Assembly (NCBI RefSeq): GCF_038396785.1
Contig: NZ_CP151087.1
Coordinates: 4,340,001-4,404,000, forward strand
Reading direction: 5' to 3'
Length of the DNA: 64,000 bases
DNA from: Sphingobacterium thalpophilum
GTDB lineage: Bacteria; Bacteroidota; Bacteroidia; Sphingobacteriales; Sphingobacteriaceae
A model generated the notes under the pieces. It made no database searches and was not told the origin of the DNA. It saw nothing but the letters and a program-made list of their open reading frames with translations. The position numbers were made by a program, and so were the translations under genes. Shown here piece after piece: positions 1 to 64,000 of the stretch (position 1 is the first letter of the stretch; each line of letters opens with the position of its first letter).

Positions 1-47
1 TCATTCTTTATGACGATGCTAGCAAAAATAAATACTTCGCCTCTAAT

Positions 48-737
48 TTATAAGCCGCTTAGCAAGTTGATATAATTATCGATAAAATGCAGTTTGTCTT
101 TGGATTTATATTGTTGAATATAGCGCGGATGGTCGAGGACGGTCATTTTTCCAAACAACTTTTCTTCCTTGTTGATCTTGGCGAGAAAGGTTGCATTTTT
201 CTTTCCGAGGACAAAGACCTCCTCTGTGACCAAGCCCATGGAAATGTGCTGTTTTAGGGAATCCAACATAAAGGGGCGGACCATGTCAAAAAGTTGCTTG
301 TCGTCGTAATAGTTTGCATTGATCCAGTTGTTGGGTTTTGTTTCTCGGACAATCGCGAGGGGAAATGGCGAATTGATGTAAAACTGTTTGTAGAAGATAT
401 CAGGGCCGCCATAAGCTTCAATCATATCGTACATAAAAACCGAAGATATTTCATGGGTGTGTGCAGATTGCATCTCTATGCCACATGCACTAGCTAATCT
501 TTTGGTGTCTGTAAAAGGAACGCCTGTAACACCAGCACCGTGTCTGCTCGGATTAATGCCGATAATGAATTTTCTTTGCAGATTGTCCTGGTAATATTTG
601 TGGTAGAACTTTTCCATCACTACCAATGTCTCAGGGTTGTCAAGATAGGGATTAATTACGTTGAACTCCGGAGGTAGATTCCCTTTGTAATGAAGTCGTT
701 TGTTAAATAAAACTACTTTTTCCGCAAATGTTAGCAT
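48..737 (-). CDS. uracil-DNA glycosylase superfamily protein (SMUG/DUF4918-like)
   Basis: The 229-residue product carries a glycosylase-like motif, GINPSRHGAGVTGVPFTD at about residues 60-77, which resembles SMUG-type motif A (NPG..GM.QTGVPFG). A late HP dipeptide (DHPRY, about residues 202-206) sits where motif B is expected. Such enzymes flip damaged bases such as uracil out of DNA and cut the N-glycosidic bond. The ATG at 737 is preferred over an in-frame ATG at 788, because the longer form would overlap the stem of the slyD terminator (784-819). The NPSRHG sequence differs from classic NPGPFG, so substrate range is uncertain. It is the last gene of this minus-strand stretch, with no clear promoter of its own. 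Confidence 0.72.
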   Translation of the reverse strand: MLTFAEKVVLFNKRLHYKGNLPPEFNVINPYLDNPETLVVMEKFYHKYYQDNLQRKFIIGINPSRHGAGVTGVPFTDTKRLASACGIEMQSAHTHEISSVFMYDMIEAYGGPDIFYKQFYINSPFPLAIVRETKPNNWINANYYDDKQLFDMVRPFMLDSLKQHISMGLVTEEVFVLGKKNATFLAKINKEEKLFGKMTVLDHPRYIQQYKSKDKLHFIDNYINLLSGL

Positions 738-783
738 CGTTCGTGTGTTTAAAAACAAAATACGATTTTTTAAAGAGGTAAAA

Positions 784-819
784 AACAAAGCGGGGTGTCA
801 AACGACACCCCGCTTTGTT
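784..819 (-). terminator. rho-independent terminator downstream of slyD
   Basis: A perfect 16-bp stem (784-799 with 804-819) closes a 4-base loop, and A/T-rich sequence on both sides gives U-tracts in either direction. It lies 21 bases beyond the slyD stop codon. Confidence 0.85.
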
Positions 820-840
820 TTTTTGTATCTTGAGTCAAGA

Positions 841-1338
841 TTAGTGACCTTGTGTACCGTCTACACCATGTGAATGTCCATGAGACAACTCTTCTTCAGT
901 AGCAGGACGTACAGTTAAGATTTCGATATCGAAATTTAATGTTTTACCAGCCATTGGGTGGTTTAAGTCAGCAACAACTACTTCTGGAGTAACCTCAGCT
1001 ACTACAGCGCGGAATTGGTTTCCTTGATTGTCTTGTAAAGGCAATACTTCTCCTACTGGAGGTAAACCTGTTTCTTTGAACATATCTACTGGCAATTGTG
1101 CGAATGCTCTGTCGTCTTTTTGACCGTAAGCATCATCCGGTGCCAATTCAAATGAAATTTTATCACCAACGTTTAAGTCTGCGATGTTTTCTTCAAATTT
1201 AGGTAACATCATACCTACACCATATAAGAAATCTAAAGGTTGTTCTGCAGTTGTTTCTTCAACGAAAACTTTTTCACCGTTTTCTACTGTGTGAAGTCTG
1301 TACGTCAATGCTACGACGTCGTTTGCTTTTATAGCCAT
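841..1338 (-). CDS. slyD: FKBP-type peptidyl-prolyl cis-trans isomerase, SlyD-like
   Basis: The 165-residue product catalyses cis/trans isomerisation of prolyl bonds and probably acts as a cytoplasmic chaperone; no signal peptide is seen. The N-terminus (VVALTYRLHTVENGEKV, then PLDFLYG) and the internal DAYGQ motif match SlyD. An insert-in-flap region lies near residues 65-125. The C-terminus ATEEELSHGHSHG matches the start of the metal-binding histidine tail of E. coli SlyD but is shorter, so nickel binding is probably weaker. It follows the YyaL-like gene by 37 bases on the same strand and may be co-transcribed; a strong terminator follows. Confidence 0.9.
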   Translation of the reverse strand: MAIKANDVVALTYRLHTVENGEKVFVEETTAEQPLDFLYGVGMMLPKFEENIADLNVGDKISFELAPDDAYGQKDDRAFAQLPVDMFKETGLPPVGEVLPLQDNQGNQFRAVVAEVTPEVVVADLNHPMAGKTLNFDIEILTVRPATEEELSHGHSHGVDGTQGH

Positions 1339-1375
1339 CTGATTTTGATTTTTGGAAGCCCGAGGCTACCGTTTA

Positions 1376-3376
1376 TTAAATATAATTTATTAACGCTTGT
1401 ATGGAATCCTGTGGTAGACTGCAGGTCCTGTTTTTACAAAGATATGCTTTTGTCTCCTTTCCGACTCTATGTTCGAGCAATGGAAGATTTTCTTCTGTAC
1501 CGCCAAGAACAATTTTATTTGGAATATAATAGTTGCCGAGTTCATTTTTGAAAGCCATTGCTTTATCCCCCGTCAATGCAATTTCATTGATTCCATATAT
1601 TTCTTCTAGCAATAATATTGCCCAATTTGAATAAGCCGAACCATAAGTCTTGATTTGCGGGAATACATTCGCCAGCAATTGGTCTGTAATGGCGATGTAA
1701 TTTTCATCATCAAAAAGCAAACCTAATCGTTTCAGCTGACGAACCATTGTCGACGAAGAGGATGGAATTACATTATCCATAATTTCGCTTTTCCGTGCGA
1801 TGAGTTCCTCTGCCTGCGACGATGTATAGTAGAATGTTTTTTGTGATCCATCGTAAAAGAATGCAATGGCCTTATCAGCGAGCTGTCTTGCTTTTGTGAG
1901 CCAATTGAGGTCAAATGTCGCCTCATATAATGCTATAAAGGCTTCAATAGTGAATGCATAGTCATCTAAGAAGCCTGCGATCGCTCTATTGTTATCTTTT
2001 GGTTGGTGCAATAACTGGAGATCGTCTTGAATAAGATGTGTACAGATAAACTGGGCATTGTTTAAAGCGAGTTCAAGGAAATGGCTGTATCCAAGACTGT
2101 GATAGGCATCTATTAGTCCTTTTAGAAATAGCGCATTCCAAGTGGTCAGCTGCTTATGGTCGAGTCCCGGACGGATCCGTTGTTCACGATAGTTGTATAA
2201 TTTTTTCTTTGAAATTTTTAGAAAATCTGCCCATTCGTCAGCTGACATATTGACCTTTGTTGCTAACTGGTCTGCATTAATGGCGCAAATAGGAATGTTG
2301 GTTTTCTCCTCCTCCCAGTTGCCGACTTCGGTTATGTTAAAATATTGCCCGAGTAGGGGGGCATCATCGCCCAATACCTCGTCAAATTCAGCTTTGGAGA
2401 AGGAATAGTATTTCCCTTCAATGCCCTCGCTATCGGCATCTAAAGCGCTATAGAAACCATGGTTTGGAGCAAGCATTTCACGCTCGGCCCAAGTAATCGT
2501 TTCTTCGATAATCCGTTTATAGAATGGATCCCGACTTTGTTGATAAGCTTCGGCATACAGGGACAGTAGCTGGCCATTGTCATAAAGCATTTTTTCGAAG
2601 TGGGGAATATGCCAATAATGGTCCACCGAATAGCGGGCAAAGCCACCTCCGATCTGGTCATATATACCACCAGATGCTATCTTTTTTAATGTAAAATGGA
2701 CATGATCTAAGATCTCCCGATCGTCGGCAAGTACGCCATATTTTAGGAAGAATAACCAATTGTTTGGTAGCGGAAATTTGGGCGCTCTTTGATAACCACC
2801 TTCTTTTTTATCGAACATCTCGGTCCAAGGGGCAACAATTTCATTTAAGTCGTCGATTGTGTATTGCGCTGGAATAGGATTGATGGGAAGTTTCTCGGCC
2901 CGTTGAATACCATTGTTTAGCTTTTCGGCATATTCGAATGCGACTTCGGGTTTCTCCGCCCACATTTGTGCAATTTGCAATAAGATATTCTGCCAGTCGT
3001 GCGGTTTGAAATAGGTACCACCGTAAATAGGTCTTCCATCGGGCAGGCAGATACAATTCAATGGCCAGCCCCCGGCATTGGTCATCAGTTGCACCGCAAG
3101 CATATACACTTGATCAATATCGGGGCGTTCTTCGCGGTCAATTTTGATCGATACGAAAAACGTATTCATGGTTTGGGCGATGGCTGAGTTTTCAAAACTT
3201 TCACGCTCCATCACATGGCACCAATGGCAAGCCGAGTAGCCAATGCTTACAATGATCAGTTTATTTTCGTCTTTTGCTTTTTTTAAAGCTTCCGGCCCCC
3301 AGGGCATCCAATCTACTGGATTGTGTGCGTGCTGTTTAAGGTAGGGTGAATTTTCAAATTGCAATTGATTCGCCAT
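1376..3376 (-). CDS. thioredoxin-domain protein of the YyaL/SPATA20 family (DUF255)
   Basis: The 666-residue protein begins with the family signature [19 protein letters not shown], followed by a thioredoxin-like domain with the redox-active pair C50-H-W-C53 inside [17 protein letters not shown]. The remainder, about residues 190-650, resembles the alpha/alpha toroid of N-acylglucosamine 2-epimerase-like enzymes (for example [15 protein letters not shown] and [13 protein letters not shown]). Length is normal for the family. The biochemical role is not settled; family members are described only as predicted thioredoxin/epimerase-like proteins. The start codon lies just 3 bases from the open frame of the mprF-like remnant on the other strand. 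Confidence 0.88.
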
Positions 3377-3378
3377 AA

Positions 3379-3708
3379 GACGAAGGTAGTGAAAAAGTAA
3401 TTATTAACGAGGCTGTTGTATTGATTATCCGTTTTTTAGCGTATTGTAAAGAGGAAGGTTATTCTTTTTTTAATAGGGGACTGACTCCTTTTTCAGGATT
3501 TGACAAGAAGAAAGGGCTTGTTGAACGTTTGATCAGTTTTCTATATGAAAATAATCCTTACTTCCGTCAACCAAAGGGCCTGAAAGAATTTAAGGAAAAA
3601 TTTGATCCCTGCTGGGTCGAGAAATTTGTGGTGTATTCGCATGATTTGGATTTGATTTCAGTGCCTTTGGTGATTGATAAGGCAATGAAATCAAATGTGG
3701 GCAAGTGA
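3379..3708 (+). pseudogene. remnant of an mprF-like lysylphosphatidylglycerol synthase gene (C-terminal end only)
   Basis: The frame is open from 3379 (a stop codon lies at 3376-3378) and reads about 110 codons; the first usable start is TTG at 3421, giving 95 residues. The protein resembles only the extreme C-terminus of the DUF2156/MprF synthase domain: CKEEGYSFFNRGLTPFSG, then GLKEFKEKFDPCW, then VVYSHDLDLISVPL. Intact members have several hundred residues and usually a membrane flippase region. The missing 5' part would fall where the YyaL-like gene now starts, so this is probably a deletion remnant. A small expressed protein is possible but less likely. Confidence 0.6.
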
Positions 3709-3752
3709 TAAGCTGATCTTATCTGAAGATAAGTTTGTTCTTTGATCGGATT

Positions 3753-4244
3753 TTAATCAATTATTTGCACAAGATCGGCACAATTGCCGCTGAGCATCTG
3801 AAAGGTGAAACCGGTATCGAGCTTGATCTCTGCGCAGGATGAGGTGCGTAAATAGGCCGCTTTTCGGGTCAGGTATTCCACTAGATCAGTCAACGTGGGG
3901 TTATGTCCAAAGAGCAGTACATGATTGATATGATCGGGAATAGCATTTATGATGGATAGCAAATGCTTGTATGTACATTCATAAATTGTTTCTTCAATTT
4001 GGATATCAAAAGAAGAAGAGCCCATGACATCTAGAAAAATACGTGTTGTCTGGAGTGCGCGATTGGCTGGTGAACTGATCACGATACTGTTTTCATCTAA
4101 GGTCAATTTTGCCGATAGCTTAGCCGCTACTTGTTTTGCGTGTTGTATGCCGTCGGATGTGAGTGCGCGATCAAAATCGTTTATGCCCGGAATAGTTTCG
4201 GCTTTGGCATGTCGGATGATATAAAGTTTTTTACTGTTGTCCAT
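3753..4244 (-). CDS. sixA: histidine phosphatase, SixA-like
   Basis: The 163-residue product belongs to the small branch of the histidine phosphatase superfamily, which removes phosphate from phosphohistidine (E. coli SixA acts on phosphotransfer domains). The catalytic RHA motif is at residues 11-13, the SSPANRA segment with an arginine at about 56-63, and the second catalytic histidine in FGHNPT at 114. Size equals that of SixA. No signal peptide is present, so it should be cytoplasmic. It stands alone, convergent with the mprF-like remnant. The substrate cannot be told from sequence. Confidence 0.85.
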   Translation of the reverse strand: MDNSKKLYIIRHAKAETIPGINDFDRALTSDGIQHAKQVAAKLSAKLTLDENSIVISSPANRALQTTRIFLDVMGSSSFDIQIEETIYECTYKHLLSIINAIPDHINHVLLFGHNPTLTDLVEYLTRKAAYLRTSSCAEIKLDTGFTFQMLSGNCADLVQIID

Positions 4245-4639
4245 GATTAAAATTTTTGATTCTTATACAATATAAATAATAACGCTTGTTGTTCCGGTTC
4301 ATTGTGTTTGGGCAATGAGCAGGCTTGCGTATGAATACAAATAATAATACAGGAAGTTTTGAAAAGTATATACTCTATGAATAGTTTTTTACCTCAAGTG
4401 ATACGTTCACTATCGTGTCAAAGCTAAACCATTGTGTTTTTTTAATGCTTAGAATGGCAAAGCGAAAGTCTTGATTAAAAAGCGAAAATCGTTGTTTTAC
4501 TTTGATAAAATTATGCTAATTTCGCAGCGTAAAACAATAATTTGTTTTATACATCTATTTGCCGTCAGCTTATTTTATTTATTGAAAAACATCGTTAGCC
4601 AAGTCGCGTTTTTTTGTTTCTACCGTTTGATTTTTACTT
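4245..4639. other. 395-base intergenic region between divergent genes
   Basis: AT-rich spacer between the sixA-like gene (minus) and the polysaccharide region (plus). The only element I can support is the plus-strand promoter candidate at 4492-4524. No tRNA, repeat or plausible small gene was seen. Confidence 0.6.
4492..4524 (+). promoter_or_regulatory. candidate promoter for the polysaccharide cluster
   Basis: TTG at 4492-4494, 22 bases, then TAATTTCG at 4517-4524, one base off the Bacteroidota -7 element TAnnTTTG. It would leave a leader of about 110 bases before the lipoprotein gene. Confidence 0.4.
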
Positions 4640-5869
4640 ATGATTCGTAATTTTTTGATACTTTTTTATGGAAGTATTTTTCTAGTGGCTTGCAGCCGTC
4701 CGGAGAATTTTTTTGCGCAGGATGTTGAAGCTCCTATTTGGACTGTTGAGCCCATTGATTCCGTTACTTTTGATGGTGATGAAGGTTTGGTCAATATACA
4801 TACCGTTGCTGACGCTAATTTTAAGGGGTTAAAAAATGCCAACGATTTTATAGATATCTCGGGCGCAAATGCCAGTTATTGTCATCCAGATGTTCTTTAT
4901 TTTCCCAATAAACTGAATGGGTATAAGTATTGGATGGTTTTTACACCTTATTTTGGCGCAGTTGGAACCAATCAAAATTCAAAGAAATTTGAAAATCCAA
5001 GTGTTGTTGTATCAAATGATGGTCTTGATTGGGTAAATCCTCCGGGATTGAGCAATCCAATTATCAATGCTCCCTTTCCCACAGAAAGTTTCGGTGAAAA
5101 CAAGGTTGATCCGATTCAAGGATTTTGGTCAGATGTCGATTGGATATACTTAAATAATCAGTTTTATCTTTACTATAGGGGGAGTTTTATCACTGCTCAG
5201 GCTTTGAAGGGCAAATGTGTGTTAAGTAATACCAATTTTGATCGATTGAAACAAAATGCACATCGCACTATTGTTCAACAAACGTCCACAGATGGTATAA
5301 AGTGGTCGAATTTGAATGTCGCCTTTACCAGTAATCCTCCGTTTACTCCCAAAGATGATCATCTATTATCTCCCTCTTTCATTCATGACGGAAGTGAGTT
5401 TTTGAGTTATGAAATTGAACTGAATTTTAATTCGAAAAATTTTAAAGGTAAAGATCCTTCTTATGTTGTTCGTAGAACATCTACCGATGGTATTAATTTT
5501 ACAGGATTTAAGGAAAGCAAAATCATAAATTTTTTAAATAGGCCTTGGTTAAAGGAGGGACGGGTAAATTCACCATGGCATATTCAGGCAACATTTGCCG
5601 ATGGTTATTATTTCCTTTGCATTGCAGTAGGAGATGTAAAACGATATACTGCGGAGCTGTTGTACATTGGGTATTCTAAAGATGGGTTAAATTTCAAAGT
5701 ATTACCGAAGCCTCTGTTGAAAAATAATGCTTATAGAAGTTCAATTTTTCCAATGGGCAGCAACGAGTCTTTAATTAAGATGGGAGCAATGATCGGTAAT
5801 AAATCTGGTGAGTTCAGATATCGGGAATTTACATTAAACAAAGACAAGATCGAGAAATCATTAAAATGA
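4640..5869 (+). CDS. lipoprotein with glycoside-hydrolase-43-like beta-propeller features
   Basis: The 409-residue product has a lipoprotein signal peptide (hydrophobic residues 5-16, lipobox LVAC with Cys18), so it should be anchored to a membrane facing the periplasm or outside. The body contains repeated propeller-like strands ending in a short turn (VVVSNDGLDW, TSTDGIKWSNLN, TSTDGINFTGF, YSKDGLNF), as in five-bladed GH43/GH32-type folds. NGYKYWMVFTPY and FENPSVVVSNDG also fit that fold. Catalytic acids cannot be assigned with confidence. It is the first gene of the polysaccharide block, so a role in recognising or trimming surface glycan is an inference. Confidence 0.65.
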   Translation: MIRNFLILFYGSIFLVACSRPENFFAQDVEAPIWTVEPIDSVTFDGDEGLVNIHTVADANFKGLKNANDFIDISGANASYCHPDVLYFPNKLNGYKYWMVFTPYFGAVGTNQNSKKFENPSVVVSNDGLDWVNPPGLSNPIINAPFPTESFGENKVDPIQGFWSDVDWIYLNNQFYLYYRGSFITAQALKGKCVLSNTNFDRLKQNAHRTIVQQTSTDGIKWSNLNVAFTSNPPFTPKDDHLLSPSFIHDGSEFLSYEIELNFNSKNFKGKDPSYVVRRTSTDGINFTGFKESKIINFLNRPWLKEGRVNSPWHIQATFADGYYFLCIAVGDVKRYTAELLYIGYSKDGLNFKVLPKPLLKNNAYRSSIFPMGSNESLIKMGAMIGNKSGEFRYREFTLNKDKIEKSLK

Positions 5870-5899
5870 TTTCAGCATTTAATATATCATTTCTGTTAC

Positions 5900-5907
5900 T
5901 ATTTTTG
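5900..5907 (+). promoter_or_regulatory. candidate -7 element upstream of the first GT2 gene
   Basis: TATTTTTG matches TAnnTTTG and lies 14 bases before the start codon. No good -33 element was found, so support is moderate. Confidence 0.35.
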
Positions 5908-5921
5908 TATATTAAATACTA

Positions 5922-6980
5922 ATGATGGAAAAAAATGGTTGTATGGATCGTCCTTGTCCCATTGCTGTTTCGGTAGTTATACCGGTATACAATGTCGAAA
6001 AATATTTAGACGAGACAATCCAAAGTGTGCTTGATCAGGAATTACAAGATTTCGAAATTCTTCTCGTTAATGATGGTAGTCTGGATTCTTCTGCTGCAAT
6101 ATGCCAAAAATATGCATCCTTAGATCCGAGAATTTACTTTTTTGATCAGGACAATGCGGGTGTTTCCGTTGCGAGAAACAATGGTTTGAATCGTGCGCGA
6201 GGAGAGTATGTCTATTTTCTAGATTCTGATGATACGATTGATTCCGCATTTTTGTCAGTTTCTTTAGCGATTGCTAAACAGCAAAATTTTGATTTGGTGA
6301 TTTTGGGCGAACCTTATTGTTCGCGGGCCCCACGTTTGACTGCTGTACCGACATGCGGGTTGCTGATCAAAAGGACCTTATTGGACACTTATCCCGATAT
6401 TCGTTTTCCTGAAGGAATTCAACCCTGCGAGGATGGCTTGTTTTCACATCGTCTTTTTTTGGTAACCGATAAGATCGGGTTTAATCCTGGCGCGGTATAT
6501 TTTTATAGACAGCACGAGAACCAAAATCATACGCAAATTAATAGACAGACTGGTCGCTTATTAAAACAGATTCCAATGTGGTTAGAGCTATTGAATGAGT
6601 TTTATAAGGAACATAATTTCTTTGCTTCAAAAGCATTAAAATTAGCGCTATTTATCGAACATGAACCTTTTGAGTTTCGTTATTTAAAAATGGCATTCAG
6701 TGATCTTGAGAAGGAAGAGCTGTTTAAGTTATTGCAAATTTTTATGCAAGAATATGTAAGCCCACATCTTACCAAAGAAGATAAAGAAGTATTAACGGTG
6801 CCTTTTAGCTATTTTGTAGAGGCTCGAGATCATAGGGATTTTGACCAATTTTATGCGGCTTATTGCAAAAGGAGGTCTCAAAAGCTCAAGCAAAGTTTAT
6901 TCTGGGTTAGGTTTATTCCAATTGCTGGCTTAAGAAGAAAAGTCCGTCAAAGGATCAGACATAAGTATCTCGACGTATGA
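5922..6980 (+). CDS. glycosyltransferase family 2
   Basis: The 352-residue enzyme has a GT-A fold. It begins with the nucleotide-binding strand SVVIPVYNVEKYLDETIQSV (from residue 17), continues with the LVNDGS motif at 48-53, and has the metal-binding DSDD at 101-104. A later PCEDGLF segment may hold the catalytic acid region. The basic C-terminus (RRKVRQRIRHK) fits membrane association. Such enzymes add a sugar from a nucleotide donor to a growing glycan; donor and acceptor are unknown. Its stop overlaps the start of the next GT4 gene by 4 bases, so the two are translationally coupled. Confidence 0.88.
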   Translation: MMEKNGCMDRPCPIAVSVVIPVYNVEKYLDETIQSVLDQELQDFEILLVNDGSLDSSAAICQKYASLDPRIYFFDQDNAGVSVARNNGLNRARGEYVYFLDSDDTIDSAFLSVSLAIAKQQNFDLVILGEPYCSRAPRLTAVPTCGLLIKRTLLDTYPDIRFPEGIQPCEDGLFSHRLFLVTDKIGFNPGAVYFYRQHENQNHTQINRQTGRLLKQIPMWLELLNEFYKEHNFFASKALKLALFIEHEPFEFRYLKMAFSDLEKEELFKLLQIFMQEYVSPHLTKEDKEVLTVPFSYFVEARDHRDFDQFYAAYCKRRSQKLKQSLFWVRFIPIAGLRRKVRQRIRHKYLDV

Positions 6981-8242
6981 AGATTTTACTAATACAACAT
7001 TTGTATTTTCTAAATGGAATAGGTGGAACGGAAAAGATATGTTCTACGCTAGCGAATATACTAAGTACAAATGGGTATGAAGTTGAGATTGCAACCAATG
7101 AAAATATAAAAGGCTCAGCAGTTTTTCCGCTGCATAAGTCGGTGAAGGTGACGAATATCTTTGACTCGAGTTTGGAACAGAAGCTCGAGATTCCTATTTA
7201 TAATTATAAGGGGCCGAACCCACTTTTATGGTTGAAATACAAGGCTCGTAAAAAATACAGCAAGTGGTATAACCGCAAATTAAAGAAACGCATGGGGGGA
7301 GCTGATAAATTATATCAGTTTAATTTGCGAAAGCGGGCGATTTTATGGAAGGATTATATTGACAGGCTAAAGCCCGATTTGATTATTACAATGTCCATTG
7401 GCTCACTCCTTGAGATCACTTATGGAAATACACTGTCAATCCCCATTATAGACTCTGTCAATGGAAGACCTGATTACGACTATACCAATATTTTAGGGGG
7501 AAGAGATGCATTTATGGTTGATTTGTTAACGGCTAGTTTCGCTCAACTGAATGGTGTTCAGATCTTATTTGAGAGCTATCGGGATTTTTTGCCGTCAAAT
7601 TTTTCCGGACAGTGCTCCGTTATTGCCAATCCAATCCAGCAAGTAGATCCTGGCGATTTAGTTATACATGACGGTATCAAGGAAAGATATAAGATTATTC
7701 ACGTTGGGCGTTTGGATACCGAGTGTAAGCAGCAGCATATTGCTATTGCAATTTTTGCTAACCTGGCAAACAAATATCCCAATTGGGATTTGGAGTTTTG
7801 GGGGATAGGTCCAGACTTTGATCGGTTGAATACACAAATTCGTGATCTTGGATTGTCTGAACGAGTTTTTCTTTGTGGATTCACGGAGGATCCTCTGTTA
7901 AAGATGCGAGATGCTGATATTTTTATTTTTCCCAGTAAATATGAAGGGTTTGGATTAGCCTTAGCAGAAGCTATGTCAATAGGTCTGCCAAGTATTGGCT
8001 TTTCCACTTGTTCAGGCGTAAATGAATTGATCAAACACAATCAGAATGGTTTTTTAGCATTGGACGACCGGGAGATGGCCCTGCATCTCGAACAATTGAT
8101 CATGGACCCTTCTCTACGTTCGAGACTTGGAGTTCAAAGCAATTTGGCAATGAAGGAGTACAGTTTTGAGCATATGGCTAAAGGATGGTTAAATTTAGTG
8201 GAGACCGTCACAAAGAGTTTTCGGGACGAAGGCGAGATATAG
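6977..8242 (+). CDS. glycosyltransferase family 4
   Basis: The 421-residue product has a GT-B fold. Its N-terminal domain starts KILLIQHLYFLNGIGGTEK, the usual acceptor-side glycine-rich opening. The C-terminal donor domain has IIHVGRLDTECKQQ and the E-x7-E motif EGFGLALAE (E323, E331). GT4 retaining enzymes extend LPS, O-antigen or exopolysaccharide on the cytoplasmic face of the inner membrane. It overlaps the preceding GT2 gene by 4 bases and is followed by a 175-base gap. Confidence 0.88.
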   Translation: MKILLIQHLYFLNGIGGTEKICSTLANILSTNGYEVEIATNENIKGSAVFPLHKSVKVTNIFDSSLEQKLEIPIYNYKGPNPLLWLKYKARKKYSKWYNRKLKKRMGGADKLYQFNLRKRAILWKDYIDRLKPDLIITMSIGSLLEITYGNTLSIPIIDSVNGRPDYDYTNILGGRDAFMVDLLTASFAQLNGVQILFESYRDFLPSNFSGQCSVIANPIQQVDPGDLVIHDGIKERYKIIHVGRLDTECKQQHIAIAIFANLANKYPNWDLEFWGIGPDFDRLNTQIRDLGLSERVFLCGFTEDPLLKMRDADIFIFPSKYEGFGLALAEAMSIGLPSIGFSTCSGVNELIKHNQNGFLALDDREMALHLEQLIMDPSLRSRLGVQSNLAMKEYSFEHMAKGWLNLVETVTKSFRDEGEI

Positions 8243-8417
8243 TTGGACTTGAAGACCTCTATTATCTTATGGATAAATTTCATCATGAATGATTTATAAA
8301 GGTCTTAATACTCCTGCAAAAGAAAAGTTCAAGGAGAATGTGGCATTTTCCGAGAATAATTCGTATTATTTATTATAAAAGCAAGTACAGCTTTTTACCT
8401 TTTCAATGTAAGAATAA

Positions 8418-9584
8418 ATGCAAACAATAAAGAAAAAGAGAATATTATATTTTATGCCTGAAAATCCTAACAGTTCGAAGGCAGGCAATTTGACTAGGTG
8501 TAAGCAGTTGTTAACTTATTTTAATACGATAAGTGCAAATTTTGAGATTGATTTTGTGTCGTCAATCAATTGGGGGGCAGGTGATGAATCTATTTTTCAA
8601 TCAGAATTTCCAAATATTAACCTGATTATTTTACCCTTTAAATCTTCAAAAAAGAATAGAATTAGTTATTTCTTTCGTGATAAATTACAAAAAGAGATAA
8701 AAAATATATTCCACTCAAATTTGGTTGATCGTGTTTCGCCATCATTTCAAAGAAGATTTGAAAAGGTTTTAAGCGATCATAAGTATGATTATGTTATTAT
8801 TAGCTATGTTGAATTTGGTATTTTGGTAAAGAATTTGATAGGACCTTATACAATTTTAGATTCGCATGATTTTCTTACGCTGCAAAATAAGACAAAGGAA
8901 AAGGAAAGCTTTTCAATGCGTCAATTGGGTAAAATGTTCGGAGCGGAGTTGTCTATGATGACTTCTTTTAACGAGATATGGACATTTTCAATTGAGGAAA
9001 AATATATTTTTGAACAGTTTGCAGATAAATTTGTACGATTAATTCCGGTTTCAATGCCATCGCCTGTTGTTCAAGAACGCGAAAAGAAGATTGACTTAAT
9101 TTATGTAGCGAGTGACAATCCGCACAATGTGTCAAGCATAAAGTGGTTTTTAGAAAAAGTATTTCCACTACTTACGAATGTTGAACTGCATGTGATTGGC
9201 AAGATTTGTGCACATATTCCAGCAGTGAAAAATGTTATAAAACATGGACTGGTGGATGATCTTGCAGAATATTATGAGCAGGCTAAAGTTGCTATCTGTC
9301 CAATGCTTTCAGGGACAGGAATCAAAATAAAGGTTTTGGAAGCATTATCTTTTGGCATTCCGGTTGTAACCAATCAGCGTGGTGTCGATGGATTGTTTAA
9401 TAAATCAGATAATGGATGTCTTGTATCTCTAGATGAACAGGCTTTTGCCTCTCATATAATTGAATTGCTCCAGGGGGCTGAATTTCATAAAAGAAAATCG
9501 AATCAGGCCATTGAATATATGCGAAGTAATCATACCGTAAAGAAAGAGTATGAGGTCTTGGACGCTGTTTTTAACAATAGATGA
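8418..9584 (+). CDS. glycosyltransferase, GT4-like (GT-B fold)
   Basis: The 388-residue product has an N-terminal domain containing YVIISYVEFGILVKN and DSHDFLTLQNK, and a C-terminal Rossmann-like domain: LIYVASDNPHNVSSIKWFL, then PMLSGTGIKIKVLEALSFG, then PVVTNQRGVDG. These match GT4/GT1-type enzymes that act without a classic EGFG motif. Base composition is visibly more AT-rich than in flanking housekeeping genes (for example around 8641-8760), common in surface-glycan genes acquired by transfer. The following GT2 gene begins 4 bases after its stop, so they form one unit. Confidence 0.82.
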   Translation: MQTIKKKRILYFMPENPNSSKAGNLTRCKQLLTYFNTISANFEIDFVSSINWGAGDESIFQSEFPNINLIILPFKSSKKNRISYFFRDKLQKEIKNIFHSNLVDRVSPSFQRRFEKVLSDHKYDYVIISYVEFGILVKNLIGPYTILDSHDFLTLQNKTKEKESFSMRQLGKMFGAELSMMTSFNEIWTFSIEEKYIFEQFADKFVRLIPVSMPSPVVQEREKKIDLIYVASDNPHNVSSIKWFLEKVFPLLTNVELHVIGKICAHIPAVKNVIKHGLVDDLAEYYEQAKVAICPMLSGTGIKIKVLEALSFGIPVVTNQRGVDGLFNKSDNGCLVSLDEQAFASHIIELLQGAEFHKRKSNQAIEYMRSNHTVKKEYEVLDAVFNNR

Positions 9585-9588
9585 ATAA

Positions 9589-10398
9589 ATGAAAATCTCT
9601 CTAATAATATCTACTTATAACTGGCCGGAGGCGTTGGCATTATGCTTGGAAAGTGTATTGCTTCAGAAGGTTCTTCCTGATGAAATACTTATCGCTGATG
9701 ACGGATCAGGAAAGGAGACAGAGCGAGTTGTAGCAGAATATAAAAGTAAGTTTAATATTCCTTTTATTCATGTATGGCATGAAGACGAGGGTTTCCAGTT
9801 GGCGAAAATCAGAAATAAAGCTATTGCTAAAGCCTCATCCGACTATATTGTTCAAATTGATGGTGATTTAATTTTGCACCCCTATTTTATCCGGGATCAT
9901 CGGAAATTTGCGAAAAAAGGATCTGTAGTACGTGCCAGCCGTATTTATCTTGATCAGGAATTTTCCGAGAAAAAATTGACTAAGCTTGATACAAAGGTGA
10001 ATAGATTTGATAAGGGGGTCTCGAACCTATTCAGTGCTTTTCGTTTTCAGTTGTTATGGAAATATTTTGAATTTAATTATAAAAATAAGGGCAACGAACG
10101 TTGGGAGATTCATGGGGCCAATATGGCGTATTGGAAAGAAGATGCCATTCGTGTGAATGGCTACAATGAAGACTTTAAAGGCTGGGGACCGGAAGATAAA
10201 GAATTTGTCGCTAGACTCTTAAATATCAATATCAAAAAACGCTTCTTAAAATTCGGCGGCATTGTGTTTCACATCTGGCATGCGATAAATGCAAAAGAGA
10301 ATTTAGGTAACAACAATTGTTTGTTTGCAAAAACAAAAAAGCTAAATTTGACCTATTGTGATAACGGTATTGATAAATACCTGAAATCATCTGATTAG
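9589..10398 (+). CDS. glycosyltransferase family 2 with galactosyltransferase-like C-terminal motif
   Basis: The 269-residue enzyme opens with SLIISTYNWPEALALCLESV, then IADDGS at 35-40, the metal-binding DGD at 91-93, and GWGPED at 198-203. The last motif is typical of the Glyco_transf_7C/galactosyltransferase-like C-terminal domain, where the acidic residues act in catalysis. A basic, lysine-rich C-terminus is consistent with peripheral membrane binding. It is closely similar in length and motif positions to the next gene, which looks like a tandem duplicate. Donor sugar is unknown. Confidence 0.87.
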   Translation: MKISLIISTYNWPEALALCLESVLLQKVLPDEILIADDGSGKETERVVAEYKSKFNIPFIHVWHEDEGFQLAKIRNKAIAKASSDYIVQIDGDLILHPYFIRDHRKFAKKGSVVRASRIYLDQEFSEKKLTKLDTKVNRFDKGVSNLFSAFRFQLLWKYFEFNYKNKGNERWEIHGANMAYWKEDAIRVNGYNEDFKGWGPEDKEFVARLLNINIKKRFLKFGGIVFHIWHAINAKENLGNNNCLFAKTKKLNLTYCDNGIDKYLKSSD

Positions 10399-10422
10399 CA
10401 CTTACGGTTTTATAGCTATTTT

Positions 10423-11232
10423 TTGGAAACTTCGATAATTATTACAACGTATAATAGGCCCGATGCATTGGAATTGGTACTATTGTCTACATTAAATCAA
10501 ACAGTTTTGCCGAGTCAAATTATTGTTGCAGATGACGGCTCTGATGATAGAACAAGACAGCTGGTCCATCGTTATGAGGAGGTTTCTGAAATTCCAATCT
10601 GCCATGTATGGCAGGAGGATTGTGGCTTTCGGGTTGCACGTATTCGAAATCAAGCGCTAGCCCAAGTGAAATCACCCTATGTTATACTCGTTGACGGTGA
10701 CATTCTTATGGCACCAAATTTTATTGAAGACCATCTAAAACTCGCCAAAGTCGGATATTTTATCCAAGGTGGAAGGGTTTTACTGAATCAAGCATTAACA
10801 TCTAAATTGTTAGCCGAGTCGAATCAACTGAAGTATCCGAATATGTTTCAGGCTGGATTCGAATCTGGTCGGTTTGAAAAGAGAATAAGTAGTTTTCGTA
10901 ATCTTCTTTTGGCACGATGGACTGCGAAAAACCTAGCAAATAACAGAAGCAAAGTACGCTCTTGTAATATGTCTTTCTATATGCGCGATGTTCATGCAGT
11001 GAATGGTTTTAATAATCTTTTTGAAGGCTGGGGCCGGGAAGACAGTGAATTTGTGGAACGTTTATTCAACTATGGACTCAAAGGGCAACTACTTAAGTTT
11101 GCTGCAATTGGGTATCACTTATATCATAAAGAGGAGTCTAGAAAAGCACTTCCACAAAACGATCATTTATTAGAAAAGACAAAATTAGAAAAGCTGAAAT
11201 CCTGTGCTGACGGACTTTCTAGTTTCCTATAG
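10423..11232 (+). CDS. glycosyltransferase family 2, paralogue of the preceding gene
   Basis: This protein also has 269 residues, with DDGS and DGD at the same positions (37-40 and 91-93) as its upstream neighbour, and GWGRED at 202-207. The likely start is TTG at 10423, placing the SIIITTYNRPDALEL strand at the expected distance from the N-terminus; no in-frame ATG is suitable. The pair probably arose by tandem duplication and then diverged, perhaps adding similar sugars in successive steps. The gap to the previous gene is 24 bases. Confidence 0.85.
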   Translation: METSIIITTYNRPDALELVLLSTLNQTVLPSQIIVADDGSDDRTRQLVHRYEEVSEIPICHVWQEDCGFRVARIRNQALAQVKSPYVILVDGDILMAPNFIEDHLKLAKVGYFIQGGRVLLNQALTSKLLAESNQLKYPNMFQAGFESGRFEKRISSFRNLLLARWTAKNLANNRSKVRSCNMSFYMRDVHAVNGFNNLFEGWGREDSEFVERLFNYGLKGQLLKFAAIGYHLYHKEESRKALPQNDHLLEKTKLEKLKSCADGLSSFL

Positions 11233-11244
11233 TTATTAATTATC

Positions 11245-11913
11245 ATGGGAATTCCAAAAAATATATTTCAAACATTTAAGGATAATAAGATTCCTTGGCT
11301 TACGAAACTCTATATTCGCTCGTTTTTGAAAAAGAACAAGGATTATTCGTATGAGTTCTATGATGATCAAAGGGTGAGTGACTTCTTTGCTGAACATTTT
11401 GATGAGCGTATTAATAAAGCCTATCATCGTCTTCAGATAGGGGCCGCTAAAGCAGATTTCTTTCGCTATGCTGTTTTGTATATATATGGAGGCATTTATA
11501 TAGATTTAGATAGTGATTTGTTAGTTTCTATCGATAAATATCTAAATAAGGATGACGTTGCGGTAATAACGCATGAGAATAATAGGAGCCTATATGCACA
11601 ATGGGCACTGATCTTTGATAAGGGACATCCTTTTTTAAAAAGAACGATGGAACTGATTGTGGATAATATTGAACAGAATCGATTTCCACACGATGTGCAT
11701 GCGATGACAGGACCAACAGTTTATACATTAGCGATTAATGAGGTTCTGAAAGAAAATCCGAGTGTGGCGTATCGCTGCATTGAAGATGATTATAAGGGAT
11801 TACTGAAATTTAAGTATAAATTAGGCAAACTTATGATTTATAAAGACAAGTCTAACCATTGGAAGAAACTGCAACTGCGTATTCCTGTTGTAAAGCCTGA
11901 TAAGGACTTTTAG
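11245..11913 (+). CDS. DXD-type glycosyltransferase (Gly_transf_sug, GT32-like)
   Basis: The 222-residue product begins GIPKNIFQTFKDNKIPW, a common opening of OCH1/GT32-like enzymes. It contains the sugar-binding core AAKADFFRYAVLYIYGG followed by IYIDLDSD, with the DXD metal site at residues 87-89. TGPTVYT near residue 150 fits the family too. Bacterial members build capsule and LPS side chains. It lies 12 bases after the second GT2 gene and should be in the same transcript. Confidence 0.85.
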   Translation: MGIPKNIFQTFKDNKIPWLTKLYIRSFLKKNKDYSYEFYDDQRVSDFFAEHFDERINKAYHRLQIGAAKADFFRYAVLYIYGGIYIDLDSDLLVSIDKYLNKDDVAVITHENNRSLYAQWALIFDKGHPFLKRTMELIVDNIEQNRFPHDVHAMTGPTVYTLAINEVLKENPSVAYRCIEDDYKGLLKFKYKLGKLMIYKDKSNHWKKLQLRIPVVKPDKDF

Positions 11914-11974
11914 GTTTGTTTATTTTAAGGGAGAGTTATTTTTACTTATTTTTGAGGAAAAGCATTGCACATCG

Positions 11975-12931
11975 ATGAATTTCAAAAGAATCTTTTTGCG
12001 AAATAAGAATAATAAGATTTACTATTATATTAAAGCAATTCTTAGAGAGCTAGTTCCTGGAAGCCTTTCGCAAGCCCAACTGAAAAAGCATTTAAATAGC
12101 GCATATTATCGCAAAAATGCTACATATATTGATGATAGGGTAAATTATTACAATAAGTTGGAAAGGCTTGAGCCGTTAGATCAGGACGCAATTGAAATAG
12201 GGAAATATCGAGTGCCAGAACGCATACGCGTTTATTATTTCGACAGTAAGGAGTATTTACGTTTTTTTAACCCCCAATTGCGATTCAGTATTTTGCCCGG
12301 TGATATCATTCATGTTCCCTTACATCCGACTTTACTAAAGAGCCGACCTATTCATGGCAATAACAGCAATGCAGTAGTCTTAAATTTGGATAAGGCAAGA
12401 CATTTTAATTTTCTTCATGACGATGTGTCTTTTGATAAAAAAATAGATATGTTGGTCGGAAGGAGTGGTTTTGGACAGGTTCATCGTAATAGATTCTACC
12501 AATTGTATCATGATCATCCATTGTGTAATATCAAAAAGGCAAATAGATCTTCCGATAAGGATTATTTATCCATCGCAGAGCACCTTGAATATAAATTTAT
12601 TTTGGCGCTTGAGGGAAATGATGTTGCGACAAACTTGAAGTGGATTATGTCCTCTAATTCTATTGCGGTGATGCCTATGCCTAAATATGAGACTTGGTTT
12701 ATGGAGGGACGCCTAATTCCAGATTTTCATTTTATTTGTATTAAAGATGATTATTCTGATTTGGAAGAAAAATTACGCTATTTTATGGCAGATGATAATG
12801 CGGCTAAGGTGATTGTAAAAAATGCGCATGAATATATTGCGCAGTTTAAAAATAAAAAAATAGAGGATTTAATCGCATTAAAAGTCTTAGATAAATACTT
12901 TACGCATACTATTCAGCCTAAATTACAATAA
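11975..12931 (+). CDS. glycosyltransferase family 90 (CAP10/LpsA-like)
   Basis: The 318-residue protein matches the GT90 family in its last third: KFILALEGNDVATNLKWIM, then MPMPKYETWFMEGRLIPDFH, then IKDDYSDLEEKLRYFM. GT90 includes fungal CAP10 and bacterial LPS-modifying transferases, many using UDP-xylose or UDP-glucose. The N-terminal 60 residues are basic and poorly conserved. It is the last plus-strand gene of the block; its stop codon overlaps the end of the convergent GT4 gene by 9 bases, with no terminator hairpin between them. Confidence 0.85.
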   Translation: MNFKRIFLRNKNNKIYYYIKAILRELVPGSLSQAQLKKHLNSAYYRKNATYIDDRVNYYNKLERLEPLDQDAIEIGKYRVPERIRVYYFDSKEYLRFFNPQLRFSILPGDIIHVPLHPTLLKSRPIHGNNSNAVVLNLDKARHFNFLHDDVSFDKKIDMLVGRSGFGQVHRNRFYQLYHDHPLCNIKKANRSSDKDYLSIAEHLEYKFILALEGNDVATNLKWIMSSNSIAVMPMPKYETWFMEGRLIPDFHFICIKDDYSDLEEKLRYFMADDNAAKVIVKNAHEYIAQFKNKKIEDLIALKVLDKYFTHTIQPKLQ

Positions 12932-14041
12932 GGACTTATAACAGTTTAATAGTTCTGATGCAATTTTTTCATCATTAAATTTTTGAGCATAGAGACGTCC
13001 CTGCGCAATCATGCTGGCGCCGGTTTGGGAATCGCCGAGAATACCTTTGATCGCTAGATTTATTTCGTCGACATTTGAAGGATCGATATAACAAGACGAT
13101 GGTCCACCAGCTTCCGGAAATACACCCGAATTGGTTGTAATGACAGGGGTGCCAGCATATAAGGCTTCAATGATAGGAATACCAAAGCCTTCAAAGATAG
13201 AGGGGTATATAAAAATTGATGCCATCGAATAAATGGTCGATAGTTCTTCAATAGTGAAACCCTGTTTTATAATGACTTTGCTCTCCAATTTATTGGCTAC
13301 GATATATTTGTTAATTTCCTCAAGATAGGGGGTTTTCTTACCAATTATTAATAATGGGATATCGATATCCTGAATAGCCTTTACAATTTGTAAAACATTT
13401 TTTCGTTTTTCAATTGAACCCACATTTAATAGGAAGTCTTTGGGTAAATTATATTTTAACCTTAATTTTTCCTGCTCTTCGGCGCTTTTTGGGACCTTGA
13501 AAGCCGGATGACAACCCTGATAAATGACCTCAATCTTATGTTCGGGAATTGCGTAATAATCGATGATATCCGATTTAGTCTGTTCACTAATTGCAATAAT
13601 TTTATCAGCGTGATTAACAGCTAATTGAAATTTCTTGTTGTATATCCAACGATCTATTGGTTTATAGAGTTCGGGATAGCGTAAGAAGATTAAATCATGT
13701 ATCGTGACAACGGATTTAATTCCACGGGCTTTTAAACCCCTTGGTATTTCTCCTGTAAGGCCATGAAAGAGTTCTACGCCATCGTTAAGTAGGTCAGATG
13801 CTATTCCGAAGCTTCGCCAAAGTGCGGGAAAAGCACGGTTAAATGTAGTTTTGGGTAGACGAATTTTTTCTTCAATAAGTGCCTTCTTCGAAAGATCATT
13901 ATTACCCAATCTTGGCGTATATTTCAAATAAGTATGCTCAGGATAGTATTGCTCCAGAATACGGATGAGATCTCTACTATAATTACCTAAGCCTGTCCGA
14001 TTGAGAAAATATCGTTTAGCATCGAATCCAATTGTTATCAT
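12923..14041 (-). CDS. glycosyltransferase family 4
   Basis: With the ATG at 14041 the product has 372 residues and starts MITIGFDAKRYFLNRTGLG, the usual N-terminus of this GT4 subgroup (a glycine-rich acceptor-domain loop). An in-frame ATG at 14080 would overlap the upstream gene and adds an atypical Lys/Thr-rich extension, so it was not chosen. Donor-domain motifs are LLNVGSIEKRKNVLQIVKAI and the E-x7-E region PSIFEGFGIPIIEALYAG. It is the last gene of the minus-strand LPS block, 13 bases after the previous GT4 gene. Confidence 0.87.
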   Translation of the reverse strand: MITIGFDAKRYFLNRTGLGNYSRDLIRILEQYYPEHTYLKYTPRLGNNDLSKKALIEEKIRLPKTTFNRAFPALWRSFGIASDLLNDGVELFHGLTGEIPRGLKARGIKSVVTIHDLIFLRYPELYKPIDRWIYNKKFQLAVNHADKIIAISEQTKSDIIDYYAIPEHKIEVIYQGCHPAFKVPKSAEEQEKLRLKYNLPKDFLLNVGSIEKRKNVLQIVKAIQDIDIPLLIIGKKTPYLEEINKYIVANKLESKVIIKQGFTIEELSTIYSMASIFIYPSIFEGFGIPIIEALYAGTPVITTNSGVFPEAGGPSSCYIDPSNVDEINLAIKGILGDSQTGASMIAQGRLYAQKFNDEKIASELLNCYKSLL

Positions 14042-14054
14042 GCCTGACTTGGTT

Positions 14055-15269
14055 TTAGTTTTCTTTAAAAATGTTTTCAAATTTACTTAATACCAAATCC
14101 CAATTATAATATTTAGAAACATATTCTTTCGCTTTTGCCTCAATGATGTTCTTATCTGTATTTGGATCTTGCAAATATGTAATAATTGAACTTAAGGAGT
14201 TGAAGGAATCATAACAGAAAACAGCTCCACTTTTGCGTTCATGCTCGACCATAACATCACACTTTTTGTTACCAATGACCGGTTTACCCAAGTGGAGCGC
14301 TTCTAATGTCAATAGTGATAAGCTTTCGGCGAGTGAGGGATTAATAATGGCAAAGCTTTGTTGCATTAGCGCTTTTTTTTCTTCCTCGCTTACAAAACCA
14401 GTATAGATGATATCGGGATCTTGCTCAACATTCATGGTATTTTCTCCTGTAAGTACAAGTTGCAAGTCGATCTGTTTTTCTGATTTTAATTTCAGAAAAT
14501 AGGCCATAAAATTGTTGATTTTGACTGGCGTAATGCGGCCACAATAAAGTAAGTATGGTGATTTGATCTGATATTTGGCACTGATCGTTGTTGCTGCCGG
14601 TAAATCATCTATTTGATTGACTCCTATGCCAACAATTGTATTTTTTGCAAGCGAATTTCTGAAAATTTCTAAACACATTTCTTTTTCACTTTCCGTGTTA
14701 AAGGCAATATGATTAACTTTTGAAAATAAAAGTGTGTTGATGCTTCTAAATAACATACTCTCCATATGTGCAGTGGGTATCAGAATAGACTTCTGTGGTA
14801 CAAGAAGTGATCCCAATATGGTTAGTGGGTTTTCGTAAGTAAAGAAAATGAATTTGTCGAAATCGTGTTGAAATTCCCTAATATAGTTGAGTAATGAAGA
14901 CGAATAAAATGGATGTCCTTTTAAATATTTTGATTCGTCATCAACTTTGAATTTCCAAATAGGGAATAAGGTAAAAACAGGCTTTGCTAATCCCCAGCGA
15001 TAGATCAATCGGCGTATTTTCCGGGCGATTTTACTTTTCTTTTCGGAAGATGAATTTTTATCGGTCACAAATCTCCTCACAGATATTCCCCGTATAATTT
15101 CTAGGCCCGGAGTGAAATCTTCCTCTGGTTTATTTAAAAACTTGATATTGGTGGTTAATACAGTCACGTCATGTTTTGCTGATAATCGTTCAGCTAGCAT
15201 TCTACAATGGAATTCGGCTCCACCGGTGATATCCAATCCGTATCGAATGGTTATTAACCCTATCTTCAT
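14055..15269 (-). CDS. glycosyltransferase family 4
   Basis: The 404-residue product starts KIGLITIRYGLDITGGAEFH, a typical GT4 acceptor-domain opening with the GGAE loop. The donor domain has YLLYCGRITPVKINNFM and PSLAESLSLLTLEALHLG, where glutamates of the E-x7-E motif bind the nucleotide sugar. Its start overlaps the stop of the GT9 gene by 4 bases, indicating coupled translation. It probably adds one sugar to the LPS core or O-chain; the specific linkage cannot be told. Confidence 0.87.
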   Translation of the reverse strand: MKIGLITIRYGLDITGGAEFHCRMLAERLSAKHDVTVLTTNIKFLNKPEEDFTPGLEIIRGISVRRFVTDKNSSSEKKSKIARKIRRLIYRWGLAKPVFTLFPIWKFKVDDESKYLKGHPFYSSSLLNYIREFQHDFDKFIFFTYENPLTILGSLLVPQKSILIPTAHMESMLFRSINTLLFSKVNHIAFNTESEKEMCLEIFRNSLAKNTIVGIGVNQIDDLPAATTISAKYQIKSPYLLYCGRITPVKINNFMAYFLKLKSEKQIDLQLVLTGENTMNVEQDPDIIYTGFVSEEEKKALMQQSFAIINPSLAESLSLLTLEALHLGKPVIGNKKCDVMVEHERKSGAVFCYDSFNSLSSIITYLQDPNTDKNIIEAKAKEYVSKYYNWDLVLSKFENIFKEN

Positions 15270-16291
15270 CCTATTGCTCTTATTTTTTCAATCACCATTT
15301 CCGGTGTAATTAAATCAATTGCTTCTATCCCATCACAATCACAGGGCTTGTTGCCATACACTGAACTTGGTCTATTGGGGTGCTCAACTTGGATGCAGTC
15401 TGTTTGCTGCTGCCCATAACCTGTGAATCCAGCATAAGGATGCGTTGCTCCCCACAAAGAAAGACACCTTACGCCCATTAACGATGCCATATGAAGTCCG
15501 GAAGAGTCCATACTGATCATGAGATCTAGGTTCGAAATCAAATCCAGCTCCTCCCGCAGCGAAAACTTGCCTATCGTATTATAGGTGTTCGGAAATCGCT
15601 CTGTCCAGTTTTGGGCAACTTGGAATTCTTGTTCACCACCGCCAAATAACAAAACGTCATAGCCATTATGCGTGAGATCGTCTATCACGTTTTCCATCTT
15701 GGTTTGAGGAAAAATCTTATAACGATGTTGCGCAAATGGAGAAATGCCAATTTTCTTCCGGTCGAAATTTGCAAACATACTAAATGCAGCTTTGGGGACA
15801 TCTTGCAAATTAGAAACCAATTTTTTGCTGAGCTCAAATTTGAACCCTAATGCACGAAAGACATCTGCATAGCGCTCCACCGTTAGCTTTAAAGGAACCT
15901 TAATTTTGTTGTTTTCTCGGCTTAAAGCTTTTTTTTCTTCCCGCCCTTTGTCAAGCTGCTTTACTTTTACGCCCGATAAGGAAAATAATAGATCAACTAT
16001 ACGCGAACGCAAATTGAAATGTAAGTCGGCAATAGCATCTGCGCCGTACTGTGCTAGCTCTTTCTTTAGCCTGACCAAACCAAATAAACCTTTATGAATT
16101 GTTTTGGGCTCAATGGCGTGAAACCGTATGTTTTTTATTCCATCAAAAAATGGGGCAAAGAATTGCCTGCTGACCATAATAATTTCTACATCAGGGTACT
16201 GAATGCAGAATTCTTTCAATACGGAGGCAACCATGGCAACATCGCCCATAGCTGAAAATCGGGTTACTATGATCCGTTGCGGTAAGGACAT
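15266..16291 (-). CDS. glycosyltransferase family 9 (ADP-heptose:LPS heptosyltransferase-like)
   Basis: The 341-residue product begins RIIVTRFSAMGDVAMVASVL, the GT9 opening in which the GD pair lies near the acceptor site. The donor-site region NLDLMISMDSSGLHMASLMG, followed by LSLWGATHP, is diagnostic for RfaF/WaaC-like enzymes that transfer L-glycero-D-manno-heptose to inner-core LPS. A cysteine-containing segment (KPCDCDG) near residue 318 is common in Bacteroidota members. It sits 3 bases after the DUF4254 gene, a frequent neighbour of heptosyltransferases in this phylum. Confidence 0.9.
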   Translation of the reverse strand: MSLPQRIIVTRFSAMGDVAMVASVLKEFCIQYPDVEIIMVSRQFFAPFFDGIKNIRFHAIEPKTIHKGLFGLVRLKKELAQYGADAIADLHFNLRSRIVDLLFSLSGVKVKQLDKGREEKKALSRENNKIKVPLKLTVERYADVFRALGFKFELSKKLVSNLQDVPKAAFSMFANFDRKKIGISPFAQHRYKIFPQTKMENVIDDLTHNGYDVLLFGGGEQEFQVAQNWTERFPNTYNTIGKFSLREELDLISNLDLMISMDSSGLHMASLMGVRCLSLWGATHPYAGFTGYGQQQTDCIQVEHPNRPSSVYGNKPCDCDGIEAIDLITPEMVIEKIRAIG

Positions 16292-16294
16292 GTT

Positions 16295-16900
16295 TTATTT
16301 TCCTGAAGAATATAGGACAGGGTTCAATGAAGGGTCGTTATACATTTTCATCTGTTTATAAACCTTCATGTATTTGTCGCCAGATGCGATTGCGGTCATC
16401 AATTCATCAATACTTTGGGACAAATCTTTCCTTTGTTCCAATAAAACGTTCAGTTTTTCTTGGCAGGAGATGATATGTGCTTCGGAAGCATCTGTGCGCA
16501 ATGTTTCCTGCTCCATGTGGTAGATTTTTAACGCCAGAATGGAAAGCCTATCAATAGCCCATGCCGGACTTTCAGTATTGATTGTTGCTGTAGGACTCGC
16601 CTGTATATCTTGAAATTTTTGTAGAAAATAACTATCAATATACTCTACGGTATCTGTGCGGTACTGATTGGATTCATCAATACGTCTTTTCCAATATAAG
16701 CCTTCTTTAGGGTCAATAGCTGGATTACGTACAACATCTTCCATATGCCATTGCACCGTGTCGATCCAGCATTTTAAATAGAGGAGATGTTCCAAGGACT
16801 GTTTGTCATACGGATTTTGGATTGGATGATCAATCTGGTCGTATACGTGGTAATCCTGGATAGCACGCTGAAAAATTGGATTTGCTATTGCACTAATCAT
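16295..16900 (-). CDS. DUF4254 domain protein, LPS-cluster associated
   Basis: The 201-residue protein matches DUF4254 over its length, notably DKQSLEHLLYLKCWIDTVQWHMED and RRIDESNQYRTDTVEYIDSYF. It is predicted to be all-helical and soluble, with no signal peptide. Function is unknown; in Bacteroidota it usually accompanies LPS heptosyltransferases, as here, so a role in LPS core assembly is an inference. It is the first gene of a four-gene operon. A -7 element lies only 4 bases upstream of the ATG, so the transcript may be leaderless. Confidence 0.85.
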   Translation of the reverse strand: MISAIANPIFQRAIQDYHVYDQIDHPIQNPYDKQSLEHLLYLKCWIDTVQWHMEDVVRNPAIDPKEGLYWKRRIDESNQYRTDTVEYIDSYFLQKFQDIQASPTATINTESPAWAIDRLSILALKIYHMEQETLRTDASEAHIISCQEKLNVLLEQRKDLSQSIDELMTAIASGDKYMKVYKQMKMYNDPSLNPVLYSSGK

Positions 16901-16904
16901 GGTA

Positions 16905-16935
16905 CAAACTTAGATAAATTGCTTTTTATATGCAA
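16905..16935 (-). promoter_or_regulatory. promoter of the DUF4254-GT9-GT4-GT4 operon, possibly leaderless
   Basis: On the minus strand, TTG (16935-16933), 20 bases, then TAAGTTTG (16912-16905) fits the Bacteroidota consensus. The expected start of transcription, 4-6 bases further on, coincides with the A of the ATG at 16900. Confidence 0.6.
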
Positions 16936-17109
16936 TTTAATTGCGCTTTACATAAAAAACAATTTATCGGTCTCTCCTCAACCATAGATAATACTTTTAT
17001 TGAGGAAATATAAAATATATTATGGAGTTATTCTTACTATTCAACCGAGACATTGCGTGGTTGAACAGGACGATAAATTTATTTAACATGCAAGGAGTTT
17101 CTCTGTTTT

Positions 17110-18594
17110 CTAGAATGTCGAAAGCAATAAATCAGGAAAGATACCTAAGATCAACACGGCTACGGTACATAGGATTCCAATACATAGGAGTATTATATTG
17201 AATTTAACTGCTGTAGATCCCGTATTATCCCTTAAAAACGCATTCAGCGGTATTTTAAAATAATAAAATAGGGAGATAACTGATGTCAACGCACCGACAA
17301 TAAGCAATACCAATAAACCGAAGGATTGGAAGTTTTGGTATTGTTCGAACACTTTGGAAAAGACCAAAAGTTTTCCAACAAAACCTGCAGTAGGGGGTAG
17401 CCCCACCAAAGCGATTAAAACAATTGAAAACGAGGTGAACAGCAGTGGGGACTGCTTTCCTAAGCCGCGATACGATTCAATTGAAGTATTTCCTAAACTA
17501 GCTTCCAGAGCATCAATAAAGATGAATACCGCAATATTCATCAAAGCATATATGGAAAGATAAAATAACAGCACGTTGGATTCATTATTCTGATAAACCA
17601 ATACAGCCATAAGGAGTATGCCGGTATGTCCAATAGAAGAATAGGCCATCATCCTTTTGGCGTCCTGTTGACGTAAAGCGGCTAAGTTACCGATCAACAT
17701 CGTTGCTACGGCGATCGCAATAATCACATAAGTCAAGAAATCACTAAAATAAAAGGACACGTTAAGCCAGGCTGAAAGTATCTTGGATAATAGCACAACA
17801 ACAGCAATTTTGGGTACTGTAGCGAGATAGGTTGTAATCACTGTAGGTGCACCTTGATAAACATCCGGGCTCCAGACGTGAAAGGGGAAAAAGCTCAGCT
17901 TAAAACCAATACCCGTCAACAAAAATAATAAAGCAATGCTGATCATGATATGAGGGGCTTCCATTAATCCAGCAATATGACTTGGAGCATCAAAATTCAA
18001 GTTTCCCGTGAAACCGTATAATAAAGACAAACCATAGAGCATAACCGCAGCACAGATGGATCCGAACAGTACATATTTTAAAGCAGCTTCCGATTGAACT
18101 TTTGTTGAAGAGAAATAGCCAACCATAATATAGGAGCTGATCGAAACTGTCTCCACTGCAATAAAGATCATCAACCAGTTACTCGACATAGTCAATAGAT
18201 TCAGACCCAATGTTGCTGTCAATAGTACCGCATAGAGATCACCTAAGGGGCGGCCATGCGCTTGATGGCGTTGTTGAATGAATATGCAAATAAGGATTGT
18301 TGATAACAGGATAATCAGTCGTGCCGAAGTAGCGAAAGCGTCAACCTGGATCATATCAAAAAAGCCAGCCATCTCTACCTTACTGAGTCCCTGGCCCAAA
18401 AGGTAACAGCCACTGAACAATAGTCCGATGATAGTAATGACAAAAGAAGTATTCTTCCAGTGTTTGTCAGCAAAAAGACTAGCTAGAATGGTTCCAATAA
18501 AAGTGATGATCAGTATCAGTTCGGGTTTAAAATATGGGATACTGACGATAATCTGATCGATGAAAGAACTGATATATGGACTGAATGTGAGCAT
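17110..18594 (-). CDS. nuoN: NADH-quinone oxidoreductase subunit N
   Basis: The 494-residue membrane protein is one of three antiporter-like proton-pumping subunits of complex I. About 14 hydrophobic helices are visible. Family motifs include SSNWLMIFIAVETVSISSYI, then FHVWSPDVYQGAPT, then QQDAKRMMAYSSIGHTGILL. It lies 6 bases after nuoM and ends the nuoHIJKLMN operon. No clear terminator follows before the LPS operon promoter; two weak hairpins (about 16977-17007 and 17040-17066) lack U-tracts. Confidence 0.96.
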   Translation of the reverse strand: MLTFSPYISSFIDQIIVSIPYFKPELILIITFIGTILASLFADKHWKNTSFVITIIGLLFSGCYLLGQGLSKVEMAGFFDMIQVDAFATSARLIILLSTILICIFIQQRHQAHGRPLGDLYAVLLTATLGLNLLTMSSNWLMIFIAVETVSISSYIMVGYFSSTKVQSEAALKYVLFGSICAAVMLYGLSLLYGFTGNLNFDAPSHIAGLMEAPHIMISIALLFLLTGIGFKLSFFPFHVWSPDVYQGAPTVITTYLATVPKIAVVVLLSKILSAWLNVSFYFSDFLTYVIIAIAVATMLIGNLAALRQQDAKRMMAYSSIGHTGILLMAVLVYQNNESNVLLFYLSIYALMNIAVFIFIDALEASLGNTSIESYRGLGKQSPLLFTSFSIVLIALVGLPPTAGFVGKLLVFSKVFEQYQNFQSFGLLVLLIVGALTSVISLFYYFKIPLNAFLRDNTGSTAVKFNIILLCIGILCTVAVLILGIFPDLLLSTF

Positions 18595-18600
18595 GCCAGA

Positions 18601-20202
18601 TTAGATAAATTGTTGGATAAAACTCACGAGATTCAGAACACTAGCGTTTAGGTTGTTAAATACTAAAGCCGGCATAATTCCAAGTAATAAGGCGAGCGCT
18701 AGGGTAGGAAATAAGATGATCTGTTCGCGTAAATTCACATCTGTTAGCGCATTGCTCCAAGATTCGCCGCCTTTTAAACGTATTTGTCCAAAAAACATGC
18801 GTTGCAAGGTCCAGAGTAGGTAGGCGGCACTTAATAGTATACCTATAGAACCTGCTATAGCCATCCAACGGGGCAGTCCTGTGCCAACACTCTCGGCATT
18901 GAACGAACCGATAATGACAAAGGCCTCTCCAATAAAAGCTGAAAAGCCTGGTAAACCCAAGGAAGCAAAAAATGCGACAGCAACATAGCCTGTATATTTG
19001 GGCATAATTTGAGCTAGGCCACGGAAACTATAGATATTTCTGTCATGTACTCGGTCATAGACCACGCCAACAAGGAAAAAGAGTGCCGCTGATAAGAATC
19101 CATGGGAAATCATCTGAAACATGGCGCCAGAAATACCTTCTGCAGTCAGCGATGCAATACCAAGCAGCACAAAACCCATATGAGAGACCGATGAATAAGC
19201 AATCATTCGTTTCAGGTCTTTTTGTGATAAGGCATTCAAGGCTCCATAAATAATGGATACAACACCGATCAATCCAAGCCACCAATTGGATAAGGCTGCC
19301 ATATCGGGAAAGATACTATAACAGATACGGATGATACCGTAACCACCAATTTTCAGAAGGATACCAGCAAGAATAATAGATACTGGTGTCGGCGCTTCAA
19401 CGTGCGCATCCGGTAGCCAAGTATGTAGGGGAGCAATGGGTACTTTAATGGCAAAGGCAAAGAAGAGCACAATGAAACCGATCAGTCGAGCCGAAACCCC
19501 CAAAATTTCCTGGTAACCCTCCCAGCCGAAAATAGAGCCCTCAAGATAATTCTGTGGATTCATCATATAGATCATGTTGAAGGTATGTGCTCCAGTCAAA
19601 GGGTTGATTACTGAAAAATACAATCCTACGATAATCAACAACATAAATACCGACCCGAATAGGGTATATAGAAAGAATTTTATGGCTGCGTATTCCCGTC
19701 TTGCACCACCCCAGATACCGATCAAGAAGTAGAGTGGCAGTAACATGACTTCATAAAACAAATAGAATAGGAAGAAATCCAGTGCGCAGAAAATTCCCAT
19801 AATTGCCATATTGAGTACCATGAGCAAGGCAAAGTATCCCTTCGGACTTTTCTGTATATTCCAAGAAGCGCCTATAGCCATTAGCATAACGAAAGCACTC
19901 AGCAATAACAAGGGCATGGAGATCCCATCAATACCAATAAGATAATCGATCTCTAATTTACCTATTGATCCTAAATCTAATCGGATCCAAGAAAGCTGTT
20001 CAACAAATTGAAAGCCCGCCAGATCTTGGACTCCTGTTTTGCTTGCATCAAACTGTGCATAACATATTCCGGCCAGTACAAATTGTATTGCTGTGAATGC
20101 TAAAGCAATATATTTGTAACTCGATTTATAGCGTGTTGGTAAGGCGAGAATGAGCGCCGTAGCCAATAGCGGTAAAAATATCAATAAGGATAGAATAGGC
20201 AT
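18601..20202 (-). CDS. nuoM: NADH-quinone oxidoreductase subunit M
   Basis: The 533-residue antiporter-like subunit of complex I pumps protons in the inner membrane. Hallmarks are IDGISMPLLLLSAFVML, then FLFYLFYEVMLLPLYFLIG with the conserved glutamate of helix 5, then PLHTWLPDAHVEAPTPVSII, and QKDLKRMIAYSSVSHMGFV. Length is usual. It follows nuoL by 3 bases and is translated in the order L-M-N, as in most bacteria. Confidence 0.97.
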   Translation of the reverse strand: MPILSLLIFLPLLATALILALPTRYKSSYKYIALAFTAIQFVLAGICYAQFDASKTGVQDLAGFQFVEQLSWIRLDLGSIGKLEIDYLIGIDGISMPLLLLSAFVMLMAIGASWNIQKSPKGYFALLMVLNMAIMGIFCALDFFLFYLFYEVMLLPLYFLIGIWGGARREYAAIKFFLYTLFGSVFMLLIIVGLYFSVINPLTGAHTFNMIYMMNPQNYLEGSIFGWEGYQEILGVSARLIGFIVLFFAFAIKVPIAPLHTWLPDAHVEAPTPVSIILAGILLKIGGYGIIRICYSIFPDMAALSNWWLGLIGVVSIIYGALNALSQKDLKRMIAYSSVSHMGFVLLGIASLTAEGISGAMFQMISHGFLSAALFFLVGVVYDRVHDRNIYSFRGLAQIMPKYTGYVAVAFFASLGLPGFSAFIGEAFVIIGSFNAESVGTGLPRWMAIAGSIGILLSAAYLLWTLQRMFFGQIRLKGGESWSNALTDVNLREQIILFPTLALALLLGIMPALVFNNLNASVLNLVSFIQQFI

Positions 20203-20205
20203 TTC

Positions 20206-22260
20206 CTAAAAAAATATAAGATAAATTAAACCAAGTAAAACTAATAAAAAGACGGAATACAATGCTGTCTGTATCTTTCCATTTTGGACCAAGCGAACTT
20301 GATTGCCTGTCCAATAGGCTACAGTAGCAACCGTATTAACAAAACCATCTACAATATATTTATCTATCCACACACTTAGCTGTGAGAGGGATAAGACGAT
20401 AAACTGAATCAAAGAAACGAAAGCGTCAACGATGTGACGATCAAACCAATAACAGAACTGCGCTAATTTTAATATGCCATTCACAAAGACTGCTTGGTAA
20501 AATTCGTTGATATAACCCTGGTTGAAAGCGGCTTTTAATGCCTGGCTAGCGGGGTTTAACGGGTATTTATTTTGTACATACCATTTCCAGCCGATGATCC
20601 AGCCAATAACCGAACCAAGGAGCAGTATTGCAGGGATAATAAGGTGTGCACTATGGCTTGGTGCAAAAGCATATTCATCCAATAAAAGGCCGTCCATCAA
20701 CCAGGAATCATGATAAGAAAACGGATTGAATGAGAATACCGGGAATAGACAGAATAGTCCCAAAACAAACATGGGGATCAACATGGTCTTTGGGGCTTCA
20801 TGTAGTGGATGATCCAGTAGTTTGCCCTGAAGCTGTTTCAACAGTCTGAACTCCCCAAAAAAGGCTTTGAACAGCAAACGACCGATGTAGAAAGCTGTTA
20901 AAATACTCACCAGAATCAAACTTATGGGGATGATAAGGTATAAGTTACCTTTTGAAATAGCCCATTCAAAGGAAGAGATAACGATACTATCTTTGGATAG
21001 ATAACCTGAAGTCAACGGAAATCCTGCAAGTGCTAGCGAAGCTATGCTCATCAGCACGAAGGTCTTTGGCATATATTGACGTAGCCCGCCCATATTCCGT
21101 AAATCCTGCGGGTCAAAGTCCAGGTGGCTATGTTCTTTAAGATGGGCCATTTCATGAATGACAGCTCCGGCAGAAAGAAACAACAGACACTTAAAGAAGG
21201 CATGAGTCGTTAGGTGAAATAGTGCAGCATCCCATGTTCCAATGCCAATGCCAACCATCATAAAACCAAGCTGGGATATGGTCGAAAAGGCAAGAATACG
21301 TTTGATGTCGTATTGGCCAAGCGCGAAGTATGCGGCCAAAGCAGCGGTTATTGTACCAATGATGGCAATAAATAATAAGGCAGATTCATTAAATAATGGA
21401 AATACAGTAGCCAGCAGGAATACACCAGCAGCAACCATTGTCGCGGCGTGAATCAGCGAGGATACGGATGTAGGGCCTTCCATGGCATCAGGAAGCCATA
21501 CATGTAATGGAAATTGTGCGGATTTAGCCATAGCTGCCAAGAAGAAGGCTAATCCAGCAATGGTAAGCCAAATCTGAGGTAAGCTATTGACTGGAGATAT
21601 CCATAATCCTTGGGCGATTGTGGATTGATAGATTAAGCCATTGTCCCCAAATAGATCGATTAAATTGAGGGTTTTGAACTGTGTAAATAGGATCGCAAGC
21701 CCGATTAGAAAACCGAGGTCGCCGATGCGATTGACCAAAAATGCCTTTTTATTGGCTTGTACAGCTGTTTCACGTGTGAACCAGAAGCCGATGAGGAGAT
21801 ACGATGCAAAACCGACCAATTCCCAAAAAACATACATCAACAGGAGGCTATCCATAATGACCAATCCCAACATTGCAAAACAGAATAAGCTGAGATACAT
21901 CCAATAGCGGTGAATACCTGTATCGCCATGCATATAGGCTCTGGAGTATATATGTACGGGTAAGGCAACAGTCGGTACCAAAAAAAGCATCAAAGTGCTC
22001 AAATTGTTCAGCAGGATACCAACTTTAAATGACGTTTCACCGATGGTGAACCAATTTACCTGAATTGATACCGCCGGATTATTCCATATGGAGAACCAGG
22101 TTAAGCCGCCAGCGATAAAGCTGAGGATGATGGCCGTGAGAGAAACAAGGCCGGACTGGTCGCGTTTACCTACTATTGCTTGATATACGAATGCCGCTAA
22201 TGGTGCCACTAAGGTAAGCAGCGCAGTCAGAAGGGGCGATATGTGAACAAATTGATCCAA
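20206..22260 (-). CDS. nuoL: NADH-quinone oxidoreductase subunit L
   Basis: The 684-residue product is the distal antiporter-like subunit of complex I. Core motifs are DSLLLMYVFWELVGFASYLL, then FPLHVWLPDAMEGPTSVSSL, then QYDIKRILAFSTISQLGFM. The C-terminal quarter has further hydrophobic helices, consistent with the long lateral helix and final anchor of NuoL. It follows nuoK by 3 bases. Nothing points to the alternative Mrp/MnhA antiporter families, because nuoH-K precede it. Confidence 0.97.
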   Translation of the reverse strand: MDQFVHISPLLTALLTLVAPLAAFVYQAIVGKRDQSGLVSLTAIILSFIAGGLTWFSIWNNPAVSIQVNWFTIGETSFKVGILLNNLSTLMLFLVPTVALPVHIYSRAYMHGDTGIHRYWMYLSLFCFAMLGLVIMDSLLLMYVFWELVGFASYLLIGFWFTRETAVQANKKAFLVNRIGDLGFLIGLAILFTQFKTLNLIDLFGDNGLIYQSTIAQGLWISPVNSLPQIWLTIAGLAFFLAAMAKSAQFPLHVWLPDAMEGPTSVSSLIHAATMVAAGVFLLATVFPLFNESALLFIAIIGTITAALAAYFALGQYDIKRILAFSTISQLGFMMVGIGIGTWDAALFHLTTHAFFKCLLFLSAGAVIHEMAHLKEHSHLDFDPQDLRNMGGLRQYMPKTFVLMSIASLALAGFPLTSGYLSKDSIVISSFEWAISKGNLYLIIPISLILVSILTAFYIGRLLFKAFFGEFRLLKQLQGKLLDHPLHEAPKTMLIPMFVLGLFCLFPVFSFNPFSYHDSWLMDGLLLDEYAFAPSHSAHLIIPAILLLGSVIGWIIGWKWYVQNKYPLNPASQALKAAFNQGYINEFYQAVFVNGILKLAQFCYWFDRHIVDAFVSLIQFIVLSLSQLSVWIDKYIVDGFVNTVATVAYWTGNQVRLVQNGKIQTALYSVFLLVLLGLIYLIFF

Positions 22261-22263
22261 TGC

Positions 22264-22572
22264 TTACTTGTCTTTTAATTGGTTTATCTCATCCGGATTA
22301 ATGGTTTTGTAATGTCTATAAACATTTAATACGATAGCCAATCCAACAGCGACTGCGGCCGCAGCAAGAACGATGGCAAATAATGCAAAAATTTGCCCAC
22401 CATAACTCAATTTATCATATTTTCCAAAAGCAACAAAGTTCAGGATAGCTGCATTGATCATCAACTCAATACCGACCAAAATCATAATTGCATTTTTCTT
22501 GGAAAGAACGGTATAAAGACCAATGCAAAAGATGCAGGCACTGACAACTAAAAAATGCGTCAGCGTAATCAT
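22264..22572 (-). CDS. nuoK: NADH-quinone oxidoreductase subunit K
   Basis: This 102-residue protein has three predicted membrane helices and the NuoK segments YTVLSKKNAIMILVGIELMI and AAAAVAVGLAIVLNVYRHY. The membrane-buried glutamate in VGIELM is part of the proton path. Its start overlaps the nuoJ stop by 4 bases. Confidence 0.95.
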   Translation of the reverse strand: MITLTHFLVVSACIFCIGLYTVLSKKNAIMILVGIELMINAAILNFVAFGKYDKLSYGGQIFALFAIVLAAAAVAVGLAIVLNVYRHYKTINPDEINQLKDK

Positions 22573-23111
22573 ATTGTACGCTCCTTTCTGGATAAATGTG
22601 AGGCACCTATCAAGGCCATCATCAAAAACACGGATATGATTTCAAATGGCAATACATAAAAAGTCATAAAACGTAATCCGATCTGATGAATATTATTGTC
22701 TGTTGCGACAATCTCGGTGTTATTTTCCCTAGCTTGTAAAATCCACGTCGAAGGGGTTTGTTGCCATTCAATAATGCCGTATAGCATGAGTAATAGGAAG
22801 CCAAGCACTACAGGAATAGTCTGCCATTTGGGTATGCTTAAGAATGAACCGCTGCTATCTTGGAGATCTTTTAAAAGCTCTTTATTAGAAAGCATAAAGG
22901 CAAATAACATCAATATGAGCACGCCGCCAACATACACCATAATTTGTGTAATGGCCACAAAATCGGCTAAAGCAAATAGGTAAAGGCCTGCCATTGCAAA
23001 TAAGACAATAAAAAACAGGAATAAAGCACGTGCAATATTTTTGAGATTGACGAGCAAAAGTGCTGAACCGATTGCTAGGGTAGCAAAGGCATAGAATAAA
23101 ATACTTTCCAT
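22569..23111 (-). CDS. nuoJ: NADH-quinone oxidoreductase subunit J
   Basis: The 180-residue protein has five predicted helices and the typical segment QIMVYVGGVLILMLFAFML, corresponding to the pi-bulge helix region of complex I subunit J. A non-conserved loop (about residues 95-145) separates the last helix. It lies 3 bases after nuoI and overlaps nuoK by 4 bases. Confidence 0.95.
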   Translation of the reverse strand: MESILFYAFATLAIGSALLLVNLKNIARALFLFFIVLFAMAGLYLFALADFVAITQIMVYVGGVLILMLFAFMLSNKELLKDLQDSSGSFLSIPKWQTIPVVLGFLLLMLYGIIEWQQTPSTWILQARENNTEIVATDNNIHQIGLRFMTFYVLPFEIISVFLMMALIGASHLSRKERTI

Positions 23112-23114
23112 CTT

Positions 23115-23678
23115 TTATTTTTGCTTTGCTGCCTCCTTTTCAGCTTGAAATTTGGTCCATTCTGCTTTACGTTGTGCGACTTCGCTATCGGTCATATCGG
23201 AGAAACCATAGATAAGATCAGTCAGTTTTTGTGAGCTGCGGTCATATTCGTTGGTCATGGTAATACATTCTGTCGGACATACGACAGTACATAGCCCACA
23301 ATACATACATTTAGCCATGTCAATGTTGAATTTGGCCGGGTATAGTCTTTTAACGCTACCATCGGAGGTTTTTCCAATCGCTTCTGGTGATTTGATGGCT
23401 TCGATTTCGATGCAGTCGACAGGACAAGCCTTTGCGCATAAATCACATACAATACAGTCCTCGATATCGACTTGCAGCTGATAGCGGGCAACCTCGGGGA
23501 TAGGCATTTTTTCACGCGGATATTGAACAGTAACAATACCTTCCTGCTGATCAAAGTAGTTATCCTTTTTGATATTTAATTCCGTTCGCGAACGTCGGGC
23601 ACCAAACAAGTGTTTAACAGTCAAAGATAAACCCTTGATTGCCGTACGAAATGCATGCGAAGCCGTTTTAAATATCAT
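23115..23678 (-). CDS. nuoI: NADH-quinone oxidoreductase subunit I (2x[4Fe-4S])
   Basis: The 187-residue peripheral subunit carries two ferredoxin-type motifs, CIVCDLCAKACPVDC and CMYCGLCTVVCPTEC, which bind clusters N6a and N6b and pass electrons toward quinone. N-terminal basic helices (TAIKGLSLTVKHLFG) sit on the membrane, as in other NuoI proteins. The lysine/glutamine-rich C-terminus is longer than usual. It is encoded between nuoH and nuoJ with 3-base gaps on each side. Confidence 0.96.
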   Translation of the reverse strand: MIFKTASHAFRTAIKGLSLTVKHLFGARRSRTELNIKKDNYFDQQEGIVTVQYPREKMPIPEVARYQLQVDIEDCIVCDLCAKACPVDCIEIEAIKSPEAIGKTSDGSVKRLYPAKFNIDMAKCMYCGLCTVVCPTECITMTNEYDRSSQKLTDLIYGFSDMTDSEVAQRKAEWTKFQAEKEAAKQK

Positions 23679-23681
23679 ATC

Positions 23682-24755
23682 CTATGCTATAACTAAAATT
23701 CGCCAAATTGCAGAAATGGCCATACAAAGAAAAGCCAGCGGCGTCAATACTTTCCAACATAAACTCATCAGTTGATCTGCACGCAACCGCGGTAATGTCC
23801 ATCGAATCCACATTTGGATACCAACAATAAACAATGATTTGGCTAATGTCCAAAATATTCCCCACACTAAGCCTGTGGTCCAATCGGCCAAACGGATCGC
23901 ACCTATGTTTGGTAACGGTGTATTCCAAGCTCCTAAGAAGAGAACAACCCCCAACATCGATACCAAAAACATCATGGCATACTCCGCCAAAAAGATAAAG
24001 GCAAATTGTATCCCGCCATATTCTGTATGGAAGCCACCGACCAATTCAGATTCGGCTTCCGGGATATCAAAGGGAGCACGATTACACTCGGCAAGGGTTG
24101 CGATAAAGAATATGATGTAGGTGATAATCAAATGTGGAGCCTGAAAAATATTCCAGGCGAAGAGGCCCCCAATCTCATTGACTTCCCAAAGGCCCAAGAA
24201 TTTAATGCTTCCATTGGTTAGGATGCCCTGTCCAATAGCGATTTCATTCAAATTTAGGGTTTGGGTTAGCATAACGACCGTAATTAGGGAGAGGCCTACC
24301 GGAATTTCATAGGACACCATCTGTGCTATGGCACGCATGGAGCCTAATAAAGAATATTTGTTGTTAGATCCCCAACCAGCCATTAAAATGCCCAAAGCAT
24401 CAATGGAGATGATGGCCATTATGAAGAACAGACCCGTATGCGTATCCGCTGGAATAAAATCTTTGGCCCAGGGAATAACGGCAAAACCTGTAAATACAGC
24501 CACGAAAATAACGATAGGGGCAACTCTAAAGAGAATTTTATCGGCTGATGAGGGGGTAATTAATTCTTTTTGTAATAATTTGAGAATGTCGGCGATCGTT
24601 TGGAGACTGCCATACTTCCCTGTTTCCATCGGTCCTAAGCGATCTTGTACAAATCCTGCGATCTTTCGCTCGGCATATACTGCAAACAAGGTGAAAGCTG
24701 CTATAAAGGTGAAAATAGCAATGGGAACCAAGATATGTAGTATTGTTTCTAACAA
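23682..24755 (-). CDS. nuoH: NADH-quinone oxidoreductase subunit H
   Basis: The 357-residue subunit has eight predicted helices and forms part of the quinone-binding chamber. Signatures are YAERKIAGFVQDRLGPMETGK and NRAPFDIPEAESELVGGFHTEY. The start must be TTG at 24755, because an in-frame stop lies only two codons upstream. It is the first gene of the operon; nuoA-G do not precede it, since citrate synthase with its own terminator is the upstream neighbour. Confidence 0.96.
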   Translation of the reverse strand: MLETILHILVPIAIFTFIAAFTLFAVYAERKIAGFVQDRLGPMETGKYGSLQTIADILKLLQKELITPSSADKILFRVAPIVIFVAVFTGFAVIPWAKDFIPADTHTGLFFIMAIISIDALGILMAGWGSNNKYSLLGSMRAIAQMVSYEIPVGLSLITVVMLTQTLNLNEIAIGQGILTNGSIKFLGLWEVNEIGGLFAWNIFQAPHLIITYIIFFIATLAECNRAPFDIPEAESELVGGFHTEYGGIQFAFIFLAEYAMMFLVSMLGVVLFLGAWNTPLPNIGAIRLADWTTGLVWGIFWTLAKSLFIVGIQMWIRWTLPRLRADQLMSLCWKVLTPLAFLCMAISAIWRILVIA

Positions 24756-24796
24756 GTCTTATTTATAATGATTTTTAATAAGAGACCAATGAATAC

Positions 24797-24805
24797 GCAA
24801 ACTTA
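24797..24805 (-). promoter_or_regulatory. candidate promoter of the nuoHIJKLMN operon
   Basis: TAAGTTTGC on the minus strand is an exact match to the Bacteroidota -7 element. It predicts a leader of about 35-40 bases. The -33 element is poorly defined. Confidence 0.5.
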
Positions 24806-24954
24806 ACGAAAAACGGGGAATTTAGATAAGGAAAAATTAAAATATACTTAACAAGTAGATTATCGTGACAATAGCGTAACGACAAGTAATCATATCTTGT
24901 TCGAGTAGGTGGTTTCGGATGGCTGTAATGCCATCCATGTTAGCTCGGGTGAAA

Positions 24955-24988
24955 ATAAAAAAGCACCCCGAGGGATGCTTTTTTAGGA
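24955..24988 (-). terminator. rho-independent terminator of gltA
   Basis: A stem formed by AAAAAAGCACCC and GGATGCTTTTTT (one G-U pair on the minus-strand RNA) closes on CGAG and is flanked by A/T tracts. It begins about 18 bases after the gltA stop and separates it from nuoH. A second hairpin without U-tract lies at 24917-24936. Confidence 0.8.
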
Positions 24989-25005
24989 TATAAATCGAAA
25001 TCGGA

Positions 25006-26292
25006 TTAACGATTTGAAAATTCAACGTAGTCGCGTTCTGTGTGGCCAACGTAAACTTGTCTAGGACGACCGATAGGCTCTTTGTTTTCGCGCATTTCTT
25101 TCCATTGTGCAATCCATCCCGGTAGACGGCCTAAAGCAAATAATACGGTAAACATATCTGCTTTGAAACCTAATGCACGGTAGATGATACCTGAATAGAA
25201 GTCAACATTTGGATAAAGTTTTCTGTCGATGAAATATTGGTCATTCAATGCTGCTTCTTCAAGCTTTTTAGCGATATCCAATACCGGATCTTGAACGCCT
25301 AATTTCTCCAAGATATCATCACATGCTTTTTTGATGATCTTAGCACGAGGGTCGAAGTTTTTATAAACGCGGTGACCGAATCCCATTAGACGGAAAGGGT
25401 CGTTTTTGTCTTTTGCTTTAGCAAGATATTTTTCAGCATCACCACCATCATTTTTAATGGCCTCCAACATCTCGATTACGGCTTGGTTTGCACCACCATG
25501 TAATGGTCCCCATAATGCATTGATACCTGATGCAACAGATGCATAAAGGTTTGCATTGGATGAACCAACGATACGAACAGTAGATGTCGAACAGTTTTGC
25601 TCATGATCAGCATGTAAAATCAACAATTTGTGCATGGCGTCAATGACAACAGGATCAAATGTTTTTTCATCATTCACTTCTCCAAACAGCATGTTTAGGA
25701 AGTTGTCAATATAGCCAAGATTATTTTTGGGATAAACAACAGGATGACCTAATGATTTCTTTTGAATCCAGGAAACGATTGTTGGCATTTTTGCCAAAAG
25801 ATTGATGATCGTTTGATCTTCTTCTTCGTCTGTTAAGTTTGGATTTAAAGATTCTGGATAAAATGCCGACAATGCGCCTACTAAACACGAAAGTTGGCCC
25901 ATTGGGTGAGATTTGGATGGGAATCCAGCGAAGAAGTTCTTCATATCTTCATGAATCATCATTTGCTTTTTGATGTCAGCTCTGAATTTTTCCAATACCT
26001 CTTTTTTGGGAAGCTCTCCATAAATCAACAAATAAGCAACTTCCAAGAAAGTCGATTTCTCTGCCAATTGTTCAATTGGATATCCTCTATATCTCAATAT
26101 GCCTTTTTCACCATCAAGGAAAGTAATCGCACTTTTCGTTGCACCTGTATTTTTGTATCCTGGGTCTAACGTAATAAATCCGCTTAGATCTCTTAATTTG
26201 GAAATATCAACTGCTTTTTCATTTTCAGTACCGACAATGACCGGTAGGTCATACGAAGTGCCGTCTAAATTTATAGATGCTTTATCTGACAT
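25006..26292 (-). CDS. gltA: citrate synthase
   Basis: The 428-residue enzyme condenses oxaloacetate and acetyl-CoA to citrate, the entry to the TCA cycle. Catalytic regions are visible: HADHEQNCSTSTVR, WGPLHGGANQAVIEML, MGFGHRVYKNFDPRA, and the aspartate-bearing PNVDFYSG. The long N-terminal domain (DISKLRDLSGFITLDPGY) indicates the Gram-negative type II hexameric enzyme, often inhibited by NADH. It stands alone between a clear terminator and its own promoter region. Confidence 0.97.
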   Translation of the reverse strand: MSDKASINLDGTSYDLPVIVGTENEKAVDISKLRDLSGFITLDPGYKNTGATKSAITFLDGEKGILRYRGYPIEQLAEKSTFLEVAYLLIYGELPKKEVLEKFRADIKKQMMIHEDMKNFFAGFPSKSHPMGQLSCLVGALSAFYPESLNPNLTDEEEDQTIINLLAKMPTIVSWIQKKSLGHPVVYPKNNLGYIDNFLNMLFGEVNDEKTFDPVVIDAMHKLLILHADHEQNCSTSTVRIVGSSNANLYASVASGINALWGPLHGGANQAVIEMLEAIKNDGGDAEKYLAKAKDKNDPFRLMGFGHRVYKNFDPRAKIIKKACDDILEKLGVQDPVLDIAKKLEEAALNDQYFIDRKLYPNVDFYSGIIYRALGFKADMFTVLFALGRLPGWIAQWKEMRENKEPIGRPRQVYVGHTERDYVEFSNR

Positions 26293-26334
26293 GTTTATAT
26301 ATTATCTTATATCTGATTTGTTGTGCTAATCTCA

Positions 26335-26342
26335 CAAATTTA
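26335..26342 (-). promoter_or_regulatory. candidate -7 element of gltA
   Basis: TAAATTTG on the minus strand lies 42 bases upstream of the ATG. A recognisable -33 element is lacking, so this is a moderate call. Confidence 0.4.
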
Positions 26343-26483
26343 ACTATTTGATATTTAAAATTGAAAGTTCTTTTGGAATTAAAATGACATGATTGCGTCA
26401 TTTTGGATAATATTCACTAATTATTTACTTAAATAAGCAAATAATTTATTCAAATTTAACATTATCTTATTTTGCAAAAAATA

Positions 26484-26729
26484 TCAATCTATTTTTCTTT
26501 GCGCAACCTTTCCTTTGTCTTCGTAGTTACCCTGTTTACCCGATCCAAAAAAGGGGAGTATGACAAAACATACCAGAATAATAGAGGTTAGTGTCAGAAT
26601 TCCCGTAGTCCACAATATTTTGCTGAAGTTCTCTGCATCCAATAGCTGAATGCCCCAAAGCCCCAGTAGGAAATAGGTGGCAACGAAAAGTATCACCAAG
26701 GTGAGTAATATACCGAATATGTATTTCAT
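26484..26729 (-). CDS. small membrane protein of unknown function
   Basis: The 81-residue product has two hydrophobic segments (about residues 4-28 and 40-63) and a charged C-terminal tail (GKQGNYEDKGKVAQRKID), so it is probably an inner-membrane hairpin. I do not recognise a family. It is the last of three minus-strand genes, 81 bases after the SPFH-SHOCT gene, and may belong to the same transcript. Confidence 0.65.
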   Translation of the reverse strand: MKYIFGILLTLVILFVATYFLLGLWGIQLLDAENFSKILWTTGILTLTSIILVCFVILPFFGSGKQGNYEDKGKVAQRKID

Positions 26730-26810
26730 AGCTGAATTAATTTATGTGTTATGAATTGATTCACCTCGGTATAATTGAGCTGAATCGTGATATGAATATC
26801 CCCGCATGCA

Positions 26811-27818
26811 TTATATTTTATTGAGGATCTGTTTTTTGAGCGTATCGAATTCTTCTTGGGTAATGATGTTTTCACGGAGCAGCAGCTGCAGCTTTTGAAG
26901 TTTCTCGACAAAGTCGCCCTCTTGCTGAATATGATCTTTGATTTCCTCTTTTTGAAGGTCAAACTGTTTTCCGAGTTCCATACCGACACCCAGTTGTGCG
27001 CCTACACCGGCGATCCCGCCTTCATTTTTAGCTGCATCGCGTAGCGCCCGTAATTTTTCCAGTTCAACATAGCTTAAGCCTGCCTGCTGTGCCGCTTGGT
27101 TTTGGGTGGTCAAATCTGCGATTTCTCCGATTCTTCGTTGAGTATTGGCGTCAAATTGAGTTCCTAAGATTTTGAAATCCGTAACATCGAGCCCAAGATC
27201 CTTAAAGTCTTGTTCAACTGCAGTTTTGATATCGCTGGATAGCAGCCCCAGTTGGCTGTCAATCTCATTATAACCTAGTTTCTTTTGTGCAATCTGCGCA
27301 ATAATTTGTTGTGGGATCCGATTATTGATGATGTCTTGAATGACAGCTGTGTTGACCGTATTTTGATTTGCTAAAATGTTTTTATAGAAATGCACTGGTT
27401 CCTTGATCAGGTAAGAGAATGTACCATTCAAGCCGATTTCTATTGGTAAATTGTAATGGGGGTCGATATATTTAATAGGTGTTCCGGTTCCCCAGGATTG
27501 ATTGACGATAGCGGCTGTGCGAAAAAAGTAGATGTAAAGCTTATGTTCGGATTCAAAATTCTGCCGTAAACGCGCTAAAGTGGTAAAGAAGGGATGGTTG
27601 TCCGTTTTGAGGTTGTACGTTCCTGGTTCGGTCAGCAGGTTTTCACCTTTTCCCTCATACACAAGGATGCAGCCCTGCCCTGGAGCGAGGATCAGCTTGC
27701 TGGAATTTTTGATCTCATTCCTTTCGGATGGGAATTTATACCACAATAATCGAGGGTCTTGGTTTTTCCACTCGATGACTTCAGAAAGTTGGTTGTTAAA
27801 AAGATTAAATAGTCCCAT
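26811..27818 (-). CDS. SPFH-domain protein with C-terminal SHOCT domain
   Basis: The 335-residue product has an SPFH (stomatin/prohibitin-like) domain over about residues 30-215, for example KLILAPGQGCILVYEGKGE and LGLDVTDFKILGTQFD. A helical stretch rich in Ala, Gln and Glu follows (240-300), then a short SHOCT domain (VEKLQKLQLLLRENIITQEE, residues about 304-335). There is no transmembrane segment, so it resembles the soluble YdjI/virion-core-protein-like branch. SHOCT domains mediate oligomerisation. It follows the zinc-ribbon gene by 5 bases, so the two products probably work together at the membrane. Confidence 0.82.
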   Translation of the reverse strand: MGLFNLFNNQLSEVIEWKNQDPRLLWYKFPSERNEIKNSSKLILAPGQGCILVYEGKGENLLTEPGTYNLKTDNHPFFTTLARLRQNFESEHKLYIYFFRTAAIVNQSWGTGTPIKYIDPHYNLPIEIGLNGTFSYLIKEPVHFYKNILANQNTVNTAVIQDIINNRIPQQIIAQIAQKKLGYNEIDSQLGLLSSDIKTAVEQDFKDLGLDVTDFKILGTQFDANTQRRIGEIADLTTQNQAAQQAGLSYVELEKLRALRDAAKNEGGIAGVGAQLGVGMELGKQFDLQKEEIKDHIQQEGDFVEKLQKLQLLLRENIITQEEFDTLKKQILNKI

Positions 27819-27823
27819 AGTGA

Positions 27824-29194
27824 TTAATTTAGTGTGTCGAATTTGGGGTTATACCCTTCAAACTTGTTGATTTGTTTTCCATTATTATCAAAATAATAAT
27901 AGTCGCTGGCGCCCTTTATAATAAAACCATCTTTGAGCAGGCTCCCATTTCCATACATGGATTTAAGATCTGTAGTCACTGTTTTTTGTATAGCGCCAGT
28001 TGTTACATCCAATAGTTGGATCTGGAAAGGATCGTCTTCGGCAGGCGTTGGTTTATACGCAATGAGTAGCGTTTTGTCATTCTGCGCAATGATTACAGGC
28101 TGAAAGTAAAGTCTTCCTGGCGTAAAGTCCTTGAAGCTAATCAGACGGGCGCCCTTAAATTGCCATGGATTAATCAATACCTTTTTATAAGGATCACGGT
28201 CGGTAAAAATACCCGAACCGCCATAGTCTTTATCCCAGGAAAAGCGCGGGCTATCTTTAGGAAATCCATATTGATATTGGTAACTGTACTGGATTAACTG
28301 GATTTTTTCTTCCGGATAATAACTGGATTTACTTGAAAAAGCGAATTCCGTTTTTGTCGTTGGATTGGGAAGTTTTTTCCTTCTCTCATCGTAAAGCTGT
28401 TTATCGGGGATAGATTTATTAATTAAGGGGTAATAAGCTAGATTTTGACCCTCATTGTTGACAATTTGATAGGCTGATCCATAGTCTTCGTATTTAAATT
28501 CAACCTTAGCGATGCCTGTGCTTAAAGATGGCGCATCTTTCACATAGTTCTCAAGCACACTTTTATATGTAAGTGTATTTCTGTCCAGCTGATAAATGTA
28601 TTTGGCTTTGACGATAATATAGAGATTCTGGTCTTCAAATACCTGAAGTTTGACGTCGCTGCTCGACAGTTCGACAGGTGTTTCCATCAGAGCTTTTACC
28701 CATTCTTTTTTACCCGTTTTGGGATCGAAGAGCCCAATATAAACCTTATTGTCCTTGTTTTCGTCCATTCGTTTTCTGAAGGTTCCGACATTACCGACGA
28801 CAACAACGTGGGGCGTATTATCTTTGTCCAAAAATAGTGTGTTGCTTGCGTAATTCCATTCAAGAGGTTCTACCTCTTCTTTTTCCTCTGCTGTATTAGA
28901 GGTGCTGTAAGTTGAATAATTGGTCGCTGGCTTTTTGGAAAAAATAGCGCTTAGGGCTCCAATGACAAACATAAGCGCAATAAAGCCCACGACAGCAAAT
29001 AATACAATCCGTACGGCTTTATATTGATCCGGATTGTTGCGCGGATAGTTGTAGTTGTGATTGATATTGATGTCGTCGCTATCTAAAAAAAATTCTGTTC
29101 CACAGCTATCGCATTTATAATAATCGGGGCGTAGTGTGGTGATTTTTATACTTCCGCAATGCGGACATTTAATCGCTTTGATATTTTTAGCCAT
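27824..29194 (-). CDS. zinc-ribbon membrane protein with large extracytoplasmic domain
   Basis: The 456-residue protein starts with a zinc ribbon (C10, C13, C28, C31 in CPHCG and CDSCG), followed by a linker and one transmembrane helix (about residues 61-85). The remaining 360 residues are beta-rich with repeated short motifs (VVVGNVGTFRKR, KAKYIYQLDRNTLTY, LLDVTTGAIQKTV), suggesting a propeller-like fold. Topology predicts the ribbon in the cytoplasm and the large domain outside. No named family is recognised. It heads a group with the SPFH-SHOCT protein 5 bases downstream. Confidence 0.72.
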   Translation of the reverse strand: MAKNIKAIKCPHCGSIKITTLRPDYYKCDSCGTEFFLDSDDININHNYNYPRNNPDQYKAVRIVLFAVVGFIALMFVIGALSAIFSKKPATNYSTYSTSNTAEEKEEVEPLEWNYASNTLFLDKDNTPHVVVVGNVGTFRKRMDENKDNKVYIGLFDPKTGKKEWVKALMETPVELSSSDVKLQVFEDQNLYIIVKAKYIYQLDRNTLTYKSVLENYVKDAPSLSTGIAKVEFKYEDYGSAYQIVNNEGQNLAYYPLINKSIPDKQLYDERRKKLPNPTTKTEFAFSSKSSYYPEEKIQLIQYSYQYQYGFPKDSPRFSWDKDYGGSGIFTDRDPYKKVLINPWQFKGARLISFKDFTPGRLYFQPVIIAQNDKTLLIAYKPTPAEDDPFQIQLLDVTTGAIQKTVTTDLKSMYGNGSLLKDGFIIKGASDYYYFDNNGKQINKFEGYNPKFDTLN

Positions 29195-29443
29195 TTATCT
29201 TACCTGTATTTTTTTGAACCATCTTTTGGCGCATACAACCGGACTGATTCCAGGGGATTCTATCCAGTTGAAAGTTCTGCCTTTTCAATTGATGAAACGA
29301 TTTATGTGTGAATTTAGAATTAAAATAATCGTATAACAAATTTTCTGCCAGCTAACTTATATTCGTCGAATCTGAGTTTAAATACGCAGGAAATGAGCCG
29401 TTTGATTTTTTTAAACAAGGGAGACGGCGCTGTTCACTATTAA

Positions 29444-29471
29444 TTTGTAAAACAAAGAGAAAATATTTTTG
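29444..29471 (+). promoter_or_regulatory. promoter of the BlaI-like/M56 operon
   Basis: TTTG at 29444-29447, 16 bases, TATTTTTG at 29464-29471. The -7 element is exact; spacing is slightly short. Transcription should start near 29476, at the edge of the operator palindrome. Confidence 0.55.
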
Positions 29472-29476
29472 GTATT

Positions 29477-29491
29477 TACGAATTATTCGTA
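29477..29491. promoter_or_regulatory. palindromic operator candidate for the BlaI-like repressor
   Basis: TACGAATTATTCGTA is a perfect 7+1+7 inverted repeat. It sits at the predicted transcription start and 36 bases before the repressor gene, the position expected for autorepression. Known BlaI/MecI operators have the outer letters TACA...TGTA, so the outer TAC...GTA agrees. Confidence 0.65.
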
Positions 29492-29526
29492 GATTAGTGA
29501 AAGATTAGAAAAAGGAATAAATAGCT

Positions 29527-29889
29527 ATGGAAAAATTAACAGCACAGGAAGAGCAGGCAATGCAATCTATTTGGAGTCTCAATGGAGGTTTTATAAAAGA
29601 GATTTTGGATAATATCAAGGGTGAAAAGATGCCTTATACCACCTTGGCTTCAACAGTAAAGAATCTGGAACGTAAAGATTTTGTGAAAGCAGTACGTTAT
29701 GCCAATGCCAAGCGCTATGAACCGATGGTGAGTGAAGAAGATTATAAAGCGAAATTTATGAATTCCTTTGTGGGCGATTATTTTAAAAATTCCTATAAGG
29801 AGATGGTATCTTTTTTTGTGCAGGAAGAAAAACTAACGGCTGATGAATTAAAGGAAATTATGGACATGATTAAGCATAATAAATCTTAA
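29527..29889 (+). CDS. BlaI/MecI-type transcriptional repressor
   Basis: The 120-residue protein has the winged-helix domain of the BlaI/MecI/CopY family: MEKLTAQEEQAMQSIWSLNGG, then PYTTLASTVKNLERKDFV (recognition helix), then KRYEPMVSEEDYK. The C-terminal part (about 80-120) is the dimerisation region containing the cleavage zone in BlaI proteins. Its partner, an M56 peptidase, starts 4 bases downstream. The classic role is repression of a target operon until the peptidase inactivates the repressor; no beta-lactamase gene is nearby, so the regulated genes are unknown. Confidence 0.9.
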   Translation: MEKLTAQEEQAMQSIWSLNGGFIKEILDNIKGEKMPYTTLASTVKNLERKDFVKAVRYANAKRYEPMVSEEDYKAKFMNSFVGDYFKNSYKEMVSFFVQEEKLTADELKEIMDMIKHNKS

Positions 29890-29893
29890 TAAC

Positions 29894-32215
29894 ATGGAAA
29901 GCTTACTGACCTATATTATTCAAGTCAACCTGCTCTTGGGGATTATCTATTTGGGATATATTGGACTATTGAAAGGGCTGACGTTCTATGTGCTAAATCG
30001 AGTTTACTTTTTGGCAGGAGGGCTATTTGCTTTTCTGTATCCATTTCTGGATTTAAAGTCTTTGTTCGTGCAGCGCGGGCTGAATATGGGGGCGGTAGGC
30101 GAGCAGATTTCGCTTTATATTACTGAGCCGGAAGTGCAGCAACAACTGACCTTGGGAAGGTTGGTGGAAATTGTGTTTATGGTTGGTGCGATTGTATTGT
30201 TATTGAAGTTTGTATTTCAATTATTGAGTTTATTACGGATTCATCTGAATTCAAAGTCCGATCAATGGCGGACGTATCTATTTCGGAATGTGCTTATTCC
30301 TATTGTTCCATTTTCGTTTTTGAATAAAATCTATGTCAATAAAGGGCAGCATGTTGATGCTGAACTAAAAGATATTTTTAAGCATGAGGATATTCATGTG
30401 AAAGGCCTTCACAGTTTGGATATTTTACTGTTTGAAATGATATTGGTGTGTTGTTGGTACAATCCTTTCGTCTGGCTCATGCGCAGGGCCATTCGCCAAA
30501 ATTTGGAGTTTCTGACTGATCAACAGGTTCTCGATAAAGGAATTGACAAGCAGACGTACCAATACAGCCTATTGAATGTGTCCAAAAAGGGCACTTCAGT
30601 AGGATTGAGCAATCAATTTAATTTTAAACTTTTAAAACGTCGCATTATGATGATGAACAAGAAGCGATCATCGAAAATAGAGCTGAGTAAATACGCCTTT
30701 CTTTTACCCGTATTTTTATTGACGGGAGCAGCATTTACGGTAAGTAAAGCGGAGGGAAGTATAGAGGGGGTAGTTGAGAAGGCAAATGAGACAGTATTAC
30801 CTATTCAGTTACCAACAGTTGATTTACGATCTCAGACAGATCAATCAAATATGAAAACTACTGTATTGGCGGATACTTTGGCTAAAGCAAATAAAGTGGA
30901 GGCGAGAGATTTTAAGGAAATCAAGAGATCCGCTATTGATTTCTCTAAAAATCAAAAGTATTTTGTGGATAATAAATTGGTCTCTAAGGCAGAATTTTTG
31001 GCTATTCCTGAAGGAAAACTGGCGAAGTACTGGTTTTCGAATGACAGTGATATGATCAAGTATCGGACAAAGTCTTCAATTGATATTTCTGGCGGAGCAA
31101 TTTTGGCCAATACTGTTGAGATGCAACAACATGCGGATATAGCACAAAAAAAAATACGCTGTGTTATGAATGGTATTGTGCAAGAAAAGACTTTTACTGT
31201 GGATGATATCGATCCGAATACTATAGCGTCAGTCTCGGTATTACAAGGTAAGGCAGCTATTGATAAGTATGGTGAAGATGTTGGGAAAGATGGTATCCTT
31301 GAAGTGAATTTAAAAGAAGGAGCTCATATTGGTAAAGATATGACCAAACTTAAAGGTCTTACGATTGGGGTGACGTATCGTGATGATCAGTTAACGAATG
31401 ATAAGTCAACTGATGTGGTGTATGTTATTGATGGCAAGAGAGCAGATCAAAAAATGATTAAGGAGCTGGTGCTGACACCGGAAGAAATAGCGACTTTATC
31501 GGTTTGGAAGGATGCTGAAGCAATTAAGAAATATGGTGAGGATGCTAAGAATGGTGTTTTAGTTATTACGACAAAAAAATGGGCTCGTGAAAATCCGGAT
31601 AAGGTGAATAATAAGTTTCGTTTCATAGGGCAGGAAAATAAAAAAAGGGATGATGTCGTTACCGTCGTTGGCTATAAGAGAGACAACAGTGTGGATGATA
31701 AGATTAGTTCGACGATTGGTTCTAAGAAAAACGAAGGACAGGGTGAAAAAGTTGTTGCTGTGGTTGGTTATAAGAAAAGTGAGAAATTGGATGACGCGAA
31801 ACTGGATGTTTTTTCGGATAGATCAAAAAGGATAAGTTCTGACGCGGTAATGGGATTGTTGGGGAATAATTCAGCGAATGAGTCTATTGGTACTGATTTT
31901 CCATCTGTTCGTGTTCGTGGTTATAATGGAAAAGTCAAGCCATTAATTGTGGTTGATGGGGATATAAAGGCTGAGGGGGTTATGAATAAACTTGACCCGA
32001 AGGATATTGAATCCATGGAGATCCTGAAAAATAGCAGTGCGACTGCGTTATATGGAAATGCCGGCAAAGATGGGGTTATTCTCGTTACGACCCGCAAGAA
32101 AGCAAGTGAGGTTAAAAGTAGTGAGGAAGCTAATGGGAAGTTGAAGGAGAAGGTAAGCGGCATCATTAAGATGGAGATAGAAAAAGAAAAGGTCCGGGCA
32201 GAAAGCAGCAACTAA
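29894..32215 (+). CDS. M56 (BlaR1-like) membrane metallopeptidase with TonB-plug-like repeats
   Basis: The 773-residue protein has N-terminal membrane helices (about residues 8-115), then a gluzincin-type site HEDIH at 164-168 and the downstream NLEFLTD (ExxxD) zinc ligand. Another helix, FLLPVFLLTGAAFTV, follows near 265-285. The long periplasmic part carries three segments resembling the end of TonB-receptor plug domains: VSVLQGKAAIDKYGEDVGKD, LSVWKDAEAIKKYGEDAKNG, and MEILKNSSATALYGNAGKDG followed by VILVTTRKK. No penicillin-binding sensor domain is seen, so the signal is probably not a beta-lactam. It is encoded 4 bases after the repressor. Confidence 0.87.
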   Translation: MESLLTYIIQVNLLLGIIYLGYIGLLKGLTFYVLNRVYFLAGGLFAFLYPFLDLKSLFVQRGLNMGAVGEQISLYITEPEVQQQLTLGRLVEIVFMVGAIVLLLKFVFQLLSLLRIHLNSKSDQWRTYLFRNVLIPIVPFSFLNKIYVNKGQHVDAELKDIFKHEDIHVKGLHSLDILLFEMILVCCWYNPFVWLMRRAIRQNLEFLTDQQVLDKGIDKQTYQYSLLNVSKKGTSVGLSNQFNFKLLKRRIMMMNKKRSSKIELSKYAFLLPVFLLTGAAFTVSKAEGSIEGVVEKANETVLPIQLPTVDLRSQTDQSNMKTTVLADTLAKANKVEARDFKEIKRSAIDFSKNQKYFVDNKLVSKAEFLAIPEGKLAKYWFSNDSDMIKYRTKSSIDISGGAILANTVEMQQHADIAQKKIRCVMNGIVQEKTFTVDDIDPNTIASVSVLQGKAAIDKYGEDVGKDGILEVNLKEGAHIGKDMTKLKGLTIGVTYRDDQLTNDKSTDVVYVIDGKRADQKMIKELVLTPEEIATLSVWKDAEAIKKYGEDAKNGVLVITTKKWARENPDKVNNKFRFIGQENKKRDDVVTVVGYKRDNSVDDKISSTIGSKKNEGQGEKVVAVVGYKKSEKLDDAKLDVFSDRSKRISSDAVMGLLGNNSANESIGTDFPSVRVRGYNGKVKPLIVVDGDIKAEGVMNKLDPKDIESMEILKNSSATALYGNAGKDGVILVTTRKKASEVKSSEEANGKLKEKVSGIIKMEIEKEKVRAESSN

Positions 32216-32240
32216 TGTAAGACTCTCTTAGTAAAAGATA

Positions 32241-32273
32241 AAAAAAGACCGATTTAAATCGGTCTCTTTTTGT
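32241..32273 (+). terminator. rho-independent terminator after the M56 peptidase gene
   Basis: The 20-base palindrome AGACCGATTTAAATCGGTCT (32246-32265) is followed by CTTTTTGTT. It lies 30 bases beyond the stop codon. Confidence 0.85.
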
Positions 32274-32326
32274 TATAAATCAATACCAATATAGGGTATT
32301 ACATTAATGAGTTTTAGTGACTTCTA

Positions 32327-32890
32327 TTATTTTGTATTGAGGTTCGTCATCGTCAGCTCGATGCCGATATTGACAAAACTCTGGATCATTTTAACGGAAT
32401 GGTCAATTAAAGCCGGTAGTTCAGCTTGTTCCTCTTTGTCAAAAGGGCCAAGTACATAATCTACTTGTCTACCTTTTGGGTAATTGTCACCAATACCAAA
32501 ACGTAGGCGCGGATAAACCTGTCCGCCACAAAGCTGTTCAATGGATTTAAGTCCGTTATGACCGGCGCTGCTTCCTTTGGGCTTCATCCGTAGCGAACCA
32601 AATGGAATGGCCAGATCATCCACAATCACCAATACATTCTGAATTGGAACTTTACATTGTTGCATATAGTAGTTAACAGCCTTACCACTTAAGTTCATGT
32701 AAGTCGTGGGTTTAATTACTGTGACGTTGTGGCCTCTTTGCTTAAATTCGCTATAATAGGCTAACTTGAGCAAGGAGAAACTGGCGCCAGCCTGTTTGAC
32801 AAGCTCGTCGGCAACCATAAAACCTATATTATGCCGTGTATCGGCATATTCACTGCCAATGTTGCCCAATCCAACGATAAGATAATTCAT
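32327..32890 (-). CDS. pth: peptidyl-tRNA hydrolase
   Basis: The 187-residue enzyme recycles tRNAs by hydrolysing the ester bond of peptidyl-tRNA released from stalled ribosomes. Diagnostic features are LIVGLGNIGSEYADTRHNIG with catalytic His20 and Asn10, KPTTYMNLSGKAV, VIVDDLAIPFG, and GSSAGHNGLKSIE. Length is standard. It lies downstream of rplY, as in many bacteria, but a terminator and a separate -7 element lie between them. Confidence 0.96.
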   Translation of the reverse strand: MNYLIVGLGNIGSEYADTRHNIGFMVADELVKQAGASFSLLKLAYYSEFKQRGHNVTVIKPTTYMNLSGKAVNYYMQQCKVPIQNVLVIVDDLAIPFGSLRMKPKGSSAGHNGLKSIEQLCGGQVYPRLRFGIGDNYPKGRQVDYVLGPFDKEEQAELPALIDHSVKMIQSFVNIGIELTMTNLNTK

Positions 32891-32893
32891 GAT

Positions 32894-32902
32894 GCAAAAA
32901 TA
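32894..32902 (-). promoter_or_regulatory. candidate pth promoter, possibly leaderless
   Basis: TATTTTTGC on the minus strand matches TAnnTTTGC exactly, and its end lies only 3 bases from the pth ATG (32890). A TTTG at 32920-32917 is a possible -33 element but is too close (14 bases). Confidence 0.45.
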
Positions 32903-32918
32903 AAAATTTTAATAAACA

Positions 32919-32946
32919 AAAAAAGCACCGAATTTCGGTGCTTTCT
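32919..32946 (-). terminator. rho-independent terminator of rplY
   Basis: An 11-bp stem (32922-32932 with 32934-32944; the innermost pairs must open to make the loop) is followed on the minus strand by a U-rich tract. It lies in the rplY-pth gap and would reduce read-through into pth. Confidence 0.8.
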
Positions 32947-32972
32947 GTAGTATTTTAAGAATCTTGTTCAGA

Positions 32973-33569
32973 TTATTTTTTACCACCTTTAGATGCTTTC
33001 GCTGCTTCTTGTTCAGCTTGACGCAATGCACGAGACATGATTACTGATACGATTGTATCATCAGCATTGTTTAATACTTTTGCGTTTTCCAATTGAATTT
33101 GACCTACACGAACTGATTTACCAACTTCTAAAGATTCCATTGGTACAGCAATTTCTTGTGGTAGGTTTGCAGGTAATGCTTTTACGCGTAAATTACGTAA
33201 TTTTTGAACTAATTTACCCCCCATTTTAACACCTGGAGAAGTTCCTGTTAATTTGATAGGAATATTCAATGATACTTCTTTATCATCAAATAATTCTAAA
33301 AAGTCAACGTGCGTAACTAAGTCAGTTAATGGGTGGAATTGTGCGTCTTGAACGATAGCTCTTTTAGTTTGACCTTCAATGTTTAATTCAACAATGATTA
33401 CGTCTGCAGTGTAAAGAACTGGTTTCAAATCAGCTGCGGATACAGAAAGAGCTGTTTGCTCTGTACCACCGTAAAGTACTGCTGGTACTAAACCTTGGTA
33501 ACGCAATTCTTTTGCATCTCTTTTCCCTACGTTCTGTCTTACAGAACCGCTAATAGCAATTGATTTCAT
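32973..33569 (-). CDS. rplY: 50S ribosomal protein L25/general stress protein Ctc
   Basis: The 198-residue protein binds 5S rRNA in the large ribosomal subunit. It starts with KSIAISGSVRQNVGKRDAKE and contains YRYQGLVPAVLYGG-like residues (RYQGLVPAVLYGG), then IVQDAQFHPLTDLVTHVDFL. A second beta domain (about 95-185) makes it the long Ctc/TL5 type rather than the short E. coli L25. The tail is Lys/Ala/Glu-rich. It has a strong promoter of its own and a terminator before pth. Confidence 0.95.
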   Translation of the reverse strand: MKSIAISGSVRQNVGKRDAKELRYQGLVPAVLYGGTEQTALSVSAADLKPVLYTADVIIVELNIEGQTKRAIVQDAQFHPLTDLVTHVDFLELFDDKEVSLNIPIKLTGTSPGVKMGGKLVQKLRNLRVKALPANLPQEIAVPMESLEVGKSVRVGQIQLENAKVLNNADDTIVSVIMSRALRQAEQEAAKASKGGKK

Positions 33570-33595
33570 CTTTTAATTTTTTATAAATTTGAGGT

Positions 33596-33627
33596 GCAAA
33601 GATAATCTAATTTCTGATATTATCAAA
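33596..33627 (-). promoter_or_regulatory. rplY promoter
   Basis: On the minus strand: TTTG (33627-33624), exactly 19 bases, TATCTTTGC (33604-33596). This is a full match to the Bacteroidota consensus and gives a leader of about 20 bases. Confidence 0.75.
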
Positions 33628-33780
33628 AAAATACGACCGCTATTAGTTCGGAAACAGATACTTATTCCAGGTTTTTGATTTTTCCATGTTCATGACTATG
33701 CCTATTCAAGGCTACTAATTTACCCTAAAGTATGACCAAATTGATACCATTTCCTATATTAAAACTGGAATAGGACTCTT

Positions 33781-33870
33781 TTAGTAGGGGTATAACAGGG
33801 GGTTAGCAGGGCTTTACCCCTGTTATACCCCTACTAACCCCCTGTTAACCCCCTGTAAATCCCCTGTTAT
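33781..33870. repeat. 11-nt-period direct and inverted repeat array
   Basis: Five tandem 11-base units (ACCCCTGTTAT, ACCCCTACTAA, CCCCCTGTTAA, CCCCCTGTAAA, TCCCCTGTTAT) occupy 33816-33870. Three units in the opposite orientation occupy 33781-33813. The innermost arms form a perfect 21-bp inverted repeat (33781-33801 with 33817-33837) around a 15-base loop. The array is G/C-rich and strand-asymmetric in an AT-rich spacer. Function is unknown. Confidence 0.85.
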
Positions 33871-34011
33871 TGGAGAAGTTGACAGCAGTCAATTGCTAAC
33901 CTATATACTTGATAAAAATGCCTAATCGCCTGTGGTTAAAAGATAAGAACCAAGCGGAAGAGTGTTTTTAAATGTTTGTTGGTTTTTGGGAGAAGATTGG
34001 GTGGTGGCGCA

Positions 34012-34063
34012 ATACAAAAAAAAGACCCTGGTCGTTAAGCTGAATGCTTTCTGTACCAGGGTC
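34012..34063 (-). terminator. rho-independent terminator of prs
   Basis: A 9-bp stem, GACCCTGGT (34024-34032) with ACCAGGGTC (34055-34063), closes a 22-base loop. On the minus strand it is followed by a long U-tract. It starts 28 bases after the prs stop. Confidence 0.75.
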
Positions 34064-34090
34064 CAATATCTAGAATCTAAAACTCAAAGA

Positions 34091-35047
34091 TTATTCTACT
34101 TCAAATAAATCGGAGATTGAAGAGTGTTGATTTACACTTGTGATTGCTTTTGCAAATAAATCAGCCGTTGATAATACTTTGATTTTGGTCGATTGTTTTG
34201 CTTTTTCTGGATCTAATTGAATGGTATCGGTTACGATCATTTCTGACAAGACCGAGTTTTCAATTGTTTCATATGCCTTTCCGGACAATACAGCATGTGT
34301 ACAAACAGCTCTTACAGATTTTGCACCATTTTCCATGATCAGTGCTGCTGCTTTTGAAAGTGTACCAGCAGTATCACAGATATCATCGATTAAAACAACG
34401 TCCTGACCTGTTACGTCACCGATGATAGACATCGATTCGATTTCGTTTGCACGTTTACGACGTTTGTCACAGATAATAACTTCTGCATTGAAAAATTTAG
34501 CAAAGGTACGTGCTCTGTATGAACCACCCATATCTGGTGAAGCAATCGTTAGATTTGGAAGTTTTAACGATTTGATATAAGGAACAAAAATGATAGAACC
34601 ATCCAAATGGTCAACAGGGATATCGAAAAAACCTTGGATTTGTGCTGCGTGCAGGTCCATTGTCATGATACGGTGGATACCAGCTGCAGTCAACAGATTG
34701 GCGATCATTTTTGCGCCAATAGCAACTCTTGGTTTGTCTTTTCGATCTTGTCTTGCGAAACCAAAGTAAGGGACCACCGCGGTGATATAATGCGCTGAAG
34801 CTCTCTTCGCTGCATCTGTCATCAATAATAATTCAAAAAGATTGTCGGTAGGTTGGTTGGTAGATTGGATAATGAATACATCGCTTCCGCGAACTGACTC
34901 ATTGTAGAAAGGTTGAATCTCACCGTCGCTAAAACGCGACAATGTTTTGTCTCCTAGTGGTTTCCCGTAAGATTGTGCGATTTTTTCGGCTAGTTCTGTA
35001 GTGCCAGAACCTGCAAATAGTTTAACCGTGTTGAATTGCAAAGGCAT
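34091..35047 (-). CDS. prs: ribose-phosphate pyrophosphokinase
   Basis: The 318-residue enzyme makes PRPP from ribose 5-phosphate and ATP, feeding purine, pyrimidine, histidine and NAD synthesis. It shows the class I signatures FSDGEIQPFYNESVRG, then VVPYFGFARQDRKDKPR, then MDLHAAQIQGFFDIPVDHL, and the PRPP-binding loop VVLIDDICDTAGTL. Length is standard. It is monocistronic with a clear terminator. No consensus promoter was found in the 83 bases between its ATG and the tRNA terminator. PRPP supply also relates to pyrR/pyrB further on. Confidence 0.97.
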   Translation of the reverse strand: MPLQFNTVKLFAGSGTTELAEKIAQSYGKPLGDKTLSRFSDGEIQPFYNESVRGSDVFIIQSTNQPTDNLFELLLMTDAAKRASAHYITAVVPYFGFARQDRKDKPRVAIGAKMIANLLTAAGIHRIMTMDLHAAQIQGFFDIPVDHLDGSIIFVPYIKSLKLPNLTIASPDMGGSYRARTFAKFFNAEVIICDKRRKRANEIESMSIIGDVTGQDVVLIDDICDTAGTLSKAAALIMENGAKSVRAVCTHAVLSGKAYETIENSVLSEMIVTDTIQLDPEKAKQSTKIKVLSTADLFAKAITSVNQHSSISDLFEVE

Positions 35048-35130
35048 GGTTTTGTATATTTATGTTGGGTTATTGTATTGTCGTTTATTCAATATTTTTA
35101 TTCCCTTACTGTTTTTTTAAGTTAAACATT

Positions 35131-35159
35131 AAAAAAAATGGATTGTTTTCACAATCCAT
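35131..35159 (-). terminator. terminator of the proximal tRNA-Gln unit
   Basis: A 9-bp stem, ATGGATTGT (35138-35146) with ACAATCCAT (35151-35159), has a TTTC loop and a U7 tract on the minus strand. It ends the tRNA transcript 20 bases after the tRNA. Confidence 0.8.
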
Positions 35160-35178
35160 ATACGCTTAACTTTAAAAG

Positions 35179-35249
35179 TTGTCCGACCTGGATTCGAACC
35201 AAGACAAACAGAACCAAAAACTGTTGTACTACCCTTATACTATCGGACA
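35179..35249 (-). tRNA. tRNA-Gln (anticodon UUG), copy 1
   Basis: A complete 71-base cloverleaf reads on the minus strand: acceptor TGTCCGA/TCGGACA with discriminator A, D-stem GTAT/GTAC, anticodon loop TTTTGGT with UUG, and T-loop TTCGAAT. The anticodon stem has a U-U mismatch at its loop end (31-39). CCA is not encoded. It is identical to the copy at 35421-35491. Confidence 0.95.
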
Positions 35250-35294
35250 ATGTCTCTAAAAAGTCAACGTTTCCGTTTTTCTCTTTTTGACGAC

Positions 35295-35325
35295 GCAAAG
35301 ATAGAGATTTGTTTTAAAAATCAAA
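35295..35325 (-). promoter_or_regulatory. promoter of tRNA-Gln copy 1
   Basis: TTTG (35325-35322), 18 bases, TATCTTTGC (35303-35295) on the minus strand: full consensus, about 45 bases upstream of the tRNA. Confidence 0.7.
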
Positions 35326-35382
35326 ATGTAAATTTAAAAAAATCTAAACCCTTTTATAAATAATAAGCCTTGCATATAACGC

Positions 35383-35412
35383 AGAAAAGGCTTGCATCTG
35401 CAAGCCTTTTCT
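35383..35412 (-). terminator. hairpin between the two tRNA-Gln copies
   Basis: A perfect 14-bp stem (35383-35396 with 35399-35412) is centred between the copies. It ends the distal unit 9 bases after its tRNA. The U-tract lies within the 3' arm (CCUUUUCU) rather than after it, so termination efficiency is uncertain. Confidence 0.6.
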
Positions 35413-35420
35413 ATTGTTTG

Positions 35421-35491
35421 TTGTCCGACCTGGATTCGAACCAAGACAAACAGAACCAAAAACTGTTGTACTACCCTTATACTATCGGACA
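35421..35491 (-). tRNA. tRNA-Gln (anticodon UUG), copy 2
   Basis: This 71-base tRNA has the same sequence, anticodon UUG and mismatch 31-39 as the copy at 35179-35249. Flanking sequences differ, so only the tRNA itself is duplicated. It has its own promoter and a following hairpin. Confidence 0.95.
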
Positions 35492-35542
35492 AACAATTCA
35501 AAAGTGATTGCTATCGTGATGATGTCGATCACATTTGATGAT

Positions 35543-35574
35543 GCAAATATACGGACTATTCTCATTTCTGCAAA
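35543..35574 (-). promoter_or_regulatory. promoter of tRNA-Gln copy 2
   Basis: TTTG (35574-35571), exactly 19 bases, TATATTTGC (35551-35543) on the minus strand: full consensus, about 50 bases upstream of the tRNA. Confidence 0.75.
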
Positions 35575-35849
35575 TAAAAATGAACTTAAAAGTGTATTAG
35601 GGCTGATTTTCAAAGAAATAATTTTTGTTTTGATTTGAAAAGATATGCACGCTAAGCTTTTTTATCGAGATGTTGGCCCACAAAAGTACATGCGTGATTT
35701 TGGGAATGCTTTCCTTTCAGCCAATATTGGATCGCGTAATGAAATTTTTTCAATTAATATGTGTTAAAAAATCAGAATAAAGTTCATTTCTTATTAACTT
35801 ATCCTTATTTTCGAGCCGTATTAATAATACTTTTTACAGTTATCATTTT
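35575..35849. other. spacer between tRNA-Gln and the DUF2723 gene
   Basis: AT-rich non-coding DNA. A weak plus-strand -7-like element, TATTTTCG, lies about 40 bases before the DUF2723 gene, with no good -33 partner. Nothing else is supported. Confidence 0.5.
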
Positions 35850-38800
35850 ATGAACTATACTAAAATCAACAATCTTTTAGGATGGATATGTGCGCTAATA
35901 GCAACTGTAGCGTATGTCATGACTGCCGAACGATCGACGAGTTGGTGGGACTGTGGCGAGTTTATCGCTTCAGCCTTTAAACTTCAAATTGTGCACCAGC
36001 CAGGAGCACCTTTATTCTTAATGATTCAAAATATATTCTCAAACCTTGCTGGTGGAGATGTTACACGAATTGCTTTCTGGATGAACGTAGGATCGGCAGT
36101 ATGTAGTGGTCTGACCATTTTGTTTTTATTTTGGACAATTACAGCTTTAGCAAAGAAAATCGTTGTAAAAGGTGTTGATGGATCATATACATCCACCGAT
36201 TTAATCAAAATATTCGGTTCAGGCGCTGTTGGTGCATTGGCTTATGCTTTTACGGATACTTTTTGGTTCTCAGCAGTAGAGTCCGAAGTATATGCCATGT
36301 CTTCTTTATGTACAGCCGTCGTATTTTGGGGTATTCTAAAATGGGAAAATCATGCCGATGAAGCTGGTTCGGACCGCTGGTTGATCTTTATCGCCTATGT
36401 GATGGGACTTTCTATCGGGGTACACTTATTGAACCTTCTGGTGATTCCGGCAATTGCTTTGGTCATTTATTTTAAACGTTCAAAAACAGTGACATCGTCG
36501 GGTGCGATCAAAGCTTTCTTAACCGGTGTTGTTGTTTTGGCGCTGATTTTATGGGGTATTATTCAATACACTGTTAAAGCCGCCGCATATTTTGATCTGT
36601 TCTTTGTGAATAGTTTGGGCATGGGCTTTGGTACTGGATTTAACTTATTCATGATTTTAGCGGTAGCTCTTTTCGTATATGCGATCTGGTATTCAATCAA
36701 AAAGGTAAAACCGATGTTAAATCTGATCTTAATCAGTGCAGCATTTATTATTTTTGGTTATAGTTCCTTTGCCATGATCATGGTGCGCGCCAAGGCAAAT
36801 CCTACGTTAAATAACAGTGATCCGGATAATGCATTTTCTTTTGTGAGTTATCTTGGACGTGAGCAATATGCCAGTGAGCCGCTTTTGAATGGACCTACAT
36901 TTGATGCGCAAGTGGTTGATGCCGAGCCTACGTATACGTACAGAAAAGATAAAGACAAGTATACCAAGGTGGAGAACGGCATGGATTATAAATACGATAA
37001 AACGATGTTTTTTCCGCGTGTTTATAGCTCAAGAGACCAAAATCATATAGATTATTACCGCGATTACCTAAAGATTCCTGAAGGACAATCGCCAACATTT
37101 GGGGATAACTTAAAGTTCTTCTTTAGCTATCAGATCGGACACATGTACGGTCGTTATTTTCTTTGGAACTTTGCTGGTCGTCAAAATGACCAACAAGGAC
37201 AGGGTTCCTTCACTGAGGGGAACTGGATCTCAGGGGCTAAACCTGTAGACCAGATGCATGTGGGCGGACAGAATGCCATTCCAGATTCATTGAAGACTGA
37301 CCCTTCAAACAATAAATATTATTTCTTGCCTTTGATCATTGGTTTAATTGGTGCATTCTGGCATTTTGGAAAAAGACAACGTGATGCGGGAATTGTGGGT
37401 CTGTTGTTTTTCTTTACAGGATTAGCAATTGTATTGTATCTAAATCAAAGTCCACTTCAACCACGTGAACGTGATTATGCATATGCAGGTTCTTTTTATG
37501 CCTTCGCCATCTGGATCGGGCTCGGTGTTTTCGCTATTGCGGATTATCTGAGCAAAAAAGTGGATGGTAAAATTGCCGCCGGTGCCGCTACAGTAGCCTG
37601 TCTATTGGGGGCTCCAGTATTGTTGGGCTTCCAAAACTGGGATGATCACGACCGTTCGGAGAAAACAACTGCCCGTGATCTTGCTAAAAACTATTTGGCG
37701 TCATGTGCACCCAATGCGATTTTATTTACTTATGGTGATAATGATACCTATCCTTTATGGTATGTTCAGGAAGTCGAAAATTATCGTCCGGATGTACGTG
37801 TCGTAAACTTAAGTTTGTTGAGTTCGGACTGGTATATGCGCCAGATGAAACAAAAAGTGAATCAGGCAGATGGTTTACCGATCAATATCGATGATGAAAA
37901 GTTCAAGAAAGGTGTTCGCGAAGTGCTTTATTATCAGGATATGAAAGTTCCGGGTCATGTGGATCTTGATTTGATCATGCAGATTTTATTGTCTGATGAT
38001 CAAAAGAATAAATTGGAATTGCGTGGTGGTAAATTTGAGAACTTTCTGCCAACCAAAAACTTTAGCCTTCCGGTGAACAAAGAATCTGTTCTGAAAAATA
38101 ATGTCGTTCCTAAAGCTTGGCAAGAATCTATTGTCGACACCATGAGCTGGACCTACAATAGAAATTATATCTCTAGAGCTGAATTATCTATCTTAAACGT
38201 GTTATTGAATAACGATTGGAAACGTCCAATTTATTTTGCGGCAACAGTTCCAAATGATAACTACCTTGGTTTAGATAAATATTTGGTGCAAGAGGGTTTT
38301 GCCTTGCGCTTGATGCCAATTGCAACTCCTGCCGGAGCAGAAGGTACATTGGTTGATACACAGTCTGCTTACAAAGACATTACTACGAAATACCAATGGG
38401 GTAATATGGCACATGCTTCTTACCTGGATCCTGAATCTTACCGCATGATTACCATGATTACAAATACAGTAATGGGTGGTACAGCGACACAGTTGATGAT
38501 GGAAGGTCATAAGGATGAGGCGCGCAAAGTTGCTGTCGAAACCTTTGAGAAAATGCCAAAACGTGTTTATTTGATGCGCGATATTTTAGGCTATATTCCA
38601 ATTGTCAATGTGTTGTATGAAACTGGTGAAACGAAGCGTGCAAATGAAATCGTAAACCGTAACCTGAAGTTTATGACGCAAAATATGCGTTGGTATCAGG
38701 ATATTGCACAAACAAAACCTGAGCTGGAATATTCAAATATCGGTACAGCATTACGTGCTTTGGGTGCCTATAAGAGTATCTTGGCCTCTACCTCGGAAAA

Positions 38801-38864
38801 ACAATTGCTACAGCAAGTGACCGATTTAGAAAAATCGTATAAACAACAGTATGGTGTTGAGTAA
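35850..38864 (+). CDS. DUF2723 membrane protein (GT-C-like, TMEM260/O-mannosyltransferase-related)
   Basis: The 1004-residue protein has at least ten hydrophobic helices in its first 570 residues, then a long soluble C-terminal region with TPR-like helices. The N-terminal core TAERSTSWWDCGEFIASAFK and the following HQPGAPLFLM are the DUF2723 signature, with acidic residues placed like the catalytic Asp/Glu of GT-C glycosyltransferases. A second conserved stretch is NQSPLQPRERDYAYAGSFYA. Human TMEM260 in this family is a protein O-mannosyltransferase. A role in lipid-sugar-dependent protein glycosylation is inferred by family, not shown. It is monocistronic, with a hairpin after it. Confidence 0.85.
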   Translation: MNYTKINNLLGWICALIATVAYVMTAERSTSWWDCGEFIASAFKLQIVHQPGAPLFLMIQNIFSNLAGGDVTRIAFWMNVGSAVCSGLTILFLFWTITALAKKIVVKGVDGSYTSTDLIKIFGSGAVGALAYAFTDTFWFSAVESEVYAMSSLCTAVVFWGILKWENHADEAGSDRWLIFIAYVMGLSIGVHLLNLLVIPAIALVIYFKRSKTVTSSGAIKAFLTGVVVLALILWGIIQYTVKAAAYFDLFFVNSLGMGFGTGFNLFMILAVALFVYAIWYSIKKVKPMLNLILISAAFIIFGYSSFAMIMVRAKANPTLNNSDPDNAFSFVSYLGREQYASEPLLNGPTFDAQVVDAEPTYTYRKDKDKYTKVENGMDYKYDKTMFFPRVYSSRDQNHIDYYRDYLKIPEGQSPTFGDNLKFFFSYQIGHMYGRYFLWNFAGRQNDQQGQGSFTEGNWISGAKPVDQMHVGGQNAIPDSLKTDPSNNKYYFLPLIIGLIGAFWHFGKRQRDAGIVGLLFFFTGLAIVLYLNQSPLQPRERDYAYAGSFYAFAIWIGLGVFAIADYLSKKVDGKIAAGAATVACLLGAPVLLGFQNWDDHDRSEKTTARDLAKNYLASCAPNAILFTYGDNDTYPLWYVQEVENYRPDVRVVNLSLLSSDWYMRQMKQKVNQADGLPINIDDEKFKKGVREVLYYQDMKVPGHVDLDLIMQILLSDDQKNKLELRGGKFENFLPTKNFSLPVNKESVLKNNVVPKAWQESIVDTMSWTYNRNYISRAELSILNVLLNNDWKRPIYFAATVPNDNYLGLDKYLVQEGFALRLMPIATPAGAEGTLVDTQSAYKDITTKYQWGNMAHASYLDPESYRMITMITNTVMGGTATQLMMEGHKDEARKVAVETFEKMPKRVYLMRDILGYIPIVNVLYETGETKRANEIVNRNLKFMTQNMRWYQDIAQTKPELEYSNIGTALRALGAYKSILASTSEKQLLQQVTDLEKSYKQQYGVE

Positions 38865-38892
38865 CAATTAGAGACATCATTTTAACCGAAGG

Positions 38893-38968
38893 AGCTGCCC
38901 TTTACTACAGGTATTCGAAAGGAAATACACTTTTTGATGCGATGTAGGAAAGGGCGGCTTTTTTTTGA
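38893..38968 (+). terminator. rho-independent terminator of the DUF2723 gene
   Basis: AGCTGCCCTTT (38893-38903) pairs with AAAGGGCGGCT (38949-38959, one G-U pair), followed by a T8 run. The loop is long, about 45 bases. Confidence 0.65.
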
Positions 38969-39012
38969 TTATTTTTTCTTAGCTTAACGCCATATAAAAC
39001 CAACCTTAAGTT

Positions 39013-40413
39013 ATGATGAAACGTCAATTAAAATTGTGGGATGCAGTGATGCTGGTCATGGGGTCGATGATCGGAAGCGGTATTTTTATTGTATCGAGTG
39101 ATATGATGCGGCAGCTGGGATCCGGATATTGGTTGGCGATAGTTTGGTTATTGACCGCATTAGCAACTGTTGCGGCGGCAATCTGCTATGGCGAATTGTC
39201 GTCTATGTACCCGAAGGCTGGGGGACAATATACCTATCTGACAGAAATATTTGGGAAGCCAATTGGCTTTTTATATGGCTGGAGTTTATTTACAGTCATT
39301 CAAACGGGAACGATAGCAGCTGTAGCTGTTGCCTTTGGTAAGTTTACAGCCTACCTTATTCCGCAGCTAAATGATGCAGCACCGCTATTTCAGCGTGGAG
39401 AGTTTAAGATTACCTGGATACAGATTGTCGCTATGGGTGTTATTATTCTCCTGACCTTTATCAATACAAGAGGGATCAAGAGTGGAAAAGCTGTTCAATC
39501 TTTCTTTACTTCAGCAAAAATTATTGCGCTGGTTTTACTGATTTTAGGTGGTCTGTTCTTGATTAAGGAAAATCATTTTTCAGAAAATATGGCTTATGGC
39601 TGGGACTCTTTTCAAAATTTGAAAGGTGCTGGCTGGTCGCAGATCTCTGGGGGCGTACTGATGGGGGCTTTAGCTGCTGCGATGGTAGGTTCGGTATTTA
39701 GTAGTGTGGCCTGGGAAAATGTAACGTTTGTTTCCGGAGAGATTGTAAATCCACAGCGTAATGTTGTTCGGGCATTGGTTATCGGGACGAGCTTGGTGAT
39801 GTTGCTCTATATAAGTTGTAATTACATTTACCTAGCGGCATTAAATAGAGAGGAAATTGCTTTTGCGGCAAATGATCGTGTTGCCATAGCGGCGGCTGAA
39901 AAAATATTAGGACATACGGGCACGATAGCGATGGCGATTTTGGTCATGATCTCGACCTTTGGTTGCGTTAACGGGCTCGCACTATCAGGTGCGCGAGTTT
40001 TTCAGACTATGGCAAAAGATGGATTGTTTCTGAAACAAGCGATTCCCAATAACAAATATGATGTGCCGGCACGATCGTTATGGCTTCAAGGGATCTGGGC
40101 GTCATTGCTTTGTCTAAGTGGGCAATATGGCAATTTACTGGATATGATATCTTTTGTTATTGTTATATTTTATATGATTACAGTGCTAGGGGTTATTATT
40201 CAGCGTGTACGAAGACCCGATTTGGAACGTTCCTATAAGACATTTCTATTTCCTGTCACTCCGATCTTGTACCTGTTGATAGGTACCGTATTTTGTGTAT
40301 TATTAATTATCTATAAGCCACAATATACCTGGCCAGGCTTTATACTTGTATTAATCGGTGTACCGGTGTATTTTTTTGCACGGAATAATAAACGTGCCGA
40401 GCTAGATGAATAG
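39013..40413 (+). CDS. APC-family amino acid permease
   Basis: The 466-residue protein has about 12 transmembrane helices and the APC helix-1 signature VMGSMIGSGIFIVSSDMM, whose unwound GSGIF binds the substrate backbone. PKAGGQYTYLTEIFGKPIGF and SSVAWENVTFVSGEIVNPQR also fit the amino acid/LAT-like branch. The charged C-terminus is short. It should import or exchange amino acids; the substrate is not evident. It stands alone between the DUF2723 terminator and pyrR. Confidence 0.9.
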   Translation: MMKRQLKLWDAVMLVMGSMIGSGIFIVSSDMMRQLGSGYWLAIVWLLTALATVAAAICYGELSSMYPKAGGQYTYLTEIFGKPIGFLYGWSLFTVIQTGTIAAVAVAFGKFTAYLIPQLNDAAPLFQRGEFKITWIQIVAMGVIILLTFINTRGIKSGKAVQSFFTSAKIIALVLLILGGLFLIKENHFSENMAYGWDSFQNLKGAGWSQISGGVLMGALAAAMVGSVFSSVAWENVTFVSGEIVNPQRNVVRALVIGTSLVMLLYISCNYIYLAALNREEIAFAANDRVAIAAAEKILGHTGTIAMAILVMISTFGCVNGLALSGARVFQTMAKDGLFLKQAIPNNKYDVPARSLWLQGIWASLLCLSGQYGNLLDMISFVIVIFYMITVLGVIIQRVRRPDLERSYKTFLFPVTPILYLLIGTVFCVLLIIYKPQYTWPGFILVLIGVPVYFFARNNKRAELDE

Positions 40414-40635
40414 TCTTTACCTATAGCATTTCGATGTTATGGAATTTGCTGTAAATGGTTGGCAATGCGTATTGTATATAACTTCAAAATCTGTTAATGT
40501 ACTAGAATAATTGGTTTGTAAATTTCCCGGAAAGGAAGATATTCTTTGTTTAAATCACTTTTTGTTATTGTGCCAGCTGGATGCAAATATTGAAATTAAT
40601 TGCCCTTCATGGCTTCGTTTTTGTTAAAAAAAGTG

Positions 40636-40644
40636 TAGCTTTGC
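40636..40644 (+). promoter_or_regulatory. candidate pyrR promoter (-7 element)
   Basis: TAGCTTTGC matches the consensus exactly and lies 15 bases before the ATG. A TTTG at 40620-40623 is closer than usual (12 bases). Confidence 0.45.
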
Positions 40645-40659
40645 TCAAACATTCCCATA

Positions 40660-41223
40660 ATGAAACAGTCGATTTTATTAGACGGACCAAAATTTCAAAT
40701 CACAATTCAAAGACTATGTCGTCAATTGATTGAGAATCACGGTGATTTTTCAAATGCTGTCGTCATAGGTATTCAACCCCGAGGAACTTTCTTAGCGAGA
40801 CGTATCGTCAAAGAGCTTGAACAAATGATCGGAAAGGAGATTTTAGTTGGCGATTTGGATATTACCTTTTATCGCGATGACTTCCGTACCAAAGGGAATA
40901 CTGGTCCACTCTTAGCAAATAGCACAAATATCAATTTTATTGTAGAAGGTAAAGATGTCATCTTTATAGATGATGTCTTATGGACAGGACGTACTATTCG
41001 TGCGGCAATGGATGCTGTACAGGCATTTGGCCGTGCAAGAAGAATAGAGTTGCTTGTTTTGGTCGATCGCCGCTTCTCTAGACAGATTCCTATTCAGCCT
41101 GATTATATCGGAATACAGGTAGATTCTATTGATTCACAAAAAGTAATTGTTAACTGGAAAGAATCAGAGGATCAGGATAGTATTATCTTGATTACAGAAA
41201 AGAAGACGTCAGCTAGCGATTAA
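40660..41223 (+). CDS. pyrR: PyrR-type pyrimidine regulator/uracil phosphoribosyltransferase
   Basis: The 187-residue protein belongs to the type I phosphoribosyltransferases. The PRPP-binding loop is VIFIDDVLWTGRTIRAAMDA, preceded by VIGIQPRGTFLARRI and followed by LLVLVDRRFSRQIPIQPDYI, all typical of PyrR. In Bacillus, PyrR binds pyr mRNA to attenuate transcription and also has UPRT activity. It precedes pyrB, a common arrangement, but I found no clear anti-terminator/terminator pair in the 182-base gap, so RNA-binding control is unproven here. Confidence 0.93.
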   Translation: MKQSILLDGPKFQITIQRLCRQLIENHGDFSNAVVIGIQPRGTFLARRIVKELEQMIGKEILVGDLDITFYRDDFRTKGNTGPLLANSTNINFIVEGKDVIFIDDVLWTGRTIRAAMDAVQAFGRARRIELLVLVDRRFSRQIPIQPDYIGIQVDSIDSQKVIVNWKESEDQDSIILITEKKTSASD

Positions 41224-41405
41224 TAGCGGTGTCATGACGATACTAAAGGTTATTGTTGATCTTTGGAAACAGGCACTTTCAATAAAACCTTCATGACTTC
41301 GCAGACGCCAACAGCAATGAAAGCAAACTGAAGGTTCTTTCTGGCCAATAAGATCAGACACTTTCAGAAAAAAAATGATTAGTAAATATTTGAATATACT
41401 ATAAA

Positions 41406-42344
41406 ATGTCATCTGTAGCAGAACAATTAAGTACCCGCCATTTATTGGGGATCAAAGATCTAAATGAGAACGATATCCAATTGATCCTGGATACAGCAAG
41501 TAATTTCAAAGAGGTATTAAATAGGCCAATCAAAAAGGTTCCGTCGTTAAGGGATATTACGATTGCCAACGTGTTTTTTGAAAATTCAACACGGACACGT
41601 CTATCCTTTGAACTTGCTGAAAAGAGACTTTCTGCGGATATCGTGAATTTTGCGGCTTCCTCCTCTTCGGTAAGTAAGGGGGAGACACTCATCGATACGG
41701 TGAACAATATTCTTGCAATGAAGGTTGATATGATTGTGATGAGACATCCATACGCGGGAGCTGGGGTATTTCTAAGTAAACATGTTGATGCACAAATTGT
41801 CAATGCAGGTGACGGAGCACATGAACACCCTACACAAGCTTTACTTGATTCATTTTCGATCCGTGAACGCTATGGTGATGTAGCTGGTCGTAAAATAGCT
41901 ATCGTTGGGGATATTACACATTCACGCGTTGCCTTGTCGAATATCTTATGTCTTCAAAAGCAAGGTGCAGAAGTGATGGTTTGTGGTCCGACCACATTAA
42001 TTCCTAAACATATTACATCATTGGGTGTAAAAGTGGAGCATGATTTGCGGAAAGCGTTGAACTGGTGTGATGTTGCAAATATGTTACGGATTCAATTGGA
42101 GCGTCAGGATATTGCCTATTTCCCTTCCTTAAGAGAATATTCCATGCTATATGGATTGAATAAAGAGATTTTGGATTCTTTAGAGAAGCCAATCACAATT
42201 ATGCACCCCGGACCAATCAATCGGGGGGTCGAAATCACATCGGATGTCGCGGATAGCGAACATTCAATTATTTTGGATCAGGTTGAAAATGGTGTTGCTG
42301 TGCGCATGGCTGTCTTGTATCTATTAGCAGGGCAACGCGGATAG
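41406..42344 (+). CDS. pyrB: aspartate carbamoyltransferase catalytic subunit
   Basis: The 312-residue enzyme joins carbamoyl phosphate and aspartate, the first committed step of pyrimidine synthesis. The carbamoyl-phosphate site FFENSTRTRLSFELAEKRL, the VMRHPYAGAG segment, and HEHPTQALLDSFSIRERYG are all present, as is MHPGPINRGVEI near the C-terminus. No pyrI regulatory subunit follows, so this is a class B/C type ATCase. It is probably transcribed with pyrR and ends at a strong terminator. Confidence 0.97.
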   Translation: MSSVAEQLSTRHLLGIKDLNENDIQLILDTASNFKEVLNRPIKKVPSLRDITIANVFFENSTRTRLSFELAEKRLSADIVNFAASSSSVSKGETLIDTVNNILAMKVDMIVMRHPYAGAGVFLSKHVDAQIVNAGDGAHEHPTQALLDSFSIRERYGDVAGRKIAIVGDITHSRVALSNILCLQKQGAEVMVCGPTTLIPKHITSLGVKVEHDLRKALNWCDVANMLRIQLERQDIAYFPSLREYSMLYGLNKEILDSLEKPITIMHPGPINRGVEITSDVADSEHSIILDQVENGVAVRMAVLYLLAGQRG

Positions 42345-42415
42345 TCTAAATTGGTTTTAACGTGCGTTAATGTACGTGTGAGACTAAATAGCACTGTTTT
42401 CTAATGCAATAATAG

Positions 42416-42454
42416 TATGCCTGACTTTATTTTTTTGTCGGGCATATTTTTTGT
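42416..42454 (+). terminator. rho-independent terminator of pyrB
   Basis: TATGCCTGAC (42416-42425) pairs with GTCGGGCATA (42437-42446, one G-U pair), followed by a T-rich run. Confidence 0.8.
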
Positions 42455-42726
42455 GCAAAATTTCCGTTATAATACAGGATTATTCACAGATGTTAATAAC
42501 TTTTGTGTAAAATAGCTCAATTAAAGTATAATTTAGTAAAATGAATAAAACTATCTCCCTGAGAAGTGGAGGTTTGAATTGATTTTCAATAAATTTGGGG
42601 CCATCTTAAAGCCTTTAATGGCAGAGAGGCTTTCGATAAATTTGCTTTGAAATGCGAATTTACCGCGGTTTGGAGGGAGATTCATTTACATTTGCAGATA
42701 AATAACATATTAAGGTTTCACATATT
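42447..42726. other. non-coding leader region upstream of the envelope operon
   Basis: It holds three -7-like elements on the plus strand (TAAATTTG at 42590, TAAATTTGC at 42637, TACATTTGC at 42687), a weak 6-bp hairpin at 42609-42632, and a 13-codon reading frame at 42541-42582 (MNKTISLRSGGLN). Only the promoter nearest the gene is listed separately. Confidence 0.5.
42687..42695 (+). promoter_or_regulatory. candidate promoter of the TPR/barrel/ExbBD operon
   Basis: TACATTTGC is an exact -7 match, 31 bases before the ATG. The TTTG at 42669-42672 is closer than the usual -33 distance. Confidence 0.5.
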
Positions 42727-45700
42727 ATGTATAAGAAGATTTACCAGGTGGGAGTTGCATTAACCGTTATGGCGACGCCAGCATTAGCGCAACAGACAGA
42801 ATGGCAACAAATCAACAAGGCGTACAAAACAGGGATGGAATTGTATGAACGCGGAAAATTTAGTTCTGCTTCTGCCCAATTTGACCGTGTTGAAGCTTTG
42901 CGGACAAAATCCAACTTGCAATTGGACGAAACAGAGGAACTGTCTTTGTTGAAAGAGAACGTACGGTATTATCAAGCGGTTTGCGCACTGGAATTGGGCG
43001 AATCCGATGCCGAAAACCGTTTTCTGAAATACATTAAAGATTTCCCTGTCAGTGCAAATGCTAAAGCGGCTTATTTTCAAATCGGTAAATCCTATTATGC
43101 TAAAAAAGATTATGTTAAGGCCTTAGAGTGGTTTAACAAGATCGATAGCAAAAATTTAGCAGGTAAAGAAAATGTAGAATATCGCTTTAAATATGGATAT
43201 GCTTCCTTTATGACAAAGGATTATAAAACGGCGAAACCATTATTTGAAGGATTGAAAGATCAGAAAACTGAATTTCAGGAAGCTTCAATCTATTATTACG
43301 CGTATCTTTCTTACTTAGACGCCGAGTACAAAACGGCGCTGAATGAATTTGAACGCCTAAATGGATCGAAACAATTCGAAAATAGTTACCCTTATTATAT
43401 TACTGCTTTGTATTTCTTGGATAAACGCTACGACGATGTGTTGGATTATGCGTTGCCAATTTTGTCGCGAACAAAACAAGAAAATGAAACAGAGATGTTT
43501 CGTATTATCGCGGCAACATACTTTATCAAAGGTGATTTAAAAACATCAAAAGAGTATTACGATAAATTTCAGGCACAGGACCAAGGTAAGACCCAGAATA
43601 ATCAGGATAGCTACCAAATCGGTTACATCGCCTACAAGTTGAAAGATTACGATAAAGCGATCACTGAATTGGAAAAAATGACCGATCCAGACGCATATTA
43701 TCAATCTGCGATGATTACCCTAGGGGATGCTTTCTTAAAGAAAGGCAATAAGCAATCTGCTCGTAACGCATTTTTTCGTGCTTCGAAATTGGATTTTGAT
43801 CCAGCAATGCAAGAAGAGGGCTTATTCAACTATGCTAAGCTTTCGTATGAATTGGAATTCCACCAAGTGGCTTTGGCTTCGACACAAGAATACCTGAAAA
43901 CGTACCCAAAATCGAAACGCTTAGAGGAAGCAAAAACTTTGCTTGCTGAAGTATTGTTGAGTACAAAAAACTATCGTGAGGCAGTTGATATTTTGGAATC
44001 TATTCCTAAACGTGGAAAAGAAGCAGACGCTGCTTATCAAAAGGTAACCTACTACAGAGGTTTGGAGTATTATAACGAGCGTGCTTTTGAAAATGCAATT
44101 TCCCTATTCATGCGCTCTGAAGAGTTTCGTTATGACGAGGAAATTTACGCTTTAGCCATCTATTGGAAAGCGGAAGCAATGTACGAAGTGCGTAAATACG
44201 GTGAAGCGGTTACAAATTTCAATAAATTCTTACGCTTGCCGGGAGCTAGCAAAACGGATGTGTATGGGTATGCCAATTACGCGTTAGCCTATGCGGCTTT
44301 CCGTAATGGTAACTACAGCACGGCGGCCAATTACTTCGAGCGTTTCTTAGCGTCTGGTGGTTCGAAAGGAATAGAAATGAATACACGTAATGATGCAATT
44401 GCACGCTTGGGCGATTCTTATTTCTCTTCGAAAAACTACGGCAGAGCATTAACAGAATACAATAAGTTGATCTCTTCTAAAGCGCCTAGTCAGGATTACG
44501 CGTTATTCCAGCGTGGTATTATTCAAGGATTACAAGGGGATAACAACGGTAAAATTTCAACATTGAATGCTGTTATTGCACAATTCCCGAGTTCTAATTA
44601 TGCAGATGATATTGCGTTTGAGATTCCTTACACACGTTTCTTGATGGGAGAAAGTGACCAGGCAATTGCTGGCCTTCAAACAATGGTTGAAAAATATCCG
44701 CGCAGCAGTTATGTGCCACGCGCTTTGGTGACGATTGGTCTGGTTCAGTATAATCAAGATAACAATGATGCTGCATTGGCAACTTTCCAACGTGTAGTCG
44801 ACCAATATGGATCAACAGATGAAGCAAGACAGGCCATGCGATCGATTGAGAACATCTATTTGGATAAAGGCGATGCAACGGGGTATATCAAATATGCAAC
44901 TGGAACAAACTTAGGGGATGCGTCGAAATCTGAGCAAGATTCTCGTTCATTCTCGACTGCCACAACCCTATTCTCCAGAGGAAATTACCAAGGGGCGGTG
45001 GAAGCTGTAAATGCGTATTTCGATAAATTCCCGAAACCAAATCAAGAAAAATATGCGCGTTTTGTTCGTGCTGAAAGTAACGCAGCTTTGGGCAATACAG
45101 AAGATGCACTACATGATTACAATATTATCTTGAATGACTGGACATCTCCTTATACAGAACGCACGTTGATTTCGGTGTCAAATTTGTATTTGAAACAAAA
45201 GAAATATAACGAAGCAACACAGTTGTTGAAAAAGCTGGAGCTTACCTCTGAATACAAGGCTAACTATGGTTTCGCAATAAATAACTTAATGGTTTCTTAC
45301 TTCCAAATTGGAGATTATAAAGAAGCATTAAATTATACCAACGCTGTTAAGAACTACGAAAAATCTTCGGAAGAAGAGATTGCAAATGCCTTCTTATATG
45401 CCGGTAAATGCTATGTGAAGCAGAATAAGAAAGCTGAGGCAATGAAAGAATTCAGTTTAGCTGCATTGAAGAGCCGTACAGTATATGGTGCCGAAGCAAA
45501 ATACAATGTTGCGGTATTACAATTGGAAAATAAACAATACGATGCGTGTATCAAAACAGCAATGGATCTATCCGATAATTTCTCTTCGTACGAATATTGG
45601 GTGGCGAAAAGCTTTATTACCATGGCTGATGCTTATGCAGGTAAGGGAGATTCTTTCCAGGCGAAAGCTACACTTGAATCGATTGTGGATAACTATGATG

Positions 45701-45765
45701 CGAAAGACGATATTTTGCCAGCAGCAAAAGAACGTCTAAATAAATTGAACAACAAAAAGAAATAG
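42727..45765 (+). CDS. periplasmic tetratricopeptide-repeat protein
   Basis: The 1012-residue protein has a signal peptide (likely cut after ALA at residue 21) and is then built almost wholly of TPR-type helical pairs, for example YFQIGKSYYAKKDYVKALEW, EEGLFNYAKLSYELEFHQVA and DALHDYNIILNDW. It should be a large solenoid scaffold in the periplasm or on the inner face of the outer membrane. Similar TPR proteins in Bacteroidota lie beside ExbBD-TonB genes. It is the first gene of the operon, 6 bases before the outer-membrane barrel gene, so the two products probably interact. Confidence 0.85.
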   Translation: MYKKIYQVGVALTVMATPALAQQTEWQQINKAYKTGMELYERGKFSSASAQFDRVEALRTKSNLQLDETEELSLLKENVRYYQAVCALELGESDAENRFLKYIKDFPVSANAKAAYFQIGKSYYAKKDYVKALEWFNKIDSKNLAGKENVEYRFKYGYASFMTKDYKTAKPLFEGLKDQKTEFQEASIYYYAYLSYLDAEYKTALNEFERLNGSKQFENSYPYYITALYFLDKRYDDVLDYALPILSRTKQENETEMFRIIAATYFIKGDLKTSKEYYDKFQAQDQGKTQNNQDSYQIGYIAYKLKDYDKAITELEKMTDPDAYYQSAMITLGDAFLKKGNKQSARNAFFRASKLDFDPAMQEEGLFNYAKLSYELEFHQVALASTQEYLKTYPKSKRLEEAKTLLAEVLLSTKNYREAVDILESIPKRGKEADAAYQKVTYYRGLEYYNERAFENAISLFMRSEEFRYDEEIYALAIYWKAEAMYEVRKYGEAVTNFNKFLRLPGASKTDVYGYANYALAYAAFRNGNYSTAANYFERFLASGGSKGIEMNTRNDAIARLGDSYFSSKNYGRALTEYNKLISSKAPSQDYALFQRGIIQGLQGDNNGKISTLNAVIAQFPSSNYADDIAFEIPYTRFLMGESDQAIAGLQTMVEKYPRSSYVPRALVTIGLVQYNQDNNDAALATFQRVVDQYGSTDEARQAMRSIENIYLDKGDATGYIKYATGTNLGDASKSEQDSRSFSTATTLFSRGNYQGAVEAVNAYFDKFPKPNQEKYARFVRAESNAALGNTEDALHDYNIILNDWTSPYTERTLISVSNLYLKQKKYNEATQLLKKLELTSEYKANYGFAINNLMVSYFQIGDYKEALNYTNAVKNYEKSSEEEIANAFLYAGKCYVKQNKKAEAMKEFSLAALKSRTVYGAEAKYNVAVLQLENKQYDACIKTAMDLSDNFSSYEYWVAKSFITMADAYAGKGDSFQAKATLESIVDNYDAKDDILPAAKERLNKLNNKKK

Positions 45766-45771
45766 GATACA

Positions 45772-47514
45772 ATGAAGAAGTTGCAAAATAGAAACGTGAA
45801 GAAATATACTTTAGCAGCGCTTTTGATGGGCGTGGGATTGAATTCTTTTGCACAGGAAACAGGCAAGAAGAACGATCCTGAGAAACCGGTCACTATCGAT
45901 TCTTTTGATGTTGTTCGTGATTATAAGCCAATTCTTGCGGATGCTGTGAAAATCCGCCGCAGTCCGGATATGACCAATAAAAGAGAATACCAGCCCAAAT
46001 TGTCCTACAACAATATTTTGGACAAGAAATTGGATATCAATACCGGTTTGAAACAATTGAATGTACAGGAGATTCCTTTTGCACAACCTTTTGAACATAG
46101 TAGCAACTATGTCAAATTTGGTATCGGAAACTATAACAGTATATTGGGCGAAGCTTATTTGGCTTCTGAACAGTTTGAAAATACACGATTTGGTTTATTT
46201 GCAAAGCATTTGAGCCAAAAGGGTAATATTGACGGACAGAAGTTCAGTACACAAGATATCGGTATCTTTGGTCGTCGTGTATTGGATGCGGTAACCGTTA
46301 AAGGTACCATCGGATACAATCGTTATGGCACAAACTTCTATGGTCAGACTTTTGATCAATCGGGAACAACCTTGTTGAATACGACTCCGGATAAACAGAC
46401 CTTTACAGATATCTACTTGAATGGAGAGCTGTCAAGTAATGTGGATCCAAAAAATGAGCAAGCCTTAAGCTATTCCGCAAAAGTTGATGGTTATTTGTTT
46501 AAAGACGCTTATAAAGCCAAAGAAAATTCCATCGCATTATCCGGTTATTTGAATAAACGCCTAAGTGCATTCAATGTTGGTGCGAATTTGAGCGTGACAA
46601 TGAATAATGTGAAAGATAGTGCTGAAGTAAAAAATCATTTGGCGGTCATCAATCCATATATTCGTTTTAAGGGCGACAACTATAACGTAACCTTGGGCGC
46701 GAATTTAACTTCTGAATTTGGCGATAGCTCAAGATTCAATATTTTCCCATCCGTAGAAGCTGATTTTGCTTTGGCACCTGAATATATCTCTTTGTTTGCC
46801 GGAATCAATGGCGGAGTGAAGCAAGCTTCTTTCCGTAGTTTCGCTAAAGAAAATCCGTATTTGGCTCCTAATGCTAAAATGATAAACTCGATTGAGAAAA
46901 TGAATGTTTACGCGGGTTTAAAAGGAAATGCTGGCGCAACATTTGGTTATAAAGTAAAGGTATTCTACAAACAGATTGAGGGATTGCCTTTATTTAAAAA
47001 CAGTGCATTTGGCGATAGTCAAAATGGCTATGTTCCTTGGGCTTTTGATGTCGTTTATGACGGCGTGATCAATAAAGCTAAACATATGGGATTGGAAGGA
47101 GAAATCAATGTACGTCTTTCACAACTGGTTAATCTGGGCGGAAAAGTGTATATAGACGATTATAAATTGAGTGATGAGGAAGAAGCTTGGGGATTGCCAA
47201 AATTCCGTATGCAGGCTAATGCACGCTTCAATATCTCCGATAAATTTTTCGTAGATGCTGAACTTTCTACACAAGGCAATACCTATGCGTATATTTATGA
47301 CTATAATGCAGATGGCAGTCGTATTGCCAACAGTGGGCATAAGGCAACAATAGCGTCGTTTGCTGATCTTAATGCAGGCGCAGAATACCGAATCAAAAAA
47401 CAATTTGGTATTTTCGTCAAAGCAAATAACATTTTTGGAAAAGAATACGAACGTTATATGTATTACCCAAGATTGGGCTTTAATGTAATTGGTGGTCTTA
47501 ATTATTCGTTTTAA
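45772..47514 (+). CDS. outer-membrane beta-barrel protein (TonB-dependent-receptor-like, no plug)
   Basis: The 580-residue protein has a signal peptide (about residues 1-27, ending NSFA) and a beta-rich body ending in the aromatic YPRLGFNVIGGLNYSF, the usual C-terminal strand for BAM-dependent insertion. Alternating hydrophobic strands such as NVGANLSVTMNNVKD and KFRMQANARFNISDKFFVDA support a barrel. The N-terminal 85 residues are too short for a plug domain, and no TonB box is evident. It may be a structural partner of the TPR protein rather than an importer. Confidence 0.8.
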   Translation: MKKLQNRNVKKYTLAALLMGVGLNSFAQETGKKNDPEKPVTIDSFDVVRDYKPILADAVKIRRSPDMTNKREYQPKLSYNNILDKKLDINTGLKQLNVQEIPFAQPFEHSSNYVKFGIGNYNSILGEAYLASEQFENTRFGLFAKHLSQKGNIDGQKFSTQDIGIFGRRVLDAVTVKGTIGYNRYGTNFYGQTFDQSGTTLLNTTPDKQTFTDIYLNGELSSNVDPKNEQALSYSAKVDGYLFKDAYKAKENSIALSGYLNKRLSAFNVGANLSVTMNNVKDSAEVKNHLAVINPYIRFKGDNYNVTLGANLTSEFGDSSRFNIFPSVEADFALAPEYISLFAGINGGVKQASFRSFAKENPYLAPNAKMINSIEKMNVYAGLKGNAGATFGYKVKVFYKQIEGLPLFKNSAFGDSQNGYVPWAFDVVYDGVINKAKHMGLEGEINVRLSQLVNLGGKVYIDDYKLSDEEEAWGLPKFRMQANARFNISDKFFVDAELSTQGNTYAYIYDYNADGSRIANSGHKATIASFADLNAGAEYRIKKQFGIFVKANNIFGKEYERYMYYPRLGFNVIGGLNYSF

Positions 47515-47554
47515 CGAATTAAGATTATAAATTTGCATCTTAAAATAGTGCGCG

Positions 47555-49003
47555 ATGAATCTAGGCAAAAACATCAATAGTTTATTAAAACGTTATGCGG
47601 AAGTATACGTGCCCGGAATAGGTGTGTTCAAACGAATTCATTCTCCGGCTCAGTTCGATAAACAGAATAATGTATTTTTGCCCCCGATTTCCTACGTCGA
47701 ACTGGACTATTCTGCTCAACAAGGATTTAATATTGTTCATTATATCCAACAACAGGAAAATTTAGGCCTCAATCAGGCACAGCAGATTTTATCGGAAGCT
47801 GTTGATAACCTAAGAGCTGATTTAGGTCAGTTTGGACAGGCTAAACTTGATGATCTTGGCTTATTAATTAGTTATGGCGCAAGTTTAGTCTTCAAACCCC
47901 TGGATCTATCGGGATTCGACTTCCAGCCGGTCACAAATCTTGTTGCACCAGAGATTGAAACAGTCGTTTCTTCTTTGGAAGAAACCAAAGAAGAAGAATT
48001 TACGACCTTAGCGGTTGAAGAAGACCCTGTTGTGGAAGAAGATCCTGTGGTGGAAGCTAATGATAAGGTGGAGCTTGTGGTAGAGTCTATGCCGGATACG
48101 GTGGATCAAGATGAAACGATCGAGGTTGAAGAGGTCAAAGAAGAAACTGAAACAGCACAGGAACCGGTCGTGGTAACGGATCCAGCAGCGGATGAGCTTT
48201 CGCAGGAGACAGCACCAACAAACGATCGTACCGGTCTTGAAGCTGAAGAGTCGTCGTTAGCGCAAAAGGAAACTGAAGAGTTTGAACCTGTGGATACAAC
48301 TGTGATAACTGATAGCAATCATTCGGTTACTCCAGAGGAAGAAATCGCTGAAAAAAAAGAAATCGGTGCTATTGCGTCGGCTAACGCTAATTCAACATAC
48401 GCGCCAAATATCTATGAGGAAGAGCCGCGTAATTCAAATGCGATCTGGTATTGGATGACTGGAATTATTGTGCTGGCAATGGTTGCTGTTGCGGTCGTTT
48501 ACACCAATCCTGCGTTGAAGAATTCGTTATTTGGGCCGACCAAACCTGTTGTAAAAGCGGCAGATACGCTTGTTCAAAAACAGCCGATCATGCCTGCTGA
48601 TACCTTGTCCAATACAATGCAAGCAGATAGTTTAAAGCAAGTCGATTCATTGGCTAAAACTGGTGTGAAAGATTCTGTTAAAAAGACAACAACTGTACCT
48701 GCGACCAATGCGGCAGCAAAATCTCCGGTTTTGGAAGCAAATCCTGTGATCAAAGAGTCTATTCCTGTTGCACAACCCAGATATCAATTGGTAATAGGTT
48801 CTGCAAAGACAATGGCACAAGCAGAGCAGGAAGCCAAGCGTCTTCGGGAAATGGGCTATAAAACAGCACGAGCTGTAGAGGGAAAGTTCAAAAGAAATAG
48901 AAAGAAAATCATCTTAAACACCTACATGACAAAATCGGAGGCAGACCTCGCTAAGAAATCTGTAGAGAAAAAGATTGAAGGTGCTTGGGTAGAAACATTA
49001 TAG
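47555..49003 (+). CDS. CCDC81-type HU-fold/transmembrane/SPOR protein
   Basis: The 482-residue protein has three parts. Residues 1-110 form two CCDC81-like HU domains (MNLGKNINSLLKRYAEVYVP, then VPGIGVFKRIH; then GFNIVHYIQQQENLGLNQAQ). An acidic, low-complexity linker (about 140-290) leads to one transmembrane helix (about 297-317, IWYWMTGIIVLAMVAVAVVY). A C-terminal SPOR domain (about 408-482, RYQLVIGSAKTMAQAEQEAK) should bind denuded septal peptidoglycan. The HU part would lie in the cytoplasm. Family knowledge links such HU proteins to division or chromosome partitioning; direct DNA binding is not proven. Confidence 0.85.
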   Translation: MNLGKNINSLLKRYAEVYVPGIGVFKRIHSPAQFDKQNNVFLPPISYVELDYSAQQGFNIVHYIQQQENLGLNQAQQILSEAVDNLRADLGQFGQAKLDDLGLLISYGASLVFKPLDLSGFDFQPVTNLVAPEIETVVSSLEETKEEEFTTLAVEEDPVVEEDPVVEANDKVELVVESMPDTVDQDETIEVEEVKEETETAQEPVVVTDPAADELSQETAPTNDRTGLEAEESSLAQKETEEFEPVDTTVITDSNHSVTPEEEIAEKKEIGAIASANANSTYAPNIYEEEPRNSNAIWYWMTGIIVLAMVAVAVVYTNPALKNSLFGPTKPVVKAADTLVQKQPIMPADTLSNTMQADSLKQVDSLAKTGVKDSVKKTTTVPATNAAAKSPVLEANPVIKESIPVAQPRYQLVIGSAKTMAQAEQEAKRLREMGYKTARAVEGKFKRNRKKIILNTYMTKSEADLAKKSVEKKIEGAWVETL

Positions 49004-49028
49004 AAACTATATAAAACTATTAATAATT

Positions 49029-49736
49029 ATGTCATTAGTACAAGATACAGCACGGGCTGCTGTGGATTCGTTTAATCAAGCTGCACAACAACCATTACCT
49101 GCTGCTGCGCCTACAGAAAACATGAGTTTGATCGATATGATGATCAAAGGGGGATGGATCATGGTTCCAATCCTATTGTTGTTCTTTATTGGATTGGTTA
49201 TCTTTTTTGAGCGTTATTTGACTATCCGTCGTGCCGCAAAATATGATAACAGCTTAATGTCGCAAGTAAAGGCAAATGTTTTGTCCGGAAATTTGGATTC
49301 GGCATTAGCTGTAGTTCGTTCAAGTAACTCCGCTTTGGGACGTATGTTGCAAAAAGGCTTATTGCGTGTCGGCAGACCGATCAAAGATATTGAAGGAGCG
49401 ATCGAAAACGTGGGTAAATTGGAAGTTGCCAAGTTAGAAAAGAATATCAATATTTTGGGTATTATTGCTGGTATTGCCCCGATGCTTGGTTTCGTAGGTA
49501 CGATCTTTGGAGTAATTAAGATTTTCCACGACGTCGAATTAGCTGGTGGTATTGATATCGCTTCTGTATCTGGTGGTCTATATGTAAAAATGGTGTCTTC
49601 TGCATCAGGTCTTGCGGTGGGTATCTTAGCTTATTTGGGCTACCATATCCTCAATATGATGGTGGAGCGATTGATTTTACGTATGGAAACGGATGCAGTA
49701 GAATTTATTGATTTATTGGATGAACCCGGAAGATAA
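49029..49736 (+). CDS. exbB: MotA/TolQ/ExbB proton channel protein
   Basis: The 235-residue inner-membrane protein has the ExbB layout: an N-terminal hydrophobic helix (about 37-60, GWIMVPILLLFFIGLVIFFE), a cytoplasmic loop, then two helices that line the proton channel (IAGIAPMLGFVGTIFGVIKI and SGLAVGILAYLGYHILNMMV). With ExbD it uses the proton gradient to drive TonB. Its stop codon overlaps the exbD start by one base. Confidence 0.93.
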   Translation: MSLVQDTARAAVDSFNQAAQQPLPAAAPTENMSLIDMMIKGGWIMVPILLLFFIGLVIFFERYLTIRRAAKYDNSLMSQVKANVLSGNLDSALAVVRSSNSALGRMLQKGLLRVGRPIKDIEGAIENVGKLEVAKLEKNINILGIIAGIAPMLGFVGTIFGVIKIFHDVELAGGIDIASVSGGLYVKMVSSASGLAVGILAYLGYHILNMMVERLILRMETDAVEFIDLLDEPGR

Positions 49737-50146
49737 TGAACTTACGAAGTAGAAAAAATAAACCATCTGCGGAAGTACATACTTCAGCGCTGAATGACAT
49801 CATGTTTTTCCTGATGTTGTTCTTCCTGTTGGCTTCTGCAGTTTCTAATCCGCAAGTGGTGAAGCTATTGTTACCAAAGTCAAGTGCGGGAGAACAATCT
49901 GTTGCTAAAAAGACCGTTACGGTATCGATTACAAAAGATTTGGGCTATTTTATTGACAAAACTCCAGTTCCCATTGAAGGATTGGAAGCTGCAATTCAAT
50001 CGCAAATGGCTGCGGGTGAGGAAGTGACCATTATGCTCTATGTCGATAATACGGTTCCCATTCAAAATGTTATTTCTGTAATGGATGTCGCTAATCGATT
50101 GAAGATTAAAGTGGTATTGGCAACAGAGCCAAAAAAAGATAAATAG
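49736..50146 (+). CDS. exbD: ExbD/TolR-type biopolymer transport protein
   Basis: The 136-residue protein has one N-terminal membrane helix preceded by the signature SALNDIMFFLMLFFLLASA, in which the conserved aspartate (ND) carries the proton. The periplasmic domain (about 45-136) has the usual fold (VTVSITKDLGYFIDKTPVP). It is coupled to exbB by a 1-base overlap and followed by the TonB-like gene. Confidence 0.92.
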   Translation: MNLRSRKNKPSAEVHTSALNDIMFFLMLFFLLASAVSNPQVVKLLLPKSSAGEQSVAKKTVTVSITKDLGYFIDKTPVPIEGLEAAIQSQMAAGEEVTIMLYVDNTVPIQNVISVMDVANRLKIKVVLATEPKKDK

Positions 50147-50204
50147 GAGCAATTAAACTTTTTTTAAGTTTATTGGTCAGCTATTAATATAGGAGATTAA
50201 TGCG

Positions 50205-51032
50205 ATGAGATATCACCTTCAACATGAAGAAAATAATTTCCCCAAAGCATTGGGGATATCGACTTTGGTCATGGCATCGTTGCTCTTGATTGGATTTTTT
50301 GTTGTTTTTAAATCTCAGGCACCTGATGAATATGGAATGGGGGGAATGATCGTCAATTACGGTACTTCACCTGAGGGAATGGGAGATGACTATATGAGTG
50401 TTGAGGAACCATCGGTGGACCCCAACGCCAATAATGAACGCCCTGACCGTATTGATCCTGTTGAAACACCTACCCCAACTCCAACGCAGCAAGTTGCGGA
50501 GAAAGCGGTTGTCACACAGGATTTAGAAGATGCCCCTGCGGTAACAAAAACGGAAAAGAAGGTCGTTTCAAAAGCACCGGAAACAACCAAAGCTGTAAAA
50601 GAAGTGGCACCACAGGCCAATGCCAAAGCGCTTTTTAAAGGCAATAAAAATAACGGCACTGGGGCTGGTGATGGTACAGGGACAACTCCTGGAAATCAGG
50701 GTTCCAAACTGGGTGATCCTTTAGCAAGTAACTACGGCGAAGGGGGATCTGGAAATGGTAACATGATGTTGTCTATTGAAAACCGAAGTTTTACACAACG
50801 ACCAAGTATCGACGATAATGGACAGCAAGCAGGAAAGGTTGCTGTGGAGTTTAGAGTGAACAAGCAAGGGGTTATCACTTATGCGCGTGCTGGTGTAAAA
50901 GGAACGACGATTACCGATCCATCCTTGTTGGAGAAATGTGAGCGTGCTGTACGTGGCGCTCGGCTAAACCAATTGCCAAATGCTCCCGACTCCCAAACAG
51001 GACGGATTGTATTCAATTTTAGATTAAGATAA
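50205..51032 (+). CDS. TonB-like energy transducer
   Basis: The 275-residue protein has one N-terminal helix (about 16-36), then a Pro/Thr- and Lys/Ala-rich stretch (VETPTPTPTQQVAEKAVVTQ), a Gly/Asn-rich segment (GNKNNGTGAGDGTGTTPGN), and a TonB C-terminal domain (about 185-275, GKVAVEFRVNKQGVITYARA). It should link ExbBD motion to outer-membrane proteins. The linker is more glycine-rich than in E. coli TonB. It is 58 bases after exbD and 11 before folC. Confidence 0.85.
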   Translation: MRYHLQHEENNFPKALGISTLVMASLLLIGFFVVFKSQAPDEYGMGGMIVNYGTSPEGMGDDYMSVEEPSVDPNANNERPDRIDPVETPTPTPTQQVAEKAVVTQDLEDAPAVTKTEKKVVSKAPETTKAVKEVAPQANAKALFKGNKNNGTGAGDGTGTTPGNQGSKLGDPLASNYGEGGSGNGNMMLSIENRSFTQRPSIDDNGQQAGKVAVEFRVNKQGVITYARAGVKGTTITDPSLLEKCERAVRGARLNQLPNAPDSQTGRIVFNFRLR

Positions 51033-51043
51033 AAATCATTCAC

Positions 51044-52348
51044 ATGAATGCTTATAATGAGGCAATCGAGTATCTGTATACTCGATTGCCTATGTTTACA
51101 AGGGATGGCGCCTCTGCCTTCAAAAAAGACCTTGACAATACCATCAAACTTTGCGCTGCTTTGGACAACCCACAGCGAAAATTCAAAACATTACATATTG
51201 CCGGTACAAACGGAAAGGGATCGACCTCCCACATGTTGGCCGCTATTTTGGCCGAGGCAGGATATAAGACAGGTCTCTATACTTCACCACATTTACTGGA
51301 TTTCAGAGAACGTATTCGTGTCAATGGTCAGTTATGTGAGAAAGAATTTGTTGTTGATTTTGTCAATACCCATCGCGAGCTTATAGAAGAAGTCAGTCCA
51401 TCGTTTTTCGAAATTACTGTAGCCATGGCTTTTGATTATTTCGAGAAGAATAAGGTTGATATCGCTGTCATTGAAGTCGGCCTTGGCGGGCGTTTGGACA
51501 GCACCAATATTATTCAGCCTTTGCTGTCGGTAATTACCAATATCGGTTTTGATCACATGAATCTTCTTGGTAATACACTGGTGGAAATTGCTGCTGAGAA
51601 GGCCGGAATTATCAAAAGAAATACACCTGTCGTTATTTCGGAATATGCTGAAGAGACAGCAGCTGTGTTTTTGGATAAAGCAGCGATCGAGCATGCACCG
51701 ATCCAATTCGCTTCCGATAAGTATGCCACGAAAATGCTGGGCGTGGACCAAGATTATTTGACGGTACAAGCGAGGGATACTGCAAGTCATTCAGCAGACT
51801 TTCAACTGGATTTAAAAGGCTCTTATCAGGTCAAGAATCTCGCCGGCGTCCTGTTAGCTGTGGATGAGTTACGTCAACAGGGCTTTGAGATCAGTGATCA
51901 ACATGTGCATCAAGCGCTAAAAAATGTGCAGGCAACCACAGGAATTCAAGGCCGATGGCAACAATTGTCTAAGGATCCATTTATCATCTGTGATACGGGG
52001 CACAATGAGGACGGAATTCATGAAGTGCTCAAAAATCTGGCTACAACCGCTTATGATAAATTGCACTTTGTGATAGGGGCCATGCGCGATAAGGATTTAT
52101 CACATATGTTGCCTTATCTACCCAAGGATGCAACCTACTATTTCTCTGCTCCGGATATTCCGCGTGCAATGCCATCCGAGGAGCTGCGGAAAGAAGCTAT
52201 GGAATTTGGTCTAACGGGACTTGATTATGCATCGGTAGGAGCTGCGTTTGATGCAGCAAAAGAAGCGTATCAACAAGGGAACCTTATTTTTGTTGGCGGA
52301 AGCAATTTTGTTGTTGCGGAAGTGCTTGCTCGTTTGACGCAGGAATAA
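51044..52348 (+). CDS. folC: folylpolyglutamate synthase/dihydrofolate synthase
   Basis: The 434-residue Mur-ligase-family enzyme adds glutamate to folates (and often also makes dihydrofolate). The ATP-binding GTNGKGST is at residues 54-61, followed by YTSPHLLDFRERIRVNG and IEVGLGGRLDSTNII. CDTGHNEDGIHEVL and FVIGAMRDKDLSHML mark the C-terminal domain. It is the last gene of the envelope operon, apparently by position rather than function. Confidence 0.95.
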   Translation: MNAYNEAIEYLYTRLPMFTRDGASAFKKDLDNTIKLCAALDNPQRKFKTLHIAGTNGKGSTSHMLAAILAEAGYKTGLYTSPHLLDFRERIRVNGQLCEKEFVVDFVNTHRELIEEVSPSFFEITVAMAFDYFEKNKVDIAVIEVGLGGRLDSTNIIQPLLSVITNIGFDHMNLLGNTLVEIAAEKAGIIKRNTPVVISEYAEETAAVFLDKAAIEHAPIQFASDKYATKMLGVDQDYLTVQARDTASHSADFQLDLKGSYQVKNLAGVLLAVDELRQQGFEISDQHVHQALKNVQATTGIQGRWQQLSKDPFIICDTGHNEDGIHEVLKNLATTAYDKLHFVIGAMRDKDLSHMLPYLPKDATYYFSAPDIPRAMPSEELRKEAMEFGLTGLDYASVGAAFDAAKEAYQQGNLIFVGGSNFVVAEVLARLTQE

Positions 52349-52400
52349 GAATATCACCTTTCCTCGCAAATAAATCTGCGGGAGGAATTCATAGAAACCG

Positions 52401-52446
52401 ATCACAAAAAGGGAGCTGCGTGAAGTGCAGCTCCCTTTTTTGTGAT
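52401..52446. terminator. bidirectional terminator between folC and ansA
   Basis: A 19-20-bp stem (52401-52419 with 52427-52446, one bulged base) with a 7-base loop carries A- and T-tracts in its arms, so it can end both the plus-strand operon and the minus-strand ansA transcript. Confidence 0.85.
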
Positions 52447-52462
52447 TTTGTGCCGTTGGTCA

Positions 52463-53482
52463 TTAGTCATTGATCGTCAATTCACCACGGATATCCTTTT
52501 CAATCCAATAAGCGACTTCTTTTTGATCTTCTAACTCGCCTTGAAGATACATTAATTTGGTTACTGCCGCTTCGAATGTAAGGTCGTAGCCATTGAGCAC
52601 GCCGATGGATTTAAGTCCTTGTGAAGTCTCATAGCGACCTAATTCAACAGAGCCTACTTTACATTGCGAAATGTTGAGGATATTTTTACCTTGTTCAATT
52701 GCTTCTTTCAATAGATCCAGAAACCAAGTGTCGGTGGTGGTATTGCCTGACCCAAATGTTTCCATCACAATGGAACGGACATCGGAGTCTAAGACGGCTT
52801 TGATCGTTTGTGCAGAAATTCCGGGGAATAATTTCAATACCGCAACGCGATTGTCCAGTTTGGTATGTAGGATAAATTCTTTATCAATATTATTTAATAA
52901 AGCATCTGTATTATATTTGAGGTGAATACCTGCTTCAACCAATACGGGATAGTTTGGTGATCTAAAGGCCTCAAATTTGGCCGAATTATATTTAAATGAG
53001 CGATTGCCACGGAATAATTTATTGTCGAAAAGAATGCATACCTCTTGTATGATAGATACGCCATCTTGTTTTGCTGAAGCAATTTCAAGGGCTGTCATCA
53101 TATTTTCCCGCGCATCCGTTCGGATCTCTCCGATAGGCAGCTGAGAGCCAGATAAAATGACCGGTTTTTGGAGTCCCTCCAACATAAAGCTCAATACTGA
53201 GGCTGTAAAAGCCATTGTATCGGAACCATGCAGAATAACAAAACCGTCGTAATCTGCATAGTTATCCTTAATAATTTGTGCCATTTCAATCCATATCTCG
53301 GGCTTCATGTTGGATGAATCGATAATGGGTTCGAAAGAGTGCACGGTCAGCTTATAGTCTAAGCGACTTAAATCAGGGAGATTACGTTTGATCAATTCAA
53401 AGTCGAAAGGAACGAATGTTCCTGTTTCATCTTTAACCATTCCAATGGTCCCACCTGTGTAGATAATAAAGATATTATGCAT
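52463..53482 (-). CDS. ansA: type I L-asparaginase
   Basis: The 339-residue amidohydrolase converts asparagine to aspartate and ammonia. The first catalytic motif is YTGGTIGM with nucleophile Thr12, the second is HGSDTM at residues 85-90. No signal peptide is present, so it is the cytoplasmic low-affinity type. The C-terminal segment (SVELGRYETSQGLKSIGVLN) fits AnsA of other Bacteroidota. It follows the TatD gene by 12 bases on the same strand. Confidence 0.95.
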   Translation of the reverse strand: MHNIFIIYTGGTIGMVKDETGTFVPFDFELIKRNLPDLSRLDYKLTVHSFEPIIDSSNMKPEIWIEMAQIIKDNYADYDGFVILHGSDTMAFTASVLSFMLEGLQKPVILSGSQLPIGEIRTDARENMMTALEIASAKQDGVSIIQEVCILFDNKLFRGNRSFKYNSAKFEAFRSPNYPVLVEAGIHLKYNTDALLNNIDKEFILHTKLDNRVAVLKLFPGISAQTIKAVLDSDVRSIVMETFGSGNTTTDTWFLDLLKEAIEQGKNILNISQCKVGSVELGRYETSQGLKSIGVLNGYDLTFEAAVTKLMYLQGELEDQKEVAYWIEKDIRGELTIND

Positions 53483-53494
53483 TGAGTTTTGAAA

Positions 53495-54262
53495 TTATAT
53501 ACCAAATATACGTTTTGAATTTTCTGTTGTGATTTCGGCTACCTTCTCGACGGAGATCTGGTGAAGGTCAGCTACTTTTTGTGCGACGTAAACCAAATAG
53601 CTACTTTCATTTTCTTTACCGCGAAAGGGGACAGGAGCCAAATAAGGTGCATCTGTTTCCAGAACAATATGTTTTAAATCGATTTCTTTGACCACCTGAT
53701 CTAAGCCCGCTTTTTTAAAGGTAACGACTCCGCCAATACCAAGCGCGAAACCTAAATCGATAGCCTGTTGGGCCTGCTCCAGGGAGCCGGTAAAGCAGTG
53801 CAGAACGCCAAATAATTTGTCGTCGTGAAGTTCTTCCAATAATTCGAACAGTTCAGTGAAGGCTTCCCGGCAGTGGATATCGATCGGTAAATTTAATTCC
53901 TTAGCCCATTGAACCTGCGTTCGAAAGGCGTCTTTTTGAATTTCAAGCGTGCTTTTATCCCAATAAAGATCCAGCCCGATCTCACCTATGGCATGGACTT
54001 TGTGTGTTTCCAAGCTCTTTCGGATGGTTTCTAACTCTTCCACATAGTTTTCCTTTACATCGCATGGATGTAATCCAAGCATGGGAAAACAATGTTCTGG
54101 ATAAGCTGCTACGGTATCAAATACAGGTTTTATGGAAGCGCTATTCACATTCGGCAAAAAAAGACGTTGGATGCCATTATCAAAGCAACGTTGTAGATGT
54201 TCTTGCAGTTTTTCGGTTCCTGCATGGTAATAAATGTGTGTATGTGTATCTGTAAGCAACAT
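53495..54262 (-). CDS. TatD-family metal-dependent hydrolase
   Basis: The 255-residue TIM-barrel protein has the metal-binding opening LTDTHTHIYYH (His7, His9), then IGEIGLDLYWDKS, PIDIHCREAFTEL, LHCFTGSLEQAQQAI, and LETDAPYLAP with the catalytic aspartate. TatD enzymes are 3'-5' exonucleases/DNases involved in DNA repair or turnover. It precedes ansA by 12 bases and should share its transcript. Confidence 0.93.
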   Translation of the reverse strand: MLLTDTHTHIYYHAGTEKLQEHLQRCFDNGIQRLFLPNVNSASIKPVFDTVAAYPEHCFPMLGLHPCDVKENYVEELETIRKSLETHKVHAIGEIGLDLYWDKSTLEIQKDAFRTQVQWAKELNLPIDIHCREAFTELFELLEELHDDKLFGVLHCFTGSLEQAQQAIDLGFALGIGGVVTFKKAGLDQVVKEIDLKHIVLETDAPYLAPVPFRGKENESSYLVYVAQKVADLHQISVEKVAEITTENSKRIFGI

Positions 54263-54613
54263 AGTTTTCTGCGTGGAAGCAGCGGGTTAGGGTAAAAACT
54301 TGTTTTTATTATTATCGAATAAAGTGGTAGACTTAATTACCAAAATTTCAATTCGCTCTCCAAAGATAACTTATTAATTAGCAAAAATGAAAATTAATAC
54401 AGGATTCCTTCTACAGAAACGAATTCTTTTTTGTATCTTGGAAAAGCTAACAGGTGGAGTTCAGTCCTTCATGCCATGAATGCATAAGTGACGATTGTTA
54501 TTGGCTGTTGAAAAGATACGTTTAATTAAAAAGAGTCAGAAGTCAAACATACCGTCCGATTTACTGTTAAACAGATAAAAGAGGCGGTTGTTGTCCTATT
54601 TTTATAAGAACAA
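54263..54613. other. 351-base divergent intergenic region
   Basis: It lies between tatD (minus) and the TolC operon (plus). It contains the tatD -7 element at 54361-54368. No clear plus-strand promoter was found; TATTTTTA shortly before the TolC gene is one base off the consensus. No gene is supported. Confidence 0.5.
54361..54368 (-). promoter_or_regulatory. candidate -7 element of the tatD-ansA operon
   Basis: TATCTTTG on the minus strand matches TAnnTTTG, giving a leader of about 90 bases. No good -33 element was seen. Confidence 0.4.
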
Positions 54614-56017
54614 ATGAATCATATGATGAATAAGAGGTTATGCCTGGGTTTCTTGACTTTGGCGTCGGTTATGTTTTTAAACAAACTACATGCGCAATCA
54701 TTGATTGACCCTTCGGTAAAAGATATTATTCAAAAAGCCTTTCAGACAAATAAAGAATTGAAATTGAAGGCTTACGAAGTCGATAAAGCACGTCTGGAAG
54801 CCGACGGGGTAAAAGCAAACCGGCTACCACATGTCTCCGCACTCGGATTATACGGTTATGTACATAGCAATGGGAGTATTGATATTCCTACGGTTAATAT
54901 CCCTTTATTGAACCTCGGCTTGTTTGAAGGCGCAACAGGATTTAGTATGCATGGTCAAGCGGCCTATGCGGGTGTGTCTGTAAAGCAGATTATTTTCTCG
55001 GGATTACAGATTCCGAATGGAATAAAAGCATTGCAGGAGAAAGCTGCGGCTCAACAATATTTAGAATCGGCCGGTCGAGAAACACTTTCAAAGGATATTA
55101 TTGCTTCTTTTGATCAGCTGATGTTGTTGGATGAGGTGGATAAATTGATTGTCGATTCTGAGAAGCGATTAAAGAAAGAACAGGAAAAGGTCAACAAAGC
55201 GATTCAAAACGGCCTAGCAATACCGTATGATAGAGATAAATTGAAATTGGCCTTGCTGGAGCTGGAAGAGAAAAAGGTAGAGGTTTCTGGCAATCGGAAT
55301 TTGTTGTGTCAAAAGATCGAACAAGAAACAGGGGTATCTTTTCAGGAGGTTGGCGGAATTCATTATGGACTTAAACCTATATTTTTGTCGGATCTTCCAC
55401 GTGATGTTGAACAAAGATCCGAATTGAAAGCACTGGATGCTTCCTCAAAAGCGTATGAGTACCTGTATAAAAAAGAAAAGGGGGGAGCTCTTCCTGCTGT
55501 CTTTGCCTTTGGATCCGCAAACTATCTAAATGTATTCAACTCCAAACTCACGGTGAAAGATCAACCGCTATTTGGGACAGTCAACTTACCGCTTAATTCC
55601 ATCAAGGGGAGCCCCAATTTAATGGTCGGCGTAGGGGTTAAATGGGATCTCTATACGGGCGGAGAACATCATAATAAGATAAAGCAAGTTAAACTCGATC
55701 AGCATATCAATACGACCAAGCGAGAAGATGCGCAAGAAAAATTAAATTTATTACTCAGCAAAAATACCGTTACCTATACGACAGGCAATCAAAAGTTGAA
55801 AGTGGGGGAACAGCAATTGAAAGTTGCCGAAAATAACCTTTCCATGGCTGTTAAACAGTACCAAGCGGGCTTAATAGATGTTACTGAGTTATTGGCTGCT
55901 GAAAACGATTGGTACAAAGTTAATTTGGGTTATTTTAACAATGTTCTGCAGCAACGTACCGCTGCGGTTGAATTACTACATACATCAGGAAAATTATTAC
56001 AAACTATACATGAGTAA
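54614..56017 (+). CDS. TolC-family outer-membrane efflux protein
   Basis: The 467-residue protein has a signal peptide (residues 1 to about 27, ending LHA) followed by two similar long-helix halves with short barrel strands. IIQKAFQTNKELKLKAYEVD and VAENNLSMAVKQYQAGLIDV are typical outer-membrane-efflux segments. It should form a trimeric channel through the outer membrane. The stop codon overlaps or abuts the start of the lipoprotein adaptor gene, so translation is coupled. Confidence 0.9.
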   Translation: MNHMMNKRLCLGFLTLASVMFLNKLHAQSLIDPSVKDIIQKAFQTNKELKLKAYEVDKARLEADGVKANRLPHVSALGLYGYVHSNGSIDIPTVNIPLLNLGLFEGATGFSMHGQAAYAGVSVKQIIFSGLQIPNGIKALQEKAAAQQYLESAGRETLSKDIIASFDQLMLLDEVDKLIVDSEKRLKKEQEKVNKAIQNGLAIPYDRDKLKLALLELEEKKVEVSGNRNLLCQKIEQETGVSFQEVGGIHYGLKPIFLSDLPRDVEQRSELKALDASSKAYEYLYKKEKGGALPAVFAFGSANYLNVFNSKLTVKDQPLFGTVNLPLNSIKGSPNLMVGVGVKWDLYTGGEHHNKIKQVKLDQHINTTKREDAQEKLNLLLSKNTVTYTTGNQKLKVGEQQLKVAENNLSMAVKQYQAGLIDVTELLAAENDWYKVNLGYFNNVLQQRTAAVELLHTSGKLLQTIHE

Positions 56018-56018
56018 C

Positions 56019-56975
56019 ATGAAGAATTTATATGGGATATTATCTCTGTCTATTTTTGTTTCTTGTACAAATCAAGTGAAAGAGAAGCCTATTGAAGGCA
56101 AGGTGGAGCGAGAGCAAGTGACGGTTGTGACAAAGGTTCCGGGGAAAATTGCGAAGCTTCTGGTTGAAGAGGGTGACTTTGTGCATTCGGGTGATACCTT
56201 GGCTATTTTGAGTATTCCCGAGGTAGATGCGAAAGAAGAGCAGGCAAAGGGAGCGCTGCAGTCTGCTGACGCTCAATATAATATGGCAGTCAAAGGTGCT
56301 ACGAAAGGGCAATTGGTACAATTGCAAGCAAAGGTAGATGGACTTAAGGAACAATATGAATTTGCGAAAAAATCAATAGGTAGGCTGGATGCCCTTTTGC
56401 AGGACAGCCTGATTCCGCAGCAAAAGTACGACGAGACCTACGCTAAATTTCAGGGGGCTAAAAATCAATATCTTGCAGCACAGGCTGAACTAGCTGAAGC
56501 AAAAGGAGGGGCTAGACAAGAACAGCAGATTATGGCCTTGGGGCAAAAAGAACGTGCGCTGGGAGCGGTATCTGAAGTCAATGTTGCTGCCCAGGAGAAA
56601 TATGTCATTGCTCCACAGGACATGAGTGTGGAAACGATTAATCTGAAAGTCGGTGAATTGGCGATGGCAGGCTATCCGATTATCAATGGTTTCCTCGATC
56701 GATCGACCTATTTTAGATTCACATTGCCCGAAAATAAAATGGGAAAATTTCAAAAAGGAGAGGCTGTGGAGGTAGAAATTCCTTATTTGAATCACAAAAA
56801 GGTTAAAGCAAAGGTGATCAGTATCAAAGCCTTAAATTCGTACGCAAGCATTGCCTCAGCTTATCCTGATTTCGATCCGCAACAGGCTGTGTTTGAATTG
56901 AAAATTGTTCCTGAAGATGTTGCCGGTAGCAAAGATTTGTTAACAAAAACGCTTGTGGTTCTCCATGCGAATTAA
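56019..56975 (+). CDS. HlyD-family periplasmic adaptor lipoprotein
   Basis: Starting at ATG 56019, the product has 318 residues and a lipoprotein signal (MKNLYGILSLSIFVSC, Cys16). An in-frame ATG at 56010 would overlap the TolC gene by 8 bases and is an alternative; frames further upstream lie inside the TolC gene. The lipoyl-like half-motifs are TKVPGKIAKLLVEEGDFVHS and VGELAMAGYPI, separated by a coiled-coil hairpin (about 75-175). It should bridge the ABC-2 permease to the TolC channel. The permease gene follows within about 10 bases. Confidence 0.88.
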   Translation: MKNLYGILSLSIFVSCTNQVKEKPIEGKVEREQVTVVTKVPGKIAKLLVEEGDFVHSGDTLAILSIPEVDAKEEQAKGALQSADAQYNMAVKGATKGQLVQLQAKVDGLKEQYEFAKKSIGRLDALLQDSLIPQQKYDETYAKFQGAKNQYLAAQAELAEAKGGARQEQQIMALGQKERALGAVSEVNVAAQEKYVIAPQDMSVETINLKVGELAMAGYPIINGFLDRSTYFRFTLPENKMGKFQKGEAVEVEIPYLNHKKVKAKVISIKALNSYASIASAYPDFDPQQAVFELKIVPEDVAGSKDLLTKTLVVLHAN

Positions 56976-56986
56976 AGAGCTTGACT

Positions 56987-58159
56987 GTGAAAAAATTTTT
57001 AGAATTGATCCAACGGGAGTTTAAGCTCTTCTTCAATAATAAAGTGCTATTGATGCTTTTTCTAGGTGCACCTGTATTGTATGGTGTCTTGGTGGGGCAT
57101 GTTTATAAACAAGGTAAGGTAACTCAGATGCCGGTCATTGTGGTTGATGAGGATAATAGCCCCTTAAGCAGTTCATTTATTGATATGCTTTCAGATAATG
57201 AGAGTATTGAAGTTGCCCGTGTATTACCGTCCTTATTTGATTCAAAAGATATTGCTATGCAATATGAGGCAACTACGATTGTACATATTCCCAAGGGTTT
57301 TGCATCCGGAGTACAACAGGGGCGTTTGCCCGAAATGACTGTTTTTGTAGACGGTGCCAATACATTGACCTCCAATACCGCCATGATGGCTGTCAATGTG
57401 TGTGCCTCGACGTTGAAAGCGGGCATACAGATTCAGGCGCAAATGAAACGTGGTGTTCCGGCAAAGATCGCTGCACAGCAGTACGAACCCTTTAAGACAA
57501 CTTTTGTTAAGCAGAATATTCGAAGTGGAAATTACCTGTATTTTATGCTACCGGGAGTGCTAATTACTGTGCTGCAGCAGGTATTGCTCTTAGGCTTGGC
57601 TTTATCTTTTTCCTCAGAATTTGAAGGCAATACATTTCCGGAGCTGGTACGTAAAATCGGTAATCCCATCGGACTTATTCTTGTTAAGATATTACCTTAT
57701 GTTTTGATGTCTGTCGGTATTCTGGTTTTATATTGGGGTTTTGGCCAATATTACCGTATGCCTTTACAAGCCGAATTTGGTCGCTTTGTACTCTGTACTT
57801 TCGTCTTTTTGCTTGCCGTGTGTTTTATAGGTGTACTCGTCAGTATTCTACTGCCTTCGCAGTTGAAATCGACGGAAGTCCTAATGGTAATTGCGACGCC
57901 AGCATTTATCTTGAGTGGCTTTACCTGGCCTTCTAGTCTAATGCCAGGCTGGGTGCAAGCAATTGCAAATGTAATCCCATCGACCCATTATCTACGAATT
58001 TTTAGGCTAATGTTTATTCAGCATGCTGAAAATTACCATACCGATAAGGCGTTGATCGCATTGACCATCATTATGATCATCAGTTTTATATTGGCGGTAA
58101 TAATACTATGGCTGAAAATACGTAAGATCAAAAAAGAAGATAAGAAGATGAGCATATAG
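56987..58159 (+). CDS. ABC-2-type transporter permease (YhhJ-like)
   Basis: The product has about 390 residues. The first helix (about 22-40, VLLMLFLGAPVLYGVLVGHV) is followed by a large periplasmic domain, then five C-terminal helices with LSGFTWPSSLMPGWVQAIAN, a hallmark of the ABC2_membrane_3 branch. GTG at 56987 gives the usual start KKFLELIQREFKLFF; TTG at 56981 is possible. With TolC and HlyD it forms an export system, but no ABC ATPase gene lies in the operon, so the ATPase must be supplied from elsewhere. The basic tail is cytoplasmic. Confidence 0.87.
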   Translation: MKKFLELIQREFKLFFNNKVLLMLFLGAPVLYGVLVGHVYKQGKVTQMPVIVVDEDNSPLSSSFIDMLSDNESIEVARVLPSLFDSKDIAMQYEATTIVHIPKGFASGVQQGRLPEMTVFVDGANTLTSNTAMMAVNVCASTLKAGIQIQAQMKRGVPAKIAAQQYEPFKTTFVKQNIRSGNYLYFMLPGVLITVLQQVLLLGLALSFSSEFEGNTFPELVRKIGNPIGLILVKILPYVLMSVGILVLYWGFGQYYRMPLQAEFGRFVLCTFVFLLAVCFIGVLVSILLPSQLKSTEVLMVIATPAFILSGFTWPSSLMPGWVQAIANVIPSTHYLRIFRLMFIQHAENYHTDKALIALTIIMIISFILAVIILWLKIRKIKKEDKKMSI

Positions 58160-58176
58160 TGAATAAAAAAACGAAC

Positions 58177-58218
58177 AACAAAAAAGCGGTTTCATCTCGA
58201 TGAAACCGCTTTTTTGTT
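58177..58218. terminator. bidirectional terminator after the ABC-2 permease and FKBP genes
   Basis: A perfect 19-bp stem (58177-58195 with 58200-58218) with loop CTCG has A6 and T6 tracts in its arms, serving both the plus-strand export operon and the minus-strand FKBP gene. Confidence 0.9.
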
Positions 58219-58238
58219 AACTGAAATTTACAGTCGAA

Positions 58239-59261
58239 TTATTTTTTTGCTGCAGGAGCTTTTGTTGCAGGAGCGGTTGCCGCTGGAGCTGTAGTTCCAG
58301 TAGGCGCTACCATGCCTGGAGTTGTTGCTGTAGGAGCAGGAACTTTTCCAGGTTTGATATCCAATACTTCTACTTCAAATACTAAAGGAGCATATGGAGG
58401 GATAACACCTGAAGGGCGATCGCCATAAGCCAAAGATGAAGGAATGACTAAAGTTGCTTTTGTACCTTTGTTAAACAATTGGAATGCTTCAGTCCATCCA
58501 GGGATCACACCATCAACACCTAATTGGAATTTTAATGCTTCATAAGGACGTTGAGGGTTGAAAATTTTCTCTTTTTTAGCTACATCTGGAAGGTTTGTGT
58601 CAAATACTTTTCCTGTAGTTAATGATCCTACATAGTTCACGTGAATGGAATCACCTACTTTCGCATTTGTACCTGTTCCAGGTTTAGTAATTACATATTG
58701 AAGACCTGAAGCTGTTTTCGTTGTTTTCAAGCTTTTATCCTTGATGTATTTTTCAAGTTTAGCTGGTTCAGCTGCCTTGTGTTTGTTCAATTCTTCTTCA
58801 AAATATTTCTGAACTTGTTCACCCAATTGTTGGTCTGTTAACTTTCCTTTTTTGAAGTGTTTTTTGACTTTGATCGAATAAACAATGAATTTATCTGCAA
58901 ACTCTGGTTTTGGTTGATGTGTTTTAGCAGCCATAGAATCCAAATTGATTTTGAATACCAAGCTATCGCCTTCACCTACGTATTTGAATAAACCTGTAGG
59001 GTCACCTGGATTTTTTGCGATGATACTATCTGGATATAATTGAACGATTTGAGGGACTCCCATGTCATACGTACTTTGCATTGTAGAATCTCTGTCCGTT
59101 TTCACAACCATGTCAAGTGCTAATAAATCGCCTGATACTGCTTTTTCTTTTGCATTATCATCCACGATTTTATACTCAAGACCACCTTCAGCCTTTTTGA
59201 ATTTTTGGCATGACGTCATCAAAAGACCGGCAGCCGCGAAAAATAGAATTGCTTTCTTCAT
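58239..59261 (-). CDS. FKBP-type peptidyl-prolyl isomerase lipoprotein
   Basis: The 340-residue protein has a lipoprotein signal (lipobox LMTSC, Cys18). A first FKBP-like domain (about 25-140) lacks most active-site aromatic residues and is probably structural. The second (about 175-303) is complete: ASGLQYVITKPGTGTNAKVG, VNYVGSLTTGKVFDTNL, GVIPGWTEAFQLF, and SSLAYGDRPSGVIPPYAPLV. The last 35 residues are Ala/Pro/Thr-rich. It should fold or escort proteins in the periplasm. It follows the DHH phosphoesterase gene by 23 bases. Confidence 0.9.
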   Translation of the reverse strand: MKKAILFFAAAGLLMTSCQKFKKAEGGLEYKIVDDNAKEKAVSGDLLALDMVVKTDRDSTMQSTYDMGVPQIVQLYPDSIIAKNPGDPTGLFKYVGEGDSLVFKINLDSMAAKTHQPKPEFADKFIVYSIKVKKHFKKGKLTDQQLGEQVQKYFEEELNKHKAAEPAKLEKYIKDKSLKTTKTASGLQYVITKPGTGTNAKVGDSIHVNYVGSLTTGKVFDTNLPDVAKKEKIFNPQRPYEALKFQLGVDGVIPGWTEAFQLFNKGTKATLVIPSSLAYGDRPSGVIPPYAPLVFEVEVLDIKPGKVPAPTATTPGMVAPTGTTAPAATAPATKAPAAKK

Positions 59262-59284
59262 TTTCTAATGTATGTTACGATATC

Positions 59285-60301
59285 TTATTTTGTTAATATT
59301 TCTTTATAATTTGGTAAAACCGATTTGAATTTTGCAATCACTGCTTCAAGGCTTTCTTTCGAATTACCTCCTGAAGCGTTAAGATGCCCACCTCCATTGA
59401 AATACAATTTACAGATCTCATTGCAAGGAACTTCTCCAATCGAACGCAAAGATAGTTTAATTTGTTCATTTCTGTCAATAATTAAAGCAGCCAATCGAAT
59501 TCCTTTGATAGAAAGGGCATAATTGACTAATCCTTCGGTATCACCGGTGATCACTTCAAACTGCGTGAGATCCGCTTTGGTTACATGGATAATGGCGGTG
59601 TTATATTCATGGATAACCTCTAGACGATTCAATAGACAGAACCCTAAGAATTTCAGGCGGCTTTCTGACGAGCTATTGTAAATCTCTTCGTGAATAGCCC
59701 AGTTTTGTGCACCGCAATCAATGAGTGATGCAATGATGCGATGAATTTCAGCAGTGGTAGAACGGAAGCGGAAAGAGCCCGTATCGGTCATAATACCGGT
59801 ATATAGGCATGTCGCCATGTCAGCACTGATATGGTCTGGATCTTGCATCTCATGGACTAAGAAGCGATAGATCAATTGTGCCGTCGCTGCAGCAGATGGA
59901 TCCCAAAATGCGTAGTCTTCAAATCCTTCCGGATCTAAATGGTGATCAATCATGCATTTGATTCCTTTCGCTTGACGAATAGGTTCACCCATTTCGTGAA
60001 TCCGGGCAAGGCCATTAAAATCTAAGCAGAAAATGAATTCAGCTGCGTCAATCTGTTGATTGTGCAGGTCAATATCCTGCGTATAAATTTGTACATTTTC
60101 TAAGCCAGGCAACCAATCCAAAAAGGCTGGAAAGTCTGACGGTACAATGAGATTTACGTGGTGTCCTTTCGCGGTCAACCAAAAATATAATCCTAAAGAT
60201 GAACCCAATGCGTCCCCATCTGGTTTGTAGTGCGTTGTAATTACAATACGTTTTGGTTCAGCTAATAATTCTTTTAATTCTTCCGATTTCAGCATAGTCA
60301 T
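59285..60301 (-). CDS. DHH/DHHA1 phosphoesterase, NrnA-like
   Basis: The 338-residue protein has the DHH-domain metal motif THYKPDGDALGSSLG (residues about 23-37), the DHH triad in MIDHHLDPEGFED, a D-rich MTDTGSFRFRSTT, and the DHHA1 substrate motif GGGHLNASGG near residue 303. Such enzymes (NrnA, RecJ-like) degrade nanoRNAs or pAp. No signal peptide is present. It is the first gene of a two-gene operon with the FKBP lipoprotein and has a strong promoter almost touching the start codon. Confidence 0.92.
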   Translation of the reverse strand: MTMLKSEELKELLAEPKRIVITTHYKPDGDALGSSLGLYFWLTAKGHHVNLIVPSDFPAFLDWLPGLENVQIYTQDIDLHNQQIDAAEFIFCLDFNGLARIHEMGEPIRQAKGIKCMIDHHLDPEGFEDYAFWDPSAAATAQLIYRFLVHEMQDPDHISADMATCLYTGIMTDTGSFRFRSTTAEIHRIIASLIDCGAQNWAIHEEIYNSSSESRLKFLGFCLLNRLEVIHEYNTAIIHVTKADLTQFEVITGDTEGLVNYALSIKGIRLAALIIDRNEQIKLSLRSIGEVPCNEICKLYFNGGGHLNASGGNSKESLEAVIAKFKSVLPNYKEILTK

Positions 60302-60310
60302 ATTAAGTCT

Positions 60311-60344
60311 GCAAACCTACTATAAAAAAATTAGATTAGACAAA
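60311..60344 (-). promoter_or_regulatory. promoter of the DHH-FKBP operon, near-leaderless
   Basis: TTTG (60344-60341), 21 bases, TAGGTTTGC (60319-60311) on the minus strand. The element ends 9 bases before the ATG at 60301, so the leader is at most a few bases. Confidence 0.65.
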
Positions 60345-60413
60345 TTTTTTATAAAGATCTTTTAGCATCTTATAGCGTTTGGTGTTGATTTTAAAAAATT
60401 GATTTTCAGGTTT

Positions 60414-63053
60414 TTAAAACTTATAAACATAGATCTTGAAATCCCGCTTCATGCAGATTAAATAATTGGCATTGTCGCCAAAGTTAATCGGTCCATAATA
60501 GAACTTTGAAAAACCTTCTACAGGGAATCCCTCCTGGACCAAGCCATCGGATCCGAAAACATAAATCATGCGGTTGTCAGTTCCAACACCTATGATATCA
60601 GATTTACCTATTCGTTTAAAAAACAGCGGTCTGTTACTGGCCTCTTCGATGAATTTATATTCAAAGTAGGAAGACGAGTCTCTTGAACTGTAGGCATTCA
60701 GTTTGTTGTTGGCTAGAATAACAAAATCTCTGTCAGCACCACCGCTAATATCTTCAAAATTAAAGAACGCATCTTTACCCCAATCACCTAGTTTTATTTT
60801 TTTGGTTTCGCCTTCGAAAGGAATTTTGAATACGCTGCCTTTATTGTTTGCCAAGTAAATGAAGGAGTTTTTTTCATCCGACGCCGCAACTAAACCAATT
60901 GGATTTTTAACACTTTCCCCATCGGTATCCATTGTTTTTTTACGGATGATCTTACCATTTTGATCGAAGAAATACACGGAAGCAGTGCTTGTACCGGCAA
61001 TAATATAATTTGTCTGTCCCAGGCTGGTTGTTTTTAGATCGAATAAAATTCGGCCATCCACGCTATTATTTTCAAAGCCCTCCACTTTTTTGCCATCCAG
61101 GGTATACGCAAGAATGCGGTCTGTTGCCGGAATGTAAATACGTTGTTCTTTATTGAAGGTGGCGATTGTAGCTCCGTAAGTTGCCGAGTATGGAAGTTCA
61201 ACGGAGAAGCCAGTTCTGTTTTTACCATCGGGCATAAAGCGATACAAGCGGTTTTTTGTAACGGCGACAATACTGAGATCCTGTAACTGAATTGGCTCGC
61301 CCAAAATTTCACCTTGGAAGAGGTTTTGCCAGAGTTCTTTTCCATCTGGCGAAAATGCATGTACCGTATGATCTTGTTCTTGAATCAGGATAAACTTGTT
61401 CTTCCCATCTTGATCGAAAATCCAAGGTTTATTGATCATTCGGTTCTCCAGCTGGACTGTCCATTCTGGTTTGCCGCCTAATCTCGTATCACTCTTAAAG
61501 AGGGCATATAAACTAGACGAAAATGTGCCCTGATTGCCACTCAACTGGTAAGACCAGGAGTAGAAATTTTGAAAGCCATATGCATCCTCATCTTTAAAGT
61601 TCTTTGCAAAGTCAGCTTTTAAGTTATCTAGAATATTGCTTTTACCAGCTTTAGGTTCTAAATAGAAAGTCACGTTGCTGCGGCTATTCTGCAATGCTGC
61701 ATGATTTTTGAAAATAGCCGTTCCGGAAAGAAATTGCTTTTCCCGGAAAGATTCCCGATAATCTCTCAAGATGCCCGTCCGTGTAGCTACCACCATAATG
61801 TTATCTACAATGGTAAAATAGGGTCGGGTAAAGCTTTTGAAAGGTTCACCAAATAGCGCATGTAAGAGATTCGAATATTTAAATTGATAGATTGAATCAC
61901 CTACAGATGAGCTGAATTTCTTGAGATTATCAGCAAACTGCGTTGAATCCGAAATGCTGATCAAACCTATTGCATCCTGATTATCCAATTCCGCGAGCGC
62001 AAATTCATCGTTGAAAATTGGCGCGATGATACTGTCAAATGATACTTTGCTGTCTTCTTCAAAGTTCTTTATACTTTTAGCCAATCGGCCGTCTTCTTTT
62101 TGCTGTACCAACAAGGCTTTCAGTCCGCTTCGAAAACTATGGGGATCTGAAATACTAAAGTCTATATAAGATGCAGCATTTTTAGGCAGATAATTCCCCA
62201 GAGCTTGCACTTGAGCCGTCTGCGTTGCAAATAACTGTAGGTAGCTATTTTTGCTCGCCGTGAGATCTGTTTCACCCTTAAAAATAAAAGCATCCTTTTT
62301 GAAATTCATGTTCCAGGACGTTTGGCCCTTCAGCGAATCGATTAAGTTGAGATAAGTGCCAAATTTGGATTTCATCAATATTCGAGCAATTTGCGCCAAT
62401 TGTTCATTGAAAAAATAGAGACTAAGTGGCGTGTTTTTATTGTTATGGTTTACGAAGAACTCGATTTGTTTGGTACTTATTTTCTTAACCTGTTTATCAA
62501 AGATCTGGGAAAGTACCTGTTTGGAGTAGCTGGCGAAAATGATTTCGTGGGAATAAGCGCAATAAAGTGTACTATCCTTGCTGCCTTGATTAAGCCCATA
62601 AAATCGTTGCCCTAAGGTGTCAAAAGGTTGTATTTTGTAGTTTTTACCGACGTTTCCAAGTAATGTTGCCAGCGAGTTATTATCAATGCTTTGACCAACC
62701 TGAACGCTATATAATGGGGTAATCTGGTCTTTTTCCTGGTGAAAGGAGAGTAATATTTGCTGCCCCGCTACAAGAGGTGCTAACTGTTCACTACGTAATA
62801 ATTCGTCTTTAAGACGCTCCAGGTTGCCAAAATTGCGTTGACCTATAATGGCTTTAAAGAGCTCATAGTCATTGAAGATCGTATCTACAGTCTGATCATT
62901 GGCAAAGGAGGCAATTGCTAATGTACTTTCAGGAAGATATTGTAAAGCTTTAGAATCTTGTTTATTGTTTTTATTGAAGTCTCCAAAAAGATAGATCGTG
63001 GCCGCGATGACCGCGATGAATAATATAACAGTGATGATGATTGTTTTTTTCAT
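60414..63053 (-). CDS. large membrane-anchored protein with C-terminal propeller-like region
   Basis: With ATG at 63053 the product has 879 residues: a short cytoplasmic start, one transmembrane helix (about 4-23), and a long extracytoplasmic part. About residues 30-500 resemble the DUF3352-type layout (SKALQYLPESTLAIASFAND). The C-terminal third has repeated blades such as GKELWQNLFQGEILGEPIQL, TDRILAYTLDGKKVEGFENN, and ASVYFFDQNGKIIRKKTMD, suggesting a PQQ/WD-like propeller. An ATG at 63107 would add an unlikely Ser/Lys-rich extension. No enzymatic residues were identified; a scaffold or envelope-quality role is possible. Confidence 0.72.
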   Translation of the reverse strand: MKKTIIITVILFIAVIAATIYLFGDFNKNNKQDSKALQYLPESTLAIASFANDQTVDTIFNDYELFKAIIGQRNFGNLERLKDELLRSEQLAPLVAGQQILLSFHQEKDQITPLYSVQVGQSIDNNSLATLLGNVGKNYKIQPFDTLGQRFYGLNQGSKDSTLYCAYSHEIIFASYSKQVLSQIFDKQVKKISTKQIEFFVNHNNKNTPLSLYFFNEQLAQIARILMKSKFGTYLNLIDSLKGQTSWNMNFKKDAFIFKGETDLTASKNSYLQLFATQTAQVQALGNYLPKNAASYIDFSISDPHSFRSGLKALLVQQKEDGRLAKSIKNFEEDSKVSFDSIIAPIFNDEFALAELDNQDAIGLISISDSTQFADNLKKFSSSVGDSIYQFKYSNLLHALFGEPFKSFTRPYFTIVDNIMVVATRTGILRDYRESFREKQFLSGTAIFKNHAALQNSRSNVTFYLEPKAGKSNILDNLKADFAKNFKDEDAYGFQNFYSWSYQLSGNQGTFSSSLYALFKSDTRLGGKPEWTVQLENRMINKPWIFDQDGKNKFILIQEQDHTVHAFSPDGKELWQNLFQGEILGEPIQLQDLSIVAVTKNRLYRFMPDGKNRTGFSVELPYSATYGATIATFNKEQRIYIPATDRILAYTLDGKKVEGFENNSVDGRILFDLKTTSLGQTNYIIAGTSTASVYFFDQNGKIIRKKTMDTDGESVKNPIGLVAASDEKNSFIYLANNKGSVFKIPFEGETKKIKLGDWGKDAFFNFEDISGGADRDFVILANNKLNAYSSRDSSSYFEYKFIEEASNRPLFFKRIGKSDIIGVGTDNRMIYVFGSDGLVQEGFPVEGFSKFYYGPINFGDNANYLICMKRDFKIYVYKF

Positions 63054-63465
63054 CCTTTTTATTTTTTTCAATGTCTGATAGGAACTCGAATAAATCGCCA
63101 CTACCACGCTGGTCGATGCGATTAAAAATCCAGTTTGATCAGAACAACTATTTATGAGGTACTCATTTTCTTGTCAGCAGAATAAGTACACTAAATTTGT
63201 TTTTTTTATGGTGATGAAGCCATCATGCGGCAGATGTTTATCAAGAATATACAAATCTTGCACCTCGTTCAAGATTTCGGTGAGCTGCACGATGCTCATG
63301 ATGATTCATACGTAAAACAAACCTAATAAAAATATATGGGAAGAGATAGAAAATCGTTCCTATAATGCGCCTTTGTAATATAAATTTAACAAAAAATTCC
63401 TTATTTTGCTCTGTTTTTAATACATTTATCGCTAGAAACTCATTTTCAGCATTCACTTTAACATA
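63054..63465. other. 412-base intergenic region
   Basis: It contains a plus-strand promoter candidate (63171-63199) and an 8-bp hairpin (63253-63277). A 71-codon minus-strand frame at 63241-63456 is not supported as a gene. Confidence 0.5.
63171..63199 (+). promoter_or_regulatory. promoter candidate of unknown target (DUF423 gene or small RNA)
   Basis: TTG near 63171, 18 bases, TAAATTTG at 63192-63199. It lies about 265 bases before the DUF423 gene, so either the leader is long or it drives a short RNA. Confidence 0.4.
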
Positions 63466-63855
63466 ATGAATAAGAAAATCATTTTAGCCGCTTCGTTGTT
63501 GGGAGCATTAGCTGTAATATTAGGGGCCTTTGGTGCTCATGGTCTAGAAGGAAAGGTAAGTACATATCATATTGAAACTTGGAAAACTGCAAATCAGTAT
63601 CATTTCTATCATACCTTCGCCCTGCTATTTTTATCCACTTTTTCGCGAGCAAAGACGTACTCCATTAAAGTGTCATTTATAGCTTTCCTCATTGGTATAC
63701 TTTTTTTCTCGGGATCGTTATATGTCTTAAGCGTGCGCGAAATAACCGGCTTTGGAAATCCGTCTATTTTAGGACCTATCACCCCTTTGGGAGGATTGTC
63801 GTTAATCGTTGGCTGGGTTGCATTATTTATTGCTGCACTAAAAAATAAATCGTAA
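63466..63855 (+). CDS. DUF423 small membrane protein
   Basis: The 129-residue protein has four predicted transmembrane helices and the DUF423 signature LGALAVILGAFGAHGLEGK, plus TANQYHFYHTFALLFLS and GPITPLGGLSLIVGWVALFI. Length is standard. Function is unknown; it is widespread in bacteria and lies in the inner membrane. It is monocistronic and ends at a terminator. Confidence 0.92.
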   Translation: MNKKIILAASLLGALAVILGAFGAHGLEGKVSTYHIETWKTANQYHFYHTFALLFLSTFSRAKTYSIKVSFIAFLIGILFFSGSLYVLSVREITGFGNPSILGPITPLGGLSLIVGWVALFIAALKNKS

Positions 63856-63910
63856 TCCTATTTAATTGCCTATGTTCATACGAAATCATATTCGTATCTA
63901 ATTATAACGG

Positions 63911-63944
63911 AGCCTTCTTGAATAGATTTCAGGAAGGCTTTTTT
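63911..63944 (+). terminator. rho-independent terminator of the DUF423 gene
   Basis: AGCCTTCTTGA pairs with TCAGGAAGGCT (one G-U pair) around a short loop, followed by T6. It lies about 55 bases after the stop codon. Confidence 0.8.
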
Positions 63945-64000
63945 AGGTTGCAATTGATTGAGCTTTGATCTCTTGGTTTTTTCACTCCGATATCGCTTTG

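Follow-up and report, generated by a model that had tools for sequence, protein, structure and literature searches.

What role does a protein with an HU-like fold, a membrane helix and a SPOR domain play in an operon with ExbB, ExbD and a TonB-like gene? The question was raised by a gene at positions 47555..49003 (plus strand) of the 64,000-nucleotide stretch analysed here (the window), which comes from the closed 5.75-Mb genome of Sphingobacterium thalpophilum. The gene is a single 482-residue open reading frame with an ATG start. A sequence-only reading had placed it correctly and had proposed that its product could tether the nucleoid (or another ligand) to the division septum and that its link to an ExbBD-TonB unit is unusual. 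Our analysis leads to a different proposal, to which we give an even chance: that the protein is the wall-binding, inner-membrane, FtsN-like subunit of an old Tol-Pal-like trans-envelope machine of Bacteroidota.

Pfam, AlphaFold2 and sequence inspection together show tandem CCDC81-type HU units, a single membrane helix and, at the C-terminus, SPOR. HU-CCDC81_bac_1 (PF18174) matched residues 2-46 with 28.5 bits, above its cut-off of 26, and HU-CCDC81_bac_2 (PF18175) matched residues 61-117 with 33.9 bits (E 2.9e-8), slightly below its cut-off of 35. SPOR (PF05036) at residues 409-479 (48779..48991) scored 20.7 bits against a cut-off of 21, and 24.3, above the cut-off, in a genome-wide SPOR search. 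An AlphaFold2 model of residues 1-135, built from 40 sequences (mean pLDDT 90.4), shows two HU-type units in a single chain followed by a disordered tail past residue ~117, so the suggested HU similarity of residues 1-110 holds in both profile and predicted fold. Unit 1 (residues 1-56, 47555..47722) has a beta-arm, and unit 2 (residues 57-117, 47723..47905) has no long arm. The transmembrane helix was placed at residues ~296-316 (48440..48502; best 19-residue hydropathy 2.28). All these features lie on the plus strand. The protein belongs to the described HU-CCDC81_bac / SPOR domain family. Profile searches of the whole source genome found one copy of HU-CCDC81_bac_1, two of SPOR, two ExbB-type channels and one ordinary HU.

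A topology with the HU units inside and SPOR outside had also been suggested. It is favoured across the family because, in the 132 of 161 distinct members with a helix over threshold, lysine plus arginine was higher on the N-terminal side in 68, lower in 31 and equal in 33; the window's protein taken by itself is a tie (1 versus 1). A SPOR profile match was found in 138 of the 161 HU proteins; among those 161, the f3 proteins and part of the f2 proteins had no such match (family labels such as f1 and f2 come from our tool; f1 is the window's family, taken as Sphingobacteriaceae). Beyond the HU units, a crude pattern picked out a motif of FG[LM] type in 83 of the 161, and three of three f8 proteins that lack HU keep FGLP or YGLP near the N-terminus (L089:9634-10395, L090:9653-10486 and L091:9410-10132). 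This is possibly a cytoplasmic docking motif.

The fold of the HU module recalls a eukaryotic one. A Foldseek search with the HU model returned nothing at E <=0.001; the top match was 8snb_1K at 4.3e-3, followed by many HU proteins. VIA-align, for which Z near 8 may reflect merely a common arrangement according to the tool's own note, aligned the model with ciliary doublet chains 8v3l_A (Z 8.9 over 107 residues), 8snb_1K (Z 7.8, 119) and 9e2g_2N (Z 5.8, 120), with a Mycoplasma gliding-ATPase chain (Z 7.8, 104), with single-chain IHF (Z ~5 over 84-85 residues) and with HU chains (Z ~6, ~68 residues). CCDC81b and a CCDC81 homologue are listed among microtubule inner proteins in two papers (PMC11961760, PMC10105768), from which we infer that the three ciliary chains are CCDC81 homologues. 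A PDB sequence-profile search with the HU region gave no CCDC81-named chain among the 33 sequences listed at E <=1, nearly all of which are HU or IHF matched over about half of the region; it is therefore the fold that carries the ciliary link. Among the open-licence CCDC81 titles listed, none was that of a bacterial paper.

The operon around the gene stands as described by gene calls and Pfam, and its two previously unnamed members could be added. In the window, genes for a TPR protein, a barrel, the HU/SPOR protein, ExbB, ExbD, a TonB/TolA-like protein and folC all run in the plus direction, separated from 5' to 3' by 6, 40 and 25 bases, a 1-base overlap, and 58 and 11 bases; pyrB ends 382 bases upstream of the TPR gene. 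The two additions are a periplasmic TPR protein of 1012 residues (42727..45765) whose N-terminus looks like a signal peptide by eye, and a 580-residue, plugless outer-membrane barrel of TonB-receptor type (45772..47514). Downstream lie an ExbB/TolQ-type channel subunit (49029..49736; PF01618, 77.4 bits), which represents the genome's second such system, an ExbD/TolR-type subunit (49736..50146; PF02472, 91.6 bits) and a TonB/TolA-like transducer (50205..51032; NCBIfam tonB_Cterm, 16.3 bits, below the cut-off of 27.1). The last gene, folC (51044..52348; TIGR01499, 371.9 bits), is probably a co-directional neighbour outside the machine.

The TPR protein matched many Pfam TPR families and scored 160.7 bits against NCBIfam tol_pal_ybgF (cut-off 90.1), a generic TPR signal spread over 6 stretches. 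Its gene and the Sphingobacterium siyangense counterpart share 99% identity. A place in type IX secretion was rejected because the NCBIfam PorW/SprE score was 44 bits where the cut-off is 250. Of 42 long loci in which a barrel is labelled, a tally by reading gave 40 with the TPR gene directly 5' of it and two with the TPR gene one gene off; no TPR gene was labelled next to the barrel in f88, f100, f105, f22 and f24 loci. AlphaFold2 modelled the barrel with a mean pLDDT of 75.5, with strands spanning residues 113-579 and residues 23-110 below 50. By title, each of the 50 matches that Foldseek listed is a TonB-dependent receptor (best E 2.6e-18), and no Pfam family matched at E 0.1. The models thus predict a TonB-receptor fold with no plug and a disordered N-terminus. 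Within that N-terminus a conserved motif, FDVVRDYKPILADAVKIR (45904..45957, plus strand), resembles a TonB box by eye; searched for in residues 1-160, the pattern [FYAS][KQR]P.L..A.K occurs in 91 of 130 distinct barrels and is missing from the f9 and f10 examples.

The operon's ExbB appears distinct from the other ExbB of the source genome. A profile of the operon type gave 270 bits to a Bacteroides ExbB and 96 bits to the genome's own other ExbB, and a tree separates the two sorts on long branches with an open fork. Against the NCBIfam tolQ equivalog the operon ExbB scored 60 bits, far below the cut-off of 221; the channel-pair families PF01618 and PF02472 are common to TolQ/TolR and ExbB/ExbD. 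The window's ExbD has an aspartate near the start of its membrane helix, and so does each of 113 distinct relatives, as found by pattern in 110 and by eye in the remaining 3. The transducer profile matched TonB and TolA chains weakly, at E 0.025-0.045 with unrelated chains from 0.08 up, and the gene at the transducer position in locus L243 matched PF03544 above its cut-off. The motor box of TonB and TolA carries a histidine. By a crude window that can take in flanks, a histidine was found in the transducer helix region in 8 of 80 sequences from the window's family and near kin versus 18 of 34 others, and the helix of the window's own transducer has no motor-box histidine; the scarcity speaks against the window's family having a standard motor box. 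Elsewhere in the genome, the other ExbB precedes two ExbD-like genes (L103, G000:C1:3769000-3783000), likely the canonical Ton set. In Bacteroides finegoldii the order is pdxJ-ExbB-ExbD-'TolA', the third gene of the set being annotated TolA; its sequence NZ_OY725947.1 (L107), labelled a plasmid, carries mdh, recG, ndk and tpiA as well as the ExbBD-TolA set and looks like a piece of chromosome despite the label.

The link between the HU/SPOR gene and the ExbBD-TonB unit turned out not to be unusual: besides the window's family, where it holds, 9 of 56 Bacteroidia families show it, and so do 11 families from outside the class. All ten f1 loci besides the window (L032-L041) have the order TPR-barrel-HU-ExbB-ExbD-TonB-folC, one of them with an extra open reading frame before folC. 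We also took the best 80 of 564 records by TPR, chiefly Sphingobacteriaceae, a sample that leans to close kin because of how it was chosen. There the chain is contiguous to ExbB in 71, to the transducer in 69 and throughout in 58. Five of the other nine end within ~220 bases of a contig end and four break after the barrel (L139, L141, L149 and L162), with HU and ExbB slightly further along in L139 and L162. The order returns in two of two f9 loci. None of three f10 loci has ExbBD beside HU; the transducer is present in two of them. TPR-barrel-HU is present in eight of eight f2 loci with no SPOR profile match, L042 and L093 being SPOR-like by eye. The HU profile found nothing in four of four f8 genomes, and in three f8 loci a helix/SPOR-like gene without HU lies between the barrel and ExbB; our own SPOR profile matches two of these three genes, and Pfam SPOR gives 19.5 and 18.3 bits, below its cut-off, for two and nothing for the third. 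A curious one-off link thus gives way to an old, near-universal gene set.

Near-universal does not mean contiguous. Of 159 Bacteroidia genomes, 151 have a barrel match at E 0.001 and 145 at 1e-10, mostly one per genome; HU was detected in 144 at E 0.001 (132 at 1e-10) and operon-type ExbB, at ~206 bits or more, in 150, yet the three usually lie apart. Counting the places listed (143 of 151 barrel, 136 of 144 HU and 150 of 158 any-ExbB genomes), barrel and HU adjoin in 22 of 125 genomes (11 of 55 families), HU and ExbB in 16 of 131 (9 of 56 families) and barrel and ExbB in 15 of 140. None of the three adjacencies was seen in 128 of 159 genomes, a figure that includes genomes with a part missing or a place not listed. 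Around stand-alone operon-type ExbB genes (L209-L225), ExbB, ExbD and transducer follow one another on one strand in 13 of 17 loci. Pfam HU-CCDC81_bac_1 alone matched 90 of 395 phylum genomes, fewer than our own HU profile, and some weak matches of both are probably ordinary HU. Three f89 genomes (G428, G462 and G491) keep HU with no barrel match and no operon-type ExbB, possibly a joint loss; the HU protein of G428 (L208) has SPOR. A 4HBT thioesterase gene adjoins the HU gene in one f4 locus (L070:5445-9134), together with dprA, and in one f3 locus (L043:8240-8761).

Outside the class, barrel matches weaken to between E 1e-4 and 1e-19 and include many ordinary receptors, so claims about these outgroups rest on gene order. 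Barrel, SPOR gene, ExbB and ExbD stand in a row in 16 of 22 selected loci, from 11 families (f15, f22, f24, f26, f30, f31, f35, f36, f46, f52 and f54). The 22 are L064-L066 and L227-L246 minus L240, a further HU place of an already represented genome, and because they were picked for a barrel or HU match the proportion is no rate. HU was undetected in the f15 and f31 loci. The exceptions are L064, an f18 genome with the HU/SPOR gene alone and no such operon alongside; L066 and L230, with HU and SPOR and no ExbBD; L237, with no SPOR gene; and L238 and L244, with no ExbBD. In f34, TPR, barrel, ExbB, ExbD and transducer occur with no SPOR gene. Genes at the HU/SPOR position outside the class scored 33.6-58.5 bits for SPOR in the seven scanned, and for HU2 38.0 bits in one and 22.3, below the cut-off, in another. 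HU1 is a separate small gene directly before the SPOR gene in L227, L228, L229, L231, L232, L235, L236, L239 and L066; in L065 its stop overlaps the next start, and L230 and L238 have a small HU gene there too. Since the two units are separate adjacent genes in outgroups, the module may stem from an HU heterodimer fused in Bacteroidia. FtsK is a septal DNA pump. A Pfam-matched FtsK gene lies four genes upstream of HU1 in both L228 and L235 (one f22 and one f24 locus); between the two stand a gene with no assignment, one for a membrane protein of LPG-synthase type and the barrel, in that order, with FtsK and the LPG-synthase-type gene at L228:8764-12982 and L235:7825-11991 on the minus strand.

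Does this operon occur where Tol-Pal does not? Chlorobi have tol-pal according to one study (PMC7391070), and no identifiable tol-pal loci exist in Bacteroidetes according to a 2025 survey (PMC12204202). Of 296 phylum genomes, 19 gave a TolB_N match, and 10 of these belong to f18. Within the class one genome has TolB_N alone (G238, a 309-residue open reading frame), as does the control Bacteroides ihuae; the source genome has no TolB_N match, only a propeller fragment at E 6.7e-11. Searched with an f18 query, full-length TolB was present in 25 of 25 f18 genomes at E 7.1e-159 or better and in none of 55 others, 37 of which gave only partial matches of ~106 bits or less and 32 of which have operon-type ExbB. 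At E 1e-50, operon-type ExbB was present in 170 of 296 phylum genomes and absent from 64 of 64 f18 genomes. The 126 without it include 62 non-f18 genomes from 22 families; f13 and f38 scores are intermediate (1e-45 to 1e-48). None of the 23 searched non-f18 genomes without operon-type ExbB has full-length TolB, so one does not simply replace the other everywhere. Three of four f18 loci contain tolQ, tolR, tolB, pal and a cpoB-like gene, and the fourth ends after tolB. Chlorobi, having tol-pal, would fit f18.

SPOR domains bind peptidoglycan without stem peptides, as at division sites. In the mechanism we propose, ExbB, ExbD and the TonB/TolA-like protein would form a proton-driven transducer, and the SPOR tail would hold the machine at peptidoglycan stripped of stem peptides. 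The transducer would then exert a pull on the barrel, plugless and of receptor type, along with the TPR protein that partners it in the periplasm, and the outer membrane would thereby follow the closing septum. In the cytoplasm, an HU pseudo-dimer binding a protein would complete an FtsN-like layout of cytoplasmic binder, one helix and SPOR. The analysis establishes the domains, the predicted folds, the order and distribution of the genes and, in the genomes searched, the non-overlap with full-length TolB; from these we infer a location at the septum, a force acting on the barrel, the kind of ligand that the HU units bind and a role in outer-membrane constriction. In favour of a Tol-Pal-like machine we count the conserved order, the wide distribution across the class, the reported lack of tol-pal loci in Bacteroidetes, the HU-less f8 versions, the Bacteroides ExbB-ExbD-TolA set, the plugless barrel, the non-overlap with TolB and the nearby FtsK; against it, the 128 of 159 genomes without adjacency, the scarcity of motor-box histidine, the missing SPOR in f3 and part of f2, f34, the genomes with neither ExbB nor full-length TolB, TolB_N in G238 and B. 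ihuae, and L064. A bolder version appears doubtful to us, at best one chance among several: an undescribed, phylum-wide Tol-Pal replacement in which a septal motor pulls the plugless barrel and the HU module, a former DNA clamp and kin to the eukaryotic CCDC81 module, binds FtsZ or another divisome protein.

If the HU units bind DNA while SPOR holds the septum, chromosome partition would be coupled to division, and a similar nucleoid-tether prediction was reportedly made by Burroughs et al. in 2017. The HU fold is genuine, one single-chain IHF match covers residues 1-122 (Z 5.2), FtsK lies within the same cluster in two outgroup loci (L228 and L235), dprA adjoins the HU gene in the f4 locus, and some outgroup HU1 genes retain a basic-looking arm by eye. 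The charge of the module points the other way. Residues 1-117 average a net -3.6 and are positive in none of 40 aligned sequences, the window's included, against +7 for the source genome's true HU, whose arm is +4; the beta-arm of the HU part averages +0.7, reaches +3 or more in 3 of 40, and lacks the tip proline and basic run of HU. Over a longer matched region, which often takes in acidic linker, the 161 family proteins average -4.9 and only 15 are positive. The f8, f15 and f31 versions have no detectable HU, and f3 has no SPOR. Judged from sequence, these charges would argue against HU-like DNA binding, and the earlier suggestion of a nucleoid tether is left doubtful and weakly supported; we regard it as unlikely and give more weight to an HU module that binds protein as part of a Tol-Pal-like machine. 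The two units would form a cytoplasmic pseudo-dimer, more likely gripping a protein of the divisome or cytoskeleton than DNA.

Two further readings keep the operon and change its task. It could be a dedicated nutrient-uptake Ton system with the barrel as transporter, the TPR protein as accessory and the SPOR/HU protein as a simple wall anchor, as the receptor fold of the barrel and the weak TonB resemblance of the transducer might suggest. However, the barrel has no plug and occurs about once in nearly every genome of the class, unlike receptors that vary with diet, and a separate ExbB with two ExbD genes is already at hand, which makes this explanation improbable. Alternatively, the machine might tether the envelope all round the cell, in general outer membrane-wall linkage or lipid homeostasis, rather than at the septum. 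Clades without SPOR retain the other genes, and tol-pal operons carry a thioesterase gene, ybgC, that the 4HBT gene beside HU in the f3 and f4 loci recalls; the SPOR match in most HU proteins and also in HU-less versions speaks against such a role, to which we assign a low probability. The Tol-Pal-like machine acting at division is therefore the reading we carry forward: the operon is a candidate Tol-Pal counterpart of the kind so far missing in Bacteroidota, where it would assist inward constriction of the outer membrane at division, and supplies candidate parts for outer-membrane attachment during division in a closed Sphingobacterium genome.

Compared with known systems, the operon resembles Tol-Pal in its channel pair, putative transducer, TPR protein, outer-membrane partner and candidate septal targeting, and operon-type ExbB shows no overlap with full-length TolB in the 80 genomes searched. 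It differs in having no TolB, in a plugless receptor-type barrel as outer-membrane partner, and in presumably binding the wall through an inner-membrane SPOR protein instead of Pal. PorE, whose one chain combines parts resembling CpoB, TolB, a carboxypeptidase and Pal, has likewise been proposed to fill the tol-pal gap, as an outer membrane-wall tether in Bacteroidetes (PMC12204202); it differs in being one lipoprotein, and the available part of that survey makes no mention of the HU/SPOR-ExbBD operon. In open-licence literature, judged by titles and abstract openings, we found no description of the operon as a conserved system. FtsN shares one helix, a linker, a C-terminal SPOR and a candidate cytoplasmic binder, the cytoplasmic part of the window's protein being two HU units and not a short tail. 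With the HU-CCDC81_bac / SPOR proteins (PF18174, PF18175 and PF05036) it shares domain content and order as a member, and their tie to a TPR-barrel-ExbBD-transducer operon did not appear in the literature read. CCDC81-type ciliary microtubule inner proteins are alike in the whole tandem-HU fold and differ in being eukaryotic and in the microtubule lumen; with the operon, a domain found within the cilia of eukaryotes gains a bacterial context.
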